Both the position numbers and the translations under genes were made by a program. Positions 1 to 64,000 of a DNA stretch of 64,000 bases are shown here, in pieces. Numbering within the stretch: the first letter of the stretch is position 1; each line of letters starts with the position of its first letter. The DNA is from Pelagicoccus sp. SDUM812003 (GTDB lineage: Bacteria > Verrucomicrobiota > Verrucomicrobiia > Opitutales > Opitutaceae): the NCBI RefSeq assembly GCF_031127815.1, contig NZ_JARXHY010000001.1:372001-436000 (forward strand), read 5' to 3'. The notes below the pieces were generated by a model that searched no databases, was not told where the DNA came from, and saw nothing but the letters and a program-made list of their open reading frames with translations.

Positions 1-233
1 ACGCTCCGAACTCGAACATCCACCTGCAGGGCGGCGGTTCGAGCGGCACGGTGCACGGATCGATGGTCGGCTGGGAGATCACGCTCAGCGGTGGCTACGC
101 GTTCCACTACGACGAGGCCCTCGCGGATCTGGGCGGTGGCGGCACCATGGCCATCGAGCATTGGCGGGAGCTGAAGACCGATGCCGAACGCTTGCCGTTT
201 GACAACGTCACCAATCTCAACGCCTACTTCTGA
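1..233 (+). CDS. C-terminal fragment of an unidentified protein (cut by window edge)
   Basis: An open frame enters from the left edge and ends at the TGA at 231-233; about 76 residues are visible. It is Gly/Ser-rich with a run HLQGGGSSGTVHGSMVGWEI followed by GGYAFHYDEAL. This 'glycine-rich beta patch then HYDE' tail resembles the ends of large pilin-like or beta-helical surface proteins in Verrucomicrobiota and Planctomycetota; that resemblance is from memory. A type IV pilus-type operon lies 2 kb downstream, which fits a pilus-associated role, but the two are separated by rpsT and other genes. No start is visible and no function can be assigned. Confidence 0.6.
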   Translation, partial: APNSNIHLQGGGSSGTVHGSMVGWEITLSGGYAFHYDEALADLGGGGTMAIEHWRELKTDAERLPFDNVTNLNAYF

Positions 234-275
234 TCCATCGAATCGAATTAATCTGCGAGCGGTCGGGCAATTGTA

Positions 276-304
276 TTGACAAAGGCCCGTTCGCTCGGAA
301 TATC
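276..304 (+). promoter_or_regulatory. Putative sigma-70 promoter of rpsT
   Basis: A perfect TTGACA lies at 276-281, followed after 17 bases by AATATC (299-304), a 3-of-6 match to TATAAT. Transcription would begin near 311, only a few bases before the rpsT ATG at 315, and there is no Shine-Dalgarno sequence. The mRNA may therefore be nearly leaderless. The -35 is convincing and the -10 is weak. Confidence 0.4.
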
Positions 305-314
305 CGCCCCTCTT

Positions 315-575
315 ATGGCAAATACCAAGTCAGCTATCAAAAACCATCGCAAGACGGTCGCGCGTACCCTGCACAACCGTTCGCGCAAGTCACGCATCAA
401 GACGCTGGCCAAGAAAGTGCAGTTGCTAGCCGCTGAAGGATCCGACAAGGAAGCGCTCAAGAGCGCCGCTATCGAGTTCGTATCCGCAATGGATCGGGCA
501 GCGAAGACCAATTTGATTCACGCCAACAAGGCGAACCGCGCCAAGGCGTCGGTTGCCAAGTACATTCTTGGTTAA
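315..575 (+). CDS. rpsT: 30S ribosomal protein S20
   Basis: The 86-residue basic protein begins MANTKSAIKNHRKTVARTLHNR, the typical S20 start, and has the family's usual length (about 85-90). S20 binds 16S rRNA early in 30S assembly. The ATG at 315 is chosen because homology begins exactly there; an in-frame GTG/ATG-type extension upstream would add 13 non-conserved residues. No Shine-Dalgarno motif precedes it. The gene is monocistronic: a good -35 box lies just upstream and a strong intrinsic terminator just downstream. Certain identification. Confidence 0.97.
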   Translation: MANTKSAIKNHRKTVARTLHNRSRKSRIKTLAKKVQLLAAEGSDKEALKSAAIEFVSAMDRAAKTNLIHANKANRAKASVAKYILG

Positions 576-597
576 ACGTTTTTTCCTCCTCCCATCT

Positions 598-636
598 AAG
601 AGCCCCCATGCGTTTCGACGATGGGGGCTCTTTATT
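598..636 (+). terminator. Intrinsic terminator after rpsT
   Basis: A perfect 12-bp stem (AAGAGCCCCCAT at 598-609 with ATGGGGGCTCTT at 621-632) closes an 11-base loop and is followed by a T-rich stretch. It sits 22 bases after the rpsT stop. Confidence 0.9.
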
Positions 637-775
637 TCCTAGATGCCCGCTGTCGTCCGATCCGCGCAGTCCGGCGTCGTGGCCCTCCTTGGCCCGAGTC
701 ACTCAGATCAATCTCACTATGAGCCAGAAATCGGCCTTTATCTCCTTCCCTCCAGGCTACTTGGGGAGTCAGCCC

Positions 776-1531
776 ATGAAGTTTCCCTTGTTGGCGAACG
801 ACGAGCGCTTGTTTGCCGTCAGCAAGCCCGCTGGCGTCTCCTGCTACCAGCATGAATGGACATTGGGCAAACCGGACTTCTCCATGGCTCTGCGGCGCGA
901 GCTTCTCAATGGGAAGCCCCAGCTGGAGCGCCTGGGCGTGAAAGGGGTTTTTCGCGTCTACAACCTCGACGCCGAGCTGAGCGGGGCTCTGGTCTTCGCC
1001 AAGGACGAGGAGAACGAGGGGCTGTTGAAGAACGCCGCTGGCTCGGACCAGTTGAGGTTTCGTTTTCACTTGCTGGCCCGAGCGGAGACCGAAGAGCGGG
1101 AGTTCGCCTGCGATCTGCCGATCGCTCGCCATTTCCATGACAGGCGGATGCTGGTTTCGCACAAGACCGGGAAGAGGAGCGAAACGCGGTTCCGATTCCT
1201 GCGCCCCTTTGGACAATACCAGCTCTGGGAGGCGGAGTGTACGGAAATGCGCTTGCACCAGGTGCGCCTGCACGCCGCAGAATGCGGGCTGATGGTGGTC
1301 GGTGAGGAGTTGTACAGCGACGGAGGCCAGGTGTACCTTTCACGGCTCAAGCGCGGCTACCTGCCGAGCAAAGGACGGGAGCGGCCGATCTACCCGCATC
1401 TATGCGTTCACCTGGTTGAGGTGGGCTTCTCGTTGCCGGGCTTGGATCTCGAGCCGGTAATGGCTCCGCTGCCAAGTCGTTTCGAGACGCTGCTCAAGCG
1501 GCTGGACGAGCACCGGGGATCGCGTGGCTAG
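776..1531 (+). CDS. RluA-family RNA pseudouridine synthase (divergent)
   Basis: The 251-residue protein shows the RluA fold landmarks: an N-terminal strand '[10 protein letters not shown]', the catalytic block [15 protein letters not shown] (canonical HRLDxxTSG; the catalytic Asp is kept, the preceding Arg is Asn), and near the end [20 protein letters not shown] (canonical HQIRxHxxxxGxPVxGDxxY). These enzymes isomerize uridine in rRNA or tRNA. The ATG at 776 is preferred because GGGGAG (763-768) is well placed and the catalytic domain starts immediately. An ATG at 719 would add 19 residues, and the longest frame (608) overlaps the rpsT terminator. The substrate is unknown, and the altered HRLD motif makes the specificity hard to predict. 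Confidence 0.82.
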
Positions 1532-1617
1532 TCGAGACTTTCTGCAATTTCTGCTTTACAGGTATTGGCAGAGCGCGCAGGTTCTCGGACTTTTCCAAAT
1601 TTCAAGGGACAATTCCT

Positions 1618-1713
1618 ATGGGTAATCTTAAGAAGAAACGCAGATTGAAGATGTCGAAGCACAAGCGTCGCAAGCGCTTGAAGTCGAATCGTCACAAGAA
1701 AAAGGCCTGGTAG
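1618..1713 (+). CDS. Small ribosomal protein bS22 / AURKAIP1-COX24 domain protein
   Basis: This gene encodes only 31 residues, over half of them Lys or Arg: [19 protein letters not shown] then [13 protein letters not shown]. The pattern 'KKKRRxKMxKHKRRKxxKxxRxKKK' is that of the AURKAIP1/COX24 (DUF1713) family, which includes mitochondrial mS38 and the bacterial bS22 subunit seen in ribosome structures of some phyla. AAGGGA (1604-1609) stands 8 bases ahead of the ATG, a clear ribosome site. The gene is followed at 1840 by a strong terminator. It is easy to overlook in automatic annotation because of its size. Confidence 0.85.
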
Positions 1714-1839
1714 TCTCGCCTGCGGTTAAGAGGCGCCCCCCTCGACGCGTTTCGTCAGAGTTCTCCGAACGCGAGACTCCGATCGACGTCGACCACTTGC
1801 GCTCCCTTTTCACAGGCGCCCAGTCTTCTAACAATTCCA

Positions 1840-1871
1840 AGCCCGAACTGAGACAGTTCGGGCTTTTTTTC
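1840..1871 (+). terminator. Intrinsic terminator after bS22 gene
   Basis: A perfect 11-bp stem (AGCCCGAACTG 1840-1850 with CAGTTCGGGCT 1854-1864) has a three-base loop and is followed by a run of seven or more T. Confidence 0.92.
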
Positions 1872-2314
1872 TGCTCCGTTCTCGCGGAAGCTCAGGGCCG
1901 CTCGATTTGCTGTCGACGCTCGGTACGGGCATTCCCTTAATCCGACTGAGCCTTGCGATTTCCAGGGTCGCTTTTAGCGGAACCCTTACAAATAAGGGGG
2001 TTCACGGGGTTCTCTATCCCTTGTCCCAAGGGTCACGGATTGTCGACGCTAAGAACGGGCGGGGTTTGCAAGTCGCTGGTGGGGGAAGGCTTAAGCGCTG
2101 GTTTGTAGGATCGATTGGAGGCTCTCCGCGATTCGCCGTGGGGTGCGCTACTCATGGATCAAGTTTCTCTTAGGGTGGAAAATGCGCAGGGGCCAATGGC
2201 GGATGCTGTCGCCTGCAAATTAGATCCCTCTATTAGCCTCAATATCCTAATGGCTGAGTCGATAGCGTGATAAGCACCCAGAGGCGGATGGCGCCTAGGG
2301 GATGCAGACTCACA
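1872..2314 (+). other. Non-coding leader of the pilus-type operon with direct repeats and paired hairpins
   Basis: No convincing gene was found. The stretch holds two 20-base direct repeats (TGTCGACGCTCGGTACGGGC at 1911-1930 and TGTCGACGCTAAGAACGGGC at 2041-2060, 17 of 20 identical). Between them are two similar short inverted repeats: CCCTTA/TAAGGG (1983-1998) and CCCTTG/CAAGGG (2018-2032), 35 bases apart. The arrangement could be operator pairs or RNA hairpins in the leader of the downstream operon, or the remnant of a small mobile element. An 88-codon open frame (1907-2173) crosses all these repeats and has no homology I recognise, so I treat it as chance. Confidence 0.4.
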
Positions 2315-3346
2315 ATGATCTCAGCTAAAAAGAACAATTTCATCGTAGAATTTCGCCCGTCTACGATCCGAGCCGCCCGCACGAGCTCGGAAGCAGCCCC
2401 TGTCGTGATCGAGGATTTGTTGGAGATCGATCTCGCATCAGGAGGTGACGTTGCAGGCGAACTGCGCAAGTTTTCCGGGGCCAAAGGGAGCGGGTACATG
2501 CATGCGTCGGCCGTTGTCTATCCTTCCCAGCGTCTGGTGCGCCAGCTCGTGCTCGATTGCGGGCGCGGCAAGGAGTCGGGCTTCGTGATCGACTACTTGA
2601 AGAACTCCGCAGGCGTCGATCCTGATACCTTTTCAGTCTACTGCCTTTCGGCGGTGGACGGTTCCGATGCCGATTTGAGCGCCTTCAACAAGAAGAGCAT
2701 TTTGCTCTGCGGGGCGCCAAGTTCGGAGATTTCGGAGATCCAGAAGGACATGGTGGAGGTAGGACTCTATCCGCGACGGCTGGAAATCGGAACGGTGGGG
2801 ACTATCGGCTTCTTGAAGGAATACCTCGCCAGCTCCGACAACACTTCCCCAATCCTCTTCCTCGAAATCGACGACGCCTCGACCAACGCGGTCATCGTCG
2901 GAGCGAATGGCGTCGAAATGGCCCGTCGCATCGATTTTGGAGCCTCGCACATCGCTTCGGCCCTTAAGGAGGAGATGAGCTTGAAGGACGAATCGGCGGC
3001 TGAGAAGATTCTGCAGTCGCGCGACTTCGATCTCGGTCCGATGGCGCCAAAGCTCTTGCGCAAGCTGCTTCGCGAGCTGCAGAGCTCGATCGGGTTTTTC
3101 GAGGTGCAGACCGGCAACTCGGTCTCTCAGCTGTTCTGTCTCAAGCAGGGAGCGACGCTTCCATGGCTGGAGACCAGCATCTCAGACCTGCTCAATCTCG
3201 TTCAGCTGAACGTGGACTACCGGAAGTGGCTGGATGCCCGCGGCGTGACCTTCTCCTCGGAGGAGCTTTCCGGCAGGATAGACGCGACTTGGGTCGGGGC
3301 TCTATCGCTGGTGATGGATTACGGAAAAGGGGGACAGTCCAAATGA
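2315..3346 (+). CDS. PilM-like actin-fold pilus/secretion assembly protein
   Basis: This 343-residue protein is first in a five-gene overlapping operon whose order (this gene, two small single-TM proteins, a short periplasmic protein, a secretin) is that of pilMNOPQ. Individual PilM motifs are weak: a central strand SPILFLEIDDASTNAVIVG followed by ...ARRIDFGASHIASALKEE fits the second phosphate-binding region of the FtsA/PilM actin fold. PilM is a cytoplasmic ATP-binding scaffold that binds the N-terminus of PilN. The ATG at 2315 is chosen over an upstream in-frame start because basic residues follow directly, as usual for the family. Its stop overlaps the next start (ATGA). Function is called mainly from synteny. 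Confidence 0.7.
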   Translation: MISAKKNNFIVEFRPSTIRAARTSSEAAPVVIEDLLEIDLASGGDVAGELRKFSGAKGSGYMHASAVVYPSQRLVRQLVLDCGRGKESGFVIDYLKNSAGVDPDTFSVYCLSAVDGSDADLSAFNKKSILLCGAPSSEISEIQKDMVEVGLYPRRLEIGTVGTIGFLKEYLASSDNTSPILFLEIDDASTNAVIVGANGVEMARRIDFGASHIASALKEEMSLKDESAAEKILQSRDFDLGPMAPKLLRKLLRELQSSIGFFEVQTGNSVSQLFCLKQGATLPWLETSISDLLNLVQLNVDYRKWLDARGVTFSSEELSGRIDATWVGALSLVMDYGKGGQSK

Positions 3347-3963
3347 TTTCCCTCAAAAAGAAAACGGCCGATAAGGCCAGCTATCGCTGGCGCCCGAACT
3401 TTCGTGATTACGAGGCGTTGCCAGACGTGCAGACCGTGCGCACGAAAGTCTTCCTGCCGGTCATATTCATCACTATCGCGGCGGTCTTTTGCGTTTTCAT
3501 CCTTTTCCGGGAGTACGGCGCGATGAATACGGAAAAGAGCATCGCGAATCTGGAAAGCGAAATCGCTAGCTACCAGGCCGAGCACGACGTCATCGTTTCG
3601 CTCAATTCCGATTTCATGAAAATTGTTCGCGATCTCGATGAGATCGACGAGTTCATGTCCGGCAAGCTGGTTGGTAGCGCCTTTCTGATCTCCATCACAT
3701 CGCTCCTCCCGGAGGACATGTATTTGACGCGTATCGAATACGGTGAGTCCAAAGTTTCCATCGAAGGCAGTCTGAATGTGCCAGCGGAAGAAGCGTCGCG
3801 AATTGTGGATGCATTCATGAAGGCGCTTGAGGAGGCTGACGTCGCCCAGGGACTGCTAACGGAGTACAAGTTGACTTCGATGGAACGTGACAAGAGCGGC
3901 GAAAAGATCCGCTTCCGCATCGAAGTGCTTCCTCAAGAGGAAAAGAAAGGGAAGAAACGATGA
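3343..3963 (+). CDS. PilN-like inner-membrane assembly protein
   Basis: The 206-residue protein has a basic cytoplasmic N-terminus (about 35 residues), one membrane helix (VFLPVIFITIAAVFCVFILF, about 36-55), a coiled coil and a periplasmic ferredoxin-like domain containing SLLPEDMYLTRIEY, the usual PilN 'lP..v.L..i' signature. In type IV pili PilN links PilM in the cytoplasm to PilO in the periplasm. Translational coupling is evident: its ATG overlaps the PilM-like stop by four bases and its own stop overlaps the next ATG. A longer frame from 3163 is possible but lies inside the upstream gene. Confidence 0.75.
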   Translation: MISLKKKTADKASYRWRPNFRDYEALPDVQTVRTKVFLPVIFITIAAVFCVFILFREYGAMNTEKSIANLESEIASYQAEHDVIVSLNSDFMKIVRDLDEIDEFMSGKLVGSAFLISITSLLPEDMYLTRIEYGESKVSIEGSLNVPAEEASRIVDAFMKALEEADVAQGLLTEYKLTSMERDKSGEKIRFRIEVLPQEEKKGKKR

Positions 3964-4547
3964 GCTTGATGACTGTCTTAAAGTATTTGAAAAAGAACTA
4001 CGTGATCGCGATCAGCGGCGCGGTGGTCGTCCTTTGTTCGGTCGTGTTTTTCATCAGAGACGATCAAATACGCCGACGCTCTGCGGACTATGACGATCTG
4101 GACATCCGTAGGACTCGAATTTTGAAGAATATGAAGTACGGGGTCGGACTGAAAGATGACCTTGAGGAGGTCAAGTCGATGATGAAGGAGGCGGAGTCTC
4201 GGCTCTTTCTACCGGATGACCTAGCGGGCAATCAACGCTACTTCTATCAAATCGAGCGGGCCTCCGGAGTGACTATTTCCAACCTTCAGCAAATCATAAA
4301 GCCGATCCCGACGGGCAAGAATAGCAAGCAGGAGCGCAAGAAAGCCATGAAGGCGACATTCAAGCCTATCCTGTATGATATGAGCGTGACGGGCACCTAC
4401 ATGGATGTGCTCGGGTTTCTGAGGGAAATCGAAGGAGGAAGAGCCTTCGCTACGATTGACTCATTCGCGATGTCCGGCGGCAAAGGCGAAGCGGACTCCT
4501 CTGTGACAATGCGACTAACGGTAGAGGTTCTCGGGAGGAAAATATAA
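3960..4547 (+). CDS. PilO-like inner-membrane assembly protein
   Basis: This 195-residue protein has a short basic N-terminus, one membrane helix (YVIAISGAVVVLCSVVFFI, about 13-31), a coiled-coil stretch and a C-terminal domain with the strand 'MSVTGTYMDVLGFLREIEGG', closely matching the PilO pattern (G.y..l..FL..le...r). PilN-PilO heterodimers form the alignment complex beneath the secretin. It overlaps PilN-like by ATGA and the next gene by TAATG. Confidence 0.78.
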   Translation: MSLMTVLKYLKKNYVIAISGAVVVLCSVVFFIRDDQIRRRSADYDDLDIRRTRILKNMKYGVGLKDDLEEVKSMMKEAESRLFLPDDLAGNQRYFYQIERASGVTISNLQQIIKPIPTGKNSKQERKKAMKATFKPILYDMSVTGTYMDVLGFLREIEGGRAFATIDSFAMSGGKGEADSSVTMRLTVEVLGRKI

Positions 4548-5017
4548 TGAAACGTATTTCTAGAAATATATCGGTCGTTTGTTTCTTGGCGCTTTTTAGC
4601 GGTTCTCTACATGGTCAGATCCTATCGATCGAATCGCGTCAGGAAAAGTTGGATACGATGAAAGCTCTATTGGGGAAAACGGTTGTTCCTGTCGAAGCTG
4701 ATGCGCTTGGCTATGCGGTGAATCCGTTCAATTCTGAGCAGACGGGTCTTGTTGAGGAGGAAGTCGAAGCTGAGGTGGCGGTTGACTTGTCCGACAAAGA
4801 TCTGCTTCAGGCTCTGTCTCAATATATTAATCCAACCGGAATTTTTCTTTTTGGAGGCGAGTTCTATCTCATCTTCAAGGAGCGAAAAATGAATGTAGGG
4901 ACCAGATTCAATGTCCTGTATAAAGGGAATCAATACGCTGTGACGGTGACGGAGATAAATAGCTCCAGCTATTCCGTCCGTTACGGAGAAGCGGAATTAC
5001 AACTCAAACTAAAGTAA
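4547..5017 (+). CDS. Exported PilP/GspC-like linker protein
   Basis: The 156-residue product starts with a signal peptide (MKRISRNISVVCFLALFSGSLHG) without a lipobox cysteine, so unlike classical PilP it is probably not a lipoprotein. The C-terminal half (FNVLYKGNQYAVTVTEINSSSY...) has the small beta-barrel look of the PilP/GspC homology region that contacts the secretin N0 domain. The call rests on position between the PilO-like gene and the secretin plus this shape; sequence similarity is low. Start overlaps the previous stop (TAATG) and the secretin ATG follows immediately after its stop. Confidence 0.55.
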   Translation: MKRISRNISVVCFLALFSGSLHGQILSIESRQEKLDTMKALLGKTVVPVEADALGYAVNPFNSEQTGLVEEEVEAEVAVDLSDKDLLQALSQYINPTGIFLFGGEFYLIFKERKMNVGTRFNVLYKGNQYAVTVTEINSSSYSVRYGEAELQLKLK

Positions 5018-6739
5018 ATGCGTGATATGAAAAAGAATATGCAACTAGCATTGACGACGCTATTGTGCGTCGGTGGCCTGACTTATGCCATGGCCCAAGA
5101 GAGCGTCCCTGCCGAAAGGGTAGCGGATGGTATGGTAGAAGAACGACAAGCTCCTATCTCGGTTCCTTCGACAGCCCCAAGTCCGAGCGATATCGATCGG
5201 CTCTATGGTGATTTGACGGCGGACGAGATCGCGGAGCGCGAGCAGGCAGCTGCTCAAAACGAGAGCCTGAACGCTCTCGCGAATGAAGTGGCATCTCCTC
5301 TGGACCAGGGCATATCCCTGGATGCTACGGACCTAATCTCAGTTGACTACCCGAATGAGGAGATTCGGACCGTGTTGAGGAATGTAGCGGACCTGTATTC
5401 TCTCAATCTCGTAGTGCCGGATTCCCTACAGGGAACGACTTCTATAAAGCTGCGCGATGTCACTTGGCGGCAGATCTACTCGGTCGTTCTCGATCCGGTA
5501 GGTTTCACTTTTATCGAAGAGGGATCGATCATAAAGGTCGTGAGCAAGGACTCGTTGAACTTCGAGCCGCCAATCACGGAAATCTTCATGATCAACTATG
5601 CGGAAGCGGACCAGATCGCTAAGACGGTGGGCAACCTCGTGGAGGCTGACAAAGGAGGCCGCGTGCAGGTCGACAAGCGCAGCAACGCGTTGATCGTTTC
5701 CGAACGCTCATCCAAGATGGATGACATTCGCAGCGTCATCGAGCGTCTCGACCGTCCCACTCAGCAGGTCTTCATCGAGACTCGTTTTATCGAAGTCACC
5801 GACACGGATGTGAAGAACATCGGTGTCAACTGGGCGACGTTGCGAGAATATGGAGTCGGAGCCGGTCCTTTCACCCAAACCTACAATCGTCAGTCTTCGG
5901 GCGAGCGAGGAAAGGAATATGGCGACGAGTACAACACGGAGGAGGCCGACATCAGCAATCAGGCGGATGTTAAGTCGATTGGTACCACGCGAGGCATTTT
6001 CAGAGACAACCTGACTGGCGAAACCATTATGGACTCGACCGCGATCGGATCTCAGAGAAACGCCTCCGCTGCTTTCAACTCTTTGCGCAGCATCGCGAAC
6101 GGCAAGTCGACCTCCGCCGTTTTCAGCGCCGATCAGTTTGGCGTGGTCATCAGCGCCCTCAAGGAGCAAGGCGGCAGCCGTCTCGTATCCAATCCCACGG
6201 TTGTGACCCTCAACAACCAGGAAGCGAATATTTCAGTGGGCGATCGGTATCCAATACCTAACTACGCATACAACGAAGAGACTGGACGTTTCGAAGTCGA
6301 TGGCTTCGATTGGGAAGATATCGGAATCAATCTGAAGGTGACGCCATCCGTCAACCACACTGGGTTGATCACTCTGAAGGTTGTCCCGTCGGTGACGGAC
6401 CTAGCGGGGGTAGCGAACTTCGGCTCTGCTGAGATTCCCATTCTCTCGAACCGCAGCACTGTCACCCAGATCGCCCTCAAGGACGGTTTCACCATGGGCA
6501 TTGGTGGCCTGATGAAAAACGATAGCTCAGAGAACAAGAACAAGGTTCCGGTGCTCGGAAAGGTTCCGGGGCTCGGTCGCCTGTTCCGTCATGAGTCGAC
6601 TCGGGAAACCAAGCTCAATCTGCTCATCTTCATCACCGCCAAAATCCTGCCAAGCGAGGAAGCTGATTTCGAAGACGTTTTCTCACAGGAGATGATGATG
6701 AACACAGGTGTCGATCCGGTCTCTCTTAAGAACCGCTAG
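5018..6739 (+). CDS. Secretin (PilQ/GspD family outer-membrane channel)
   Basis: The 573-residue protein carries a signal peptide, an N0/STN domain (about residues 105-185, ...NVADLYSLNLVVPDSL...), one N1-type secretin_N repeat (RSNALIVSERSSKMDDIRSVIERLD, about 190-250), and the secretin channel domain (about 250-560). Hallmarks of the channel are VSNPTVVTLNNQEANISVG and the closing VPVLGKVPGLGRLFRH followed by LLIFITAKIL. It forms the multimeric outer-membrane pore of a type IV pilus or type II secretion machine. No AMIN domains are seen, so it is shorter than proteobacterial PilQ. Translation could start at 5018 or at the ATG at 5027. It ends the operon at a hairpin. Confidence 0.9.
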   Translation: MRDMKKNMQLALTTLLCVGGLTYAMAQESVPAERVADGMVEERQAPISVPSTAPSPSDIDRLYGDLTADEIAEREQAAAQNESLNALANEVASPLDQGISLDATDLISVDYPNEEIRTVLRNVADLYSLNLVVPDSLQGTTSIKLRDVTWRQIYSVVLDPVGFTFIEEGSIIKVVSKDSLNFEPPITEIFMINYAEADQIAKTVGNLVEADKGGRVQVDKRSNALIVSERSSKMDDIRSVIERLDRPTQQVFIETRFIEVTDTDVKNIGVNWATLREYGVGAGPFTQTYNRQSSGERGKEYGDEYNTEEADISNQADVKSIGTTRGIFRDNLTGETIMDSTAIGSQRNASAAFNSLRSIANGKSTSAVFSADQFGVVISALKEQGGSRLVSNPTVVTLNNQEANISVGDRYPIPNYAYNEETGRFEVDGFDWEDIGINLKVTPSVNHTGLITLKVVPSVTDLAGVANFGSAEIPILSNRSTVTQIALKDGFTMGIGGLMKNDSSENKNKVPVLGKVPGLGRLFRHESTRETKLNLLIFITAKILPSEEADFEDVFSQEMMMNTGVDPVSLKNR

Positions 6740-6776
6740 GTCCACCGAACAAACACGCTTTACTTATTCGAAGAAG

Positions 6777-6811
6777 GCGCCTCTCGCTCTGCGGGGGGCG
6801 CTTTCATTTTA
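6777..6811 (+). terminator. Terminator after the secretin operon
   Basis: GCGCCTC (6777-6783) pairs with GGGGCGC (6795-6801) with one wobble, followed by TTTCATTTT. It lies between the secretin stop and the convergent yjbQ gene. Confidence 0.65.
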
Positions 6812-7228
6812 CTCGCCGACCACCGTGAGCACGATGGATCGCGAATGCGGCGCGGCGCGGTGTTCCCACAGGAAAACGCCTTGCCAGGTCCCGAGGCGCA
6901 AGGATCCGCTGGAGAATGGGATCGTCTCCGAGCTTCGAGTCAGGGCCATCTTGATGTGGGACGGCATGTCGTCCGGACCTTCGTAGGTGTGGGTGAAATG
7001 CGGATCGTTTTCCGGCACCAATCGGTTCAGGTAGTCTTCCAGGTCTCGACGGGCGGATGGGTCCGCGTTTTCCATCAGCACGAGACTGCAGCTGGTATGG
7101 CGGCAGAATACGGTTACCAAGCCTTCCTTGAATCCGCTCTCACGCACTGCGTTGCGCGCTTTGTCGGTGATTTCGAGCGTTCCTTGTCCGCTCGTGCGAA
7201 TGCTCACTTCTGAATGATAGACGCCCAT
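6809..7228 (-). CDS. yjbQ: YjbQ family (UPF0047) secondary thiamine-phosphate synthase-type protein
   Basis: The 139-residue protein contains the family signature: TVFCRHTSCSLVLMENADPS, then a DL-rich helix, then THTYEGPDDMPSHIKMAL, LTRSSETIPFSSGSLRLGTW and QGVFLWEHR. The conserved His residues coordinate a metal in solved structures. The E. coli member has a weak thiamine-phosphate synthase activity, and the true role of the family is unsettled. The ATG at 7228 (MGVYHSEV) is chosen because family members begin there; an extension to 7264 adds 12 unrelated residues. It is convergent with the secretin operon. Confidence 0.93.
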   Translation of the reverse strand: MGVYHSEVSIRTSGQGTLEITDKARNAVRESGFKEGLVTVFCRHTSCSLVLMENADPSARRDLEDYLNRLVPENDPHFTHTYEGPDDMPSHIKMALTRSSETIPFSSGSLRLGTWQGVFLWEHRAAPHSRSIVLTVVGE

Positions 7229-7291
7229 AGGCTTTGTACATGCGCGGATGGGCGAGCGGTTCAACGCTGAACTGGTTTTTGGGAGCAGCGC

Positions 7292-8296
7292 CTAGTCGCC
7301 AGGCGCCAGTATCGCCAGCTCGATTTCCTCGTCGCCTCGTAGAACAGTCACCTGCAGAAAGGCATCCCGTTCGCTGAAGAAAAGCAGGTCGCTTAGCTGA
7401 TTGAGTGAGCTGATTTCCTCGCCGTTGATTCGCAAGATGGTGTCACCCTTTCTCAGTCCGCTGTTTTTCGCTAGCCCGTTGTTGTGTAGGTTTTGAACCA
7501 CTACGCTTTTTCGAGCTTCGTTTGAGTAGCTGATCTCCGACTCCAGCAGATCGGCTCCGAGCTCTAGATGTGGGAAGGCCCGACCTTGGCGGAGGTAGTC
7601 GGCGACTCGTTTCAAGGCTGCTGTCGGTACGATGTAGCTCGAAGAAACTTCGGGCAGCGTTGCGACGCTGATACCGATTAGCCGTCCTCGTTTGTCGAAT
7701 ACAGGCGAGCCTCCTTCAGCGGGACCCGATGGGATGCTGACTCGCGTGTAGGCGAACGGAAAGCGGATGTCGGAAAACTTGCTTTCTCTGCCGCTCACGA
7801 GTCCCCATTTGGGAGTGGGCTCGAATTCGAGAGGGCACGTGATGGCGATGGCGAGCGAGCCGATGGGCGTCGCGTCCGGCGTGGTCTCCAAGGGGATGTG
7901 TGTAAGCGTTTCCGGAGGTTTGGCGAGCTGCAGCAGGCTCAGGTTGCAGGTGGTGTCGGTGCCAACGAGTACGGCTAGGTATTGCTTTCCGCCTTTTTCG
8001 ATCCAGATGCGGGAATTGTCGGTCGAAGGCAGCGCGTTGGTGAGAACGTGGCCGTTCGGATCGATGAAGAAGCCAGATAGCACGGTGAGCGCCGTGCTGT
8101 CGGCTCCGGAAGCGTCCTTGGTTCGAGTCGCGACCTTCACTCGCGCGACCGCGTCGCGGTTTTTCTGATACAGATCGATGAGTTGCGATTCGATTTCGTC
8201 GATCGCCCTGGCTCTGCCTTGCGCTTGGAAGCCGATTCCTACCGCCACGCACGTCGAGAGGAACGCGATAAAGCTTGCCCTTGCCAAGGGGTTCAT
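7292..8296 (-). CDS. HtrA/DegP-like protein with PDZ domain, catalytic triad lost
   Basis: A signal peptide (about 1-30) precedes a trypsin-like S1C domain (about 45-240) and a C-terminal PDZ domain (about 245-334, ...AKNSGLRKGDTILRINGEEISSLNQLSDLL). The catalytic positions are all changed: the His site reads GHVLTNALPS instead of TNxHVV, the Asp site reads CNLSLLQL instead of xDLAVLKI, and the serine site reads PAEGGSPVF instead of GNSGGPL. It is therefore probably a peptide-binding pseudoprotease in the periplasm. It sits 3 bases after an anti-sigma gene, which itself follows an ECF sigma gene, so a role in sensing envelope stress is a reasonable inference. Confidence 0.85.
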   Translation of the reverse strand: MNPLARASFIAFLSTCVAVGIGFQAQGRARAIDEIESQLIDLYQKNRDAVARVKVATRTKDASGADSTALTVLSGFFIDPNGHVLTNALPSTDNSRIWIEKGGKQYLAVLVGTDTTCNLSLLQLAKPPETLTHIPLETTPDATPIGSLAIAITCPLEFEPTPKWGLVSGRESKFSDIRFPFAYTRVSIPSGPAEGGSPVFDKRGRLIGISVATLPEVSSSYIVPTAALKRVADYLRQGRAFPHLELGADLLESEISYSNEARKSVVVQNLHNNGLAKNSGLRKGDTILRINGEEISSLNQLSDLLFFSERDAFLQVTVLRGDEEIELAILAPGD

Positions 8297-8299
8297 TGC

Positions 8300-8896
8300 C
8301 TAGAACTGTTTCTGAGCGCGAATGACTTTTGCCCCGAGTGGAGCGTGCAGATCGGGGCGCTCGGCGGTTTCGTCGTAGCCGCTCGAGAAGGTGACGGGCA
8401 TTGCGTTTAGGCGATAGGCTTCAGCCTGCGGCAACGGGTTCTGCATCACGTTCATTTGGTAGACGGGATGCGTTTCGAACTCCAGAGGCTGATGGAAGGC
8501 GGGAGCGAGGGGGTCGTTCGGCGTGGTTTCCGAGCCGACGACGAACTGGGGCTTGTTCGGAGTCTTCGGGTCGTCGTGAAGCTTTGTTTCGCTCGGGTCC
8601 TCGCGGTCGTCTTGAACGAGGAAGCTGGTATTGGTCAGGGCGACTAGGGAGAGGGCGATGGCGCCGAGCGCGGTCGTTGGCGGAGCGGCTCTGCGGGCGG
8701 CGACGAGGGCCAGTCGGTAGAGCCGCGTGCGCCAGGGCTGCACGCGGACCAACGAGGAGAGCTGCTTGCTGCGAAACTCCTGCTCGAAGCGTTGCCAAAA
8801 TGCGGCGTCAGGGCGCTCCAGCTTCTTGAGCTGGATCAGTTGGCTGAGTCGAGCGTCCGTTTCAGCGGTTAGTCTGTGTTGCGGGTGGATGGGCAT
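8300..8896 (-). CDS. Putative membrane anti-sigma factor
   Basis: This 198-residue protein has a cytoplasmic N-terminal helical part (about 1-70, with a typical 'LSQLIQLKKLERPDAAFWQRFEQEF' type opening), one hydrophobic segment (about 73-93, PPTTALGAIALSLVALTNTSF) and a Pro-rich exterior tail of about 100 residues. There is no recognisable zinc-binding HxxxCxxC anti-sigma motif. It is called an anti-sigma factor because it starts 5 bases after the stop of an ECF sigma factor and is followed at once by the HtrA-like gene, an order reminiscent of rpoE-rseA-mucD. Confidence 0.65.
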   Translation of the reverse strand: MPIHPQHRLTAETDARLSQLIQLKKLERPDAAFWQRFEQEFRSKQLSSLVRVQPWRTRLYRLALVAARRAAPPTTALGAIALSLVALTNTSFLVQDDREDPSETKLHDDPKTPNKPQFVVGSETTPNDPLAPAFHQPLEFETHPVYQMNVMQNPLPQAEAYRLNAMPVTFSSGYDETAERPDLHAPLGAKVIRAQKQF

Positions 8897-8901
8897 TCAG
8901 G

Positions 8902-9531
8902 CTAGCGCACGTAGTCCTTGAGTTCGGCTTGAAGAAATTGCTTGGCGTAGTGGAGGCGGGAACGGACCGTGCCGACCGAGGTGCCGACGATCTCGGCGAT
9001 CTCCTTGTGGCTCAATCCGTCGATTTCGTAGAGCGTGATCACGGTTCGGTGCTTCACGGAGAGCTTTTGGAAGGCGTCGTTGAGCTTCTCCTGCAGTTCG
9101 TTCATCAAGGCGCTCTTGTCGGAGTCCGAGTCGGTCTTGAGCTGATCGATGAAGCCGGCCGAGTGGTCTTCCTCGCTCATCTTCTCGAAGCTGAAGAAAC
9201 GTCTGAGCTTGTGCTTGCGAAGGTGGGTGAGGGTGGTGTTGAGGGCGATGCGGTAGAGCCAGGTGAAGAAGCTGGACTTGCCCTTGAAGCGTCCGACGGA
9301 TTGGAAGGCCTTGATAAAGGTGTCCTGAGCGAGGTCGGAGGCGTCTTCCCGGTTGGAGGTCAAGTTGTAGATAACCGCGTATATCCGCTCCCGGTATTTG
9401 ACGATGAGGTCGTCGAACGCGTCCACGTCCCCGGCCTGTACTTTCTGTACGATGGCGAGGTCTTCGTCGGCCTCTTTCTGCCTTTCGGGCGAAGAAACCA
9501 AGGTCTTGGACATGGCCTTGCTGACGCTCAT
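8902..9531 (-). CDS. ECF-type RNA polymerase sigma factor (RpoE-like)
   Basis: The 209-residue protein has sigma region 2 (about 35-105: FDDLIVKYRERIYAVIYNL, EDASDLAQDTFIKAFQ, and FFTWLYRIALN) and region 4 (about 145-200: LSVKHRTVITLYEIDGLSHK, EIAEIVGTSVGTVRSRLHYA). It lacks regions 1 and 3 as expected for group IV. It heads a three-gene unit with the anti-sigma and HtrA-like genes. An alternative ATG at 9513 would drop six residues. Confidence 0.95.
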   Translation of the reverse strand: MSVSKAMSKTLVSSPERQKEADEDLAIVQKVQAGDVDAFDDLIVKYRERIYAVIYNLTSNREDASDLAQDTFIKAFQSVGRFKGKSSFFTWLYRIALNTTLTHLRKHKLRRFFSFEKMSEEDHSAGFIDQLKTDSDSDKSALMNELQEKLNDAFQKLSVKHRTVITLYEIDGLSHKEIAEIVGTSVGTVRSRLHYAKQFLQAELKDYVR

Positions 9532-9629
9532 CTAGGGTTGCAGTTTGATCGGTAAAAAGTGCTAGCGGAAAACCGGGAAAATGAGAAGCAGGAACTTGGC
9601 CACTTTCGCATCTGGCCCCTCGCGGTCGA

Positions 9630-10691
9630 CTACAGGGCGGCGACTTGGTTCCAGAGCAACTGGCTGATGGTGTGCAAGTAGTTGGCGGCGGTTTGGTTCT
9701 GGTAGGGAGCGACGGCGTCGCGGGCCTTTTCGATTTCCTGAAAAATCGCCTGACGGACTTCTTCGAAGATGCCCATTTGGCGCAGCTTTTCCAGCCAGTA
9801 GGGAATATCTGCCTCCCGTTTGCCCGATAGGGTGTCTCGAAGGGCCCGAGCTTCTTCGGCCGGTAGTCGGTCGCGCATGAGGATCAGTGGCATGGTCGGT
9901 TTGCCGGTAGCGATGTCGGTGCCGAGCGTTTTGCCGATCTTTTCCTGCGAGCCGAACAGGTCGGTCATGTCGTCGTAAATCTGGTAGGCGATGCCCAGAT
10001 GTCGGCCGAAGGCGCCGCTGGCGCGCACGTAGGCGTCGCTGTAGCCTCCTAGGCGAGCCCCTAGGAAGCAGGCCACGCGAAAGAGTTCGGCCGTCTTCAG
10101 GTCGATGACGCGAAGGTAGGTGGCCATGTCGAGGTCCGGATCGCCTCGCTGCATGGTTTGCAGGATTTCTCCGGTGCACACCTTGCGGGTGGATTCGGCG
10201 ACGTTGCGGCAGACCTCGTTGGTCGGAAAGAGGGTGGCGAGGTAGACGGCGTGCGAGAAGAGGGCGTCGCCCAGCAGCACGGCGGTGGCGTTGTTGTACT
10301 TGCGGGCCACGGTGGCTCGATTGCGGCGGATGTCCGCTTCGTCCATGATGTCGTCGTGCACGAGGGTGGCCAGGTGTACGGTCTCCACGACTGCGGCGAG
10401 CCGTACCAGATTTTCGTCGACCTGGCCGTCGGCCTGCCAGCCGCTGAAGAAGATGAGGGACGGGCGGATGCGTTTCCCTCCGGTATCGATGCTGTATTCC
10501 GCGTGCTCGCGAATCTCTGGCTCGAATTGGGAAACTTGCTCCAGCAGGAAGCTGTCCAGGGCCTTTAGGTGCGGCTGCAGGATCTCGAACAGCTCGGGGA
10601 GCTGCTTGGCTGTCGAGGCGCTTGGCGTTTCGGGCGGGTTTTGCATCTTCTTAGGGAGAAAGCGTCTATGCATCGCAGAACACGCTTCCAT
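9630..10691 (-). CDS. Polyprenyl diphosphate synthase (IspB-type trans-isoprenyl synthase)
   Basis: Up to 353 residues. Both aspartate-rich motifs are present: LVHDDIMDEADIRR (FARM) and YQIYDDMTDLFGSQEKIGKT (SARM), plus GGKRIRPSL for diphosphate binding and the LLGDALFSHA helix. Such enzymes extend FPP with IPP to long all-trans chains for quinone tails. The residues ahead of the FARM motif are small, fitting a long-chain product, though length cannot be deduced. Start is uncertain: 10691 has a weak AGG six bases upstream, while ATGs at 10673 and 10646 remove non-conserved residues. Confidence 0.93.
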   Translation of the reverse strand: MEACSAMHRRFLPKKMQNPPETPSASTAKQLPELFEILQPHLKALDSFLLEQVSQFEPEIREHAEYSIDTGGKRIRPSLIFFSGWQADGQVDENLVRLAAVVETVHLATLVHDDIMDEADIRRNRATVARKYNNATAVLLGDALFSHAVYLATLFPTNEVCRNVAESTRKVCTGEILQTMQRGDPDLDMATYLRVIDLKTAELFRVACFLGARLGGYSDAYVRASGAFGRHLGIAYQIYDDMTDLFGSQEKIGKTLGTDIATGKPTMPLILMRDRLPAEEARALRDTLSGKREADIPYWLEKLRQMGIFEEVRQAIFQEIEKARDAVAPYQNQTAANYLHTISQLLWNQVAAL

Positions 10692-10754
10692 TGCAAACCT
10701 GAATGCGCGGGCCGAGCGGGTTGTGGATCGAGTCGAGCGGAGCGCTTCGCCTGG

Positions 10755-11735
10755 CTAGACGATGCGCAGTTTGGTGAGGTCCTGGCCGTCGATGATGCCG
10801 ATAGGCCGATTTTGCCCATCGACCACCAGCAGATCGTCGATGCTGTGGGACTCGAAGGTCTTGAGGGCTTCGGCCGCGTAGGAGCCGGAAGCGATGGTGA
10901 TGGGGTTTCTTGTCATGACTTCACTCGCCTGGATTTGCAGGAAGTCGGGGTGGCTTAGAACGAAGCGGCGAATGTCCCCGTCGGTCATGATGCCGGCGAG
11001 GCTGCGGTCCTGATTGACCAAGGCGATGCAGCCGCAGCTCTTGGCGGACATCTCGGCCAGGCAGTCCTTGCAGCTGGCGGTGAGTGGGAGGCAGGCGAGG
11101 CGATCTCCGCCGCGCATGATTTCGTCGACCTTGGGCGCCAGGACGCGTCCTAGGTTTCCGCCCGGGTGAAACTTCGCGAAGTCTTCGCGGCTGAACGCGT
11201 TGAGCTCGAGCAGGACCATGGCCACGGCGTCTCCGATGGCCATGCTGGCGGTGGTGCTGGCGGTGGGGGCCAGATCCAGCGGACAGGCTTCGCGCTCGAC
11301 CGAGTAGATCAGGGAGGCGTCGCACAGTTCGCAAAGCGTGGATGCGCTGGCGGCGGTCACGCCGATGGTCTTCACGTCGAAGCGTTGCACCATGGGCAGA
11401 AAGCGAAGCAGCTCCGCGGTTTCTCCGCTGTTGCTGAACGCCAGCAGGGCGTCGCCTTCGCGGCATAGGCCCATGTCGCCGTGCAGCGCCTGCACCGGGT
11501 CGAGGAAGCAGGAGGGCGCTCCGATGCTGTTGAGCGTTCCGACCAGCTTCTGGCAGATGTGGGCGTTTTTTCCCACGCCGCTGAGGATGAGCTTCTTGCC
11601 GTCGACGAGGGCGTTTTTCAGGATGAGAACCACGTCCGCGAATCCGTCTCCCAAGTGGTCGCGCGTGGCCTGCAAAGCGGCGATTTCGATCTCGAGGCAG
11701 CGGCGGCCTTTGGCAATGATTTGTTCCTTATCCAT
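10755..11735 (-). CDS. kdsD: D-arabinose 5-phosphate isomerase (KdsD/KpsF family)
   Basis: The 326-residue protein has an N-terminal SIS domain (about 35-170: LSGVGKNAHICQKLVGTLNS, HGDMGLCREGDALLAFSNSG, ...DLAPTASTTASMAIGDA) and two CBS domains (about 205-326). This layout is that of KdsD/GutQ/KpsF, which convert ribulose-5-phosphate to arabinose-5-phosphate, the first step to Kdo for lipopolysaccharide. The key DLAPTASTT loop and HPGGNLG are intact. It lies just upstream of the polyprenyl synthase in the same direction. Confidence 0.95.
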   Translation of the reverse strand: MDKEQIIAKGRRCLEIEIAALQATRDHLGDGFADVVLILKNALVDGKKLILSGVGKNAHICQKLVGTLNSIGAPSCFLDPVQALHGDMGLCREGDALLAFSNSGETAELLRFLPMVQRFDVKTIGVTAASASTLCELCDASLIYSVEREACPLDLAPTASTTASMAIGDAVAMVLLELNAFSREDFAKFHPGGNLGRVLAPKVDEIMRGGDRLACLPLTASCKDCLAEMSAKSCGCIALVNQDRSLAGIMTDGDIRRFVLSHPDFLQIQASEVMTRNPITIASGSYAAEALKTFESHSIDDLLVVDGQNRPIGIIDGQDLTKLRIV

Positions 11736-11823
11736 TCTCGGGAGGCAAATTGGGGGAATGTGGATTTATGTCTTGGAAAGCGAGCGTGGGATGCTGTCTT
11801 ATGCCATTAGGAACAGCTACTAA

Positions 11824-12624
11824 ATGACTCTCTTTATCAAGGCTTCCAGACTAATCTTTTTGACCTGTTGCGGACTGCTGCTTCTGGCGGGGTGTTCCGA
11901 GCGTCCGACTTTCGAGACCTTGAGCGAAGAGGAGGATCCGGTGTTTCGACGCGCGAGAGACCTGTACGCTCGTGGGATGGAGAACGAGGCCTTGGAGAAC
12001 TTTCTCAAGCTGATTCAGAAGCGAAACGGCAACGCTCCGGAGTCGCACCTCGATGCGGGAAACATCTACCTCAAGCACTTGCACGATCCCATTTCCGCCA
12101 TCTATCACTTCAAGAAGTACGAGGCCTTGATGAGGCGTAGTGACGAACCGGATGCGCAGACCCGGATCAGTCTGGTGCGCGATCTGATCAAGAGCGCCAC
12201 CAAGGAGTTCGCGACCACCTTCGACGCCAAGGTTTACCAGGATCCGCTGGAGCGTCTCAAGCTATTGGATACGATCGAGATGCTGCGATCGGAGAACGAG
12301 CTGCTCAAGCAGCAGCTGGCGGATGCCCGATCGCGGTTGAACGACAATCGAGCGGCCAATGTGAGCTACGCCTCGCAGGAGGAGGACGACGCGCCGTCCG
12401 CTCCGCAGACCACGCTGCAAGCTCAGGCCAGCCCGCGCTTCACTCCGCAGGCGCCGGAGCCGACAGGTCGGGTCTACACCATCCAATCGGGGGACTCGCT
12501 CTACCGCATCGCTCGTCGTATGTACGGCGATGCCAACCGCTGGCGCGACATCCTGGAAGCGAATCGGGATCTCATCCCGGACGAGACCAACCTCAAGGTC
12601 GGCACCGAGATCCGCATCCCTTAA
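11824..12624 (+). CDS. LysM-domain lipoprotein with TPR-like region
   Basis: The 266-residue product starts with a lipoprotein signal ending LLLLAGC (Cys at about 24). A helical TPR-like stretch follows (ARDLYARGMENEALENFLKL..., about 40-130), then a coiled coil (ENELLKQQLADARSRL), a Pro/Gln-rich linker and a C-terminal LysM domain (YTIQSGDSLYRIARRMYGD...NLKVGTEIRIP, about 218-266). LysM binds peptidoglycan, so it probably tethers the outer membrane to the wall. It is divergent from kdsD. Confidence 0.9.
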   Translation: MTLFIKASRLIFLTCCGLLLLAGCSERPTFETLSEEEDPVFRRARDLYARGMENEALENFLKLIQKRNGNAPESHLDAGNIYLKHLHDPISAIYHFKKYEALMRRSDEPDAQTRISLVRDLIKSATKEFATTFDAKVYQDPLERLKLLDTIEMLRSENELLKQQLADARSRLNDNRAANVSYASQEEDDAPSAPQTTLQAQASPRFTPQAPEPTGRVYTIQSGDSLYRIARRMYGDANRWRDILEANRDLIPDETNLKVGTEIRIP

Positions 12625-12663
12625 GCGGCGTCTTTATGATCTTCTCCCGCGGAGGAGACGACG

Positions 12664-13116
12664 CTATTCGATGCGCAGGATCTTGCGAGGACCAGCGTTC
12701 ATGCCCAGCGTCTTGCCGACGAGTTGACTGCCGAGGGGCGACTTGGGCGTGAGCACGGTCACCGGGCCTTGCTCGGTATCCAGCTCCAGTCCTCCTCTGG
12801 CGGGTCCCATGAAGAACTGTTCGCGTCCGTTGGGGCCTAAGGTGGTGACCAGCGAGCCGATCGCGACCGGGCCCGAGGCGCCGTCGGCAAGCGAGAGGTT
12901 TCGGTAGGCTTGCAGAGCTTGGGTGAGGTCCTTGGCATAGTGAGCTTGAGCGCTTGCCACGTAGGAGGTTTCCAAGGCGTGCGTATCGTACTTGTTTTCG
13001 GCTCGCGACTCCTCGTCGGTCGCTTCCTCGGCGCTTTCGAGGGCGGCTTGCTTGGCGGCTTTCAGCTCTTTTTCGACGATGGAAACGATTTGCTCGACGA
13101 TGTGGCGCTTGTGCAT
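12664..13116 (-). CDS. GreA/GreB C-terminal-domain protein
   Basis: This 150-residue protein has an N-terminal helical stretch (VEKELKAAKQAALESAEEAT, then DEESRAENKYDTHALETSYV) and a C-terminal FKBP-like domain ending 'VLTPKSPLGSQLVGKTLG', the characteristic GreA/GreB C-terminal 'sPLGxALlGkxvGd' motif. The long antiparallel GreA coiled-coil tip with its two acidic residues is not clearly present, so true transcript-cleavage activity is doubtful; a polymerase-binding regulator is more likely. It is convergent with the LysM gene. Confidence 0.75.
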   Translation of the reverse strand: MHKRHIVEQIVSIVEKELKAAKQAALESAEEATDEESRAENKYDTHALETSYVASAQAHYAKDLTQALQAYRNLSLADGASGPVAIGSLVTTLGPNGREQFFMGPARGGLELDTEQGPVTVLTPKSPLGSQLVGKTLGMNAGPRKILRIE

Positions 13117-13186
13117 GTGTGTACGGGACTTGGCGAAAGACAGGCGCGAGCGGAGGCATCCCGGGATGGGGCCAAATCGGCTCGGG

Positions 13187-13654
13187 CTACGCGGGATCCA
13201 AATCGCGCGTATCGTATTCGCAAGTAAATGTAGCGGTTTCGCTCAGTTCGTCGCTCAAGGTCGCTACGACGGTCACCCGGGCCCGAGCCTTGCGGGACAG
13301 CATGCGAAGAAACTGCTGCCATTCGCGATCGGGCGGCAGCGAGCAGGAGGCGGTGATGGTCTTCGAGTTGCTGTCGATCTCGCGGCCTTTAGCCCATTGG
13401 GCGGCGCACAAGGTGGTGAGCGGCTTGTAGTTGAGTCGCTGTAGCGAGATCTGCAGGAAAGTCCAGGTGGTGAGCTGGCAGAGGTCGATGCTGGCGGTGT
13501 CGGAAAAGGTTTCGTCCGCCACGGTGTTCACGAACTTGGGCACGCAGATGCGTAGGGTTTTGTCCGTAGCTTCGACCACTTGGCAGTTGAGAGCTTTGGA
13601 GAGGGGAATTCGCTGGTTTAGGAATTCCTCTACGCGTTTTAAGGGTATTTCCAT
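13187..13654 (-). CDS. YiiD-C/hotdog-fold thioesterase-like protein
   Basis: The 155-residue protein begins MEIPLKRVEEFLNQRIPLSK and runs through a hotdog-type pattern: ...LRICVPKFVNTVADETFSDT followed by ASIDLCQLTTWTFLQISLQR. This corresponds to the 'PL..N.N..gT.FgGSl.sla.l.gW' core of the YiiD C-terminal putative thioesterase family. The usual NxxDKGTxF motif is changed here (NTVADETF). ATG 13654 is selected; an extension to 13843 overlaps the upstream gene and is compositionally odd. Substrate unknown. Confidence 0.7.
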   Translation of the reverse strand: MEIPLKRVEEFLNQRIPLSKALNCQVVEATDKTLRICVPKFVNTVADETFSDTASIDLCQLTTWTFLQISLQRLNYKPLTTLCAAQWAKGREIDSNSKTITASCSLPPDREWQQFLRMLSRKARARVTVVATLSDELSETATFTCEYDTRDLDPA

Positions 13655-13811
13655 TCGCCAAAACGGTGGCGCAGGGGACTGCGTATGTCGAACCGGCGGC
13701 GTTCTTTTATGCTTTCCTAACACTTTGACTGCGCTCTCTTTAGGCACGCGAAGCCCTGGATGCGATTTCACGCGCATCAGGCCTGTAAAGCGGGCGCGGA
13801 TCGCTGGCGCC

Positions 13812-15383
13812 TCAGCTCTTTTGGATCCAGAGGATCCAGTCACCAGGCTCGGGAGTGAGGAAGATGGTGGAGGGTTTGGTGATGGCGACTTCGCCGCGCC
13901 ACTGACCGGTCGAGGGGCTGTACCAGCGAGCGGCGCCGGAACCGAAAGGCAGGTCGAGACTGAAGGTGGTGAAGATGTCGCTTGGGGAGGCGTTCAGATC
14001 GGAATAGAAGCCTTTTCCGTCTTTTCCGCTGTGGCCTTCATGGGCGTCGGGGTTGGCGACGTAGATGATGCATTGGTCGCTTTGCTGCGAGCGCATGGAC
14101 TTGACAAGCAAGGGATTGGAGCCGCCGAGAGAGTCGTCGGAAACCCAACCTTGCAGGGAGATGCCGGTCTCGCGGAAGAAGCCGTGAATGTGCAGGAGGT
14201 CATGGGCCCCGTGGTGGAGGCGTCCGGCGTGGCAGGCGTCGTAGTAGCCGTAGATGCCGGAGCGATGCCCAGCGGTCTCCCGGGCCGTGTCCAAGCCTTG
14301 GTAGCTAGGGTGGGCCCCCGAGAGAAGCAGGCCCCAAAAGAGCCTGCGGAAATAGTAGCGCGGCTGCAGCGGGGGGCTGGCGTATTCCGCCCGATCCTCT
14401 TCCAGCACGATCGGCTTTCCGGTGAGTGGTCGCTGGGTCTGGGCGATTTCGCCGGTGACTTGACCCAAGGAGCTCAGCGAGGTCATCCCGCACCACTTCT
14501 CCCGGTCGAAAAGAAAGTTGGCGAAGCGCGGCTGCCCGCACGTGATGAGCGAGTGCCAAGGGGCCTGTTCGAAGACCGTCTTGCCCAAGCGGGAGAGGGC
14601 TTGCAGCACTACGGCGTTGTCCTTGGTGGGATCGATTTCGCAGGCGAGCGACCAATGGACGTTGGGCAAGGAGCTCAAGCGCTCCAGACAGTAGATGATC
14701 GCGAGATGGGTGAGCGGGTCACCTTCCTCGTAGCGAACGAGCTCCTCGCGATCGTTTCCGAAGAGGTTCAGCTGGAACTGGATATGAGGAAAACGAGTCA
14801 GGGCGTAGCGCAGGCGATGCTCCACCTCGTCCCAAAACGCCAGATCGAGCTGCTTGCGCTGCGGGTGGAAATAGCTGGCGACGGAGCTGCCGTTGCCCGA
14901 GAGCCAGGCCCGCACCTTGGTGATGCCCGCTTGCCCAGCTTGATCGATATAGGCCTTCCAGTTCTTTTCTTCTGGTGAGAATAGGCGCCAAGCGGTGTCG
15001 CCCATGTGGAGAAACGGATCTCCGCTGGCGTAGCGAAACTGCCGTTGATCGGCCGGAGCGACCTGCAGCTTCCCGGGAAGCTTGGACTCGTCGGCGAAGA
15101 ATCGCCCGCTGGCGATGCCCTTGCCGAAAGCGTTTTTCGCCTCCCACGACCATTCTCCAGCCTCCGGCACGTAGCAGCGGGCCTTGGCGTGGCCATCTCC
15201 CACCGCGTAGCCGCGGGCGGAGATTTTCACTCCCGACGGGAGGGAGTAGGTGAGCTGGATGGGCAGCGAGGGGATTTTCGCGGTGACGACGTGTTCGCTG
15301 GAGAAGGTGAGCTCGTGACATCCGCCTCGGAGAGCGGTCTCGCTTCCGTCGCTGATGATGTCTTGATCGGTGGAGCTGGACAT
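13812..15383 (-). CDS. Glycoside hydrolase-like protein (DUF5060 + DUF4038, GH140-related)
   Basis: The 523-residue protein has an N-terminal beta-sandwich of DUF5060 type (about 20-105: ...RCYVPEAGEWSWEAKN...), a DUF4038 TIM-barrel (about 110-420: FRYASGDPFLHMGDTAWRLF, then acidic residues in NVHWSLACEIDP and KPIVLEEDRAEY) and a C-terminal beta domain. DUF4038 includes apiosidases of GH140. No signal peptide is seen, so it would act in the cytoplasm on imported oligosaccharides. The actual glycan is unknown. Acidic residues in the E-I-D-P and E-E-D segments are candidates for catalysis. Confidence 0.82.
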   Translation of the reverse strand: MSSSTDQDIISDGSETALRGGCHELTFSSEHVVTAKIPSLPIQLTYSLPSGVKISARGYAVGDGHAKARCYVPEAGEWSWEAKNAFGKGIASGRFFADESKLPGKLQVAPADQRQFRYASGDPFLHMGDTAWRLFSPEEKNWKAYIDQAGQAGITKVRAWLSGNGSSVASYFHPQRKQLDLAFWDEVEHRLRYALTRFPHIQFQLNLFGNDREELVRYEEGDPLTHLAIIYCLERLSSLPNVHWSLACEIDPTKDNAVVLQALSRLGKTVFEQAPWHSLITCGQPRFANFLFDREKWCGMTSLSSLGQVTGEIAQTQRPLTGKPIVLEEDRAEYASPPLQPRYYFRRLFWGLLLSGAHPSYQGLDTARETAGHRSGIYGYYDACHAGRLHHGAHDLLHIHGFFRETGISLQGWVSDDSLGGSNPLLVKSMRSQQSDQCIIYVANPDAHEGHSGKDGKGFYSDLNASPSDIFTTFSLDLPFGSGAARWYSPSTGQWRGEVAITKPSTIFLTPEPGDWILWIQKS

Positions 15384-15461
15384 ATGTTGGTTTGAGGGGG
15401 GGAATTGGATTCCGCAGGCGGAGGAAGGCCGCCCAGTACAAGAGAGAGAGGCTCAGGAATG

Positions 15462-15902
15462 TCAGTCGATGCGCTGCTCGTCAAACTCGATCATGTCAGC
15501 GAAGGAGAGAAGATCGGTACGATCCTCGATGCCCATTTTTCGCTTCGCGTCTTCAAGGGCTTGTCGTCCCATCTCGCTCATGCCCTTTTGCACCAGTTCG
15601 CGATTCCACTTCGCGACTCGTAGGTCCTGTGGGAAAAGCTCCGCCAGCTTGCGGTCGATCTCCTCGTCGTTGTCGCTCTCGCGAACGATGTTTTCCACCG
15701 CGTCGGGATCAATGCCCAGATGAAGGCAGAGGAAGCGGTCGAAGCCCTTCTTGTAGTTGCGTTGGTAGGACTTGCCGAGCTCTCCCTTGACTGCCTTTTT
15801 CGCCTTCGCGATGAAGCGCGGCAGGTGCAGCAGCCCGCAGGAGTGCGGGATGTAGGGTGATGGCAGGTCGTGGTGGACAACGCCGGTATCTGGTCGACTC
15901 AT
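15462..15902 (-). CDS. DUF5069 domain-containing protein
   Basis: The 146-residue protein matches the DUF5069 pattern: an early Pro-rich strand, LPRFIAKAKKAVKGELGKSY, NYKKGFDRFLCLHLGIDPDA, then a helical C-terminal part (KWNRELVQKGMSEMGRQA). Function of the family is unknown. ATG 15902 (MSRPDTGV) is taken; the frame extends to 15959 but would then overlap the upstream PLP gene. It is followed by the hydrolase gene on the same strand. Confidence 0.78.
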   Translation of the reverse strand: MSRPDTGVVHHDLPSPYIPHSCGLLHLPRFIAKAKKAVKGELGKSYQRNYKKGFDRFLCLHLGIDPDAVENIVRESDNDEEIDRKLAELFPQDLRVAKWNRELVQKGMSEMGRQALEDAKRKMGIEDRTDLLSFADMIEFDEQRID

Positions 15903-15924
15903 AGTGCGTTTCGTTGAGGGAAGG

Positions 15925-17436
15925 TCAGTGAGCTGAACTGCCCGGCAGGGCGGCGTCAAGCGCTTGGATGATCTGGTCAGCCGGTTCCAGGCCGATGCTC
16001 AGGCGTATCAGTTCCGGGCTGATGCCGGCCTTGGCGAGCAGGGCTCGGCCGCTCTCGCTGGTGACGAGGGCGTAGTGGGCCAGGTAGATGTAGGGACAGA
16101 GCAGGGTGTCGCGCATGCCGAAGCTGGGCCCTTTCGGCAGCGGCACGGCGTCGTAGAAAGCAGCGAGCGGTCCCGTCAACTCGAAGGAAAGCAGTCCGCC
16201 GATCGCGTCCTCGCGGCGGGCAAGCTTCTGGTAGCTGGCTCGGGACTTCTCCTCTCCCGACCAGTAGACCTTTTTGATAGCGGGATGCGCTTCCAGGTAG
16301 GCGACGATCTTCTTCGTGGACTGGTTGATCTGCTCTACAATGCTCTCGTAGTGAGGCAGCTGATACGCGATTCGAGATAGGTCGCGAGCGTAGGCCGGCT
16401 CGGCGGTTTCGCGAGCCAGGCGCAGGAAATCCTCTCGCAGCGGGCAGCGGCTGGTAGCGGCGATAGCCCCGAGCATGACATCTCCCTCGTGCCCGGCGTA
16501 TTTGGTCAGACTGTTCACGATGATATCCGCGTAGGGAGCCACATCGATGTTGCGCGGGGAACAGACCGTTGGATCGACGATCAGGTAGATTTGATGCTTT
16601 GTCGCCAGATCGCTGATACGCTCGAGATCCATGGTTTGGATCATCGGGTTGGTCGGAGCTTCGGTGACGATGCCCGCTATCTCGTGTCCGCGTTCCTGCA
16701 GGGCTGTTTCCAGTTGATCCAGGTCGAAAATGTCGAGCAGTTCGAAGTTCTCGGCATGCTCGCCGCTGAGCTTGTCGAGAATGTGCATGGTGTCGGTGTA
16801 GAGCCAGCCGAGCTTCACCCACGCGTTTTTGCCATGCCGAGCTTGCAGGTGGCGAACCGCCTCGAAGGCTGAGAAGAAGGCGTTCATGCCATTGTTCGCC
16901 AGGATGAGGTCGTCGGGCGAGCAACTGAAAAGCGGAGCGAGCTGCTCGCGGGCGCTGGCCTCGGCGTCGCCGGCGTACGTCGCTTCGGGCTGGGCCGTCT
17001 CCAGCAGGCCCTGGCGGATCAGGTAGTCTTCCGCGGCCCGGCTGGAGAGAAAGCCGCCGATGTGCTGCAGGAAGAGTTTCGCTCGGGTGTTGGCGTCATC
17101 GTCGTCAGGTATCCGCAGTCCCGATACGCCGTCGTGTTTCAGGTAGGTCGTTTCGAGCGGCGCGAGGTGTGCCTGCAGTCGCTTCGCCATGCGGTCGGAG
17201 GCGGTGAGCCAGATCGCGCTTCGCGGCGAGGAGAACAGGTCCTTCCAGTGTTCCGAAATGGTTTTTAGGTACCGATGCACCACGAAGCGTGGATAGCCGG
17301 ACTGCAGCTCGGCCATGGTGCTCGGGCGCTTTTCCTCGTAGCCGATCACGTCGTCCATGGTGGGGATGCTGACGGATACGGCGTGTATGGATGCGGGGAT
17401 ACGCTGCCCCAGAGGGAGTTGTTGACCGAAGCTCAT
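15925..17436 (-). CDS. PLP-dependent Cys/Met metabolism enzyme with N-terminal extension
   Basis: The C-terminal 390 or so residues are a fold-type I cystathionine gamma-synthase/lyase domain: [27 protein letters not shown] (PLP-binding Asp), [16 protein letters not shown] (Schiff-base Lys) and [18 protein letters not shown]. About 110 extra residues at the N-terminus ([20 protein letters not shown]... [19 protein letters not shown]) are not part of classical MetB (about 380 residues in all). The start at 17436 is used; seven more residues are possible to 17457. It probably makes cystathionine or degrades it; the reaction direction is undetermined. Confidence 0.85.
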
Positions 17437-17557
17437 AGGATTGGACAGGCGGGTCACTCTAGGAGGAGGGCGCTGCTTGTCCAGAGCGGGATTCGAGGGA
17501 AATCTCCGCTCGGAAAGAAAAACGCGCTTTCCCGTTGATGCCCGCTCGAGGCCTTCT

Positions 17558-18325
17558 ATGACCGGTGAGATGAGATTCGTTTCTTGGAATGTGAACGGGA
17601 TTCGCGCCGCGACGAAGAAGGGCGCTATGGACTACTTCGACGCGTGCGGGGCGGACTTCATTTGTCTGCAGGAAACGAAGGCCACCGAGGCGATCGTGCA
17701 GGGGCTGGAGTGGGGCTCGGGGGTCACGGTGATCGCCCACGAGGCGGAAAAGAAAGGCTACTCGGGCACCGCGATCATAGCCAGAAAGGAGCCGGACGCG
17801 GTGACTTTCGGATTGGGAATCGAGGACCACGATAGAGAGGGGCGAGTCATCACGGCGGAGTATCCGGACTTTTATCTGGTCACCGTCTATACGCCGAATT
17901 CGCAGAACGAGCTCCGGCGCCTCGACTACCGCCAGCGCTGGGACCGCGATTTCCTGGCCTACGTCAAAGGGCTCGAAACGCGCAAGCCGGTTGTCTTCTG
18001 CGGCGATCTGAACGTGGCCCACACCGAGGATGATTTGGCGAATCCGAAGTCGAATCGCAAGAACGCCGGTTTCACCGACGAGGAGCGGGCTGGCTTCGAC
18101 GAGGTCCTTGACGCTGGATTCGTGGACACGTTTCGCCAATTCACCAGCGGCAAGGGGCACTACTCCTGGTGGAGCTACCGAGCAGGAGCGCGGGCGCGAA
18201 ACGTCGGGTGGCGCATCGACTACTTTCTGGTTTCCCAATCGCTGAAGGACCAGGTGGCTGCATCGAAGATCCACGCGGAGGTGCTTGGGTCGGACCATTG
18301 CCCGGTCAGCATGCAGCTCAAGTAG
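17558..18325 (+). CDS. xthA: Exodeoxyribonuclease III
   Basis: The 255-residue AP endonuclease/3'-5' exonuclease has the complete ExoA/ExoIII signature: [23 protein letters not shown] (metal-binding Glu), [40 protein letters not shown] and the final GSDHCPV. It repairs abasic sites. Start 17558 has GAGG five bases upstream; an ATG at 17570 is an alternative that begins exactly at the conserved domain. It is divergent from the PLP gene. Confidence 0.96.
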
Positions 18326-18428
18326 ACCGGACGAAGCGGCGGCTCTTCGCTAGGGACGTTCCGCCGCGCGTGGCGCTATCTCCGAAGGAGCATCGGTCAG
18401 ACTGCGTTCAGCGCTGGGGGGGGCGGCG

Positions 18429-18770
18429 TCATTTGGCTTCGTCCTGCGACTCCTCGGGCGCCTGGAAGGGCAGGCCGTCGTACAGACGCTCCGGTCTTTC
18501 GCGGCGTCGCTTTCGAGCGTTCTGGGGCTTAAGGGCGTAGGATAGGAGCCCGCCCAGAGCGAGACCGATGGCCATGCCGGAAGCCAGTCCAAAGGCCACG
18601 CCGAGAGTGGGATGCAGGGGCAAGGCGGATTCCGTTCGAAAGCTGATGAGGAATCCTAGGGCGAGTCCCAGAAGCATGCCGAGGTTGATGCCGATCGGCG
18701 TGGGCCGGCGGCGCGCTCGATAGCGGTCGCGCGACCGGTCGGAGAGTCTGACTATCAATAGGTCGTCCAT
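18429..18770 (-). CDS. Hypothetical membrane protein with two TM helices
   Basis: The 113-residue protein has a basic N-terminus (SDRSRDRYRARRR), two Gly/Ala/Leu-rich helices (about 28-44 and 56-80, GINLGMLLGLALGFLISF and GVAFGLASGMAIGLALGGLL) and a basic-acidic C-terminal tail. A good AAGGAAG ribosome site lies just ahead of the ATG. The two glycine-zipper helices suggest a small hairpin in the inner membrane. No known family is recognised. Confidence 0.65.
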   Translation of the reverse strand: MDDLLIVRLSDRSRDRYRARRRPTPIGINLGMLLGLALGFLISFRTESALPLHPTLGVAFGLASGMAIGLALGGLLSYALKPQNARKRRRERPERLYDGLPFQAPEESQDEAK

Positions 18771-18931
18771 GCTTCCTTTACGTCCTTTTTACTCTAGCGC
18801 CGATTTAGGATTTGTCGATCAGGGGGTGAACTAGCCGCGCTCTGGGGGAAGCTTGCGGCGCTGGAGCGGGAGGCCACGCCCTCGCGGCGATAAGTTTTCG
18901 CTCAAAGGACTTGCGGAAACCTCTAAGTAGA

Positions 18932-18943
18932 CTACAAATGTAG
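18932..18943. promoter_or_regulatory. CopY/BlaI-type operator-like dyad
   Basis: CTACAAATGTAG contains TACA-N2-TGTA, the core recognised by BlaI/MecI/CopY-type repressors. It lies in the 334-base space before the SufR-like gene. No BlaI-family gene is in the window, so the cognate regulator would be elsewhere; chance occurrence is possible. Confidence 0.35.
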
Positions 18944-18983
18944 GAGCCTTGGGCCGCGTGTTGTGTGTGGTGGCCTGAAGTCA

Positions 18984-19040
18984 GAGAAGACCCCGATCAT
19001 TTCAGCGTATGAGTGCGGAAGCGGGGTCTTCTCGCTTTTT
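18984..19040 (+). terminator. Strong hairpin with T-run in the leader of the SufR-like gene
   Basis: GAGAAGACCCCG (18984-18995) pairs perfectly with CGGGGTCTTCTC (19022-19033), followed by GCTTTTT. No plus-strand gene ends upstream within 650 bases, so this is either the 3' end of a small RNA starting near the dyad at 18932 or an attenuator for the downstream regulator. The rest of 18771-19104 shows nothing else. Confidence 0.55.
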
Positions 19041-19104
19041 CGCCTTACGTGTCTCGCTCAGAATAGGCTCGACTTTCTTTCGAAAGAAAATGCTTTAGAA
19101 AGTG

Positions 19105-19764
19105 ATGCCCCTCAAGGACGGAAGTTACAAAGGAGCGAATTGGGCCACTCGAACGTCGTTGATCGAAATGCTCAAGCGCCGGGGCCCGTTATCCAGCCAG
19201 GATATGGCTGAGGTATTGGGGGTGTCTTCCATGGCGATCCGCCAGCACATGCAGGAGCTGGAGCAGGCGGGCGAAGTCGCCTCGGAAAACCGTTCCCAAG
19301 GCAAGGGGCGACCGACCAAGTTCTGGAAGCTCACCGAGCGGGCCAATCGCCATTTTCCCGATCGGCATCGCGATCTGATGGTGGATTTGCTGGGCAATGT
19401 GAAGGCCGTGCTCGGCCCGGATGCTTTGGACAAGGTGCTGGACGAGCGCGGCCAGCATCAGGCTTCGTGCTATCGCGAGAAGCTCGCGGGGATCTCCGAC
19501 CTCAAGCAGCGCATCGAAGGCTTGGCCAAGCTCCGATCGGAGGAAGGCTACATGGCGGAGGTCATGGAGGAGGAAGGAGCGTTTCTTCTGGTGGAAAACC
19601 ACTGTCCCATCTGCGCCGCGGCCCGCTCCTGCTCCGGCCTTTGCGATCGCGAGCTGCAGGTCTTTCGAAGCGTGCTAGGCGAGCGATGCCGCATCGAGCG
19701 AGTGGAGCATCTGCTCAGCGACGGGCGACGCTGCGCCTATCGAGTGGCGCAGCATAACGCCTAG
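19105..19764 (+). CDS. SufR-like HTH regulator with cysteine cluster
   Basis: The 219-residue protein has an N-terminal winged helix (about 10-75: TSLIEMLKRRGPLSSQDMAE, then VLGVSSMAIRQHMQELEQAG) and the wing 'GKGRPTKFWKLTERANRHFP'. The C-terminal region holds CPICAAARSCSGLC and later a further Cys pair, the pattern of SufR-type Fe-S-binding repressors (ENHCPI...C...C). These sense iron-sulfur status and control suf genes. No suf genes are nearby. The ATG at 19105 follows a GTG at 19102, either of which may be used. The leader carries a strong hairpin and a dyad. Confidence 0.85.
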   Translation: MPLKDGSYKGANWATRTSLIEMLKRRGPLSSQDMAEVLGVSSMAIRQHMQELEQAGEVASENRSQGKGRPTKFWKLTERANRHFPDRHRDLMVDLLGNVKAVLGPDALDKVLDERGQHQASCYREKLAGISDLKQRIEGLAKLRSEEGYMAEVMEEEGAFLLVENHCPICAAARSCSGLCDRELQVFRSVLGERCRIERVEHLLSDGRRCAYRVAQHNA

Positions 19765-19816
19765 ATGGCGTGAGTTCGCGAGGGGCTGTTCTATGCTCCT
19801 GCGAAGCTTGGAGGCG

Positions 19817-20338
19817 CTAGTTGCGGGACGATAGCAACAGGTCGGCGTAGATCGGGAAGCCGATGCACTCGAAGCTGAAGCGGTACTGCTGCGCGGTGCC
19901 TGCGGTGCTGATGGCCATGCGCTTGCCCTGCACCACGGTGGGGATGGTCAAGGTGGATGGCAGGCCGAGATCGGCGAGACGATTCTTGAAGGTGCCGGCG
20001 AACATGTTGGTCAATTCGCCGCAAACGTCGCGCACCACGTCGTCGTCCAAGTCCTCGCGATCGAGACCGGTGATCTTTTGGGCGGCCTGATAGCCGAAGT
20101 TTTCCGACATGAACAGGTAGCAGACGCCGCTGATCTCTCCCGCGAACCCGACCGAGGACGCGAACATGCGCTTGGAATCATCCTTGGCGGGATCGATTTT
20201 CGGGCTGAAGGCCTGGGTGCCTGAGTAGGCTTGGTGTCCGAGGTATTTGCATTCCACGCTCATCATCGTATCGATCACCTTGACGAGGGATGAGCTGAGA
20301 AATTCGTGTATTTTCTCTACGGGAACTGAGACGGACAT
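19817..20338 (-). CDS. cheX: CheX-like chemotaxis phosphatase
   Basis: The 173-residue protein has the CheC/CheX fold pattern: ...ASSVGFAGEISGVCYLFMSE... followed by VVRDVCGELTNMFAGTFKNR, where E and N of the E-x2-N motif are the phosphatase residues. CheX dephosphorylates CheY-P. No other chemotaxis gene adjoins it, but a second CheX-like gene (26493) and CheV (28202) lie within 10 kb. The 20339-20554 gap downstream of mgtE holds nothing recognisable. Confidence 0.88.
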   Translation of the reverse strand: MSVSVPVEKIHEFLSSSLVKVIDTMMSVECKYLGHQAYSGTQAFSPKIDPAKDDSKRMFASSVGFAGEISGVCYLFMSENFGYQAAQKITGLDREDLDDDVVRDVCGELTNMFAGTFKNRLADLGLPSTLTIPTVVQGKRMAISTAGTAQQYRFSFECIGFPIYADLLLSSRN

Positions 20339-20554
20339 GGTTGAATGGAAGGCGTTGATCAGCGGCCGTTTGGGCTAGGGGAGTAGGCGTTGGCGGTCGG
20401 CTGTGGTCACGGTGCGGTGGGATGCGCGGGATTTAGATTTAGGAGGAGGTGGCTGATTTGTCGAAGTATCGGAACAATCGCTTCTAACTGAGAGGTTTGC
20501 GAGCCTGATTGACTGAATATTTACGGTCAAGATTCGCCTTGGTCGTTGCGGGCG

Positions 20555-21898
20555 CTAAATGGTCAGGAAGTTGAGGGCGACGCTGGCCAAGCTGAGGAAG
20601 ATGAAAAAGCCAACGACGTCGGTCACTGTGGTGACCATGATTGAAGACGCAAGCGCTGGATCGACTTTCACGCTGCGCAGCCCGATGGGGACCAGCACCC
20701 CTGCCATAGCCGCCGCGATCATGTTCAGCATCATGGCCAAGGCCACCACCGCGCCGATGATCAGATCGCCTCGCCAGAGCCAGGAGACCAGGCCCACCGA
20801 AGCCCCGACCACTATTCCGGCTACCAGGCCTACGATGATCTCCTTGCCGAGGACGCGTCGCCATTCGTTGTCTTCGATCTCTCCGAGAGCGAGCGAGCGG
20901 ACCACGATGGTGAGCGTCTGGGAACCGGCGTTTCCGCCCATGCCGCCGATGATCGGCAAAAAGGCCGCCAGCATGGCGTACTTGACCAAGGTGTCCTCGA
21001 ACATGGAAACCACCCAGGCGGCCAGAAAGGCGGTGCCTAGGTTGACCAGCAGCCAAGGCACGCGATTCTTGGCGGATCGCGTCCATGGAGTGGTCACCAT
21101 TTCCTCTCCGCTCAAGCCCACCATGCGCTGCATGTCCTCGGTGGCTTCCTCCTGGATGACGTCGATGACGTCGTCCGAGGTCACCAGTCCGACCAGCTTG
21201 CCGAAATCGTCCACAACGGGGAGGGCGAGGTAGTTGTACTTTTGGAAGATGTTGGCGATCTCCTCCTGGTCGGCGTGCACGCTGACCGAGCGTACCTCCT
21301 GGATCATCACGTCGCTGACGCTGAGGCGAAGGTCGCGAAACAGCAGGTCGCGCAGGCGCAGCACGCCTTGCAGGCGCTGGTTTTCGTCCACCGCGTAGAC
21401 GTAGATCGCGTTGTCCTGGTCGTGATCCTCGTCCTTGCGCACGGCCTCGCGGGCGGCGGCCAGGGTCATGGAGGTGAGCACCGCGTTGACCTCCTTGCGC
21501 ATGATACCGCCAGCGGTATCCTCCGGATAGTCCAGCAGGTCGGTGATCTCCGAGACGTCCTCCGCCGGGAGCTGGTCCATGATGTCCTGCAGGCGCTCGG
21601 GAGAGACGTTTCCCAAGGCGTCCGCCGCATCGTCGGAAAACATCTCGGGGATGATTTCCGAAACCCGCTCCAGGCGCATGTTTTCCAGCAGGTTGGTTTG
21701 CACCTCCTGAGGAAGCTCGGTGAGGATCTCCGCCACGCGATCGTCCGGCAGCTCTCGCAGGACCTTTCGGATGTCGCCGAGCTCGAGGTCCTCGATCTCC
21801 TCCGCGATGTCGCTTGGGTGCATGTCTCTGAGTCGAGTCATGCGTCGTGCGAAGGCGTCGCTCACTTGCTGCTGAGTTGTTTCTTCGCTCTCCTGCAT
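20555..21898 (-). CDS. mgtE: Magnesium transporter MgtE
   Basis: The 447-residue protein has the MgtE N domain (about 20-120: ...ELPDDRVAEILTELPQEVQ...), paired CBS domains (about 125-250: DTAGGIMRKEV, ...LPVVDDFGKLVGLVTSDDVI) and a C-terminal five-helix channel (about 275-447) with the selectivity segment AAMAGVLVPIGLRS and P-x-x-x-G-G-N (LPIIGGMGGNAG). It forms a Mg2+-gated inner-membrane channel; the CBS/N domains sense cytosolic Mg2+. Start 21898 gives the family length; 12 more residues are possible. No M-box riboswitch could be seen upstream. Confidence 0.96.
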   Translation of the reverse strand: MQESEETTQQQVSDAFARRMTRLRDMHPSDIAEEIEDLELGDIRKVLRELPDDRVAEILTELPQEVQTNLLENMRLERVSEIIPEMFSDDAADALGNVSPERLQDIMDQLPAEDVSEITDLLDYPEDTAGGIMRKEVNAVLTSMTLAAAREAVRKDEDHDQDNAIYVYAVDENQRLQGVLRLRDLLFRDLRLSVSDVMIQEVRSVSVHADQEEIANIFQKYNYLALPVVDDFGKLVGLVTSDDVIDVIQEEATEDMQRMVGLSGEEMVTTPWTRSAKNRVPWLLVNLGTAFLAAWVVSMFEDTLVKYAMLAAFLPIIGGMGGNAGSQTLTIVVRSLALGEIEDNEWRRVLGKEIIVGLVAGIVVGASVGLVSWLWRGDLIIGAVVALAMMLNMIAAAMAGVLVPIGLRSVKVDPALASSIMVTTVTDVVGFFIFLSLASVALNFLTI

Positions 21899-22047
21899 GG
21901 AGCTTGTTAATACAAAATGCGGCGCTGGCAGCAAGTCAGCGATTTAGCCCGATGGTAAAAATCCCGATTAGTTCGCCTGCGATTCCTGGAGCTTGTCCTT
22001 GCCAGGCGATGCGGGAACGCTTGCCATGATCCTGTATCCGAAATGGC

Positions 22048-23031
22048 ATGCCACACCTTGACGCTAGCTCCTATCGATGTCCTTGGCCCTTGAAGGGGCC
22101 GCACTTGGCGACCATCGTTCCCAACGTGTCTCGGCGTCGGATCCGGATCGCCTACAGGCGCGAACGATTGGAGCTGAGCGACGGGGACTTCGTGGACTTG
22201 GACACGTGTTCTGGTAGAGACGGAAGCGCCGAGAGCTGCCTGCTGATGCTGCATGGGCTGGAGGGATCGTCCACAGCTCCCTACGTGAAGAGCATGGCGC
22301 AGTCCGCGGTCAGGCGCCTGCCTTCGCTCGACGCTGTCGCCATGAACATGAGAGGCTGCAGCGGCGAGCTGAACCGGAAAGCCCGCTTTTATCACAGCGG
22401 CGAATCCGGAGATTTGGCGGAGGTGGTTCTGTATCTGGAAAACAGATACGAAACGATCTACCTGCTTGGCTTCAGCTTGGGGGGCAATGTGGTTTTGAAA
22501 TACGTGGGCGAATTTCCGGATGGAGTTTCCCGCAAGGTGAGAGCGGCGGCAGCCGTGTCGGCCCCTGTGGACCTGCAAGGTTCGGCCAAGCGAATAGGCG
22601 AGCGGTCGAACGGCTTCTACATGAAGCGCTTTATTCGCCTACTGAGCGAAAAGATCGAAGCCAAAGCCGAGCTGTATCCAGATGTCATAGACGCTGAAGG
22701 CTGTCGCCAGATGGCCAGTTTCGTGGAGTTCGACGGAACGTACACGGCGCCGCTTTGCGGCTTCGCGAGCGCCGAGGACTACTGGAGAAAGTGCAGCGCC
22801 CTCAATTGGCTGGCGGACATTCGGGTGCCGGCCTTGCTGCTGAACGCCCTCGACGACCCGTTTCTTTCGGAGGGTTGCTTTCCCGAGGAAACCGCCTCGA
22901 GGAGCTCGTTTCTGCACGCATGTTTTCCGCGCCAGGGAGGGCATCTCGGCTTCCCGGGCCGGAGGGTGCGGGGCGAGGCTTGGCACGAGCGGGTGGCTCT
23001 GGATTTTCTGTTGGGAAAGCCTTCTGCCTAG
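22048..23031 (+). CDS. YheT-type alpha/beta hydrolase
   Basis: The 327-residue protein shows the YheT/ABHD1 pattern: ...LKGPHLATIVPNV..., LMLHGLEGSS (oxyanion), LPSLDAVAMNMRGCSGELNR, LLGFSLGGNVVLKYVGE (nucleophile Ser), and RVPALLLNALDDPFLS plus GGHLGFPG for the Asp and His. It is a cytoplasmic serine hydrolase of unknown substrate, possibly an esterase. It overlaps the convergent SRAP gene by four bases. Confidence 0.92.
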   Translation: MPHLDASSYRCPWPLKGPHLATIVPNVSRRRIRIAYRRERLELSDGDFVDLDTCSGRDGSAESCLLMLHGLEGSSTAPYVKSMAQSAVRRLPSLDAVAMNMRGCSGELNRKARFYHSGESGDLAEVVLYLENRYETIYLLGFSLGGNVVLKYVGEFPDGVSRKVRAAAAVSAPVDLQGSAKRIGERSNGFYMKRFIRLLSEKIEAKAELYPDVIDAEGCRQMASFVEFDGTYTAPLCGFASAEDYWRKCSALNWLADIRVPALLLNALDDPFLSEGCFPEETASRSSFLHACFPRQGGHLGFPGRRVRGEAWHERVALDFLLGKPSA

Positions 23032-23762
23032 ATGCCCAGGTCCAGCTGCGACTTGGGCGCGGCGGCTGGAGCGGCGAGGCAGTCCGGACCCTCGCTGCGG
23101 TTGTTGTTCACCATGGGGTTGGCGGCTTGGCAGCTCATCAGGCTGGCGTCGAGCGGGGCGAACAGGTGGTTGCGCTCCTCCAGCCCGAGGCGGGCGACGT
23201 CGCTCTCCAGCCAGAGTTCGATGCGCTCCGGGTCGAGGATCACCGGCATGCGGTCGTGATACTTCGCCAGCAAGGCGTTGGCGTGGGTGGTGAGAATGGT
23301 GTAGCTGTCGATCGTCTCCCCGCCCTCGCTGATCCAGGCCTCCCAGATGCCAGCCATGAGAAAAACGGAATCGTCTTTCATGCTGAAGAAGAACGGAAGG
23401 TTCTGTCCGCGCGATTTTCGCCATTCGTAGAAGCCGTCGGCGGGGATCAGGCAGCGCCGGCGCTGGTAGGCGGCTCGATAGGCGGGCTTTTCCGCTACGG
23501 TCTCCGATCTGGCGTTGATCATGGGGGAGAGGGTCCGAGCGGTTTTGGCCCAGCTCGGGATCAGTCCCCAGCGCATCTGGCAGACCTCCAGCTCGTAGGA
23601 AGCGTCGTAGCGCTTGCGCAGCACCGGAGTGGTCTGAGTGGGGGCGATGTTGTAGCGAGCGCTTTGAGCCAGGCAGTCGACGTCCGTTTGCGAAAGGGCG
23701 TAGCTGCCGTTTTTCGCGACAACTTGGGTCAAGCCTTTTCGTAGGGTGTATCGGCCGCACAT
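23028..23762 (-). CDS. SOS response-associated peptidase YedK (SRAP/HMCES family)
   Basis: The 244-residue protein begins MCGRYTLRKG, with the catalytic Cys2 that forms a thiazolidine crosslink to abasic sites in single-stranded DNA. The other family landmarks are RYNIAPTQ (Asn), WGLIPSWAK, NARSETVAEKP and CLIPADGFYEWRK (Glu), TTHANALLAKYHDRMPVIL (His). Start 23762 is fixed by the need for Met-Cys at the amino end; the longer frame to 23786 would be inactive. Confidence 0.96.
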   Translation of the reverse strand: MCGRYTLRKGLTQVVAKNGSYALSQTDVDCLAQSARYNIAPTQTTPVLRKRYDASYELEVCQMRWGLIPSWAKTARTLSPMINARSETVAEKPAYRAAYQRRRCLIPADGFYEWRKSRGQNLPFFFSMKDDSVFLMAGIWEAWISEGGETIDSYTILTTHANALLAKYHDRMPVILDPERIELWLESDVARLGLEERNHLFAPLDASLMSCQAANPMVNNNRSEGPDCLAAPAAAPKSQLDLGI

Positions 23763-23868
23763 AGTTGGTAGGAACAGTGGGCGCACGCTCCCTTTTTTAC
23801 AACGTTGGAATTGCTCAAAAACGACTGCCGATGCGCGGTTCGCGGCCGGGTCTGGCGGCGGGACCTGG

Positions 23869-25323
23869 CTAGTCCAGCTCGGTTTCCGGTATCAGCTTGT
23901 GAATAGGGGAGCTAGCTCGCTTCTTGGCCCGCTGGGCGCGCTTGTTCACGATGCTCAGGGCGGCGATGCGGTAGGCTTCGCCGAGAGTGGGGAAATTCAT
24001 AATGTTCTCCAGATAGGTATCGACCTCGTTTCCGTTGATGATGGCCATCTCGCCGACGTGGATGAGGTCGGTCGCCCCTTCCGAGACGATGTGGACGCCG
24101 AGGATCTTTTTGCCTTCCGGGTCGGAAATGATCTTCAGCATCCCGTCCTGGATGCCGGCGATCTGTCCGCGGGCGACTTCGTCGAAGTCTGCTCTGCCAA
24201 TGATGATGTCGTCTCCGTACTGCTCTCGGGCCTCTTCCTCGGAGAGTCCCACCGATGAGAGCTCTGGCACGGCGTAGATGCCGATGGGCACGATGTTGAT
24301 CTGATGGGAGATGTTCTCGCCAGCGATCGCGCAGGCGGCACGGCGTCCTTGTTCCATGGATACGGATGCCAAGGAGGGCGGTCCGATGACGTCGCCCACG
24401 GCGTAGATGCCGGGCACGCTGGTCTGGTAGGTTTCGTCGACCTCAATGGTCCCGTTGCGGCCGGTTTTCATGCCAAGCGCCTCGAGGTTTAGCGTTTCGG
24501 TGTTGGCCAGTCGACCTTGAGCCACCAGGAGCTTGTCGCTTGCGATTTCCTTGCCGTTGTCCAGTCGAGTGACGGTTTGAAAGCCGTTCCACTCGACTTC
24601 GTCCACGCGAGCGTTGCCGATGTAGGTGCCGCCGTTTCGCGTGAAATGGTCGAGGAACTTGCTAGTGAGCTCGGGCTCCATGAACATGAGCGGTCTCGGC
24701 GTACGGTCGATCATGGTGACCTGAACGCCGAGTAGTGAAAAAATGGATGCGTACTCCGAGGCGATGACTCCGGCGCCGATGACGGTGAGCGATCGCGGCA
24801 GGTAGATCATGCTGAGGATGGAATCGCTATCGAGGATGTGCTCGTGATCGACCGGGATCTGCTGCGGGGTGCGGGGACGCGAACCGGTGGCGATGACGGT
24901 GTTGCGGGCTCGCAGGGTGATCTTTTTCCCTTTTACGGTGGTGACGAGGACCGTGTGCGGGTCCACGAAACAGGCCCTCCCCTGAAAGAGTTTTCCGCTG
25001 TTGATTCCGAGGTATTCGGAGATGAAGCCGGTGTAGGACTGGAGCACGGTATCGAGCCGTCTCATCAAAGTGGATACTTCCATATCCTCTTTGAGCTTGA
25101 AGTCGAAGAAGTCGGCGTTGCGGCGAAGGGTGGCGATGGTGAGGGCCGCTTCGCGCAGGGTTTTGCTGGGGATGGTGCCGAGGTGCACGCAGGTGCCGCC
25201 CACGGCGCGTTCGCGTTCGACGATAGCTACTTTGAGGCCGCGCTTGGTCGCTTCGGTGGCCGCTTTTTGGCCTCCGGGGCCGGATCCGATTACGATAAGG
25301 TCGAAGGTTTGGTCGATGTTCAT
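23869..25323 (-). CDS. sthA: Soluble pyridine nucleotide transhydrogenase (Si-specific)
   Basis: The 484-residue flavoprotein has IVIGSGPGGQKAATEATKRG (FAD-binding), GGTCVHLGTIPSKTLREA and the C-terminal dimerization domain (IGIYAVPELSSVGLSEEEAR, and MNFPTLGEAYRIAAL). The motif keeps one cysteine of the disulfide reductase family and replaces the second, as in SthA, which moves hydride between NADPH and NADH. It overlaps the HDOD gene by four bases (ATGA) and is read downstream of it. Confidence 0.95.
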   Translation of the reverse strand: MNIDQTFDLIVIGSGPGGQKAATEATKRGLKVAIVERERAVGGTCVHLGTIPSKTLREAALTIATLRRNADFFDFKLKEDMEVSTLMRRLDTVLQSYTGFISEYLGINSGKLFQGRACFVDPHTVLVTTVKGKKITLRARNTVIATGSRPRTPQQIPVDHEHILDSDSILSMIYLPRSLTVIGAGVIASEYASIFSLLGVQVTMIDRTPRPLMFMEPELTSKFLDHFTRNGGTYIGNARVDEVEWNGFQTVTRLDNGKEIASDKLLVAQGRLANTETLNLEALGMKTGRNGTIEVDETYQTSVPGIYAVGDVIGPPSLASVSMEQGRRAACAIAGENISHQINIVPIGIYAVPELSSVGLSEEEAREQYGDDIIIGRADFDEVARGQIAGIQDGMLKIISDPEGKKILGVHIVSEGATDLIHVGEMAIINGNEVDTYLENIMNFPTLGEAYRIAALSIVNKRAQRAKKRASSPIHKLIPETELD

Positions 25324-26189
25324 AGCTCCATTGCGGCGACGACGCTTTTCACGTCGTCCTTCTTTTGCAGCAGGTCCTGGAAGTCGTCCGGATAGAGATT
25401 GAGGAATTCCAGAACGGGATCCTTCGCTAGTTCGATGGCGTTGAGCTTGGCGGGACTGATGAGCCAGCTGGCGAGGAGTTGAGACAGGTAGGTCGCTGCG
25501 GATTCGTCTTTGAAGTTTGGGGCGCCTTCGTATTTGCTGAAGAAGACGGTGGTGACCTGAAGCTGCTTGGGCAGTTTCCAGTCGATGGCAACTTTGGTGG
25601 CTATCTTGGAATGGAGCATGCCTACGATCTGGGCGACTTCCCGATCGGCGAGCGTGATCTCCTTCCGTTTTTGAACAGTCGAGATGAGTTGGAGACAGAT
25701 GGGCTTGCCCACGGAGTGGAGCAGCCCGCAGAGAAATTGGCCTTCGACGTTGCGGCGTCGTTTGCGTGCGATTTCGCGGCCGTAGGCAGCCGAGGCGAGG
25801 GCGTGCTTGAGCAGGCCTTTGATATGGGCTTCGAAACCGGGCGCCTTGAAGATGTCGCTCTGAATGGAGACCGCGATGGCGATTTCCCCCAGCAGCTTCA
25901 TTCCCAGTCGAGTGACCGCTTGCTGGAGGGAGACGATCGGTTCGCCGCTGGTGTAGGATGCGGAGTTGGCGATGCGCAGGACATGGGAGGCGATGGACTG
26001 GTCGCCGTGAATCAGCTTGGAGAGCTCCTTCATGTCGGCGTTCGGGTCGTTGGTCAGGCTGAAGATCTTGCTGGCGACCTGTGGAATGACTGGCAGCTCT
26101 AGCTTGCCGCTGCGAATGCCCTCGATGATCGCGTTGGCGACGATCTGCTTAGGGGAGTAGGAGTCGGTTTCGTGTGGGTTGGTCGACAT
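25320..26189 (-). CDS. HDOD domain signalling protein
   Basis: The 289-residue protein consists mostly of an HDOD domain (about 30-230: LELPVIPQVASKIFSLTNDP, DQSIASHVLRIANSASYTSG, ...AVTRLGMKLLGEIAIA, ...FLCGLLHSVGKPICLQ). The usual HD-type metal ligands are not conserved (CGLLHSVG), so no phosphodiesterase activity is expected. Such proteins often sit in chemotaxis or signalling pathways, and CheX and CheV genes follow. Translationally coupled to sthA. Confidence 0.9.
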   Translation of the reverse strand: MSTNPHETDSYSPKQIVANAIIEGIRSGKLELPVIPQVASKIFSLTNDPNADMKELSKLIHGDQSIASHVLRIANSASYTSGEPIVSLQQAVTRLGMKLLGEIAIAVSIQSDIFKAPGFEAHIKGLLKHALASAAYGREIARKRRRNVEGQFLCGLLHSVGKPICLQLISTVQKRKEITLADREVAQIVGMLHSKIATKVAIDWKLPKQLQVTTVFFSKYEGAPNFKDESAATYLSQLLASWLISPAKLNAIELAKDPVLEFLNLYPDDFQDLLQKKDDVKSVVAAMEL

Positions 26190-26492
26190 GCGAGCGGCGT
26201 ACTCGTGAGGAGGAGAGTCGGTGTATCGGTTTTCTGGCTTGGAGGTGGTCGGTTCTATTCCGTTTCGGCGCGAACTTGGTTTGGATTAAGTAAAAAACAC
26301 CATCGAAGCCTAGAGGGTGTTAACCTAATTCCTAGGCTAAGGCAATCGGGTCCAGCGGCTTAGCGGCGAGGTTTACATTTCTTAATCATTTGTGAGCGCC
26401 TCTCGGGTTTCAGTGGGACGAATTAGGGACGATTGAAAAGCATTCCCGTGTCACTGCGGGATTCTCAGCCGCTGCCTCAGTTCATCACGACT

Positions 26493-27014
26493 ATGCCCGA
26501 CACCGACGCTCCAGTAGATCATTTCGACAAGCTCGCCCGCAACGCGGTGGTGAAGGTTTTCGACGCGATGGCGGGGGAGAGCGTCACCTACCTCGACTAC
26601 AGCTGCCTGCTGACCGGCAGCAAAGGCGATTTTCTGCGCCGCCTGCCTTTGGAAAAAGGGGTCTATGCCATCGCGGTAGGCTTCTTTGGCGACGTCGATG
26701 GAAAAGTGATGCTCATCCTGCCGCACGCGGTCGCGGAGCGCATCACCCTGGATCTCTACGAGGCCAAGAGCCTGGACTGGATCGAGGGGGATTCGGAGGA
26801 AACGCTGCTGGATACCATGGGCGAGATTGGCAACATGCTCGCCGGTCTGGTGAAGGGAGGGCTCACCCACACCTATCCAAAGTTGATGCTTAAAACTCCT
26901 AAGGTTCTGACTAACAAGCGATTGAAGGTGGACAACTCGAAACTGAGCATTCGTCGCCAGTACCTGTTCGAGGGATTCGGCACCAAGCTGATGATCGACT
27001 TCTGCCTGGAGTAG
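26493..27014 (+). CDS. Second CheX-like chemotaxis phosphatase
   Basis: The 173-residue product (ATG 26493; a TTG-initiated extension to 26433 adds 20 residues) has the CheX core: GVYAIAVGFFGDVDGKVMLI, ...ETLLDTMGEIGNMLAGLVKG (E-x2-N), then a strand-rich end. Length equals that of the other CheX at 19817, but identity is visibly low, so they are distant paralogs rather than a recent copy. No Shine-Dalgarno is seen. A 300-base upstream interval (26190-26492) is AT-richer than its surroundings and probably carries the divergent promoters. Confidence 0.82.
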   Translation: MPDTDAPVDHFDKLARNAVVKVFDAMAGESVTYLDYSCLLTGSKGDFLRRLPLEKGVYAIAVGFFGDVDGKVMLILPHAVAERITLDLYEAKSLDWIEGDSEETLLDTMGEIGNMLAGLVKGGLTHTYPKLMLKTPKVLTNKRLKVDNSKLSIRRQYLFEGFGTKLMIDFCLE

Positions 27015-27176
27015 GCATCCGTTGGGATGGCGAGCGCCTTGCCTAAGCTGCGAAGGCCGAGGGCGGTTCGCTGCGCGGCATTTTCAAGTTGTTGGCTTGG
27101 CCAAGTTTAAGCTTTTTGTAAGCTTTCAAATGGGATTTGACGCTGCCTGCAAAGCGTCTCACCTATTGCACTTCCG

Positions 27177-28184
27177 ATGCGGGTTTTTACAAATGAGGCT
27201 GCCACAGTGAACGCCCTAAGGCGAGCTGACGAGCGTTTGCTGGTCGAGTCGTGGGACGATCCGCTGGCCTTCGGCCGTTTGTTTTCCGCTCTCGACCTGG
27301 ACGCGTACGCGACCTCTCGAGCTCAGGTCTTTTCCGCGGCGGGATGGGACGAGGATGGCGTGGCGGAAGCGGATCTGATGCTGCGCAATGAGGCGCTGAA
27401 GGAGGCATTGGAGTCGGGGGAAGACATTTACCTGCTGTTTGGCGGCTCCTTGCTGGACCAGCTGCAGCTTTCCCAGATTCTGTTTTGGCTCTCCTTTCAT
27501 TCGGAACGGGCTCTCAAGCAGGTTCGCGTGATGGTCATCGATGGACCGCTTTGCGTTTTCGAGGAGGGGGCGTTGCTCGAGGTGGCCCGGGAAGGGGAGG
27601 CGCTCGATTTTCCGATGCTGGACGCTTATCGAAGCGCTTGGATGGCAGTGACGGCTCCAGATGTTTCCCATGTCGAGTTCGCGTATCGCCGGCTGCAAAG
27701 CGGTCCGTGGTCGTCGCTATGCGCCGCCTTGGAGCGTTGGCTGCAGGAGCTGCCCAGCTCGGAAAACGGGCTTTCCATCTCTCAATGCCAGATTCTGGAC
27801 GCGGTGCGTTTGGGTATCGGGTTTCCGCAGGAGCTTTTCGAAGCGGTGGATCAGACCGAAGCGGCGAGCTTTCGAACCAATTGGGAGTTCTGGCAGTTGC
27901 TCGATCACCTGTGTTCGGGCCAGGATCCGCTGCTGGCGGTGGCCGGCGGGAGGCCGTTTCTTTGTCCCCCTCGAGCTTTGGCGTGGATCCCGTTTCACGA
28001 TCAGAAGCTGGAGTTGACCGAGCGTGGACGCGCCCTGCTGGATGGCAGGGGCCATTTGATGGATGGCGAGGTCGTGGAACGCTGGCTGGGCGGAGTGCGC
28101 ATTTCCGAGGAGTCGCGCCGTTTTTGGGATTACGCGACGCGGGCGGTGGTTTCGCAACGTCGTCCGACAGTCCCGACAGCCTAG
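27177..28184 (+). CDS. DUF1835-like protein
   Basis: The 335-residue protein shows the architecture of DUF1835-family proteins: an early segment ...EADLMLRNEALKEALESGEDI followed by LLFGGSLLDQLQLSQILFWL (family: 'vvLWfehDlydQlqLlqlLdwl') and the C-terminal LTERGRALLDGRGHLMDGEV plus VERWLGGVRI (family: 'LTelGrrvLaGeaDw...RWLGGvhl'). The usual charged residues in the W-F-E-H-D position are replaced here. Function unknown. ATG 27177 has no ribosome site; GTG 27207 has GAGG nine bases upstream and may be the real start. It is convergent with cheV, 17 bases apart. Confidence 0.68.
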   Translation: MRVFTNEAATVNALRRADERLLVESWDDPLAFGRLFSALDLDAYATSRAQVFSAAGWDEDGVAEADLMLRNEALKEALESGEDIYLLFGGSLLDQLQLSQILFWLSFHSERALKQVRVMVIDGPLCVFEEGALLEVAREGEALDFPMLDAYRSAWMAVTAPDVSHVEFAYRRLQSGPWSSLCAALERWLQELPSSENGLSISQCQILDAVRLGIGFPQELFEAVDQTEAASFRTNWEFWQLLDHLCSGQDPLLAVAGGRPFLCPPRALAWIPFHDQKLELTERGRALLDGRGHLMDGEVVERWLGGVRISEESRRFWDYATRAVVSQRRPTVPTA

Positions 28185-28201
28185 GTCTTTTCGAGATTTG
28201 G

Positions 28202-29167
28202 CTAGGCCGACGCCGCTTTCAGGCAGATCTGGTCGATCAAGGCGACGATCTGTTCCACGTCGGGTTTCGCCAGCTGGGCGTCCGCTCCGACCGAGGCGCA
28301 CTTGGCGCTCATCTCCTTGTTGATGAGGGAGGAGTAGACGATGACCTTGGGAGGGTCTTTCTTGCAAAGTTCGGCCTTGATACGTCGGCAGAGTGTGAGT
28401 CCGTCCATCTGCGGCATTTCGATGTCGGTCAACACCAGGTCGTAGGGGCATTCGCTGGGGTCGTCCTGAGCTTCGATCATCATGGAGAGGTGTCGAAAGG
28501 CCTCGAGCCCGTTTTCGAAGGCGTCGATTTGCAGGTAGCCGGCATTGCGCACGATGTCGGTGGTGATGTTGCGCACCATCTTGGAATCCTCCGCGTAGAG
28601 GATGCGGACGCTGTCGCGGCCTTCCAGAGGCCCTTCGAGCGGATCCAGAGGCTTGACGGGGCGGTGGGCGCTGGGGAAGTAGGTCAGCATCAGTCTTTCC
28701 AGATCCAGGATGATGATGATGTTGTCGTCCAGGGTCACTGTGCCGGTGGAGAATCCTCCAGCCGATTCGCCGTTCACCTTTTCTCCCAGCGGCTCGAAAT
28801 CTTCCCATGAGGTTCGGTGGATCTTGGAGATGCCGTCGATGAGGAAGGCTGTGGTTTGCTTGTTGAAGGTGGTGACGAGAATGAGCTGTCGGTCCGGGTT
28901 GACGGCGTTTTCGTCGTAAGGGACGCCCAGGGCCGCTTTGAGGTCCATCAGCATGACGGGCTTCTGGTGGATATGGATCATGCCCAAGGTCGCGTGCGGG
29001 GCCTGGGCCACCTTGGTGACCTCCACGCTGGCTCGGGACAGAACGCGTTGCACCTTGGAGACGTTGATGCCGTAGCTGATGTCGCCGAGGAAGAATTCTA
29101 TAAATTCCACCTCGTTGGTTCCGGATTCCAGCAAGATGGCGTCTCGAGAGGTAGCGGGAGCGTTCAT
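28202..29167 (-). CDS. cheV: Chemotaxis coupling protein CheV (CheW + receiver)
   Basis: The 321-residue protein has a CheW domain (about 15-165: FIEFFLGDISYGINVSKVQRVL, ...RQLILVTTFNKQTTAFLID...) followed by a receiver domain (about 187-315: ILYAEDSKMVRNITTDIV with the acidic pair, DLVLTDIEMPQMDGLTLC with the phosphoacceptor Asp, and VIVYSSLINKE). CheV couples chemoreceptors to CheA and buffers phosphorylation. No CheA or receptor is in the window. Confidence 0.95.
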   Translation of the reverse strand: MNAPATSRDAILLESGTNEVEFIEFFLGDISYGINVSKVQRVLSRASVEVTKVAQAPHATLGMIHIHQKPVMLMDLKAALGVPYDENAVNPDRQLILVTTFNKQTTAFLIDGISKIHRTSWEDFEPLGEKVNGESAGGFSTGTVTLDDNIIIILDLERLMLTYFPSAHRPVKPLDPLEGPLEGRDSVRILYAEDSKMVRNITTDIVRNAGYLQIDAFENGLEAFRHLSMMIEAQDDPSECPYDLVLTDIEMPQMDGLTLCRRIKAELCKKDPPKVIVYSSLINKEMSAKCASVGADAQLAKPDVEQIVALIDQICLKAASA

Positions 29168-29365
29168 TTCTAGTGTCGCGAAGGTCGGGGATGGGAACGG
29201 GGCAAGGCGCGATTCGGGGATTCTTCTATCGGATGCTTGCCCTGGGCGTTTAGGAAAAATCCTTGCATGAGCGAGGATTCGCCCTCGGATCCCTTAGGAA
29301 AGACACTTGGAAGACCGTTTCGGGGTCGATTTTCCGCAAAGGCTGCACAAGTTACGCCAGCACGA

Positions 29366-32227
29366 ATGGACAAATACACAGTAGGACAGCGTTTTGTGAG
29401 CGAACCGGAGCCGGAGCTGGGCTTGGGCATGGTGAGCGAAGTGGATGGCTATCGGGTTTCCATCAGTTTTCCCTCCTCGGGCGAGCAGAGGATCTACGCT
29501 GCCGGGACTCCCGTGCTCAAACGTGTCGTCTACCGAGCTGGCGAGCGGGTCAACACCCGTGATGGAGCGAGTTTCACCGTGGAGACGGTGCAGGAAGTCG
29601 ATGGGCTGCTCGTTTACACCGGCGAAAACGGATCCGCTAGGGAGGACCAGCTCTCGGAGGCGGGCGGCTTCAGTCACCCTCAGGATCGTCTGATGGGAGG
29701 GCAGGTCGACGGGCGCGAGGTGTTCGAACTGCGGTATCGAGCCCTGAAGACGCAAAACGCGCTGCGCAGCTCCGATTTGCGCGGCTTTTTCGGGGGTCGC
29801 GTGGATTTGATCCCCCATCAGTACTATATCCTCAAGGAAGTGTCGGAGCGGCAGCTGCCGAGGGTGCTGCTGTCGGACGAAGTCGGCCTGGGCAAGACCA
29901 TCGAAGCCTGCTTGATCCTGCAGCGTCTGCGCTCGGTCGGTCGGGCCAGCCGGGTTCTCATCCTGGTTCCGGAACCCTTGGTGCACCAGTGGTTCGTGGA
30001 GCTGCTGCGCCGCTTCAACCTGTGGTTTAGCATTTTCGACGAAACGCGTTGCCAGGCGCTCGAGGCCAGCAACGAAGGGGGAAACCCGTTTCTCGATGAG
30101 CAGCTGGCTCTGTGCAGCGTGGAGTTCCTCGCCGATAGCGAGGTGCGCTCCGAGCAGGCTATCGAGGCCGGCTGGGATATGGTGATCGTCGACGAGGCCC
30201 ACCACCTGGAGTGGAGTCCCGAGCAGGCGAGCCCGGAATACGCGCTCGTCGAATCGCTGGGCAGCCGCAGCCAAGGCCTGCTGCTGTTGACGGCCACGCC
30301 AACCCAGCTCGGCTTGGCTGGCCACTTCGCCCGGCTGCGTCTGCTCGATCCGGATCGCTATTCGGATCTGGCGTCCTTCGAACAGGAGATGGCGGGGTTT
30401 GAAACGGTCGCCACGATCGCCGGCAAGGTCATCGACCAGGAGAAGCTCGACAAGGAGGACGCCGCGGCATTGCAGGAGATCTTCCGGCGCGATCCGGCCG
30501 GATTGGCGAAGCGCTTGTCCGACTTGAAGGCCGGCAAGCGGGGCTCTCGGGAGTCGCTGCTGAAGGCCCTGCTCGACGAGCATGGCACCGGTCGGGTGGT
30601 CTTTCGAAACACGCGCGCCGCCATGACCGGTTTTCCGAAGCGTCAGTATTGTCCGGCTCCTTTGGAGTCGGGTGAAAATCAAGCGCTGCTCGAGCATCTC
30701 GCCAAGGAGCTGGCGGTGGAAGCCAGCGGCGACGAGAGCGGCATACGCTACAACTTCAAAGGCGATCCCCGCATCGAGTGGCTTGTATCCTTTTTGCGGG
30801 CGCGCAAGGACGTGAAGGTCCTGCTGATCTGCAAGACGCGACTGAAGGCCATGGCGGTGGAATCGGCCCTGCGCGAGTCGCTCAATGTGAAGATCGCCCT
30901 CTTTCACGAGGAGCTGCAGCTGGTGCAGCGCGACCGCAACGCGGCTTGGTTCGCCGAGCCGGATGGGGCTCAGATCCTCATCTGCTCGGAGATCGGTAGC
31001 GAGGGCCGCAACTTCCAGTTCGCCCATCACCTGGTGCTTTTCGACCTGCCGATCAACCCCGGCCTGCTGGAGCAGCGAATCGGCCGCCTAGATCGTATTG
31101 GTCAAACCAGTACGATTCAGATCCATGTTCCCTACGTGGTAGGTTCGGCGCAGGAATGGGTCGCGGAGTGGATCCACCAAGGGCTTGATGGCTTCGAAAC
31201 CTGCGTGCACGGGGGGAGCGAGTACTTGCAGGCGTTTGGCGAACGGGTGGTGTCGTTGGCTATCGAATACGGAAGGACAAGGAAGAAGAATCGCGACAAG
31301 CTGGAAGCCTTCATCGAGGAGACGGAAGCGTTTCGCGAAAAGCTCTCGGCTCGATTGAGGAAAGGTCGCGATCGATTGCTAGAGCTGAACTCCTTCGACA
31401 AGAACGTGGCGAGTGACGTGATTTCTCGGATACGCAAAGCTGAGAGCGATTCGAACCTGAAGGAGTTTCTCTACGAGCTGCTGGAGTTTTACGGCGTGCG
31501 TGTCGACGAGCAGGAAGGGGGGGATGTCGCTCTTGATCCCTCGCACGCCTTCGTGGAGGCGTTTCCCTCGCTCCCGGCCGACGGGGCTCTTGCTACCTTC
31601 GATCGGAGCCGAGCCATCGCCCGCGAGGACATGATGTTCGTTTCTCCCGATCATTCGCTGGTTTTCGACGCGATCGACTTGCTGACGAATTCGGAGAAGG
31701 GCGTGAGCTCGTTTTGTATCTACGAAAGCTATACGCCAGGCTTGAGTCTGGAGCTGATCTTCGTGCTGGAAACGGTGGCCCTTTCGAAGCTGCATGTGGA
31801 CCGGTTTCTTTCTCCCACGCCAGTGCGTGTGGTGGTCGGCATTCGGGGCGATGATCTGACCGGCGAGCGCGACATGGCTTGGGCCGAGGCCCATCTTGAA
31901 GACGGGGACATCAATCGTTTTCTGGAACGGCCGGGTTTCAATCGAGAGTTCCTCGAGGCCATGGTCGGCGGAGCGGAGGAGATCGCGGAAAAGCACGCCA
32001 AGCGCCTGAAAGCCGCCGCTAAGGCCGCCGCCAAGAAACGGCTCGGCGACGAGCTGCAGCGCCTGCGCGATTTGCAGAAGATCAACGACAACGTGCGTCT
32101 GGAGGAAGTGCAGACCGCTGCGAAAGAGCTGTCAGGCGTGCTGGGCGCTATTGAGGAAGCCCGACTCCGTCTGGATTCGCTGCGCCTGGTGGTCGAGGGC
32201 GAGGTGGAGGATCTGAAACCGCTCTAG
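29366..32227 (+). CDS. rapA: RNA polymerase-associated helicase RapA
   Basis: The 953-residue protein begins MDKYTVGQRFVSEPEPELGL, aligning with E. coli RapA ([20 protein letters not shown]), then PSSGEQRIYA. SWI2/SNF2 helicase motifs are present: LLSDEVGLGKTIEACLILQR (I), VIVDEAHHLEW (II, DEAH), LLLTATPTQLGL (III) and C-terminal LICSEIGSEGRNFQFA...ERIGRLDRIGQT-type (QRIGRLDRIGQT, VI). RapA recycles RNA polymerase after termination. Start 29366 is chosen from homology although it lacks a ribosome site; ATG 29267 with AGGA upstream would add 33 non-conserved residues. The long open frame on the other strand is a shadow. Confidence 0.95.
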   Translation: MDKYTVGQRFVSEPEPELGLGMVSEVDGYRVSISFPSSGEQRIYAAGTPVLKRVVYRAGERVNTRDGASFTVETVQEVDGLLVYTGENGSAREDQLSEAGGFSHPQDRLMGGQVDGREVFELRYRALKTQNALRSSDLRGFFGGRVDLIPHQYYILKEVSERQLPRVLLSDEVGLGKTIEACLILQRLRSVGRASRVLILVPEPLVHQWFVELLRRFNLWFSIFDETRCQALEASNEGGNPFLDEQLALCSVEFLADSEVRSEQAIEAGWDMVIVDEAHHLEWSPEQASPEYALVESLGSRSQGLLLLTATPTQLGLAGHFARLRLLDPDRYSDLASFEQEMAGFETVATIAGKVIDQEKLDKEDAAALQEIFRRDPAGLAKRLSDLKAGKRGSRESLLKALLDEHGTGRVVFRNTRAAMTGFPKRQYCPAPLESGENQALLEHLAKELAVEASGDESGIRYNFKGDPRIEWLVSFLRARKDVKVLLICKTRLKAMAVESALRESLNVKIALFHEELQLVQRDRNAAWFAEPDGAQILICSEIGSEGRNFQFAHHLVLFDLPINPGLLEQRIGRLDRIGQTSTIQIHVPYVVGSAQEWVAEWIHQGLDGFETCVHGGSEYLQAFGERVVSLAIEYGRTRKKNRDKLEAFIEETEAFREKLSARLRKGRDRLLELNSFDKNVASDVISRIRKAESDSNLKEFLYELLEFYGVRVDEQEGGDVALDPSHAFVEAFPSLPADGALATFDRSRAIAREDMMFVSPDHSLVFDAIDLLTNSEKGVSSFCIYESYTPGLSLELIFVLETVALSKLHVDRFLSPTPVRVVVGIRGDDLTGERDMAWAEAHLEDGDINRFLERPGFNREFLEAMVGGAEEIAEKHAKRLKAAAKAAAKKRLGDELQRLRDLQKINDNVRLEEVQTAAKELSGVLGAIEEARLRLDSLRLVVEGEVEDLKPL

Positions 32228-32373
32228 AGACTGGGAACTGCGTTTCACCTTAAGCAACTTCTGGGTATGATATTGCAAGTTAGGTGTTTGCAGCGATGAG
32301 CTTGTCGCGCTAGAGTCTTGATTTTCCGCTTTTCCTGCATTGTGGAGGGCGGCCTCTCTAGTTGAAACGGATC

Positions 32374-32955
32374 ATGAAGAAGATCGTACTGATAGGTGAT
32401 CAGGTGTGTTCGGACTACACCCTGGTGTTGCGAAATATCCTCAATGGGAAAGTCGAGCTTTGGGGCACGGATCTAGCGGTGGGCTCCACGGTGGGAGCCC
32501 TTGCTGGCTTGCGCGAGTGGGTGCTCAAGTGGCAGCCGGACTACGTGCTCATCCAGACGGGCATTCTCGATACGCGGCAGATCTGCTTCGGTGACAAGGA
32601 GCGCGTGCTTCCGCTGAAGTCCTTCGAGCGAAACGTCAGCGCCATCCTGCGCGTCATCCTGGAGCGCAGCACCTCGGTGCCGATCTGGGTGACCACCACG
32701 CCAGTGGACGTGCGCCGGGTGGAATCGCAGGAGGAGTTCGGCTACGACAACGAGACCATCTCGCTCTACAACGAGGAGGCCAAGGCGGTGGCCCGGCGTC
32801 TGGGCGTGGAGGTGCTGGACCTCTACGGCATCGTCAAAGCGGCCTCGCGAGCGGACTCCTGGCGCCCGGCGGGCATTTGTTTCGACGAGCGCGCCAGCGA
32901 TTTCATCGCGGAAACCGTAGCCCAGAAGCTGCGCTCGTTTTGCGATCTGGACTAG
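32374..32955 (+). CDS. SGNH/GDSL-like protein with altered catalytic blocks
   Basis: The 193-residue protein follows an SGNH hydrolase plan: an opening strand KKIVLIGDQVCSDY in place of the GDSxT/S block, a helix-turn AVGSTVGALAGLREWV, PDYVLIQTGILDTR in place of the GxND block, ...VPIWVTTTPVD, and a C-terminal helix FIAETVAQKL near the expected catalytic Asp/His. The nucleophile Ser and the Asn of the oxyanion hole are not at their standard positions, so activity is doubtful. ATG 32374 is taken; a TTG at 32362 is possible. Confidence 0.65.
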   Translation: MKKIVLIGDQVCSDYTLVLRNILNGKVELWGTDLAVGSTVGALAGLREWVLKWQPDYVLIQTGILDTRQICFGDKERVLPLKSFERNVSAILRVILERSTSVPIWVTTTPVDVRRVESQEEFGYDNETISLYNEEAKAVARRLGVEVLDLYGIVKAASRADSWRPAGICFDERASDFIAETVAQKLRSFCDLD

Positions 32956-33017
32956 GTCGAAAAAGGTTAAGAAGCCTAGGGTTTCTGTCGATGCCTTGAG
33001 AGACCTTTGAAGTCAAA

Positions 33018-33227
33018 ATGACACCTCATCAAAGCCTATTGAAACCCGCTCTCCTCGAAGAGCTGAGCAACGGGCACTATCGTTTGCTCAATGCCGAGAA
33101 TCCCCAGGATCTCGTTTCCGATATCGAGTTCAACAACCGGAAAGCCGCCCGAAATTGGGCCAGAAGCAGAGGTTTCGTGCTGGAGAGTCCCTCTCTTAAC
33201 GATGCCGATGTGAGCGGTTTAAACTGA
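33018..33227 (+). CDS. Small protein of unknown function
   Basis: The 69-residue protein (MTPHQSLLKPALLEELSNGH...) is soluble, with a short helical middle (FNNRKAARNWARSRGFVLES). A strong terminator follows at 33255. Codon use looks like neighbouring genes. No family is recognised. Confidence 0.6.
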   Translation: MTPHQSLLKPALLEELSNGHYRLLNAENPQDLVSDIEFNNRKAARNWARSRGFVLESPSLNDADVSGLN

Positions 33228-33254
33228 AACTCCTCTCGTCCTCACCGTTCGCTG

Positions 33255-33292
33255 CGTCCGGCTTTCCTTGCATGGAGTCGGGCGTTTTTTTT
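33255..33292 (+). terminator. Intrinsic terminator
   Basis: A stem of CGTCCGGCTTTCC (33255-33267) with GGAGTCGGGCG (33274-33284), two-base bulge and two wobble pairs, is followed by eight T. It serves the small protein gene just upstream. Confidence 0.75.
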
Positions 33293-33335
33293 GTGCGGCT
33301 CTCGTCAAAGCTGAGGCGCGAGCGTGTCCGGTCGT

Positions 33336-33361
33336 AGCCCGGAGCTGCAGCCCGGAGCTGC
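33336..33361. repeat. Perfect 13-bp tandem duplication
   Basis: AGCCCGGAGCTGC occurs twice head to tail (33336-33348 and 33349-33361) in the intergenic space before 33475. It lies outside any gene and has no evident function. Confidence 0.8.
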
Positions 33362-33474
33362 GTCGCAAGCGCTAGACGGCTGCCTGGAGGCGGGCGGCGA
33401 AACGTCAAAAAGCTCTCAAAATGAGCGATTTCCTCTATTGTTAAGTTGCGGGAATTCGCTATGATGCTGAGCGA

Positions 33475-33738
33475 ATGTCCTTTGAGAGCGCCGTCCCCTT
33501 GAATCGATTTGCCTATCCGCAGTCCAGCGGAGGCGAAAGCGTGGCCGCGTCGCAACCGCCCAAGTCAAACCGCGTTTCCGCTTCGCCGCGGCAGTCGGTG
33601 AACATTTCGGAGGAAACCATGATGCGTCTGGCCCGCTCGAAGCTCGCGCGAGCCATGACGCGCAAGCTGGCCTACAACCAGCAAGGAGCCATCGAAAGCC
33701 GGCTGCCCGCCGGTTCCCAGTTCTCCGCCAGAGCGTGA
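33475..33738 (+). CDS. Small protein of unknown function
   Basis: The 87-residue protein has a Ser/Pro-rich first half (...SSGGESVAASQPPKSNRVSA) and a basic helical second half (ISEETMMRLARSKLARAMTRK). Low-complexity N-terminus with a helical C-terminus fits a small adaptor. The reverse strand is also open (33416-33856), but this frame has the more natural codon use and a plausible start. Medium-low confidence; no family recognised. Confidence 0.45.
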   Translation: MSFESAVPLNRFAYPQSSGGESVAASQPPKSNRVSASPRQSVNISEETMMRLARSKLARAMTRKLAYNQQGAIESRLPAGSQFSARA

Positions 33739-33877
33739 GGACATGGCGAGCGGGGGGATTCGCATCCTTGCTCGAAGCGAAAAACGGGCCCTGTTTCTTC
33801 CCGAGGGCGCGGGATGTTTGAGTTTGTGCTCGTAGGGCGAGTCGTTTTGAGTTCACGGCGAAATCTCCCTTTTCCTC

Positions 33878-35101
33878 ATGGATATCAATAGCCTGCTCTA
33901 TTCTCTGGGCCTGTCTGGTTTTTTCGCCTCCCGCGCCTTTCTCCCCGCATTCGCCTCGGCTCTGGTGGCCAAGTACGGAAGCTCGCTGCCGTTTTTAGGC
34001 GACATCGAGTTTCTGCAGAAAATGTCCGACGCTCCGCATTGGTTCACCAACCCCATGGTAGTCTGGGGATTGGGCATCCTAGCTGCCGTCGAGCTGATTG
34101 GCGAGAAGTCGCCCGACGTGCGGCAGATCATGGACGAGGGCATGACCTACGTAAAACCGGCCCTGTCCGCCGCCACCAGTTTCGGGCTTCTCAGCGCCAC
34201 GGACGTGGAGGCGGTCAACGAAGTGATCTCTCACGCCGGGATCCTCGATACGATCCCCGCTTTGATATCGGCGGGAGCCACCTATTTTCTGGCGAGCACG
34301 CGTCAGGGAGTGGTGGAGATTCTCAACGATGCGGACGAGGACGACACCTTGGGAATCCGCGGCTTCATCAGCTGGTGCGAGGAGTTTTGGGCCTTGTTCG
34401 GCGTCTGGATTCTTATCGCCCTGCCGGTGGTGGTGGTGGCCTTGCTCGGTTTCGTCTACGGCGTGCTTTGGATGATCCGCAAGCGTCACGAGAGCAAGAT
34501 GGAAGCGGCCAAGATCGAATGCCCCTCCTGCCAGACCCGTATCCATCCCTTTGCTACGGCGTGCTATTCCTGTGGCCATGTTCAGGAACGTCCGAAGAAG
34601 CTGAGTTTCCTTGGGGGCATTCAGGAGGAAACGGAAAGCGATCCGGTCGCCCAGAAGGTCAGGCTGCTCGAATTGCGTCGATCCCCGCTGTCCGGCGATC
34701 GAGCGGAAGAAAAAGGTGTCGATGCCAAATGCGAGACGGATGGCGTGACGCTTCTTGGCGACAAGGAGCTAACCGGCAAGTACTTGGAGAGGGTCGACGC
34801 TCGGCTGTTCCCGGTCATGCTGTTCGGAGCCCTGTTCAGCCTGATACCCGGTTTGGGGCTGATCATTGGCGTCATCTACTACCGTTTCCAACTCGTCGCT
34901 CCGTATCGCCGCTACCTTCCGTGGAAGAGGGGCTTCGTGGTCAGGTGGCTGATCCGCTTGGTTTTCATCTTGCTGGTGATTCTGCAGTTCGTGCCGGTAG
35001 TCGGAGCGGCGGCAGTGCCTCTGATGGCATTTATCAATCACCGCTTCTATCGTTCAGCCTTCCGTTCGGAGCTGCTGAAAAAAGGCATGCTGCCAGCTTA
35101 G
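33878..35101 (+). CDS. DUF4126 membrane protein with zinc ribbon
   Basis: The 407-residue protein opens with a DUF4126 domain (about 1-150: GLSGFFASRAFLPAFASALV... SPDVRQIMDEGMTYVKPALS), then membrane helices (about 170-200), a zinc ribbon CPSCQTRIHPFATACYSCG (about 214-232) and two or three C-terminal TM helices (about 315-390, ending ...VPLMAFINHRFYRSAF). DUF4126 alone is usually about 190 residues, so the ribbon plus extra helices are a fused tail. Function unknown. Confidence 0.82.
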   Translation: MDINSLLYSLGLSGFFASRAFLPAFASALVAKYGSSLPFLGDIEFLQKMSDAPHWFTNPMVVWGLGILAAVELIGEKSPDVRQIMDEGMTYVKPALSAATSFGLLSATDVEAVNEVISHAGILDTIPALISAGATYFLASTRQGVVEILNDADEDDTLGIRGFISWCEEFWALFGVWILIALPVVVVALLGFVYGVLWMIRKRHESKMEAAKIECPSCQTRIHPFATACYSCGHVQERPKKLSFLGGIQEETESDPVAQKVRLLELRRSPLSGDRAEEKGVDAKCETDGVTLLGDKELTGKYLERVDARLFPVMLFGALFSLIPGLGLIIGVIYYRFQLVAPYRRYLPWKRGFVVRWLIRLVFILLVILQFVPVVGAAAVPLMAFINHRFYRSAFRSELLKKGMLPA

Positions 35102-35126
35102 AGAAACGGGACGGCGCTAGCTTGCC

Positions 35127-35840
35127 TTAGCTGGCGAGGGCGCCGCTGATCTGGTAGGCCGAAGCGATCCGCTTGGCGATGCCGGCGCCAGGCCCGCCAG
35201 TCGGGTTGGCTTGACCGGCGCTCGTCGCGGCGCCGAGCTGGCGAATGTCGCTTATATCGCTTTCGCTGTCAAAGGACGCGGCAGCTCCAGCGGGCTGCTG
35301 CTCGCCTTGCTCGCTAGCCTTGGCGTTTTTCTTCTGCGTCGCCTGCTGCTCCATTGACGAAGCGGCGGAAGCCACCTTCAAATCCTGACCTGAAGGATCG
35401 GCAGGAGCCAGGGCCGCGGATCGGATGGCTTGGGCCTTGCGAATGGTTTCCTCCGGAGTGCGTCCGGGAGAGGTGTCGATTTTTACGTTTCCCCCGATGG
35501 CGTAGTTCTTTCCATCCGGGCCAAGCTGGTAGACGTAGTTCGGACCGCCCATGGCGAGACTGCCAGCGGCCGCCATGTGGGCCTGCTCATGGGCGCGGAC
35601 CTCGGCATCGCGAGCTTTCAAATCCTCGACCTGCTTCTGCTCGTCCGGCGTGAGTTTCTTGGCGCCGGCTCCCTTTGATTCGGAGGCGGCTCCTTGGGCG
35701 TCTTTTTCCTTCTCCCCGTAGAGCCCCGTTTGGGCGCGACCCTTTTCCTGCCGCGGGTCCAAGGTCTGCGAAGACCCTTGGCCGTAGCGGCCGTTCGTCC
35801 CGAAATGGGCGACGGAAGCGTTGGAGACGGATGCGATCAT
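35127..35840 (-). CDS. SprA/CJM1_0395-family putative metalloprotease
   Basis: The 237-residue protein contains VRAHEQAHMAAAGSLAMGG followed by NYVYQLGPDGKNYAIGG and VKIDTSPGRTPEET, the CJM1_0395/SprA-related metalloprotease core; HEQAH corresponds to the HExxH zinc site. Flanks are disordered (Lys/Glu/Gln- and Ala/Ser-rich). No signal peptide is visible. Related genes in epsilonproteobacteria are linked to flagellar functions, but no flagellar gene is in this window. Confidence 0.85.
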   Translation of the reverse strand: MIASVSNASVAHFGTNGRYGQGSSQTLDPRQEKGRAQTGLYGEKEKDAQGAASESKGAGAKKLTPDEQKQVEDLKARDAEVRAHEQAHMAAAGSLAMGGPNYVYQLGPDGKNYAIGGNVKIDTSPGRTPEETIRKAQAIRSAALAPADPSGQDLKVASAASSMEQQATQKKNAKASEQGEQQPAGAAASFDSESDISDIRQLGAATSAGQANPTGGPGAGIAKRIASAYQISGALAS

Positions 35841-36111
35841 GGTGCGAGGAAGCGTTAGCGTTCCATCTCAAAGATCGGCATCCCCGCGAAAACCTTAAAT
35901 TTGCGCCCCGAAAACCGCTCCAACGCCACGCTGCGCAACTATTATTTGTAACGTTGCAGATATTGGTTGCGCCAGAGGCGGGCGCGAGAGAGGAGCGATG
36001 GAGGGGGAGGGCTGTAAAATTGCAGAGCCGCCGGGCGGACCCGACGGCTCTGGTTTCAATTGGGATGTTAGTCCCGGTTATTTTCTTTTTTAAGTCTACC
36101 TCACCGATCCC

Positions 36112-36321
36112 TTACGCGTGTGAGCGTTTCCCTTGCGAGCCTCGCTTCGAAGCGATGCTCCCTGCGCCTTGTTCAAGCTTCGCCATGAAGGCCAGCGCAG
36201 CGACGACCGCGAAGCTAGCGGTCAAGATCTTGGATCCCGTGTAGAGAGCCAAGAGGCCGAGCAACGCGAAAAGGGCGATGACGGCAGCTATCATTATGTT
36301 TCTGGTGTAGTGTAGGTTCAT
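36112..36321 (-). CDS. Small membrane protein of unknown function
   Basis: About 69 residues from ATG 36321 (MNLHYTRNIM): two short hydrophobic stretches (IMIAAVIALFALLGLLALY and ILTASFAVVAALAFMA) and a basic tail. An upstream start at 36366 adds 15 residues. No family recognised. The 270 bases on its left (35841-36111) hold a 7-bp inverted repeat (AGAGCCG/CGGCTCT, 36024-36051) and nothing else. Confidence 0.5.
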   Translation of the reverse strand: MNLHYTRNIMIAAVIALFALLGLLALYTGSKILTASFAVVAALAFMAKLEQGAGSIASKRGSQGKRSHA

Positions 36322-36413
36322 TTTGTCTGTCAGTGTTGCTGACGTGAGAATACTATCATAAGGCATTTATAAGTTGAAATACTTAATACTTATGCAAACC
36401 ATAGGAAACGACT

Positions 36414-37310
36414 ATGGAATTGCATCAGCTAAAGTACTTTCTAGCGGTGGCGGAGGAGGGAAACTTCACGCGAGCGGCGGAGAAGTGTTTCGTTTCCCAG
36501 CCCTCGTTGAGCGCTCAGATCATCAAGCTGGAGGGCGAGCTGGGGCAGAAGCTTTTCAATCGGCTCGGTCGAAAGGCGGAGCTGACGCAGGCGGGCCGCT
36601 TTCTGGAGTCGCGGGCCCGCACCATTCTGATGGAGGTGGAGAACGCCCAGCGTCAGATCAAGGAGAGCGCCGAGGAGATCACTGGAGTGGTGAAAGTGGG
36701 GGTGACGCCTTCGGTGACGCCCTATCTGATCCCGCCTGCCTTATCGATCTGTCGAGAGCGCTATCCGAAGCTTCAGATCCACATTCAGGAGAACTTGCGA
36801 CGGCGGCTGATCGACGAAGTGGTGCAGGGGCATCTCGAGGTGGCGATCAGTTCCTATACGGGAGACACGCCGATCATCGATGCGGAGCCGCTCTTGCAGG
36901 AGGCTTTGGTGCTAGCGGTTTCGGCCAAGCACCCGCTGGCCTCGCAGAAGGAAGCGATTTCCATCAACGATTTCAAGGACGAGCCATTGGTGCTGCTCGG
37001 TGAGTCGGCTACGCTGGGCGACAAGGTTTTCGACTTCTTCGATAGAATGAAGATCGAGCCCAAGGTGGTGGCGCTCTGCTCGCAGGTGCGTTCCTTGAAG
37101 GAATTGGTGAACTTGGGAATCGGGGTGGCGATCCTCCCGGAAATGGCGATCGATGAGACGCAGCCGTTCAACATCGTCTACCGCTCGCTGGTATCGGCCC
37201 GCATGAGCCGCTTGCTCTTCGCCCTGACCCATGCTCGACGCTATCTGAGTCCAGGGGCGCGTGTATTCATCGATCTGGTACGCGAGGTGGCGTACGATCG
37301 GGGGAAGTAG
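36414..37310 (+). CDS. LysR-family regulator, OxyR-like
   Basis: The 298-residue protein has the LysR HTH (about 1-60: LHQLKYFLAVAEEGNFTRAA, SQPSLSAQIIKLEGELGQKL) and a periplasmic-binding-like effector domain (about 90-295). The effector domain resembles OxyR: ALCSQVRSLKELVNLGIGVA aligns with the C199 loop of E. coli OxyR and retains one Cys, while the second redox cysteine is missing. So a peroxide-type role is uncertain. The divergent gene at 36321 is the nearest candidate target. Confidence 0.88.
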   Translation: MELHQLKYFLAVAEEGNFTRAAEKCFVSQPSLSAQIIKLEGELGQKLFNRLGRKAELTQAGRFLESRARTILMEVENAQRQIKESAEEITGVVKVGVTPSVTPYLIPPALSICRERYPKLQIHIQENLRRRLIDEVVQGHLEVAISSYTGDTPIIDAEPLLQEALVLAVSAKHPLASQKEAISINDFKDEPLVLLGESATLGDKVFDFFDRMKIEPKVVALCSQVRSLKELVNLGIGVAILPEMAIDETQPFNIVYRSLVSARMSRLLFALTHARRYLSPGARVFIDLVREVAYDRGK

Positions 37311-37313
37311 GCA

Positions 37314-37344
37314 AAGAAAAAGCGACGGTGGTGAAACCGTCGCT
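37314..37344 (-). terminator. Terminator of the oxidoreductase gene (minus strand)
   Basis: AGCGACGGT (37321-37329) pairs with ACCGTCGCT (37336-37344). On the minus strand the hairpin is followed by TTTTTCTTT, serving the gene at 37420-38577, which ends 75 bases away. It may also stop leftward-facing LysR transcription. Confidence 0.6.
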
Positions 37345-37354
37345 TGAAAAGGTT

Positions 37355-37411
37355 CTGTAGGTCGCCGCGTTGAGGCGACTGTTTCTGGCGGGTCGGCGCC
37401 CCGCCCTACAG
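37355..37411. repeat. REP-like cloverleaf element
   Basis: Outer arms CTGTAGG (37355-37361) and CCTACAG (37405-37411) enclose two inner hairpins: GTCGCC/GGCGAC (37361-37366 and 37374-37379) and GGCGGG/CCCGCC (37387-37392 and 37400-37405). The total of 57 bases fits a repetitive extragenic palindrome, and the two GC-rich inner stems are typical. Whether other copies exist in the genome cannot be seen here; none is evident in this window. Confidence 0.6.
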
Positions 37412-37419
37412 GGGGTGGC

Positions 37420-38577
37420 TTACGCTTTGACGAATTTGGTCCATTTGGCCTTCGCCTTGGAGGACTTCACCGCCGTTTCGATAAACGCCATGCCTTCCAC
37501 GCCGTCTTCGATGTTGGGGAAGTCGAGGTTCTTGGGCATCTTTTTGCCGTGCACTTCCGCGTCGATGGCCTTGGCGGCCGCCATGTAGATATTGGCGAAG
37601 GCTTCGATGAAGGCTTCGGGATGGCCGAAGGGTAGGCGGGTGTTGTCCTGGGCGGCCTTGGAGAGGTAGTCGTTTCCGCGGCGGAGGATCTGGCGAGGCT
37701 TGTCAGGATATTTCACTACAAGCTCGTTCGGATGCTCCTGATGCCATTCGAGGGATGCCTTTTCGCCGTAGATGCGGATGTTCAGGTTGTTTTCCTCGCC
37801 GCCGGAAATTTGCGAAGCGTGCAGGATGCCGCGGGCTCCATTGTCGTAGTGCACGAGGATGTTGCCATCGTCTTCCAGCAAGCGGCCGGGAACGAAGGTG
37901 GTGAAGTCGGCGCAGAGTTCGGTGATCTTCAAGTCGGTGATGTAGCGAGCAAGGTTTTCGGCGTGTGTACCGATATCTCCAATACAGCAGGACGAGCCGG
38001 CCCGCTTGGGATCGGTACGCCAGGCGGCTTGCTTCTGGTCTTCCTTTTCGAGGGCGGAAAGAAGCCAGCCCTGCGGGTACTCGACCACGATCTTGAGAAT
38101 CTTGCCCAGCTTGTTCTTCTTCACCAATTCGCGGGCTTCCTTCACCATCGGATAGCCGGTGTAGTTGTGGGTGAGGGCGAAGACTTTTCCGGACTTCTTG
38201 ACGATGGCGCGCAGCTTTTTGGCCTCGGCGAGGGTCAGGGTCATGGGCTTGTCGCAGATGACGTTGAAGCCCGCTTCGAGGAAGGTCTTGGCCACGTCGA
38301 AGTGCATGAAGTTCGGGGTGACGATGGAAACGAAGTCGATGCGCTCGTCGGCTGGGAGGGCGGCTTCCGTTTCCGCCATTTCCTTGTAGCTGCCGTAGCA
38401 GCGTGCGGGATCGATGTAGAGCTCCTTACCGGAGGCTTTGGAGCGTTTGGCATCGGAGGAGAAGGCTCCGGCGACCAGTTCGATCTGTCCGTCGAGGTTT
38501 GCGGCCGCGCGGTGAACGGCGCCGATGAAAGCGCCTTGTCCGCCGCCGACCATGCCCATGCGTAGTTTTCTTTTCAT
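37420..38577 (-). CDS. Gfo/Idh/MocA family oxidoreductase
   Basis: The 385-residue protein has an N-terminal Rossmann fold (MGMVGGGQGAFIGAVHRAA, ...IDFVSIVTPNFMHFDVAKTF, CDKPMTLTLAEAKKL with the EKP-like motif DKP) and a C-terminal domain with the H-x-N/D-type catalytic stretch GDIGTHAENLARYITDL. It oxidizes or reduces sugars with NAD(P). It is 79 bases downstream of, and probably co-transcribed with, the isomerase/epimerase (38657). Confidence 0.93.
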   Translation of the reverse strand: MKRKLRMGMVGGGQGAFIGAVHRAAANLDGQIELVAGAFSSDAKRSKASGKELYIDPARCYGSYKEMAETEAALPADERIDFVSIVTPNFMHFDVAKTFLEAGFNVICDKPMTLTLAEAKKLRAIVKKSGKVFALTHNYTGYPMVKEARELVKKNKLGKILKIVVEYPQGWLLSALEKEDQKQAAWRTDPKRAGSSCCIGDIGTHAENLARYITDLKITELCADFTTFVPGRLLEDDGNILVHYDNGARGILHASQISGGEENNLNIRIYGEKASLEWHQEHPNELVVKYPDKPRQILRRGNDYLSKAAQDNTRLPFGHPEAFIEAFANIYMAAAKAIDAEVHGKKMPKNLDFPNIEDGVEGMAFIETAVKSSKAKAKWTKFVKA

Positions 38578-38656
38578 TACAAAATCTTTGGGTACTGGGT
38601 GTTTGGTTTTGGGTGATGGGGAGAGCGCGTGCCGGGGACGTCACGCGCCACCGTTG

Positions 38657-39700
38657 CTATTGCTTTTCCTTGTCGAAGGCGGCGTCGAAGGCCACGTTGC
38701 TGCTGGGGAAGTCGCAGGCGCGCACGAAATCCGATGCTTCGCTGGCGCCGTGTACGCGGTCCATGCGGATGTCTTCCCATTCCACGGAGAGCGGACCCGC
38801 GTAGCCGATGTCGTTGAGGGCGACGATGATTTCCTCGAAGTTGATATCGCCGTGGCCGAGGGAGCGGAAGTCCCAGTAGCGCTTGGGATCGCCGAAATTG
38901 GTGTGTCCGCCGAAAACGCCTACCGAGCCGTCGCCGTGGCCCCACCAGACGTCCTTCATGTGCACGTGGTAAATGCGATCCGAGAATTCGCGAATGAAGC
39001 GCACGTAGTCCACGCCCTGGTATCCGAGGTGGGATGGGTCGTAGTTGAAGCCGAAACGCTTGTGTCCCTTGACCGCTTTGATGGCGCGGCGCGCCGAGGC
39101 GGTGTCGAAGGCGATTTCGGTGGGGTGAACCTCGAGAGCGAAATTCACGTTCACCTTGTCGAAGGCGTCCAGGATAGGGATGAAACGCTTGGCGAAGTCG
39201 GCGAAGCCTTTGTCCAGGAAGGCCTGATCGGTGGGTGGGAAGGCGTAGAGGGCGTGCCAGATGGAGGAGCCGGTGAAGCCGTTGACCACCGCGGGAAAGT
39301 CGTCGGTCTTGCCTCGGCCCGGCTTGCAGTCGAAGAACTTGCGAGCGGCTTTGGCGGTAAGGATGAGGTTTTTCGCGGCGCGTTTGCGAACGCCTTCGGG
39401 ATCGCCGTCGCCCCAGATCTCGGGGGAAAGAATGGCCTTGTGGCGCTCGTCGATGTTGTCGCAGACCGCTTGGCCGACGAGGTGGTTGGAAACGGCGTAG
39501 CAAGTGAGGCCGTTTTCCTCGAGCAGTTCCCAGAGCTCCTGGCAGTATTTCTTGCTCTTGGCGGCTTGGGCCACGTCGAAGTGGTCGCCCCAGCAGGCGA
39601 GCTCGATGCCGTCGTAGCCCATTTTCTTAGCGAGCGGGGCTAGTTCAGCGATTGGCAGATCGGCCCATTGGCCGGTGAATAGTGTGACGGGTCTCGGCAT
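38657..39700 (-). CDS. Sugar phosphate isomerase/epimerase (AP_endonuc_2 family)
   Basis: The 347-residue protein is a TIM-barrel isomerase: [20 protein letters not shown], ...[16 protein letters not shown] (metal-binding Glu), ...[16 protein letters not shown] (Asp, His), [11 protein letters not shown] (His) and [14 protein letters not shown] (Glu). Such a metal site is used by sugar isomerases and inosose-type enzymes. It pairs with the oxidoreductase. Substrate not deducible. Confidence 0.92.
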
Positions 39701-39911
39701 AGCTATGCTTTGGCTATCGGTTTTGGGGATGATTCGGCTCGCAGCGAGCGAGCTGGTTTAGGGTTAAATCAATGAAAGAGGGATTAAAGCCCGCGAAAGG
39801 CGGGAGGCAATGAGAAAGGCGATCTTCTGCTGGCTTGCATAGGAATCGAAACGGCATGGGGCGATGAATTGAAAAACTGGATACGCGGCGTCGCTGCGCG
39901 GGGGCGATGGC

Positions 39912-41207
39912 TCAATCGTAGAACCAGTAGCGTCGGCTATCGATCTGGAACTGCTTGGCCTGTCGTTGCCAGAGCATGACGTAGCCTTCCACGTTGGCCC
40001 ACTCGCCTTTTGTGGCGAGGTGGTCCCACCAGCTGCTGGAGCCGACGTGCTTGTTGAAGAGGTTGGCGGTGGATTCCGGGGCGGTGGCGAAGGGGTTGCC
40101 GTTTTCGAATTTCGCGGTGAGCTGCATCATGTGAAAGCTCAGCTCGGTCGGTCGCCAACTGTTCCAGTCGGTCACCTTGATGTAGAGCCCGGTGCCTTGG
40201 TTGGTCTTTCGTTTCACGAAGTCGATGCCCGGAATGTTCTTGGCCTCCAGCTCGGCTTTGAGCTTGTCGATATCCATATCCCCGTAGCGCAGACACCGGA
40301 ATGGGTACTCGCTGCCGATGCCGTGCTTGAAGCCGCCGATCTGCGCTCCGAGTCCGGTCATGGGATAGCCGACTGCCGCTTCGAAGTCCGGGATGAAAGG
40401 CGAGGTCGGCACCCAGCGGAGACCGGTCTGCGGCCAGCTCATGTAGCGTTTCCAGCCGTCCATCTGTACCACGTGGAGAACGCCTTGCAGGCGCTGTTGC
40501 TCGCTGACGTCGAGTACGCCCGGCTTGGACACGGCCATGCGCGCCAGCTCTCCGATGGTCAGGCCGTGAACGTAGGGAACTTGGAAAGAGCCAACGTAGC
40601 TCATCCACTTCGTTTCCAGCGGCGGGCCGTCGACCTTCAGGCCGCCTAGCGGATTGGGCCGATCCAGCACCACGACCTCCTTGCCGTTTTCGAAGCAGGC
40701 TTCGATGGCCAGTTTCATGCAGCTGACGAAGGTGTAGCTGCGGGTGCCGACATCCTGCAGATCGATGATCAGGGTGTCGATGGTCTGTAGCATCTCCGGC
40801 GTGGGCTTGCGGTATTTGCCGTAGAGGGAGTAGACCGGCAGCCCGGTGCGCTGGTCGACTTTGTCCAGCACCGGCACATCGGCTTTTTCGTCTCCGTAGA
40901 TGCCGTGCTCCGGACCGAAAAGCGCCACGAGCTGCACGCCGCGAGCGCTGCGCAGCACCTGGATGGTGCTGACCCCGTGGCGGTTCACTCCCGCTGGGTG
41001 AGTGAGCAGACCGACCCGTTTGCCGCGGATCAGCTGGAAGTTTTCCGATTCCAAGACGTCGATGCCCAGGAGAATCGGCGTGGTTGTATTCGATCGCTGG
41101 ATATACTGCCCGTGAGTGGGGGCGGCGGCGAGAATGCCTGCGAAGGCGAGGGCGAGATGGATGAGGCGGCGCAGGGCGCTAGGCGTGTGATGAGGGAATC
41201 TCCACAT
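39912..41207 (-). CDS. Exo-beta-N-acetylmuramidase NamZ-like (DUF1343)
   Basis: The 431-residue protein has a signal peptide (about 1-33), a DUF1343 N-terminal catalytic region (about 45-250: [71 protein letters not shown]) and a C-terminal half with [17 protein letters not shown]. NamZ removes terminal MurNAc from peptidoglycan fragments. E in GPEHG is the likely acid. Such proteins act in cell-wall recycling. The 39701-39911 gap holds nothing clear. Confidence 0.93.
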
Positions 41208-41250
41208 GAATAAGGGGAGAAATTGGCTGCTTGATCCCTCCGGGGCAAAC

Positions 41251-41817
41251 CTAACTTTTAAGCATGCGCTTGACGTCGACCCCTTTGCTGAGGCGGCGAA
41301 AAATCACGAAGCGCACGATCATATCCACGATAAAGCCGAAGATGAGCCCGACGATGATGCCTCCGATCACCGTGTTGTAGGTCACGCGCACGATGCCTTG
41401 GTGCATGGAGGGCAGGTGCCAAAGATCGACCAGCCAGGCGCCGACCTTGGCGGTGAAGATGTAGATGGGGGCTGCGGTGATGACGTTGGTCACCAGCTGG
41501 ACCGACATGATGACCAGCAGATTCGCCCGGACTGCGAGGGCCACGAAAAAGGCCACGATGAACTGAGCTCCGAAGATTGGCAGGAAGGCGATGATGCTGC
41601 CGAGGTAGATGGCCAGACGCACTTCGCGCTCGCTGAAACGCCATAGGAAAGGGGATTTGCGGGCCGTCTTGGCGAACCATTTCAGCACGGGCCAGCGGTG
41701 CAGGTTGGTGCGGCGCGGCAAGGGACGGAGAAACTGCTTGGCCCGGCGGATCCGAGAGTGCAGGCGGGCGCGCTGCTCCTGCGCCTGTCGATGCTCTGGA
41801 TCTGTGATTTTAAACAT
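41251..41817 (-). CDS. DUF2062 membrane protein
   Basis: The 188-residue protein has two to three hydrophobic segments (about 75-105: [20 protein letters not shown], about 125-150, and about 150-175) with the family's 'GxxxGxxP..G.Q...a' pattern. The N-terminal 60 residues are basic. Family function is unknown; some members are fused to glycosyltransferases. It lies downstream of glycerate kinase on the same strand. Confidence 0.85.
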
Positions 41818-41919
41818 GGTCGGGCTAGGTCTGCGTCAAGAGGGGAGCGCGCTCAAGGAAAACCGTGCGCCCGCCGCCTCTTTAGGTAGACGAACGAAGC
41901 GACCGCTTGGTTCCGGTTT

Positions 41920-43170
41920 TCAGAGCTTCCTCTTCGACGATGACCCGCTCGATCTTAACGGAGCAGTGGAGCTTTCGTGCAAAATTGACGATGTCGCGGC
42001 AGATCGCTCGGAAAACAGCTGCGCAATGCATCGTTTCAGGTTTTTAGCGGTGGCGGGGATGGCCTCCGACAGCGAGGTGCCGGGCGGAGTGATGGCGAGC
42101 GTCGCCTTGGCGATGGCTTCGTTTTCGATTTCGCCCACGCTGCCCGCCAGGATGCGCAGCTCCTTCTTTTGCTTCAAGACCTTGATTGCCAGCTCGCCCG
42201 GTCCCTTGCCCTGCAGCGAAGAGGCGTCGAAGCGACCCTCGCCGGTGATGACCAGATCCGCTGCCGCCAGCTTGTCGCCCAGCCCCGCCCACGCGAAAAC
42301 GAGCTCCGCGCCAGGAACGAGTCGTCCGTCGAGGGCGTTCATCAGTCCGAAGGCGGCCCCGCCCGCCGCTCCGGCTCCCGGTGTATCCATTGTTTGGATG
42401 CCAGCGTCGCAGGCGTGGCAAAGGATGATGGCGATGCGGGCGGTTTCGCTCTCCAGGAGCCCGAGATCGCCGGGCTGCAGCCCTTTTTGCGGACCGAAGA
42501 CGGAGGCGGCTCCGCTTTCTCCGAGGAGCGGATTCTCCACGTCGCAAGCGATGCGCAGCTCGACCTTCGGCAAGTCGTCCGGTGGCTCGATGATGCCGAT
42601 CTCGTCCCATTTGTCGGGAGTGGGGTAGGAATCGATCGGTTCCCCGTGTCGGGTGAAGAAGGTGAAGCCTAGGGCCTGCAAAGCTCCGAGGGCCAGGTCG
42701 TGGGTGGCGCTGCCGCCCAGGCCGATCAAGAGCGAGTCGGCTCCCTGCTCGAGGGCCGCTTGGATGGTCTGGCCGAGCCCGTAGCTGGTGCTGGTCCATG
42801 GGGAGCGCTCCTCCGGGGGTACCAGAGCGATGCCGCTGCTCTGGGCGAACTCGATGATGGCCAGGCGCTTGGCGTTGGGAGAGAAATCGAGCAGCAAGCG
42901 AGCGGCGGGGTCGATGTCGCCAGTGTCCACCATGCCGAACGTGGCGGTGGTCTCCGCGCCTTGCGGACCGTGGACCGAGGTGTGGAAGAACTGTCCCTCC
43001 GCCACGCTGGTCAAGGTGTGGCAAAACCCGTCGCCGCCGTCGGCGATGGGAGCGACGGACACTTGCCAGTCCGGCTGGACGTCATGCAGCGCTACGGCGG
43101 CGGTCTGGCAGGCTTCGACCGCGGTGAGGGCGTCTTTGAATTTGTCGAAGGCGATGAGGACGTTTCTCAT
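41920..43170 (-). CDS. Glycerate kinase (GckA/GlxK type)
   Basis: The 416-residue protein has family blocks: VLIAFDKFKDALTAVEACQT, SVAPIADGGDGFCHTL, IEFAQSSGIALVPPEERSP, LLIGLGGSATHDLALGALQAL, ACDVENPLLGESGAASVFGP and DLVITGEGRFDASSLQGKGP. It phosphorylates glycerate to 2- or 3-phosphoglycerate. The last 30 residues are Ser-rich and unlike the family, possibly a frame read-through past the usual end. Confidence 0.94.
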   Translation of the reverse strand: MRNVLIAFDKFKDALTAVEACQTAAVALHDVQPDWQVSVAPIADGGDGFCHTLTSVAEGQFFHTSVHGPQGAETTATFGMVDTGDIDPAARLLLDFSPNAKRLAIIEFAQSSGIALVPPEERSPWTSTSYGLGQTIQAALEQGADSLLIGLGGSATHDLALGALQALGFTFFTRHGEPIDSYPTPDKWDEIGIIEPPDDLPKVELRIACDVENPLLGESGAASVFGPQKGLQPGDLGLLESETARIAIILCHACDAGIQTMDTPGAGAAGGAAFGLMNALDGRLVPGAELVFAWAGLGDKLAAADLVITGEGRFDASSLQGKGPGELAIKVLKQKKELRILAGSVGEIENEAIAKATLAITPPGTSLSEAIPATAKNLKRCIAQLFSERSAATSSILHESSTAPLRSSGSSSKRKL

Positions 43171-43296
43171 GTTGGCGGATCGTGAAAGGGTTTGGCGGGA
43201 GCTCGGGCTGGTGTTTCGCTGGGAATCCGAGCAAGGAACGTTCCACCGCGGCGCTTTGCCCGAAAGGCGCTTATTTGTAGCCTCGCGGGGATTTGA

Positions 43297-44298
43297 TCAC
43301 TCCGTCACTTGGAGCTCGGAGCGAACCAGGGAAACGCCTTTGGTGCCCACCGCGGTTTCGATGGCCAACTGTTTTGCGCTGCCGGAGGGGACGGTGCCGG
43401 AGAGCACGACTTCGCGGCTGGCGACCTGTATCTCGATGGCCTCGGAATCGATGCGGCGGTCGAGCTTGAACTGGGCCCGAATGGCGGTGGCTATGGCCAG
43501 GTCGACGCTTTGGTCGACGAAGGGCTGGCTGCTTTTCTTGAGTTGAACCATCTGGCTCTCGGCCTGATCGCTCAGCTCGGCGGCTTTCTTCTGCACATCC
43601 TGGGCGATTTCGGCAGCTTTTTTCACCCCTTCGTCGATGGCTTGCTCGGTTTTCTCCTTCAGGGTTTTGACGGGCTCCTGCTCTTCGCTTGCTGGAGGCG
43701 AGTCGGGGGCTGGCTCCTCGTCTTGATCGCTGGCGGGAGGGGATTGATCCTCTTGCGGCTCCGGCACGGGCGTGGGAGCGGGCTCGGGGGAGGTTTCCTC
43801 CTTCTCCTCTTCGGTTGCCGGAGGAGGTGAGGGCGTCTCGGGGCTGGCGGTCTGAGGCGACTCCTTCGGCTCTTCGGTCTGGGGCGTGGCGATCGGCTTT
43901 TCTGGCTCCTCCGTGGGGCGATCTGTTTCCGACTTGGGCGGCTCCACCGGCTCCGGACGAGCGGGTTCGACGCTTTCGGTCTCCGCTTCTTCCGGCGCGG
44001 CTGGAGGCGGAGCGGGAAGGGCTGGCGTCTCCGCAGGCGTTTCCGGTTCGGTTTTCACTTCCTCGGGAGGGGAGGCGGGTTGCGGATCTGGTCGGGAGAG
44101 TTCCGGGGTGGGCATGGGAAGCTCGTCCGGTCCGAGTTCGGGAGTCGGCGCCGTGGACGCCTCCGGTAGCGGCTCGCTTTGAAGCAGCCGGGCTTTGGCC
44201 TCCTTGAGGGTTTGGTAGGCGTCCGGCGAGTTCAGGTAGGCGGTCACAAGGGCCCCTACGAAGATGCCGAGAATGAATGCGAGAAAGAAGGTTTTCAT
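43297..44298 (-). CDS. BON-domain protein with long Pro/Glu-rich linker
   Basis: The 333-residue protein has an N-terminal signal anchor (MKTFFLAFILGIFVGALVTAY), about 190 residues of highly biased Pro/Glu/Ala/Ser sequence (about 35-220), a helical stretch and a BON domain (about 260-333: ...IEIQVASREVVLSGTVPSGS...). BON domains bind phospholipid or help outer-membrane tethering. The Pro/Glu linker may span the periplasm. Start 44298 is chosen; an extension to 44367 adds 23 residues. The anchor places it in the inner membrane. Confidence 0.82.
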   Translation of the reverse strand: MKTFFLAFILGIFVGALVTAYLNSPDAYQTLKEAKARLLQSEPLPEASTAPTPELGPDELPMPTPELSRPDPQPASPPEEVKTEPETPAETPALPAPPPAAPEEAETESVEPARPEPVEPPKSETDRPTEEPEKPIATPQTEEPKESPQTASPETPSPPPATEEEKEETSPEPAPTPVPEPQEDQSPPASDQDEEPAPDSPPASEEQEPVKTLKEKTEQAIDEGVKKAAEIAQDVQKKAAELSDQAESQMVQLKKSSQPFVDQSVDLAIATAIRAQFKLDRRIDSEAIEIQVASREVVLSGTVPSGSAKQLAIETAVGTKGVSLVRSELQVTE

Positions 44299-44425
44299 TT
44301 CCAAGTGTAAGTAGAGTCGGGAGCGGCGAAGATAGCAAGCGAGGGGATGTGAAGGAAGGAAGAACAAGCTGCGACGGTGGAGCTTGCTTGTTTCGCCTTG
44401 CTAAGCGCGGGCATGCTCGTGTGTT

Positions 44426-45412
44426 TTGGCGGGCTTGAAAGACGATCAGAAAGGCAATCCTTGGAAATCCTCCGCCGGGCGCGATTCGAAGAGCGAAGGC
44501 GGCTACCGCAACCCTCGCTCCCCGCGCCGTCCGCGAGGTCCTCGTGGATCCGGTCGCGATGATCGCCGCTTTCGTCGCGACGATGGGCCGGATGGCTCTC
44601 CGCGCCAGGGTGGATTCGAGGATGCGCCGAAAAAGCGGCCGGTCATCCGTCGGGAGGGCGATCAATGGTTGGAGCCGGTGTGCGGCTTTCACGCGGTAGG
44701 CAGTTTGTTCTACGCCAAGCCGTTCATCGTGGAGCGGCTGTTTTTCGACGCCGAGTCGGCGCCCATGCTGGGCGACATCTGCAAGTTTCTCGCCAAGGAG
44801 AAGAAACCCTATCGTCAGGTCGACGCGGTGGAGTTGGCCAAGGTCTCCGGAACCCGGCACCATGGAGGCGTGGTTGCCATCGCCCGCCGTCGTTTGCCGG
44901 AAGTGGCCACGCCCAAAGCGGCGGAATTCTGGGCAAAGGAGGGCATGCCGCTGCTGATCCTCGACGGCGTGGCCAATACCCACAACTTTGGCGGACTGGC
45001 GCGAACCGCCGCGTTCTACGGGGTGGAGAAACTTCTCATCGCTGACAGCAAGCGCCAGGCCCGCCCTAGCGAATCCGCCTACCGAGTGGCTCGTGGCGGG
45101 CTGGATCTGGTGGACCTGCGCCTGGTGGACAACGTGCCGAGTTTTCTCAAGGCGGTGCGAACGTCCCACCTCACCATCGGGCTGGACATCGAGGGCCTGC
45201 CCTTGCCGGAACTGGCCGCGATCTGCCCCGAGGAGCAGGAGGGCAAGCCGGTAGCCATCGTGATCGGAAACGAGGAGACAGGGCTTGGGGAAGGAACCAA
45301 GGAAGCCTGCGACTTGCTGGTGGGCATACCCGGAAGCGGAGCGATCGATCGACTCAACGTGGTGGCGGAGGCGGCTCTGCTTCTGCAGCGATACGTCGTG
45401 GAAGCGTATTGA
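44426..45412 (+). CDS. TrmH/SpoU-family RNA 2'-O-ribose methyltransferase
   Basis: The 328-residue protein has an N-terminal Arg/Gly-rich tail (about 20-65: GGYRNPRSPRRPRGPRGSGR), a substrate-binding domain (about 85-160) and a SPOUT knot (about 165-328: LLILDGVANTHNFGGLARTA, ...PVAIVIGNEETGLGEG, GSGAIDRLNVVAEAALLLQR). Motifs 1-3 (N-x-G-x-x-x-R-T, G-x-E-x-x-G, L-N-V) are intact. Start is a TTG at 44426 or at 44435, as no ATG is in frame upstream. It is convergent with the CPBP gene. Confidence 0.92.
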   Translation: MAGLKDDQKGNPWKSSAGRDSKSEGGYRNPRSPRRPRGPRGSGRDDRRFRRDDGPDGSPRQGGFEDAPKKRPVIRREGDQWLEPVCGFHAVGSLFYAKPFIVERLFFDAESAPMLGDICKFLAKEKKPYRQVDAVELAKVSGTRHHGGVVAIARRRLPEVATPKAAEFWAKEGMPLLILDGVANTHNFGGLARTAAFYGVEKLLIADSKRQARPSESAYRVARGGLDLVDLRLVDNVPSFLKAVRTSHLTIGLDIEGLPLPELAAICPEEQEGKPVAIVIGNEETGLGEGTKEACDLLVGIPGSGAIDRLNVVAEAALLLQRYVVEAY

Positions 45413-45436
45413 CTGATTTGATACATCGCTCTTTCG

Positions 45437-46192
45437 CTACTGCACGAAAAGGGCGTAGAAGATGGTGGTGTTCATCGCTAGGTTGAAGCCCGCGTGGGCG
45501 AAAACGCTGGCAAGAATCGAGCCGTATCGGTGTCGGGCGATTGTGAATACGACGCCGGCTACGAACATCAAAAGGAACCATAGGAAACCGGATACGGGCA
45601 GGATTTCCAATCCGTTGTTCGTGCGATGGATTCCGTGGTGTGCGAGCTGGGTGAACGCGAATAGGGCCGAGGTGGCGACGGTGGCGATTTTCAGTCCGGT
45701 CCTTTCCTCGATGGCGTGGTGGATCACGCCTCGGAAGAAGAGCTCCTCACCCACTGGACTTGCGATGAGGGCTGGCACGGTGAAGGCGATGAAGGCGAGG
45801 TGCTGAGGCAGGTCCACGATCCGCTGGTCGGAAAGGTAGCGGTATCCGACGCTCATGAACCAATTCTCTTCGCCATGTCCGTATAGTGCGTCTCCGACAA
45901 AGTAGCAGATGAAGGCGAGGACGGCTCCGGCGATCAGCGAGATGGGAAGCCCGAGCCAGACTTGTGGCAGATGAAACCCCATGGCTCGTCGCGATTCCGT
46001 GCTGAGAAAGAGAAAGGGAGGCAGCCACATCGCTACGTAGACGATCGTCAGCAGACGACCGTCTATGCCGCTTTCGCCGCAGCAGGCGTAGAAGCTCAAC
46101 GCGGCGAGGACCGCGAAGAGGAGCCCAGCCATGGCGAGCGTATTGGGAAAAACACTATTCCAGGGCGAACGAAGGGAAAGCGGAGATCTCAT
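45437..46192 (-). CDS. CPBP intramembrane metalloprotease
   Basis: The 251-residue multi-pass protein has the CAAX/CPBP motifs: ASPVGEELFFRGVIHHAIEE (motif 1, EExxxR), FAFTQLAHHGIHRT (motif 2, FxxxH region) and SILASVFAHAGFNLAMNT (motif 3, HxxxN/D). About seven helices. The role is unknown; relatives process peptides or modify lipid-linked proteins. ATG 46192 is chosen; TTG 46252 would add 20 residues. Confidence 0.9.
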   Translation of the reverse strand: MRSPLSLRSPWNSVFPNTLAMAGLLFAVLAALSFYACCGESGIDGRLLTIVYVAMWLPPFLFLSTESRRAMGFHLPQVWLGLPISLIAGAVLAFICYFVGDALYGHGEENWFMSVGYRYLSDQRIVDLPQHLAFIAFTVPALIASPVGEELFFRGVIHHAIEERTGLKIATVATSALFAFTQLAHHGIHRTNNGLEILPVSGFLWFLLMFVAGVVFTIARHRYGSILASVFAHAGFNLAMNTTIFYALFVQ

Positions 46193-46249
46193 CGAATTGG
46201 CGATTGTCCAGTTGAGCAACGAAGAGAAAGCGTGCTTGCTCCGACAGAG

Positions 46250-46284
46250 CAAAACAAAACAGGACGCGCCAAGGCGCGTCCTGT
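46250..46284 (-). terminator. Terminator of the coiled-coil lipoprotein gene (minus strand)
   Basis: ACAGGACGCGCC (46259-46270) and GGCGCGTCCTGT (46273-46284) form a 12-bp arm pair with a tiny loop, and on the minus strand TTTTGTTTT follows. It ends transcription of the gene at 46312-46986. Confidence 0.85.
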
Positions 46285-46311
46285 AAAAATCGATACCGAA
46301 GAGCGAATCCG

Positions 46312-46986
46312 CTACTCGCCTGCCTCTCGGCGCTGCAGAAGCCTGCGGGTGTTGTTGTGGTAGTTGCGCTCGGCGATCTCCACTTCAAGGAAGGCGCTGA
46401 CGTCTTCCTTGCGGCGGTTGGTGACCACGTCGGTGGCGGAGGTGTAGCCGCCTTGCTGGGCGCGGGCTTCCATACGGGCGGTGGCCTCTTCGATCGCCGC
46501 TTTGCGAGCGGCTTCGATTTCGGCCTGTTTCTGGGCTTCCGCGGCGGCGAGTTGAGCCTTGGCTTCCTCGAGCTTGCGCTGGATCTCGCGAGCCCTGGCT
46601 TCGCGTTCCGCTTGGGCGGCGGCGAGCTGCTGCTCGAGCGCGGCCTTGTCCTGGGCGATGGACTGCGATTTCGAGTTCAACTCCTGGACCATACCCTCGA
46701 GGCGGGCTTTTTCCGCCTTCTCTCGCTCGACCTGGGCGGCGAGCTCCTCGAGACGAGCCTGTTCCGCTTCCGCGGCCTTTTCCGCGGCTTCTTCAGCGAG
46801 ACGCTTCGCTTCCTCTAAGGCTGCGGCGCGCTCGGCTGCGCGGGCGGCCTCGGCTTCCTTTTGCTCGATTTGAGATTGGAGCTCTTCGCGGAGCTGGAGT
46901 TCCTCTTCGCTGGGGCCTTTGGAGCAGCCGAAGAGTCCGATCAGGGAAAGTGTGGTGGCGATAGCGATTGTGGAGGTTTTGTTCAT
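46312..46986 (-). CDS. Coiled-coil lipoprotein
   Basis: The 224-residue product has a lipoprotein signal ending SLIGLFGC and then a long Ala/Glu/Lys/Arg coiled coil (about 30-180), ending in a short variable tail. Composition is that of an outer-membrane-linked rod such as Lpp or an OmpA-associated lipoprotein. The ATG 46986 start is used; 46992 is also possible. A clear terminator follows. Confidence 0.85.
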   Translation of the reverse strand: MNKTSTIAIATTLSLIGLFGCSKGPSEEELQLREELQSQIEQKEAEAARAAERAAALEEAKRLAEEAAEKAAEAEQARLEELAAQVEREKAEKARLEGMVQELNSKSQSIAQDKAALEQQLAAAQAEREARAREIQRKLEEAKAQLAAAEAQKQAEIEAARKAAIEEATARMEARAQQGGYTSATDVVTNRRKEDVSAFLEVEIAERNYHNNTRRLLQRREAGE

Positions 46987-47669
46987 GACCATTGGGTGGC
47001 TTTTGACGGATAGAGAGATGTGAAGCGCAGAAAGTTAGACTGGCTTTTTAGTTACGTAAAGCATGGAGATCGCCCTTTCGGGCGCTTGGTTCCCCTTGAA
47101 TTCGAACAGCATACATCTGTCGCGACGTTTCGCAAAAGGTTAACGTCAACTTCTGGCAGGTTTAGCGGAACTGGACGATCGGAGCTTGCTCGGCCCCAGC
47201 TATCGCCACTCCCGACAAGGGCGCCGAGGCGCCCTTGCGGAGAAAACGTAAGAAAGCGGTGAAAAAAGTGAAGGGCGTCTTGGAGGTCCCGGTGTCTTGC
47301 CCAGTTGCCGACGCCCCAAACCTCCCTGAAGCAGCCGATTCCAATCGCCCGTTGTGACCACCCATCCACCTGCCACCTCCAGCCCTTCGCCTGTCCTGAC
47401 GGCGACCAACCATAGCCTCGCGAGTCCAGTGGCCGCCCTTGGCTTTCCTCCCCGCGAGGACCGCTCCGTGCGCCGCGAATTCCTCATCCCTTCGGCCAGT
47501 CCCCATACCCATCGCTAACCCAAAGCTATCCGATGCTGCCCCCTCACTGCAACACGCGCGCCCCCGCTGTATCCGCATGAAGCAGCCGCATGGCATACCC
47601 CTTTGTCCACCCCGCTACCTGGGGTAACAAAACACAAACCCAATCGTGAATTGGCATTCACACTACCCA
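46987..47669 (+). other. Long non-coding region and C-rich leader before the TonB receptor
   Basis: No gene is supported. From about 47340 to 47600 the plus strand is strongly C-rich and G-poor, unlike any coding strand nearby, and ends in a purine-poor stretch directly ahead of the receptor ATG with no Shine-Dalgarno. A perfect 10-bp inverted repeat (CAAGGGCGCC 47216-47225 and GGCGCCCTTG 47228-47237) sits in the middle; no T-run follows. The promoter is probably here but I cannot fix it. Confidence 0.5.
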
Positions 47670-50600
47670 ATGAATAAATCGATCAAACTGATAAACAGAT
47701 ATGCTTGGCCTAGAGGCACTTCGGGAGCGATGGCTCTCGGAGCGGCGCTTCTAGTTGCTCCGCTCGGCTTTGCCCAGGACGAAGCGGACGACGTTTACGA
47801 ACTCTCTCCCTTCACGGTCGAAGGAGATGAAAACACCGGCTATCGAGCGACCTCCACTCTGGCTGGTACGCGTATCCGGACTGACCTCAAGGACGTCGGA
47901 ACCGCAATCTCCGTGGTGACCGAGCAGTTCCTCGAGGATACCGGATCGACCGATAACGAATCGCTGCTGCTCTACACTCTCGGCACTGAAGTAGGCGGCG
48001 CCCAGGGCAACTTCGCCGGCGGCGGTGACGGCGGTCGCGTCGACACCGACAGCCAGCGTCGGAACCCCAGCGCAGCCAACCGCGTGCGTGGTCTAGCTGC
48101 CGCGGATAGCACGCGAGGCTTCTACGCTACGGATATCCCATGGGATTCCTACAATGTTAACCGCATTGATATCCAGCGCGGTCCGAACTCCATTCTCTTC
48201 GGTTTGGGCAGCCCCGCAGGCGTCATCAACGCCGGCCTCAAAACGGCTCATTTCACCGACGAAGGAGAAGTCGGGCTCGATTTCGGCAACGACGGAACCT
48301 GGCGCGCGACGCTCGACTACAATAAGGTCCTCATCGAGGACCAGCTGGCGGTGCGTTTCGCTGCGCTCGAATCTGACCAAGGCTTCCAGCAAAAGCAGGC
48401 CTTCGAGGAAAACACTCGAATCTACCTGTCCGCCCAGTGGACGCCAGAATTCCTGCAATCGGATAGCTCTCGGGGCATGTTCACGGCCAACTTCGAGGAT
48501 GGAGACATCATGGCGAATCGCCCGCGCGTCCTGCCTCCGATCGACCGTATCACCCCCTGGTTCGACCCTGACAACGGCGATCTCTACAAGGGTACCTTCG
48601 TTACCCGCGATACTGGTCCCGAAACGGAAACGCTGCTGGAGTTCTCCCAGTCTGGAGCGGCTGGAGCCGAATACATCGGAAACGAAGTGCTCGGCCGTAT
48701 CTTCAACGGTCCAGTGGCCTTCTATGACGGTTCGGGCACGCCATCCTACTACAAGATGGCATCCGTGGATAACTTCAACTACCTCGGCATCGACGATGCG
48801 AAGGACGCCGCTGCCAAGGCGGGACTTCCGTTTTCGAGCATCGGTGGCTACAAGAGCAGAACCTTGGCCGACCCTACCATTTTCAACTTCTACGACAACA
48901 TGCTTGATGGCGACAACAAGCGCGAGTGGCAGGAGTGGGAAGCGTACAACATCACCTACGCGCACACCTGGATGGACGACGCCCTCGGCCTGGAGCTTGG
49001 TTTCGACAATCAGGAGTACGTCGACGGACAGGTGAATATCCTGGATAACTGGGGACAATCCATATCGGTCGATATCGTGTCCGAGTTTCCGGATGGTACG
49101 CCAAATCCGAATGTCGGAAGAGCGATCGCCGGCGGCGAAACCCAAAACAACTTCAACGACAGCACGGATAGAGAGACCTTGCGCCTGACCGGATTCTTCG
49201 AGCACGACTTCCGGGATTCAGGAAACGAATCCCTGTCCTTCCTCGGTCGCCACTTGTTCACCGGTCTCTTTTCCAAGCAGGAGATCAACCGGCTCGATAC
49301 GACCTGGGTTCGCAGCGTCGCCGACGGCATCGGTACCGGCTCCATCGATGGAGCTGCCCGCTACTTGGCGAATGTCGTCTACCTCTCCCCCGATCTCTCT
49401 GGAATGAATTCCGCATCCGGAGCGAACATCTCGCCGATCAACTACCGTCTCATCCCGCATGATACGCAGCAGTCGATCGTCACTACTGATGGACAGACTC
49501 CCTTCTCGATCATCAGCTACGACAACGGCGATATCGATTCGCTCTACAAGCGAGCGGACAAGTCGAGAGACGAAATCGAGTCATCCGCACTCATCTGGCA
49601 AAGCTGGTTGTTCAACGACAGCCTGGTGCCGATGTTCGCGGTTCGCAGGGATGCTGCGGACGCGGCGAACGCCGGCTCTCCACCGGCGGGCGAGAGAGCT
49701 GGTTCGGTGCTGCCCTACGCCTCTGACTGGAATCTTCCAGGCAGCGTTGCGGATGCCGAGAGCAGCTCCAACGGCGCGACCTACAACTCCGTCAGCGAGA
49801 CCACCTCGACCTACAGCCTCGTGTGGCACATGCCGCAAGCTGTCACCGACGCCCTGGGAGGCACTCGGTTGAGCTTGTCCTACGCGAACTCGGAGAACTT
49901 CTCTCCCGACGCCAGCCGTCGCGGTATCGATGGGGTAGCGGTGCCAAACCAAGTGGGTGACACGGAAGAATTCGGTCTGACCATTTCCGCGCTCAAGGAC
50001 AAGCTGCACTTCAAGATCAACCGCTACGAAACCAACGTGAAGAACGCGACCCTGTCCGATTCATCCTTTGGCAACTCGTACATGATCGGGTTTGGCGAAG
50101 GTTTGGTCCGCTGGGGTGGCAAGCAAACCATAAAAGGCGTTCACGGCTTCACTGAAAACTACGCTTTGGTGAATCCGGACGAACCATTCGACGCCACTAC
50201 GAATCCGTTGATCAATCCCGAGATCGAGGTTCTCCGCTATGAGCCAAACCCCGGCGAGTTTCCTACTTCTCCAGACGCCGCCACTTGGGAGACTGCCTTC
50301 GCGGGCTTAGACGAAGCTCAACGCATGGCTGCGGTTGAAGCCGCTTACAACCGCCAGGAAGCCGCTCTTGCCGCGGTCTTCGATCCGGCGAACCGTCCGA
50401 GCAAGGCCATCGAGGAATTCTGGAGACAGGATTGGGATGCGATCACAGGCGACGACACCTGGGGTGGCCCCGACCAGGCGAACGCATGGGCAGGCGAACC
50501 GGCCAACTTCGCAGTCACCAGCGACTTCAAGTCGAAGGGGACCGAGTACGAGCTCTTTTTCCAGCCCACAGAGAACTGGAACATCGTGCTCAACGCGGCT

Positions 50601-51212
50601 AAGGTCAAAGCGCAGCGCTTCAATATCGCGAGCTCTTACGCTGACTACGTGAGAGAGCGCTGGGAACTCTACAAAGGTCCCTATGGCGACTTGAAGCTGT
50701 ACAACGGCGAATCCTCTGACCCGGAAACCCTTCGTTGGAAGTACGGAACTGAGTTCTACGCGAACTACCTCGCGGGCGTTCTCATCAACCGCTCTCAGGT
50801 TCCCGAACTGCGCGAGTGGCGAGCGAACCTGATCACCAACTACGGATTCAGGGACGGCCGCCTGGCAGGACTCAACATTGGCGGCGCCCTTCGCTGGCAA
50901 GATGAAGTCGCCATCGGCTACCCTGGCGTGCTCGCTACCGAGCCGGTCGAAGAGTTTGGCCTCGAAGTGGGTGATGAAATGTATGACGTCACCAACCCTT
51001 ACATGGGACCTTCGGAGACCTCGCTCGACCTGTGGGCGAACTATACCTTCGACCTCTCCGAAAGGGTGAAATGGAAGATCCAGGTCAATGTCAGCAATGT
51101 GACAGCTGAGGACGAATTGATCCCTGTCACCGTAAACGTCGACGGAACTCCGGCCACCTCTCGCATCGCTCCACAAAGGACGTGGACCATTGCGAACACG
51201 CTCTCGTTCTAA
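47670..51212 (+). CDS. TonB-dependent receptor (SusC-like, Opitutae type)
   Basis: The 1180-residue protein has a signal peptide (about 1-38), the Verrucomicrobia-type plug start ELSPFTVEGDENTGYRATST, plug motifs (TALAGTRIRTDLKDVGTAIS..., IDIQRGPNSILFGLGSPAGV) and an outer-membrane beta-barrel to the end, finishing with an aromatic residue (Phe). It imports large substrates such as oligosaccharides using TonB energy. ATG 47670 (MNKSIKLI) is taken; a GTG at 47646 adds 8 residues. It is followed by a strong terminator and then the sugar transporter gene. Its substrate is inferred from the neighbouring mannoside genes. Confidence 0.93.
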   Translation: MNKSIKLINRYAWPRGTSGAMALGAALLVAPLGFAQDEADDVYELSPFTVEGDENTGYRATSTLAGTRIRTDLKDVGTAISVVTEQFLEDTGSTDNESLLLYTLGTEVGGAQGNFAGGGDGGRVDTDSQRRNPSAANRVRGLAAADSTRGFYATDIPWDSYNVNRIDIQRGPNSILFGLGSPAGVINAGLKTAHFTDEGEVGLDFGNDGTWRATLDYNKVLIEDQLAVRFAALESDQGFQQKQAFEENTRIYLSAQWTPEFLQSDSSRGMFTANFEDGDIMANRPRVLPPIDRITPWFDPDNGDLYKGTFVTRDTGPETETLLEFSQSGAAGAEYIGNEVLGRIFNGPVAFYDGSGTPSYYKMASVDNFNYLGIDDAKDAAAKAGLPFSSIGGYKSRTLADPTIFNFYDNMLDGDNKREWQEWEAYNITYAHTWMDDALGLELGFDNQEYVDGQVNILDNWGQSISVDIVSEFPDGTPNPNVGRAIAGGETQNNFNDSTDRETLRLTGFFEHDFRDSGNESLSFLGRHLFTGLFSKQEINRLDTTWVRSVADGIGTGSIDGAARYLANVVYLSPDLSGMNSASGANISPINYRLIPHDTQQSIVTTDGQTPFSIISYDNGDIDSLYKRADKSRDEIESSALIWQSWLFNDSLVPMFAVRRDAADAANAGSPPAGERAGSVLPYASDWNLPGSVADAESSSNGATYNSVSETTSTYSLVWHMPQAVTDALGGTRLSLSYANSENFSPDASRRGIDGVAVPNQVGDTEEFGLTISALKDKLHFKINRYETNVKNATLSDSSFGNSYMIGFGEGLVRWGGKQTIKGVHGFTENYALVNPDEPFDATTNPLINPEIEVLRYEPNPGEFPTSPDAATWETAFAGLDEAQRMAAVEAAYNRQEAALAAVFDPANRPSKAIEEFWRQDWDAITGDDTWGGPDQANAWAGEPANFAVTSDFKSKGTEYELFFQPTENWNIVLNAAKVKAQRFNIASSYADYVRERWELYKGPYGDLKLYNGESSDPETLRWKYGTEFYANYLAGVLINRSQVPELREWRANLITNYGFRDGRLAGLNIGGALRWQDEVAIGYPGVLATEPVEEFGLEVGDEMYDVTNPYMGPSETSLDLWANYTFDLSERVKWKIQVNVSNVTAEDELIPVTVNVDGTPATSRIAPQRTWTIANTLSF

Positions 51213-51244
51213 GGCTCTGAGGTTTAGACTCGTGTATTTATTCG

Positions 51245-51271
51245 AACGGCGCCTTCACGGGCGCCGTTTTT
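51245..51271 (+). terminator. Terminator after the TonB-dependent receptor
   Basis: AACGGCGCC (51245-51253) pairs with GGCGCCGTT (51260-51268), 6-base loop, then TTTTT. It separates the receptor from the transporter gene. Confidence 0.9.
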
Positions 51272-51697
51272 CATTCCGCATGAGGCCTGACTCCATTTCC
51301 CGAACCCAAGTGCTTGAATATTGAATACAGAACCAAAAAAGAAACGCTGCAGTCGCCGCGTCGAGACGTCGGTGGAAGGAGTCCGCTTCATGCCTCCTAG
51401 ATCCAAAATGGGGCGCCAGCTCGTATGCGGACCATCCCGTAGGTCTCCAGGCGCCTGCTCAAAATCCGCCGGAAGAGCTGACTCTTACATAACAGTTAAG
51501 GTTTTTAGCCTTTCAGAGGCTTTCCTGTTTGCCTGATCCGGAGGACTCTGCAGGATCCAGCGAGTTGGTTTAGGCATAAATCAGCTTGCTGGCCCTCTCC
51601 TTTACCACCCGCAGTCTATAACAATCCCATCATCAAAAAAATACTCCCTACTTAGCCCAAGTCGAACCCCGGACGACGGCTCTAGTTGCCAATTATT
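51272..51697 (+). other. Non-coding region before the MFS gene
   Basis: No gene is supported here; a 71-codon frame (51321-51536) looks accidental. A small hairpin AGCCT/AGGCT (51507-51521) and a pyrimidine-rich stretch (about 51590-51650) ahead of the ATG are the only patterns. It probably contains the promoter of the transporter. Confidence 0.45.
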
Positions 51698-53143
51698 ATG
51701 AACTCAGATTCGAATAAATCGAGTGGCGTCCATGCGGCGCTTCCGGACAAGATAATCGGTTTCAAGGAAAAGATTGGATACGCCTCTGGCGACATGGCGT
51801 CCGTTCTCTTCTTCAAAGTGTTCTCCTCTTTCTTGATGTTCTTCTACACGGATATCATCGGGATTGAGGCAGCGATTATCGCCACTATGCTTTGGGTTAC
51901 CCGCATTTTCGATGCGTTCACAGACCCCGTCATGGGCATGATTTGTGACCGGACGAAGTCGCCCCACGGCAAGTTTCGCCCTTGGCTGCGCTGGATGGTC
52001 CTTCCCTATGCGATAAGCGGTGTGCTCATTTTCACGGTCCCGGACCTGAGCGAAACGATGACCATCGTATATGTGTACGCGACCTATTCGCTAGCTATGC
52101 TGACCTACACGGGTATTAACATTCCGTATGGAGCTCTGATGGGAGTGATGACTCCGCATTCTTCGGAACGAACCGTGCTTTCCTCGTTTCGTTTCTATGG
52201 CGCCTATGCCGCGAACCTGATCGTTCAGGCCACCATTTTGATCCTGGTCGTGAAGCTGGGTGGTAGTGAAGATGGCAATACAGCGACTCAGTCCGGATAT
52301 GTGAATACAATGATTCTCTACGCGATTTGCGCCGGACTGCTTTTCTTTTTCACCTTTTCTGCGACCAAGGAGCGAGTTCAGCCTCCGAAAGGGCAGGAGA
52401 CCAATATCACGAAGGACCTTGCTCAGCTGTTTAAAAACAAGCCTTGGGTCGCTATCATTATCATTGGCATCACGACGATCATGTGGATCGCTATGCGCGA
52501 TGCCGCGATTCTGTATTACTTCAAGTATTACGTGGTTGGGCAGGTAGAAGACGGAGGACGCTTTGCCGCGCTCGCTACTTGGTTCAATGTCATTGGCACG
52601 ATTGGAACCCTCCTAGGGGTGGCTTGCACGAAGTGGTTTACCGATATCTTCAAAGGCAAGAAGAACGCCTACCTGTTTCTAACGATCATTGTGTCGTTTG
52701 TCGCAGCCTGCTACTACTTTTCAGGTCCAGGCGATGTTACTTTGGTTTTCTGTATCCAGGCGATCACTTCGTTTCTGATGGGTCCCTTGATGCCGCTGTT
52801 CTGGTCTATGATCGCAGACACCGCTGATTATTCCGAATGGAAGTTCGGCCGTCGTTTCACTGGATTGACCTTTTCCGCAGGTACCTTCTCTCAAAAGCTT
52901 GGCTGGGCGCTCGGACCAGCTTTCGCGGGGTATTTGCTTAACTACTACGGCTACGTCGACAACGTTGCTCAATCAGCACGCACGATTGAAGGTCTGCGAA
53001 TGATGATGTCGTTGATTCCATCTGGGCTTGCATTGGTAGCCGCAGCCTTGGTCATGACCTATGGCATCAATCTGAAGCTGGAACGACGGATTGAGCTTGA
53101 GCTTTCGGAACGAAAGGCTGCCGAAGGGTCGCTCGACACTTAA
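51698..53143 (+). CDS. GPH-family sugar:cation symporter (MFS)
   Basis: The 481-residue protein starts MNSDSNKSSGVH and has 12 predicted helices. The glycoside-pentoside-hexuronide signature is clear: KIGYASGDMASVLFFKVFSS, the loop TDPVMGMICDRTKSPHGKFR and PLFWSMIADTADYSEWKFGR. These carriers import di- and oligosaccharides with Na+ or H+. Together with the phosphorylase and epimerase genes it is the likely importer of manno-oligosaccharides. Start ATG 51698 is taken; a TTG at 51686 is a longer option. Confidence 0.93.
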   Translation: MNSDSNKSSGVHAALPDKIIGFKEKIGYASGDMASVLFFKVFSSFLMFFYTDIIGIEAAIIATMLWVTRIFDAFTDPVMGMICDRTKSPHGKFRPWLRWMVLPYAISGVLIFTVPDLSETMTIVYVYATYSLAMLTYTGINIPYGALMGVMTPHSSERTVLSSFRFYGAYAANLIVQATILILVVKLGGSEDGNTATQSGYVNTMILYAICAGLLFFFTFSATKERVQPPKGQETNITKDLAQLFKNKPWVAIIIIGITTIMWIAMRDAAILYYFKYYVVGQVEDGGRFAALATWFNVIGTIGTLLGVACTKWFTDIFKGKKNAYLFLTIIVSFVAACYYFSGPGDVTLVFCIQAITSFLMGPLMPLFWSMIADTADYSEWKFGRRFTGLTFSAGTFSQKLGWALGPAFAGYLLNYYGYVDNVAQSARTIEGLRMMMSLIPSGLALVAAALVMTYGINLKLERRIELELSERKAAEGSLDT

Positions 53144-53171
53144 CGTGTTTCTCAACTAGAAAATTTGAAAC

Positions 53172-53205
53172 AAGCCCGGTTCTTTCCGAACCGGGCTTTT
53201 GTTTT
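53172..53205 (+). terminator. Terminator after the MFS gene
   Basis: AAGCCCGGTTC (53172-53182) pairs with GAACCGGGCTT (53188-53198), 5-base loop, then TTGTTTT. Confidence 0.9.
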
Positions 53206-53208
53206 GGG

Positions 53209-53243
53209 CACGAAACGGGCGTCAGCTTCATGCCGACGCCCGT
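53209..53243 (-). terminator. Possible terminator of the GH130 gene (minus strand)
   Basis: ACGGGCGTC (53215-53223) pairs with GACGCCCGT (53235-53243). On the minus strand only TTTCG follows, so it is a weak terminator. Confidence 0.4.
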
Positions 53244-53271
53244 GGTTAGAATCAATTTTGGCCTCTTGCTA

Positions 53272-54492
53272 CTAGGCTTGAAGCTTTTTGATACGCTCTA
53301 TCAGCGGATTGTCGCTCTTGGACATGAATGCGAGGTTCCTGTCGATGAGCTCGTTTCGCTGGGCCACGCAGGCGGCGCTGCGGAGCGGGTCGGATGGTGT
53401 GTTCATGGCGTAGTCGACCAGCTTGTCCACTGTCGTAGTGGCGACGTGGAGACGCGTATCGCTGGATGCGTAGTAGACGAAGACTTCGTTCTTCTCGTTG
53501 ACGATCGTGCCATTGGTGAAGGCCACATTCATGACGTCGCCCACCAGCTCCTCGCCTTCCGGGGCGATGAAGAAACCGCCAGGAGTGTAGATCTCCTTGG
53601 TGGGGTCCTCGAGCGAGGTCATGAAGACGTAGAGCACGTAGCGCAGGCCGGAGGCGCAGCCGCGAACGCCGTGGGCGATGTGCAGCCAGCCCTTGTCGGT
53701 TTTGATCGGGGCGTCGCCTTGGCCGTTTTTGGTTTCCTTGATGGTATGGTAGGCCCGCTGGTCGATGATGAATTCCTTTTCGATAACCGCGTTGGTCATG
53801 TCGGAGCAGAGACCCCATCCGATGCCTCCGCCTGAGCCGGTGGAGATGAAGCCGTCCTGTGGACGGGTGTAGAGGGCGTACTTGCCATCGACGAATTCCG
53901 GATGCAGCACCACGTTGCGCTGCTGGAGCGAGGGCGTTTTCAGATCGGGAAGGCGTTCCCAGGTTTTCAGGTCCTTGGTGCGCGCGATGCCGCACTGGGC
54001 GACGGCGGAGGAAAGGTCGAACGCGGCTGCTTTGGGATCCTTGCGCTCGGTGCAGAAAAGGCCGTAGATCCAGCCGTCCTCGTGCTTCACCATGCGCATG
54101 TCGTAGACGTTGGTGTCAGGATTTTCCGTTTCCGGCATGGTCACCGGGTGGTCCCAGAAGCGGAAGTTGTCGATCCCGTTGGGACTCTCGGCGATGGCGA
54201 AAAACGACTTGCGATCGTTTCCCTCCACACGGGCGCAGAGGTAGTACTTTCCGTCGAGATAGATCGCTCCGGAATTGAAGGCGCAATGCACGCCGATGCG
54301 CTCCATGAGGTGTGGATTGGTTTCCGGATTCAAGTCGTAGGACCAGAATAGGGGGGCGTGCTTTTCGGTGAGCACGGGGTGCTTGTGTCGATTGAAGATG
54401 CCGTTGCCGGGCTCGACGGGCGGGTTAGGGCGGGAAAGCAAGGCTTCCTGCGCTTCGACGAGTTGGGTGAGACGCGTTTGATAGGTGCTCAT
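53272..54492 (-). CDS. GH130 4-O-beta-mannosyl-glucose phosphorylase
   Basis: The 406-residue protein has the GH130 subfamily 1 landmarks: [58 protein letters not shown] (the Asp of the catalytic block) and [18 protein letters not shown]. It matches 4-O-beta-D-mannosyl-D-glucose phosphorylases, which convert Man-beta-1,4-Glc plus phosphate to mannose-1-phosphate and glucose. Start 54492 (MSTYQTRL) is chosen; a longer frame has no homology. It is the downstream gene of the epimerase unit (41 bases apart). Confidence 0.92.
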
Positions 54493-54533
54493 GGTAGTGC
54501 GAATTTGGTTACGAGGGTTGACGTAGGGAGAAA

Positions 54534-55727
54534 TTAGGCCTGCTCGAGGCGCGCCAGCATCTCGAAGCACGCACGACCGTTGTGGTAGGCGGACTTCCAG
54601 GGACCAGCTTTTTCCTTGGCGATGCGGGAGCCGTCCGCTTTGACGCCCCAGATCCATTCGCCGAATTCCCTGTCGACGAAAACGGATTGGATATATTCCC
54701 AGATCTTAACGGAGGCGTTGAGGAAGCGCTTGTCGCCGGTAAGCTGATACGCGTTGAAGAATCCGACCACGCCTTCGGCCTGGGGCCACCAGCATTTGGT
54801 TTCGCTTTGAGGATGCTCGAGGTGGAACTCGTCGTAAACGCCGCCGTCTTTCGGATCGAGTCCCGTGTGATAGACGAGCTCCGCCATTTCGATGGCCCGT
54901 TTCTTGAATTCCTCTTCGAGATCATGGTGGCCAACGATTTCCGCTGCTTCCCAGAGCAGCCAGCTGCCCTCGATATCGTGACCAGGCGAGACGACTGGAT
55001 CGATCAGGTTCCAGTCCATGTCGTAGAATAATCCGAATCGAGGTGTATCGGGAAGGATGATACGATCCGCGATCACGCGAAGCGTCTTGACGCAGCTCGA
55101 CTTCACCTGGTCCGAGGGGGCGATCTTCTGCAAGTTCGCGAAGGCCTCGATAAGGTGAAGATGGTTGTTCATGGTCTTGGGCGCGTCGAGGTCCTCCTCG
55201 CCCAATCGCATTTTCTCTAGCGGAGTCCAGTCCGCTTCGAAGGTTTCGAGGTAGCCGCCAGATTTCGGTTCCCACGCCTTTTCTTCGATCAGGTGGAAAA
55301 GGGCCATGGCTCGCTCCAGGCTGTCCTGCTCCTTTGTCGCCTGGTAGTGCTCGGAAAACGCGTAGACGCAAAAGGCCTGGCCGTAGCATTGCTTCTTTCG
55401 CTCGTAGGGCTGGCCTTCAGCGTCGAGCGTCCAGAAGAATCCGCCGTTTTCCTTGTCCTCGAACTTGCTGACCAGCGTTCGTTTGGCGTGGTCGGCTAGC
55501 TCCCTGTATTCCGATTTTCCATACAAGTGGAAGGCTCGACTGTAGGTCCAGAGCAAGCGCGAAACCATGATGAGTCCTAGGGGAGCGCCGGCGATAGGCT
55601 GGTTGCGCTGATCGAGGCATGGGAGGAAGCTGTGCTCGGTCTGGAGGCGAAACCAGTAGGGCAGAATGTTTCCGAACAGCTCGTTTCGAAAGCTGCTCTT
55701 CAGGTTCTCGAGTGAGAGTGTGCTCAT
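54534..55727 (-). CDS. Cellobiose 2-epimerase / AGE-type epimerase
   Basis: The 397-residue (alpha/alpha)6-barrel protein has the CE motifs: [35 protein letters not shown] (a catalytic His) and [17 protein letters not shown] (a catalytic His near the C-terminus). Epimerases of this type interconvert the reducing-end glucose and mannose of beta-1,4-disaccharides. It is the first gene of a pair with the GH130 phosphorylase, and is divergent from the XylR-type regulator. Confidence 0.94.
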
Positions 55728-55914
55728 AGGGCGATGATGCAGGGAGAGGGTTTTTGAGAGCTCGGAAAGGCCGACCCTCCAAGGGATTCTCAGATCAGGG
55801 CTGCAGTATATAGGAAAAAATCTAATTTATTATGAGAAATAGAGTAAATTTCCTTTGCTCTGTTCACGAAAAGTCGTTTTGTCAGTGGCCGGAAAAATCG
55901 AGTAGACGTTTAAA
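55728..55914. promoter_or_regulatory. Divergent promoter region of the mannoside unit
   Basis: The 187-base space between the epimerase and the regulator has an AT-rich core (about 55802-55862) in GC-rich surroundings. GGAAA (about 55812) and TTTCC (about 55850) mark an imperfect inverted repeat across it. This is where the regulator is expected to bind; I cannot define its exact site. Confidence 0.5.
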
Positions 55915-57087
55915 ATGATGATCGAACGGCCTAAAGTAGCTTTGGTTTTGCGCGCCTGGTTGGAGGAGAATCTCCATTTTCTTCACAGCCTGGCGAAGTT
56001 CAAACGCTACAACGCCCAGTGGCACGTATTTGTGGACGATCAGGCTCGCGGGGCGGAGGACCCGGACTGGCTGCTGGATCAGGGCTGGGATGGAATCATC
56101 TGCAAGGAGTCGTCCGACGAATTGTATCGCAAGGCCCGCGAGCGCGGCATCGCGTGCGTGGACCTGTCGGATGACGGGACGCTTCGCGAAGGCTGCCCGA
56201 AGATTCGACCCAACAATCCTTCCATTGGGCACTTGGGGGCGGAGCATTTCGTGGAGAAGGGCTTCAAGCATTACGCCTTCTGCGGATTTGGAAACGAGCG
56301 GTGGTCCAACGAGCGCCGCGATGGGTTCGTGGAGGCCTTGGAGCTCGCGGGCAAGGATTGCGAGCTCTTCGAGACGGACTATCCGGGCGTGAGCATGCCG
56401 GCTTGGGAGTTCGCGGAGGAGGGGGAGATGGCCCGTTGGCTGGACACCTTGCCGAAGCCGGTGGCCATCATGGCATGCAACGACTTGCGGGCGGTTCACT
56501 TGGTGAACGCCTGTCACCAGGCCGATTTGCGGGTGCCCGAGGAGGTGGCGATCCTGGGCTCCAACAACGATGTCGCCCGGTGCGAGCTTTGCGCCCCGTC
56601 GCTTTCCAGCATACCGGTAGACGTGTCGGAGTACGCTCGGACGGCAGGGGAGGCCCTGCAGCGCTTGATGCGCAATGAGGAGCTCGACCTGATCAAGCGC
56701 CAGACTCTGATCGACCCGCTTGATGTGGTGGTCCGTCGCTCGACCAGCATACTTGCGGTGGAGGATCAATCCGTGGCCCAGGCTCTCAATCTCATCCGTG
56801 AGAGCGCTTGCAAGGGCATCACGGTGGAGCAGGTCGCGAAGAGCGTGCACATTTCTCGCAGCCTGTTGGAGAAACGCTTTCGCCAGTACGTGGGCCGCTC
56901 GCCTCAGGTGGAAATCCGTCACGCCCAGGTCTATCGCATAAAGGAGCTGCTGGCCGAGACGGAGCATTCCTTGGCCCAGATCGCCGAGATGACCGGCTTC
57001 GAGCACCCCGAGTACATGTCGGTGGTCTTCAAGCGCTTGACGAGGATCACGCCCAGCGCCTACCGCAAGAAGCGCAAGGGGCTGTAG
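55915..57087 (+). CDS. XylR-family regulator (LacI-type sensor + AraC HTH)
   Basis: The 390-residue protein has an N-terminal periplasmic-binding-like sensor (about 5-270: PKVALVLRAWLEENLHFLHS, ...GFKHYAFCGFGNERWSNERR, ...PVAIMACNDLRAVHLVNACH) and a C-terminal AraC HTH (about 285-390: GITVEQVAKSVHISRSLLEK, EHSLAQIAEMTGFEHPEYMS and VFKRLTRITPSAYRKK). This is the XylR architecture. It is divergent from the epimerase gene, so it most likely controls the mannoside genes. The ligand is unknown. Confidence 0.94.
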   Translation: MMIERPKVALVLRAWLEENLHFLHSLAKFKRYNAQWHVFVDDQARGAEDPDWLLDQGWDGIICKESSDELYRKARERGIACVDLSDDGTLREGCPKIRPNNPSIGHLGAEHFVEKGFKHYAFCGFGNERWSNERRDGFVEALELAGKDCELFETDYPGVSMPAWEFAEEGEMARWLDTLPKPVAIMACNDLRAVHLVNACHQADLRVPEEVAILGSNNDVARCELCAPSLSSIPVDVSEYARTAGEALQRLMRNEELDLIKRQTLIDPLDVVVRRSTSILAVEDQSVAQALNLIRESACKGITVEQVAKSVHISRSLLEKRFRQYVGRSPQVEIRHAQVYRIKELLAETEHSLAQIAEMTGFEHPEYMSVVFKRLTRITPSAYRKKRKGL

Positions 57088-57176
57088 GCTTGCTCGGAAG
57101 GGAAACGGAAAAGGGCGAGCCGCGATTCGCAACCCGCCCGAGAATTGGCGCAGGGAGGTTTTAGGGCCGAGCCCGT

Positions 57177-57827
57177 CTAGCTGCGGGCTTTTTGGATGAT
57201 TTCCCGGGCCTCCTTGGCATTGGCGGTGATGGTGGCCCAGTCCTGAGCCGCAATGACGTCGCGCTTGGCGAGCCAGGAGCCGCCGACGGCTGCCACGAGC
57301 GGAGAGCCCATGTAGGAGCCGAGGTTGTCGGCGTTCACTCCGCCCAGCGGGATGTAGCTCAGACCGAGGTGCTGGTAGGGGGCCGCGATGTTCTTCAAGT
57401 GGCCGAGCCCTCCGGTGGAGCCGGCGGGGAAGAACTTGAGCACGTTGCAGCCGAACTCCAGGGCGCCTTCGATGTCCGACGGGGTGCAGATGCCAGGGGC
57501 GAAGGGGAGGCCCGCTTCCTTGGCCGCTCCCACCACGCGTGGGTTGAAGCCAGGGGCGACGGCGAAGGCGGCTCCGGCGTCGTTGGCCTCTTTGACCTGT
57601 CCGGGAGTCAGCACGGTGCCGATGCCGGCGATCATTTCCGGAACTTCGGCCTTGATGGCTTTCAGGCTGTCGATGGCGGCGTCGGTGCGCAGGGTGAGCT
57701 CCATCACGTTGACCCCGCCAGCGAGCAGGGCCTTGGCCAATGGAACGGCGTTGGCCGCGTGGTCGATCACGAGAACGGCCACGATACCGGAATCGGAAAC
57801 GGTGGTTTTGAGGGAATCAGGAATCAT
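57177..57827 (-). CDS. eda: KDPG/KHG aldolase
   Basis: The 216-residue protein matches the Eda family: GIVAVLVIDHAANAVPLAKA, GGVNVMELTLRTDAAIDSLK (catalytic Glu), PEMIAGIGTVLTPGQVKEAN, FAVAPGFNPRVVGAAKEAGL and NVLKFFPAGSTGGLGHLKNI (Schiff-base Lys in VLKFFPA). It cleaves 2-keto-3-deoxy-6-phosphogluconate to pyruvate and glyceraldehyde-3-phosphate. Start 57827 is chosen from homology. It lies convergent to the regulator. Confidence 0.94.
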   Translation of the reverse strand: MIPDSLKTTVSDSGIVAVLVIDHAANAVPLAKALLAGGVNVMELTLRTDAAIDSLKAIKAEVPEMIAGIGTVLTPGQVKEANDAGAAFAVAPGFNPRVVGAAKEAGLPFAPGICTPSDIEGALEFGCNVLKFFPAGSTGGLGHLKNIAAPYQHLGLSYIPLGGVNADNLGSYMGSPLVAAVGGSWLAKRDVIAAQDWATITANAKEAREIIQKARS

Positions 57828-58051
57828 TTTTCGAAACGATGGGTGATGAAGAGTGAGTTTTGAATGCTTTGGAGGGGATACGTTCGCCAGCGAGGCGAAA
57901 ATCGACTTCACTCTGCGACCCTCCACGTGTTGGGGCAAGGTTTTCGCGATGTGGAACGTGGGAAAGGCCGGGATGCTGGGTTTTCTTAGCAAGGTAGTGG
58001 AGAAAACTCGGACCGCTGGGAGATGGGAAGGTGGCTGTTGGGAGCAGGTCG

Positions 58052-60604
<2,553 letters not shown>

Positions 60605-60780
60605 GGTAGGCGGTTCGCTGAGCGGGGGAATTGAGTGCGCAATGCTCGTGATGGCAAGCGCGGGACGGAGCGAATTGCCGGCTCGACGCATCTAAGTGGC
60701 CTTGGGGACGAAAAACTCCGGGAAGGGGCCTAGGCAAGCTGGCTTGTGTCGAGGGGTGTTTTTGCCGATAGGTAGCTGTG

Positions 60781-63700
60781 GTGACAAGAAAAGGAGTAGC
60801 GTATCTCGTGGCGTTCGTAGCGGCCCTGCTGGCCCTCTACCTGTCAACGCGCCGTCTCGCTACCGGTCCGCAAGGGAAGCAAGGATCTCCTGAGGTGGTG
60901 CAAGATGCTGAAAACGAGTGGGTTGCGAACGTCCTAGGCCGCGAGGACGATCTTCCTCTAGCGACGGCCGTCTTCGCCACCGAACCCGCCCGCTGGCCGG
61001 GGTTTCCTTTTTCCGAGCTGGACCGGCGTGGCGAATTGATCGAGGAAAGCGTGACCTACGATGACGCGACGCGTCGCGGCAAGCGCTCTCGATTGCTTTC
61101 GGTGCCGGATTTCCCATTTCCCGTGCGCATCGATTATGGCTATGAACGCGATGCGACGACGGGCGAGCGCATCGTGCTCAGCGTGAGCGAGATGGCGGCG
61201 GACCGTATCCTGGTGCGAGTGAGCGAATCCGCCGGAATCCGCGCCCTCGAGCGATTGGCTGAGGAGGTGGGAGTGGGCGAGGTCAAGCGACTTGGCTCGA
61301 TGCCTTGGTACGAGCTGAGACTTGCCGAGGCGGATCTGAGGGCCGTGCCGGAAGGAATCGCGAAGGTCTACGAAAACGCAGAATCCGTCAAGGGGCTGTA
61401 TGCGGAGCCCAACTACATCGTGCACGCCGCTTCCCTTCCGAATGATCCCAAACTGCAGGACGGCACTCTTTGGGGGCTGGACAATCAAGGGCAAAACGGC
61501 GGCGTGGCGGATGTCGATATCGATGCGTCCGAAGCGTGGGCTGTTCGCAGCGACGCTTCGCAAATCGTAGTCGCAGTGATCGATACCGGGATAAATACCG
61601 AGCACCTGGATCTCGTATCCAATCTTTGGGTAAACGAAGGAGAGATCCCTGACAACGGGGTCGACGACGATGGCAATGGATTTATCGATGACGTGCACGG
61701 GATAAACGTCATTCGGATGACCGGCGATCCGATGGATGACAATGGACATGGCACGCATTGCTCTGGCACTATCGCAGCTCGGGGAGATGACGGGCAGGGA
61801 GTTGTCGGAGTGGCTTGGCAGGCGCAGCTCATGGGGTGCAAGTTTCTCTCGGCATCCGGCAGTGGGACCACCGCGGACGCCATTTTGTGCATCGACTACG
61901 CCCTCGCCATGGGCGCCGATGTGATGAGCAACAGCTGGGGGGGCGGTCCGTACTCACAGGCGTTGTACGATGCCATCGATTTTGCCGAACAGGCTGGGGT
62001 GGCGTTTGTGGCCGCAGCGGGAAACTCCGGCCGAGACGCGGATGCGGCCCCGTCCTATCCGGCGGGCTACGATCTCGACAATGTCGTCTCCGTCGCCGCG
62101 ATTGACCGTTCCGGCGAATTGTCCGGATTTTCCAACTACGGAGTTGAGAGAGTTGATCTCGCCGCTCCAGGATCGGAGATCCATTCGACGTGGATCGGGG
62201 GAGCGGACGAGTACAAAAGCATAAGCGGAACCTCCATGGCGACTCCTCATGTGAGCGGTGCCTTGGCCTTGTTGCTGGCGGAGTATCCGCAAGCTCCGTT
62301 GCGGGAGAACCTTCGCCGTCTGTATTATGGTGTGGATACGAGAGAGGCTCTGTGGGAAAAAACCGCTTTCGGGGGTTGGCTCAATCTGGCCCGTTCGCTG
62401 GCTATGGTCGAGGCGCCTGAGCCGCCAGTCTTTGTGAAGCGCCCCGCCGCAAACACCATTGCGATCGAGGGAGGCGACCTTCTGCTTGAGGCTCAGGTTC
62501 AGAGCGAACTTCCGCTGTCGGCGCAATGGTATTTCGAAGGCGCGCTCATCGATGGGGCCACCGATCCCTCCCTCGTCGTGAAAGGGGTCACGCAGGCCGA
62601 CGCTGGCGCCTATCGATTCGTGGCATCGAATGATGACGGAGTGGTCCAATCGATTGCTCGCGTGGAGGTCGTGGCGGAGGATGCGACCCTCGCCAGCGCG
62701 GTCGACGCTGGTTTGTATGCATTTTATAGTTACGGAGATGAAGCGTGGGAGGAGTATCCTTACGACTCGGTCGAGGGAGGAAGCAGCGCCCGTTCGGGCC
62801 CGATCCTTGATGGTGAGGAATCCGGACTTTTCGTAGACCTGCAAGGCCCGGGACTCGTGACGTTCTTCTGGCGGCTTTCGGCTGAAACGAACTGGGACTA
62901 CGGGGAAGTTCTTCTCGATGGGCAGCGTCGTTCCAGCGTTCGCTCCGTAGGCGAATGGAGTGAAGTGTCGGTCGAGCTGGAAGAAGCGAAAACGTATCGA
63001 TTGGAGTGGCGCTACGTGAAGGATCAGTTCGGAGCCATGGGGCAGGATGCTCTTTTCGTGGACGCGGTTCGATTTTACCCGAGCGGCGAGGGGCCGCCGA
63101 TCATCGTGCGGCAGCCGGAGTCCGCGGTTCTCGGAACGGATGCGGAGTATTATCTCGCTGTCGCAGCTCTGGCAGAGGGTGGGACGTATCAATGGTACAA
63201 AGACGATGCGGAAATCGAAGGAGCCATTCAGAGAACGCTTCGAGTGGTAGCTGATTCTCCAGAGAAGGAGGGCGTCTATCATGTGGTGGTTTTCAATGAG
63301 AATGGTCAGACCGCTAGCGCGGAAGTGCGTATCCAGATCGCGGATATAGCAGCTACGATTCAGGCGGATCCGGATGACGTGACTGCGACCGTAGGGGAGC
63401 GCGTTCGGTTCGAAGCCGAGGTGGCAGGATCATTGCCCTTGCGTCTGCAGTGGTACCGCGACGGAGTGAGTTTGGCTGGCGAGACCGGAGAGGTTTTGGA
63501 AATCGAATCGGTTCGTCTCGAGGATGCGGGGCGCTATCGGCTTGGCGTTTCCAACGCGTTTACCAGTGGAATCGTTTATTCGGAAGAAGCCCAGCTCGCA
63601 GTGAGCGACGTCGATCTCGCTCCGCGTTTCGTCAAGCAGCCCAGTTCCGGCTACTGGCAGCTAGGCTCTCCTTTTCGGCTCTCGGCCGCGGTGGAGGGAG

Positions 63701-64000
63701 GGCTCCCTATCACGTATCAATGGTTTAAGGACGGCGAAGCTCTCGAGGGGGAGACGGATCGTTTTCTGGAAAGATCGTCGGCGCAGCAGGAAGACGCGGG
63801 AAACTATCGCTTGAAGGCGAGCAACGCCCTTGGTGAAGCGACGAGCCAGGTCGCGGAGGCCGTCATCATCGGGAATGTCGCTGAAGCCTTGGACACTCCC
63901 GAGAGGGCGTGGCAGCTGGAAGGGGGAGGCTACTTCTTCGCCCAAAGCGAGGTGACCCACGATGGAGTCGACGCGTTGCAATCGTCCAGCGAATCCAGTT
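60781..64000 (+). CDS. Secreted S8 subtilase with Ig-like repeats (runs off the right edge)
   Basis: The frame starts at a GTG (60781, or 60778) preceded by AGG, and is open to the window end, giving at least 1073 residues. An N-terminal hydrophobic helix (about 4-21) and a propeptide precede the S8 domain: VAVIDTGIN (Asp268), DDNGHGTHCSGT (His323), AAAGNSG and GTSMATPHVSGALALL (Ser485). After it come Ig-like repeats with the pattern QWYxDG...DAGxYRxxxSN (three to four copies from about 560 onwards), interrupted by a domain at about 640-760 that looks like a carbohydrate- or protein-binding module. It is an exported protease; the C-terminal anchor is not visible. Confidence 0.92.
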   Translation, partial: MTRKGVAYLVAFVAALLALYLSTRRLATGPQGKQGSPEVVQDAENEWVANVLGREDDLPLATAVFATEPARWPGFPFSELDRRGELIEESVTYDDATRRGKRSRLLSVPDFPFPVRIDYGYERDATTGERIVLSVSEMAADRILVRVSESAGIRALERLAEEVGVGEVKRLGSMPWYELRLAEADLRAVPEGIAKVYENAESVKGLYAEPNYIVHAASLPNDPKLQDGTLWGLDNQGQNGGVADVDIDASEAWAVRSDASQIVVAVIDTGINTEHLDLVSNLWVNEGEIPDNGVDDDGNGFIDDVHGINVIRMTGDPMDDNGHGTHCSGTIAARGDDGQGVVGVAWQAQLMGCKFLSASGSGTTADAILCIDYALAMGADVMSNSWGGGPYSQALYDAIDFAEQAGVAFVAAAGNSGRDADAAPSYPAGYDLDNVVSVAAIDRSGELSGFSNYGVERVDLAAPGSEIHSTWIGGADEYKSISGTSMATPHVSGALALLLAEYPQAPLRENLRRLYYGVDTREALWEKTAFGGWLNLARSLAMVEAPEPPVFVKRPAANTIAIEGGDLLLEAQVQSELPLSAQWYFEGALIDGATDPSLVVKGVTQADAGAYRFVASNDDGVVQSIARVEVVAEDATLASAVDAGLYAFYSYGDEAWEEYPYDSVEGGSSARSGPILDGEESGLFVDLQGPGLVTFFWRLSAETNWDYGEVLLDGQRRSSVRSVGEWSEVSVELEEAKTYRLEWRYVKDQFGAMGQDALFVDAVRFYPSGEGPPIIVRQPESAVLGTDAEYYLAVAALAEGGTYQWYKDDAEIEGAIQRTLRVVADSPEKEGVYHVVVFNENGQTASAEVRIQIADIAATIQADPDDVTATVGERVRFEAEVAGSLPLRLQWYRDGVSLAGETGEVLEIESVRLEDAGRYRLGVSNAFTSGIVYSEEAQLAVSDVDLAPRFVKQPSSGYWQLGSPFRLSAAVEGGLPITYQWFKDGEALEGETDRFLERSSAQQEDAGNYRLKASNALGEATSQVAEAVIIGNVAEALDTPERAWQLEGGGYFFAQSEVTHDGVDALQSSSESS

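Follow-up and report, generated by a model that had tools for sequence, protein, structure and literature searches.

Regulated proteolysis of an anti-sigma factor is the textbook route by which envelope stress is passed inwards. MucD, named an HtrA-type serine endoprotease in its PDB listing, is proteolytically active, and the fold of RseB and MucB is unrelated to that of HtrA. The closest described arrangement is the rpoE-rseA-mucD operon of Xanthomonas and Stenotrophomonas, in which a sigma factor, an anti-sigma factor and an HtrA-type protein are encoded together (PMC4229105; like all papers cited here, in excerpt). DegS and AlgW are site-1 proteases that cleave the anti-sigma factor. PDZ domains of their class bind C-terminal aromatic peptides (PMC8545111), among them the WVF end of MucE in the case of AlgW (PMC8545111) and, according to structure titles, the YQF-type ends in solved DegS complexes. 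MucB and RseB protect MucA and RseA (PMC8545111). MamO offers a likeness of another kind, being an HtrA-derived protein that has lost catalysis and acts otherwise (PMC4794232); it differs from the protein described below in binding metal and in having a transporter domain, and the excerpt names no sigma or anti-sigma partner for it (PMC4794232). Among the matches listed in the literature search, no title describes the trio reported here, and none concerns envelope stress signalling in Verrucomicrobiota.

The present locus is a trio of minus-strand genes in a 64,000-nucleotide stretch of the genome of Pelagicoccus sp. SDUM812003 (the window, to which all coordinates refer), coding for an ECF sigma factor (SIG), a putative anti-sigma factor (MID) and an HtrA-fold protein (HTRA). 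The order is the same as in rpoE-rseA-mucD, but MucD is catalytically intact, whereas HTRA has lost the catalytic triad. The host of the window is a marine bacterium, and the trio also occurs in distant relatives.

Organization and distribution of the trio

In the window, the three genes are spaced 5 and 3 nt apart (from a gap table that leaves out locus L035). The gene order is kept in relatives, where the median gaps across 46 trios, taken with putative start codons, are 9.5 and 9 nt, and this conservation bears out the resemblance to rpoE-rseA-mucD drawn in an earlier note on this DNA. The span of 7292-9531 given there is exact. A scan of positions 7000-9900 yielded no terminator-like site on the minus strand and no promoter of the sigma-70 type, the one type covered. 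The trio extends well beyond the window: 87 pseudo-HtrAs of this kind were collected from 34 families, and in 84 of them HTRA lies directly behind SIG and MID. The other three (L069, L070 and L215), placed among the 87 by similarity, are unlinked or cut off from SIG/MID on the available DNA. Since about half of the loci in the first set were drawn by similarity to the window's HTRA, the 84 of 119 pairs that carry HTRA do not represent an unbiased frequency. Taken together, the trio is very probably an envelope-stress sigma/anti-sigma module with a catalytically dead HtrA, and it is a candidate core sigma pathway for Verrucomicrobiota.

The sigma factor and its putative anti-sigma factor

SIG (8902..9531, 209 aa) is an ECF, RpoE-like sigma factor, in which sigma-70 regions 2 and 4 are present (Pfam Sigma70_r2, 5.3e-18; Sigma70_r4_2, 2.1e-15) and region 3 is without a Pfam match. 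The NCBIfam superfamily model sigma70-ECF matches at 124.2 bits, above its cut-off of 42.9; the best NCBIfam model is RpoE (TIGR02939), whose 150.8 bits lie under the cut-off of 236.15, so that SIG falls outside the RpoE equivalog. One match each at E<=1e-40 was found in 103 of 115 genomes, that of the window included.

MID (8300..8896, 198 aa) is a putative single-pass membrane anti-sigma factor, as suggested by a family alignment, an AF2 model and distant homologs. The model contains helices at residues 6-26, 31-49, 55-69 and 71-92, the remainder being without structure. The last helix coincides with a hydrophobic stretch, read by eye, and is the predicted transmembrane helix (8621..8686). 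It is followed by a presumably periplasmic tail (residues 93-198; 8303..8620), for which AF2 gives no secondary structure and a block pLDDT of 45-60, and which ends in ...RAQKQF-COOH. Residues K24, E27, P29, W34 and F37 are invariant in a family alignment of 46 rows. The window's MID matches no Pfam or NCBIfam model, those of RseA included, which is a further difference from rpoE-rseA-mucD. Foldseek returned no match to its structural model, and its profile drew just three matches among PDB sequences (E 0.25-1), all to unrelated proteins. One distant homolog matches zf-HC2 above the cut-off, and another matches an NCBIfam anti-sigma model at 2.9e-11, below the cut-off. A SIG match is present in 61 of the 66 loci drawn by MID (42/46 and 19/20 in the two sets), and orphans also exist (L125, L143 and L144). 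MID is best read as the putative anti-sigma factor of SIG, which its N-terminal helices would keep at the inner membrane.

Loss of the catalytic triad

HTRA (7292..8296, 334 aa) consists of an N-terminal signal or anchor, a trypsin-like domain and one PDZ domain, as identified by Pfam and AF2. The earlier note had described it as an HtrA without His, Asp and Ser, and alignment with 41 other HtrAs bears this reading out. The comparison proteins are the remaining HtrA loci fetched from the window's genome and its relatives, and they do not comprise every HtrA in those genomes. Leu89 (8030..8032) occupies the catalytic-His column, where His is found in 41/41 of the other HtrAs and in 0/87 of the pseudo-HtrAs. 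Asn118 (7943..7945) stands at the catalytic-Asp column (Asp in 39 and Glu in 2 of the 41 others; Asn in 57/87 and Asp in 1/87 pseudo-HtrAs), and Gly195 (7712..7714) at the catalytic-Ser column, which holds Ser in 41/41 of the others, but Gly in 46/87 and Ser in 10/87 pseudo-HtrAs. The Ser of the GGSPVF motif sits two residues past the Ser column, where all 41 other HtrAs have Gly.

The same substitutions were sought in relatives, where homologs retaining the triad would have spoken against its loss. Among the 87 pseudo-HtrAs, 76 keep none of the three residues and none keeps two; in a partly overlapping set from named genomes, all 31 trio HtrAs are without His and Asp, and three keep Ser. The triad loss is not a defect of a single genome, because His is absent in 87/87 and Asp in 86/87. 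In a tree calculated with the motif columns removed, from 63 of the 87 pseudo-HtrAs and 30 of the 41 other HtrAs, a branch with an SH-aLRT support of 95 separates the pseudo-HtrAs from the rest. Read from residues and tree, HTRA is an ancient pseudoprotease, its catalytic residues lost throughout one old clade.

The old active site is nevertheless constrained. Arg185 (7742..7744) is Arg in 84/87 pseudo-HtrAs, where the other HtrAs have Gln (41/41). Position 194, Asn in the other HtrAs, is Glu, Gln or Asp in 75/87, and Gly196 is found in 87/87. Judging by this pattern at Arg185 and Glu/Gln/Asp194, the former catalytic site is rebuilt and not random.

Fold and PDZ domain

The AF2 model of HTRA (pLDDT 94.4, pTM 0.87) keeps an intact HtrA fold with its PDZ domain. 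The trypsin-like domain matches Pfam Trypsin_2 at 1.4e-13, and the HtrA/DegP architecture of trypsin-like plus PDZ domains is present, while the His-Asp-Ser triad is not. The nearest solved structures are those of DegP, DegQ, MucD and DegS, with VIA Z scores of 24-29 to HtrA structures and of 24-27 to DegS/AlgW, which share the fold; unlike these proteases, the pseudo-HtrA is without catalytic residues. Against the NCBIfam Do, HhoA and DegS models the best score is 99.7 bits, under a cut-off of 416.2, and the MamO model matches weakly (6.3e-07), far below cut-off. No relative turned up when named genomes were scanned with the pseudo-HtrA as a single sequence.

The PDZ domain (residues 260-330; 7307..7519; PDZ_2, 4.3e-11) is preceded in the window's protein by an atypical carboxylate loop, HLELGAD. 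The published carboxylate-binding loop is R/K-XXX-G-hydrophobic-G-hydrophobic (PMC11642142); a pattern looser than this fits 69/87 pseudo-HtrAs and 36/41 other HtrAs, and the 18/87 that depart from it include the window's protein and all seven loci of the same genus.

Other HtrAs and proteases in the genomes

The window's genome codes for RseP, above cut-off, and for four further HtrA-type proteins with triad motifs. Twenty-one genomes were picked mainly for having no linked pseudo-HtrA; one of them (G463) has a linked and another (G106) an unlinked one. In the remaining 19 genomes, all of the HtrA loci read (30 loci, the survey being of stronger matches only) carry triad motifs; two have Glu in place of the Asp. 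In the window, no dedicated active partner is visible next to the trio.

The aromatic C terminus of MID

MID ends in Phe or Tyr (F/Y) in 100 of 105 trios from the two sets merged, and otherwise in 5/105; by set, the counts are 78/84 in the first and 31/31 in the named-genome set. The same ends occur in 2 of 330 neighbouring control proteins (SIG 1/119, HTRA 0/84, IspB 0/60, KpsF 0/16, YjbQ 0/31 and GspD 1/20), and at MID positions -2 to -25 the share of aromatic residues never exceeds 21% (84 trios). The near-constant aromatic end of the anti-sigma factor in these trios is new here. For the MID-end and triad counts, ORFs run from stop to stop, so that lengths are ORF lengths and the N-termini may be too long. 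The merge into 105 trios and 77 other loci removed identical tails (192 to 182) and drops L141 (a run of N), L092 and L093 (contig ends) and contig-cut loci; the first tally was made without L035, L048, L083 and L092, which the later counts take in. In the named-genome set, MID was not found in 3/80 loci.

In loci without HTRA behind MID, the F/Y end is still present in 57/77 and lacking in 20/77. The 57 consist of 46 loci with long MIDs (ORF >255 aa, ending in F) and 11 others, among which L138, in genome G106, has an unlinked pseudo-HtrA. The end of MID thus does not need the pseudo-HtrA as a partner. Co-evolution of HTRA presence with the F/Y end, suggested by the raw counts (100/105 against 57/77), was dropped and is not claimed, because the tree offers only four supported independent pairs, in which the end differs in fewer than two on average, and the sign test is not significant. 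Among MIDs without HTRA (n=35), 80% have a hydrophobic residue at position -3 and 71% at position -5.

A terminal Phe or Tyr belongs to the kind of ligand that DegS-like PDZ domains bind, and the aromatic tail of MID is probably a PDZ ligand for some partner.

A binding-only role for the pseudo-HtrA

Since the F/Y end of MID is of this ligand type, we infer that the pseudo-HtrA is a binding-only sensor or shield. The explanation we favor, with a probability of roughly 0.4 as a whole, is that the dead HtrA holds the MID tail and that the ends of outer-membrane proteins compete with it. The flexible tail of about 100 residues would reach the periplasm and offer its C-terminal F/Y carboxylate to the PDZ groove, and the pseudo-HtrA would bind it without cutting and thereby shield MID, as RseB does RseA. 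Unfolded outer-membrane proteins expose C-termini of the same appearance, and these would compete for the groove and free the tail, whereupon MID would be open to attack first by an active site-1 protease and next by RseP, with release of the sigma factor. RseB and MucB are likewise non-enzymatic periplasmic shields of an anti-sigma factor, but the shield here would be a dead HtrA. The aromatic end, borne by outer-membrane proteins or MucE in the case of DegS/AlgW (PMC8545111), is here on the anti-sigma factor. Assigning the pseudo-HtrA both parts, partner of the aromatic tail and shield, is tentative, and still more so is a phylum-wide design in which an anti-sigma factor with an outer-membrane-protein-like PDZ ligand is held uncut by a dedicated dead HtrA, free ends competing for it.

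An active PDZ protease of the periplasm (an HtrA of the Do/DegS type, RseP through its PDZ or a C-terminal protease) might instead recognise the MID end, with the pseudo-HtrA an autoregulated periplasmic chaperone at MucD's place and without a direct part in signalling. The persistence of the F/Y end without a linked pseudo-HtrA and the triad motifs of all HtrAs read in the 19 genomes without one would fit such a protease, as the high rank of the DegP, DegQ and MucD structures and the same gene place of MucD in Stenotrophomonas (PMC4229105) would fit a chaperone. We nevertheless consider it somewhat unlikely: a chaperone leaves unexplained both the position directly behind MID across many families and the fixed Arg185/Glu194, and the 20 loci that lack HTRA and also the F/Y end, in an association not significant on the tree, do not favor the protease. 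The earlier note had proposed a peptide-sensing adaptor. In the form considered here, the pseudo-HtrA would bind stress peptides in its PDZ domain and then deliver MID to, or activate, an active HtrA, so that release is promoted and not blocked. Its premises stand, namely the lost residues, the kept fold, and the conservation of loss and gene order; the adaptor role itself does not follow and appears unlikely. The F/Y end of MID supports it circumstantially, active-looking HtrAs are encoded in the window's genome, and active MamE depends for its proteolysis on its HtrA-derived partner, the pseudoprotease MamO, but not on MamO's triad (PMC4794232). Against it stand the 57 F/Y ends without a linked pseudo-HtrA, the atypical loop of the window's genus and, weakly, the missing partner beside the window trio, relatives having been searched for seven reference genes only. 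An adaptor is one of several non-cutting roles, and an RseB-like shield fits at least as well.

It is distinctly unlikely that the aromatic end is no PDZ ligand and instead lends stability to an end packed on itself, to a strand like those of outer-membrane proteins or to a contact with another envelope protein. The hydrophobic -3 and -5 positions of MIDs without HTRA fit the last strand of an outer-membrane protein and a PDZ ligand equally well, and the atypical PDZ loop of the window's genus points the same way, but an unstructured tail with a free F/Y end next to a PDZ protein makes the simplest ligand pair, and most pseudo-HtrAs fit the loop pattern. Continued cutting by HTRA through a rebuilt or cryptic active site would draw on the sporadic Ser and Asp at their columns, but with His never found and two triad residues never combined, it is highly improbable.

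If the shield explanation holds, signalling would proceed by peptide competition at a pseudoprotease whose former active site is remodelled about a fixed Arg paired with a mostly acidic residue. A module that keeps its HtrA in 34 families and drops the chemistry suggests that recognition, not cleavage, is preserved by selection. The ends of MID are directly testable peptides and provide a clear prediction for a pseudoprotease acting as a sensor.

As the pattern was chosen post hoc and near relatives are partly counted, a second motif in the tails is given as a lead only: an aromatic residue followed by P-x-T/S/V-aromatic occurs in 19/105 trio tails and in 0/77 others, with a shuffle mean of 0.4.

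Organization and distribution of the trio

The locus lies on the minus strand and is composed of SIG (9531-8902), coding for an ECF (RpoE-like) sigma factor with sigma-70 regions 2 and 4; MID (8896-8300), coding for a putative membrane anti-sigma factor of 198 residues for which no family was found in Pfam or NCBIfam; and HTRA (8296-7292), whose product has an HtrA fold comprising a trypsin-like and a PDZ domain. The genes are separated by 5 nt (SIG-MID) and 3 nt (MID-HTRA), and the median gaps in 46 trios are 9.5 and 9 nt. The gene order, which the earlier note likened to rpoE-rseA-mucD, matches that operon as described for Xanthomonas and Stenotrophomonas (PMC4229105); the trio differs in that its HtrA has lost the catalytic residues. 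Among the titles that the literature searches listed, none is about such a trio.

A polyprenyl synthetase gene and a KpsF-like gene are located upstream, and a UPF0047 gene followed by a type II secretion secretin downstream; the KpsF and secretin assignments represent our reading of the window translations. Type II secretion genes, including the secretin, adjoin the trio at 3960-6739, and the neighbourhood of secretin, UPF0047, trio, polyprenyl synthetase and KpsF is conserved across much of the genus and in part of the family.

SIG yields a single match per genome at E<=1e-40 in 103 of the 115 genomes searched. MID-like proteins occur in 242 of 384 genomes drawn from the class (E<=0.001) and, when the profile was broadened, in 80 of 288 drawn from the phylum (E<=1e-5). 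A SIG match is present at 61 of the 66 loci drawn by MID, and HTRA directly follows MID in 84 of 119 non-identical SIG-MID pairs, a biased rate, since part of the loci were drawn by HTRA similarity. The trio thus appears to behave as a unit. Named carriers include Pelagicoccus, strain DG1235, Haloferula rosea and Puniceicoccaceae, the nearest by sigma factor being DG1235 and Pelagicoccus sp. SDUM812002 (89% each). Such loci also occur in public MAGs that bear the title Akkermansia muciniphila (L296, L297 and L326); because L296 resembles the type of the window's family, its label may be wrong.

Loss of the catalytic triad

In the window and related genomes, 84 HtrAs are encoded behind SIG and MID; three others, one unlinked and two from loci lacking SIG, were added on the basis of similarity. 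The resulting 87 pseudo-HtrAs were aligned with a comparison group of 41 HtrAs outside this kind, taken from the window's genome and its relatives. The His column contains His in none of the 87 but in all 41 of the comparison group; the Asp column contains Asp in one (Asn in 57) versus 39 of 41 (Glu in the other two); and the Ser column contains Ser in 10 (Gly in 46) versus 41 of 41. The loss of the triad noted in the window protein is therefore confirmed and extends to its relatives, with the 87 proteins spread over 34 family codes, of which one lies outside the class; the search for homologs that keep the triad found none of the 87 with two of the three residues together. A sigma-factor scan of named genomes gave a second set of 31 trios, partly the same loci as the first, in which His or Asp is never found and Ser occurs three times.

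The four other HtrA-type proteins of the window's own genome all carry the triad motifs. Other HtrAs were searched for in 21 genomes (30 loci read, those of the stronger matches). A pseudo-HtrA is present in two of them, linked in G463 and unlinked in G106; for the remaining 19, every HtrA locus read has the triad motifs, although two loci of one genome carry Glu in place of Asp.

In a tree built without the motif columns, one branch (SH-aLRT 95) splits 63 pseudo-HtrAs from 30 other HtrAs. Within this clade, new fixed residues occupy the old active site: Arg185 replaces Gln in 84 of 87 proteins, Asn at position 194 is replaced by Glu, Gln or Asp in 75, and Gly196 is invariant (87/87). Judged from these sequences, the dead state is old and under constraint. 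The AlphaFold2 model of HTRA shows a complete fold (mean pLDDT 94.4), for which the nearest solved structures are DegP, DegQ, MucD and DegS. The old clade, the new fixed residues and the intact predicted fold together indicate a maintained protein rather than a decaying gene, at least beyond the window's own family. MamO provides a precedent for an HtrA that has become a pseudoprotease (PMC4794232).

MID and its aromatic end

In the MID model a pair of conserved helices at the N-terminus is followed by a single probable TM helix and an unstructured tail, and the family consensus includes the motif L-L-x-L-K-R-x-E-x-P-x-x-x-F-W. Among distant members, one has a zf-HC2 zinc finger that scores above the Pfam cut-off, and a second has a match of 2.9e-11 to an NCBIfam anti-sigma model, under the cut-off. 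By its kin and context, MID is most likely an anti-sigma factor. The window's genome codes for a second MID-like protein (G000:C17:401-1198, locus L125; 265 aa, C-terminus ALTVRF); it lies near a contig end, and the stretch read around it has no sigma gene. This orphan type recurs in two relatives (L143, L144).

The MID tail is almost fully divergent, and its last residue is nonetheless mostly Phe or Tyr, a new finding of this analysis: the first set gives 78/84 trios, the second 31/31 and the two merged 100/105. Same-locus controls rarely end in this way (SIG 1/119, HTRA 0/84, polyprenyl synthetase 0/60, KpsF 0/16, UPF0047 0/31, secretin 1/20), and the aromatic share is at most 21% at each of the 24 preceding positions (84 trios). 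On the sigma tree this state requires 10 changes among 182 loci. The window MID ends in KQF. A free aromatic carboxyl end is the ligand type of the DegS and AlgW PDZ domains: the structure matches include DegS solved in complex with YQF and similar peptides, and for AlgW the switch is the WVF end of MucE (PMC8545111).

Possible role of the pseudo-HtrA

The genes, residues, predicted fold and MID ends are the observed components of the reading that we favour, wherein the pseudo-HtrA serves as a shield of MID; binding, competition, shielding and the site-1 protease are what we infer. The pseudo-HtrA would grip the MID tail and protect it from site-1 cleavage, competing outer-membrane-protein ends would displace it, and RseP, which is found above cut-off in the window's genome, would complete the cleavage. 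The conserved aromatic end might instead have a non-PDZ role, and the pseudo-HtrA might be a MucD-like chaperone with no part in signalling, or it might promote cleavage as an adaptor.

Loci in which the aromatic end persists where HTRA is missing, and the atypical PDZ loop of the genus, argue that an active HtrA may be a further, or even the main, reader of the tail. Within the family of the window, an HTRA match below 1e-25 is missing in 39 of 49 genera, and 46 HTRA-less loci of the family type have a longer, still F-terminal MID. Outside the class, linked HTRA is absent from seven of eight loci read (L195-L202), and in six of these seven MID ends in Phe or Tyr. Both HTRA and the aromatic end are missing from 20 loci, yet an independent-pair test of their association, with only four supported pairs, was not significant. 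The PDZ carboxylate loop, scored with our own looser pattern, fits 69 of 87 pseudo-HtrAs and 36 of 41 other HtrAs; the window HTRA and all seven same-genus loci do not fit it.

In the family loci without pseudo-HtrA (L119-L137 and many of L267-L309), MID is about 100 residues longer and mostly has an outer-membrane-protein-like end, e.g., VSIKF. The loop is atypical in Pelagicoccus-type pseudo-HtrAs (window 7529-7570), and most genera of that family are without the gene; the protein is possibly on its way out there. On one branch of the class (support 94; L145, L146, L152, L155, L158, L203, L207 and L212-L214), the trypsin-like domain has degenerated further at the motif regions, and the PDZ loop is canonical-looking in most of the sequences inspected.
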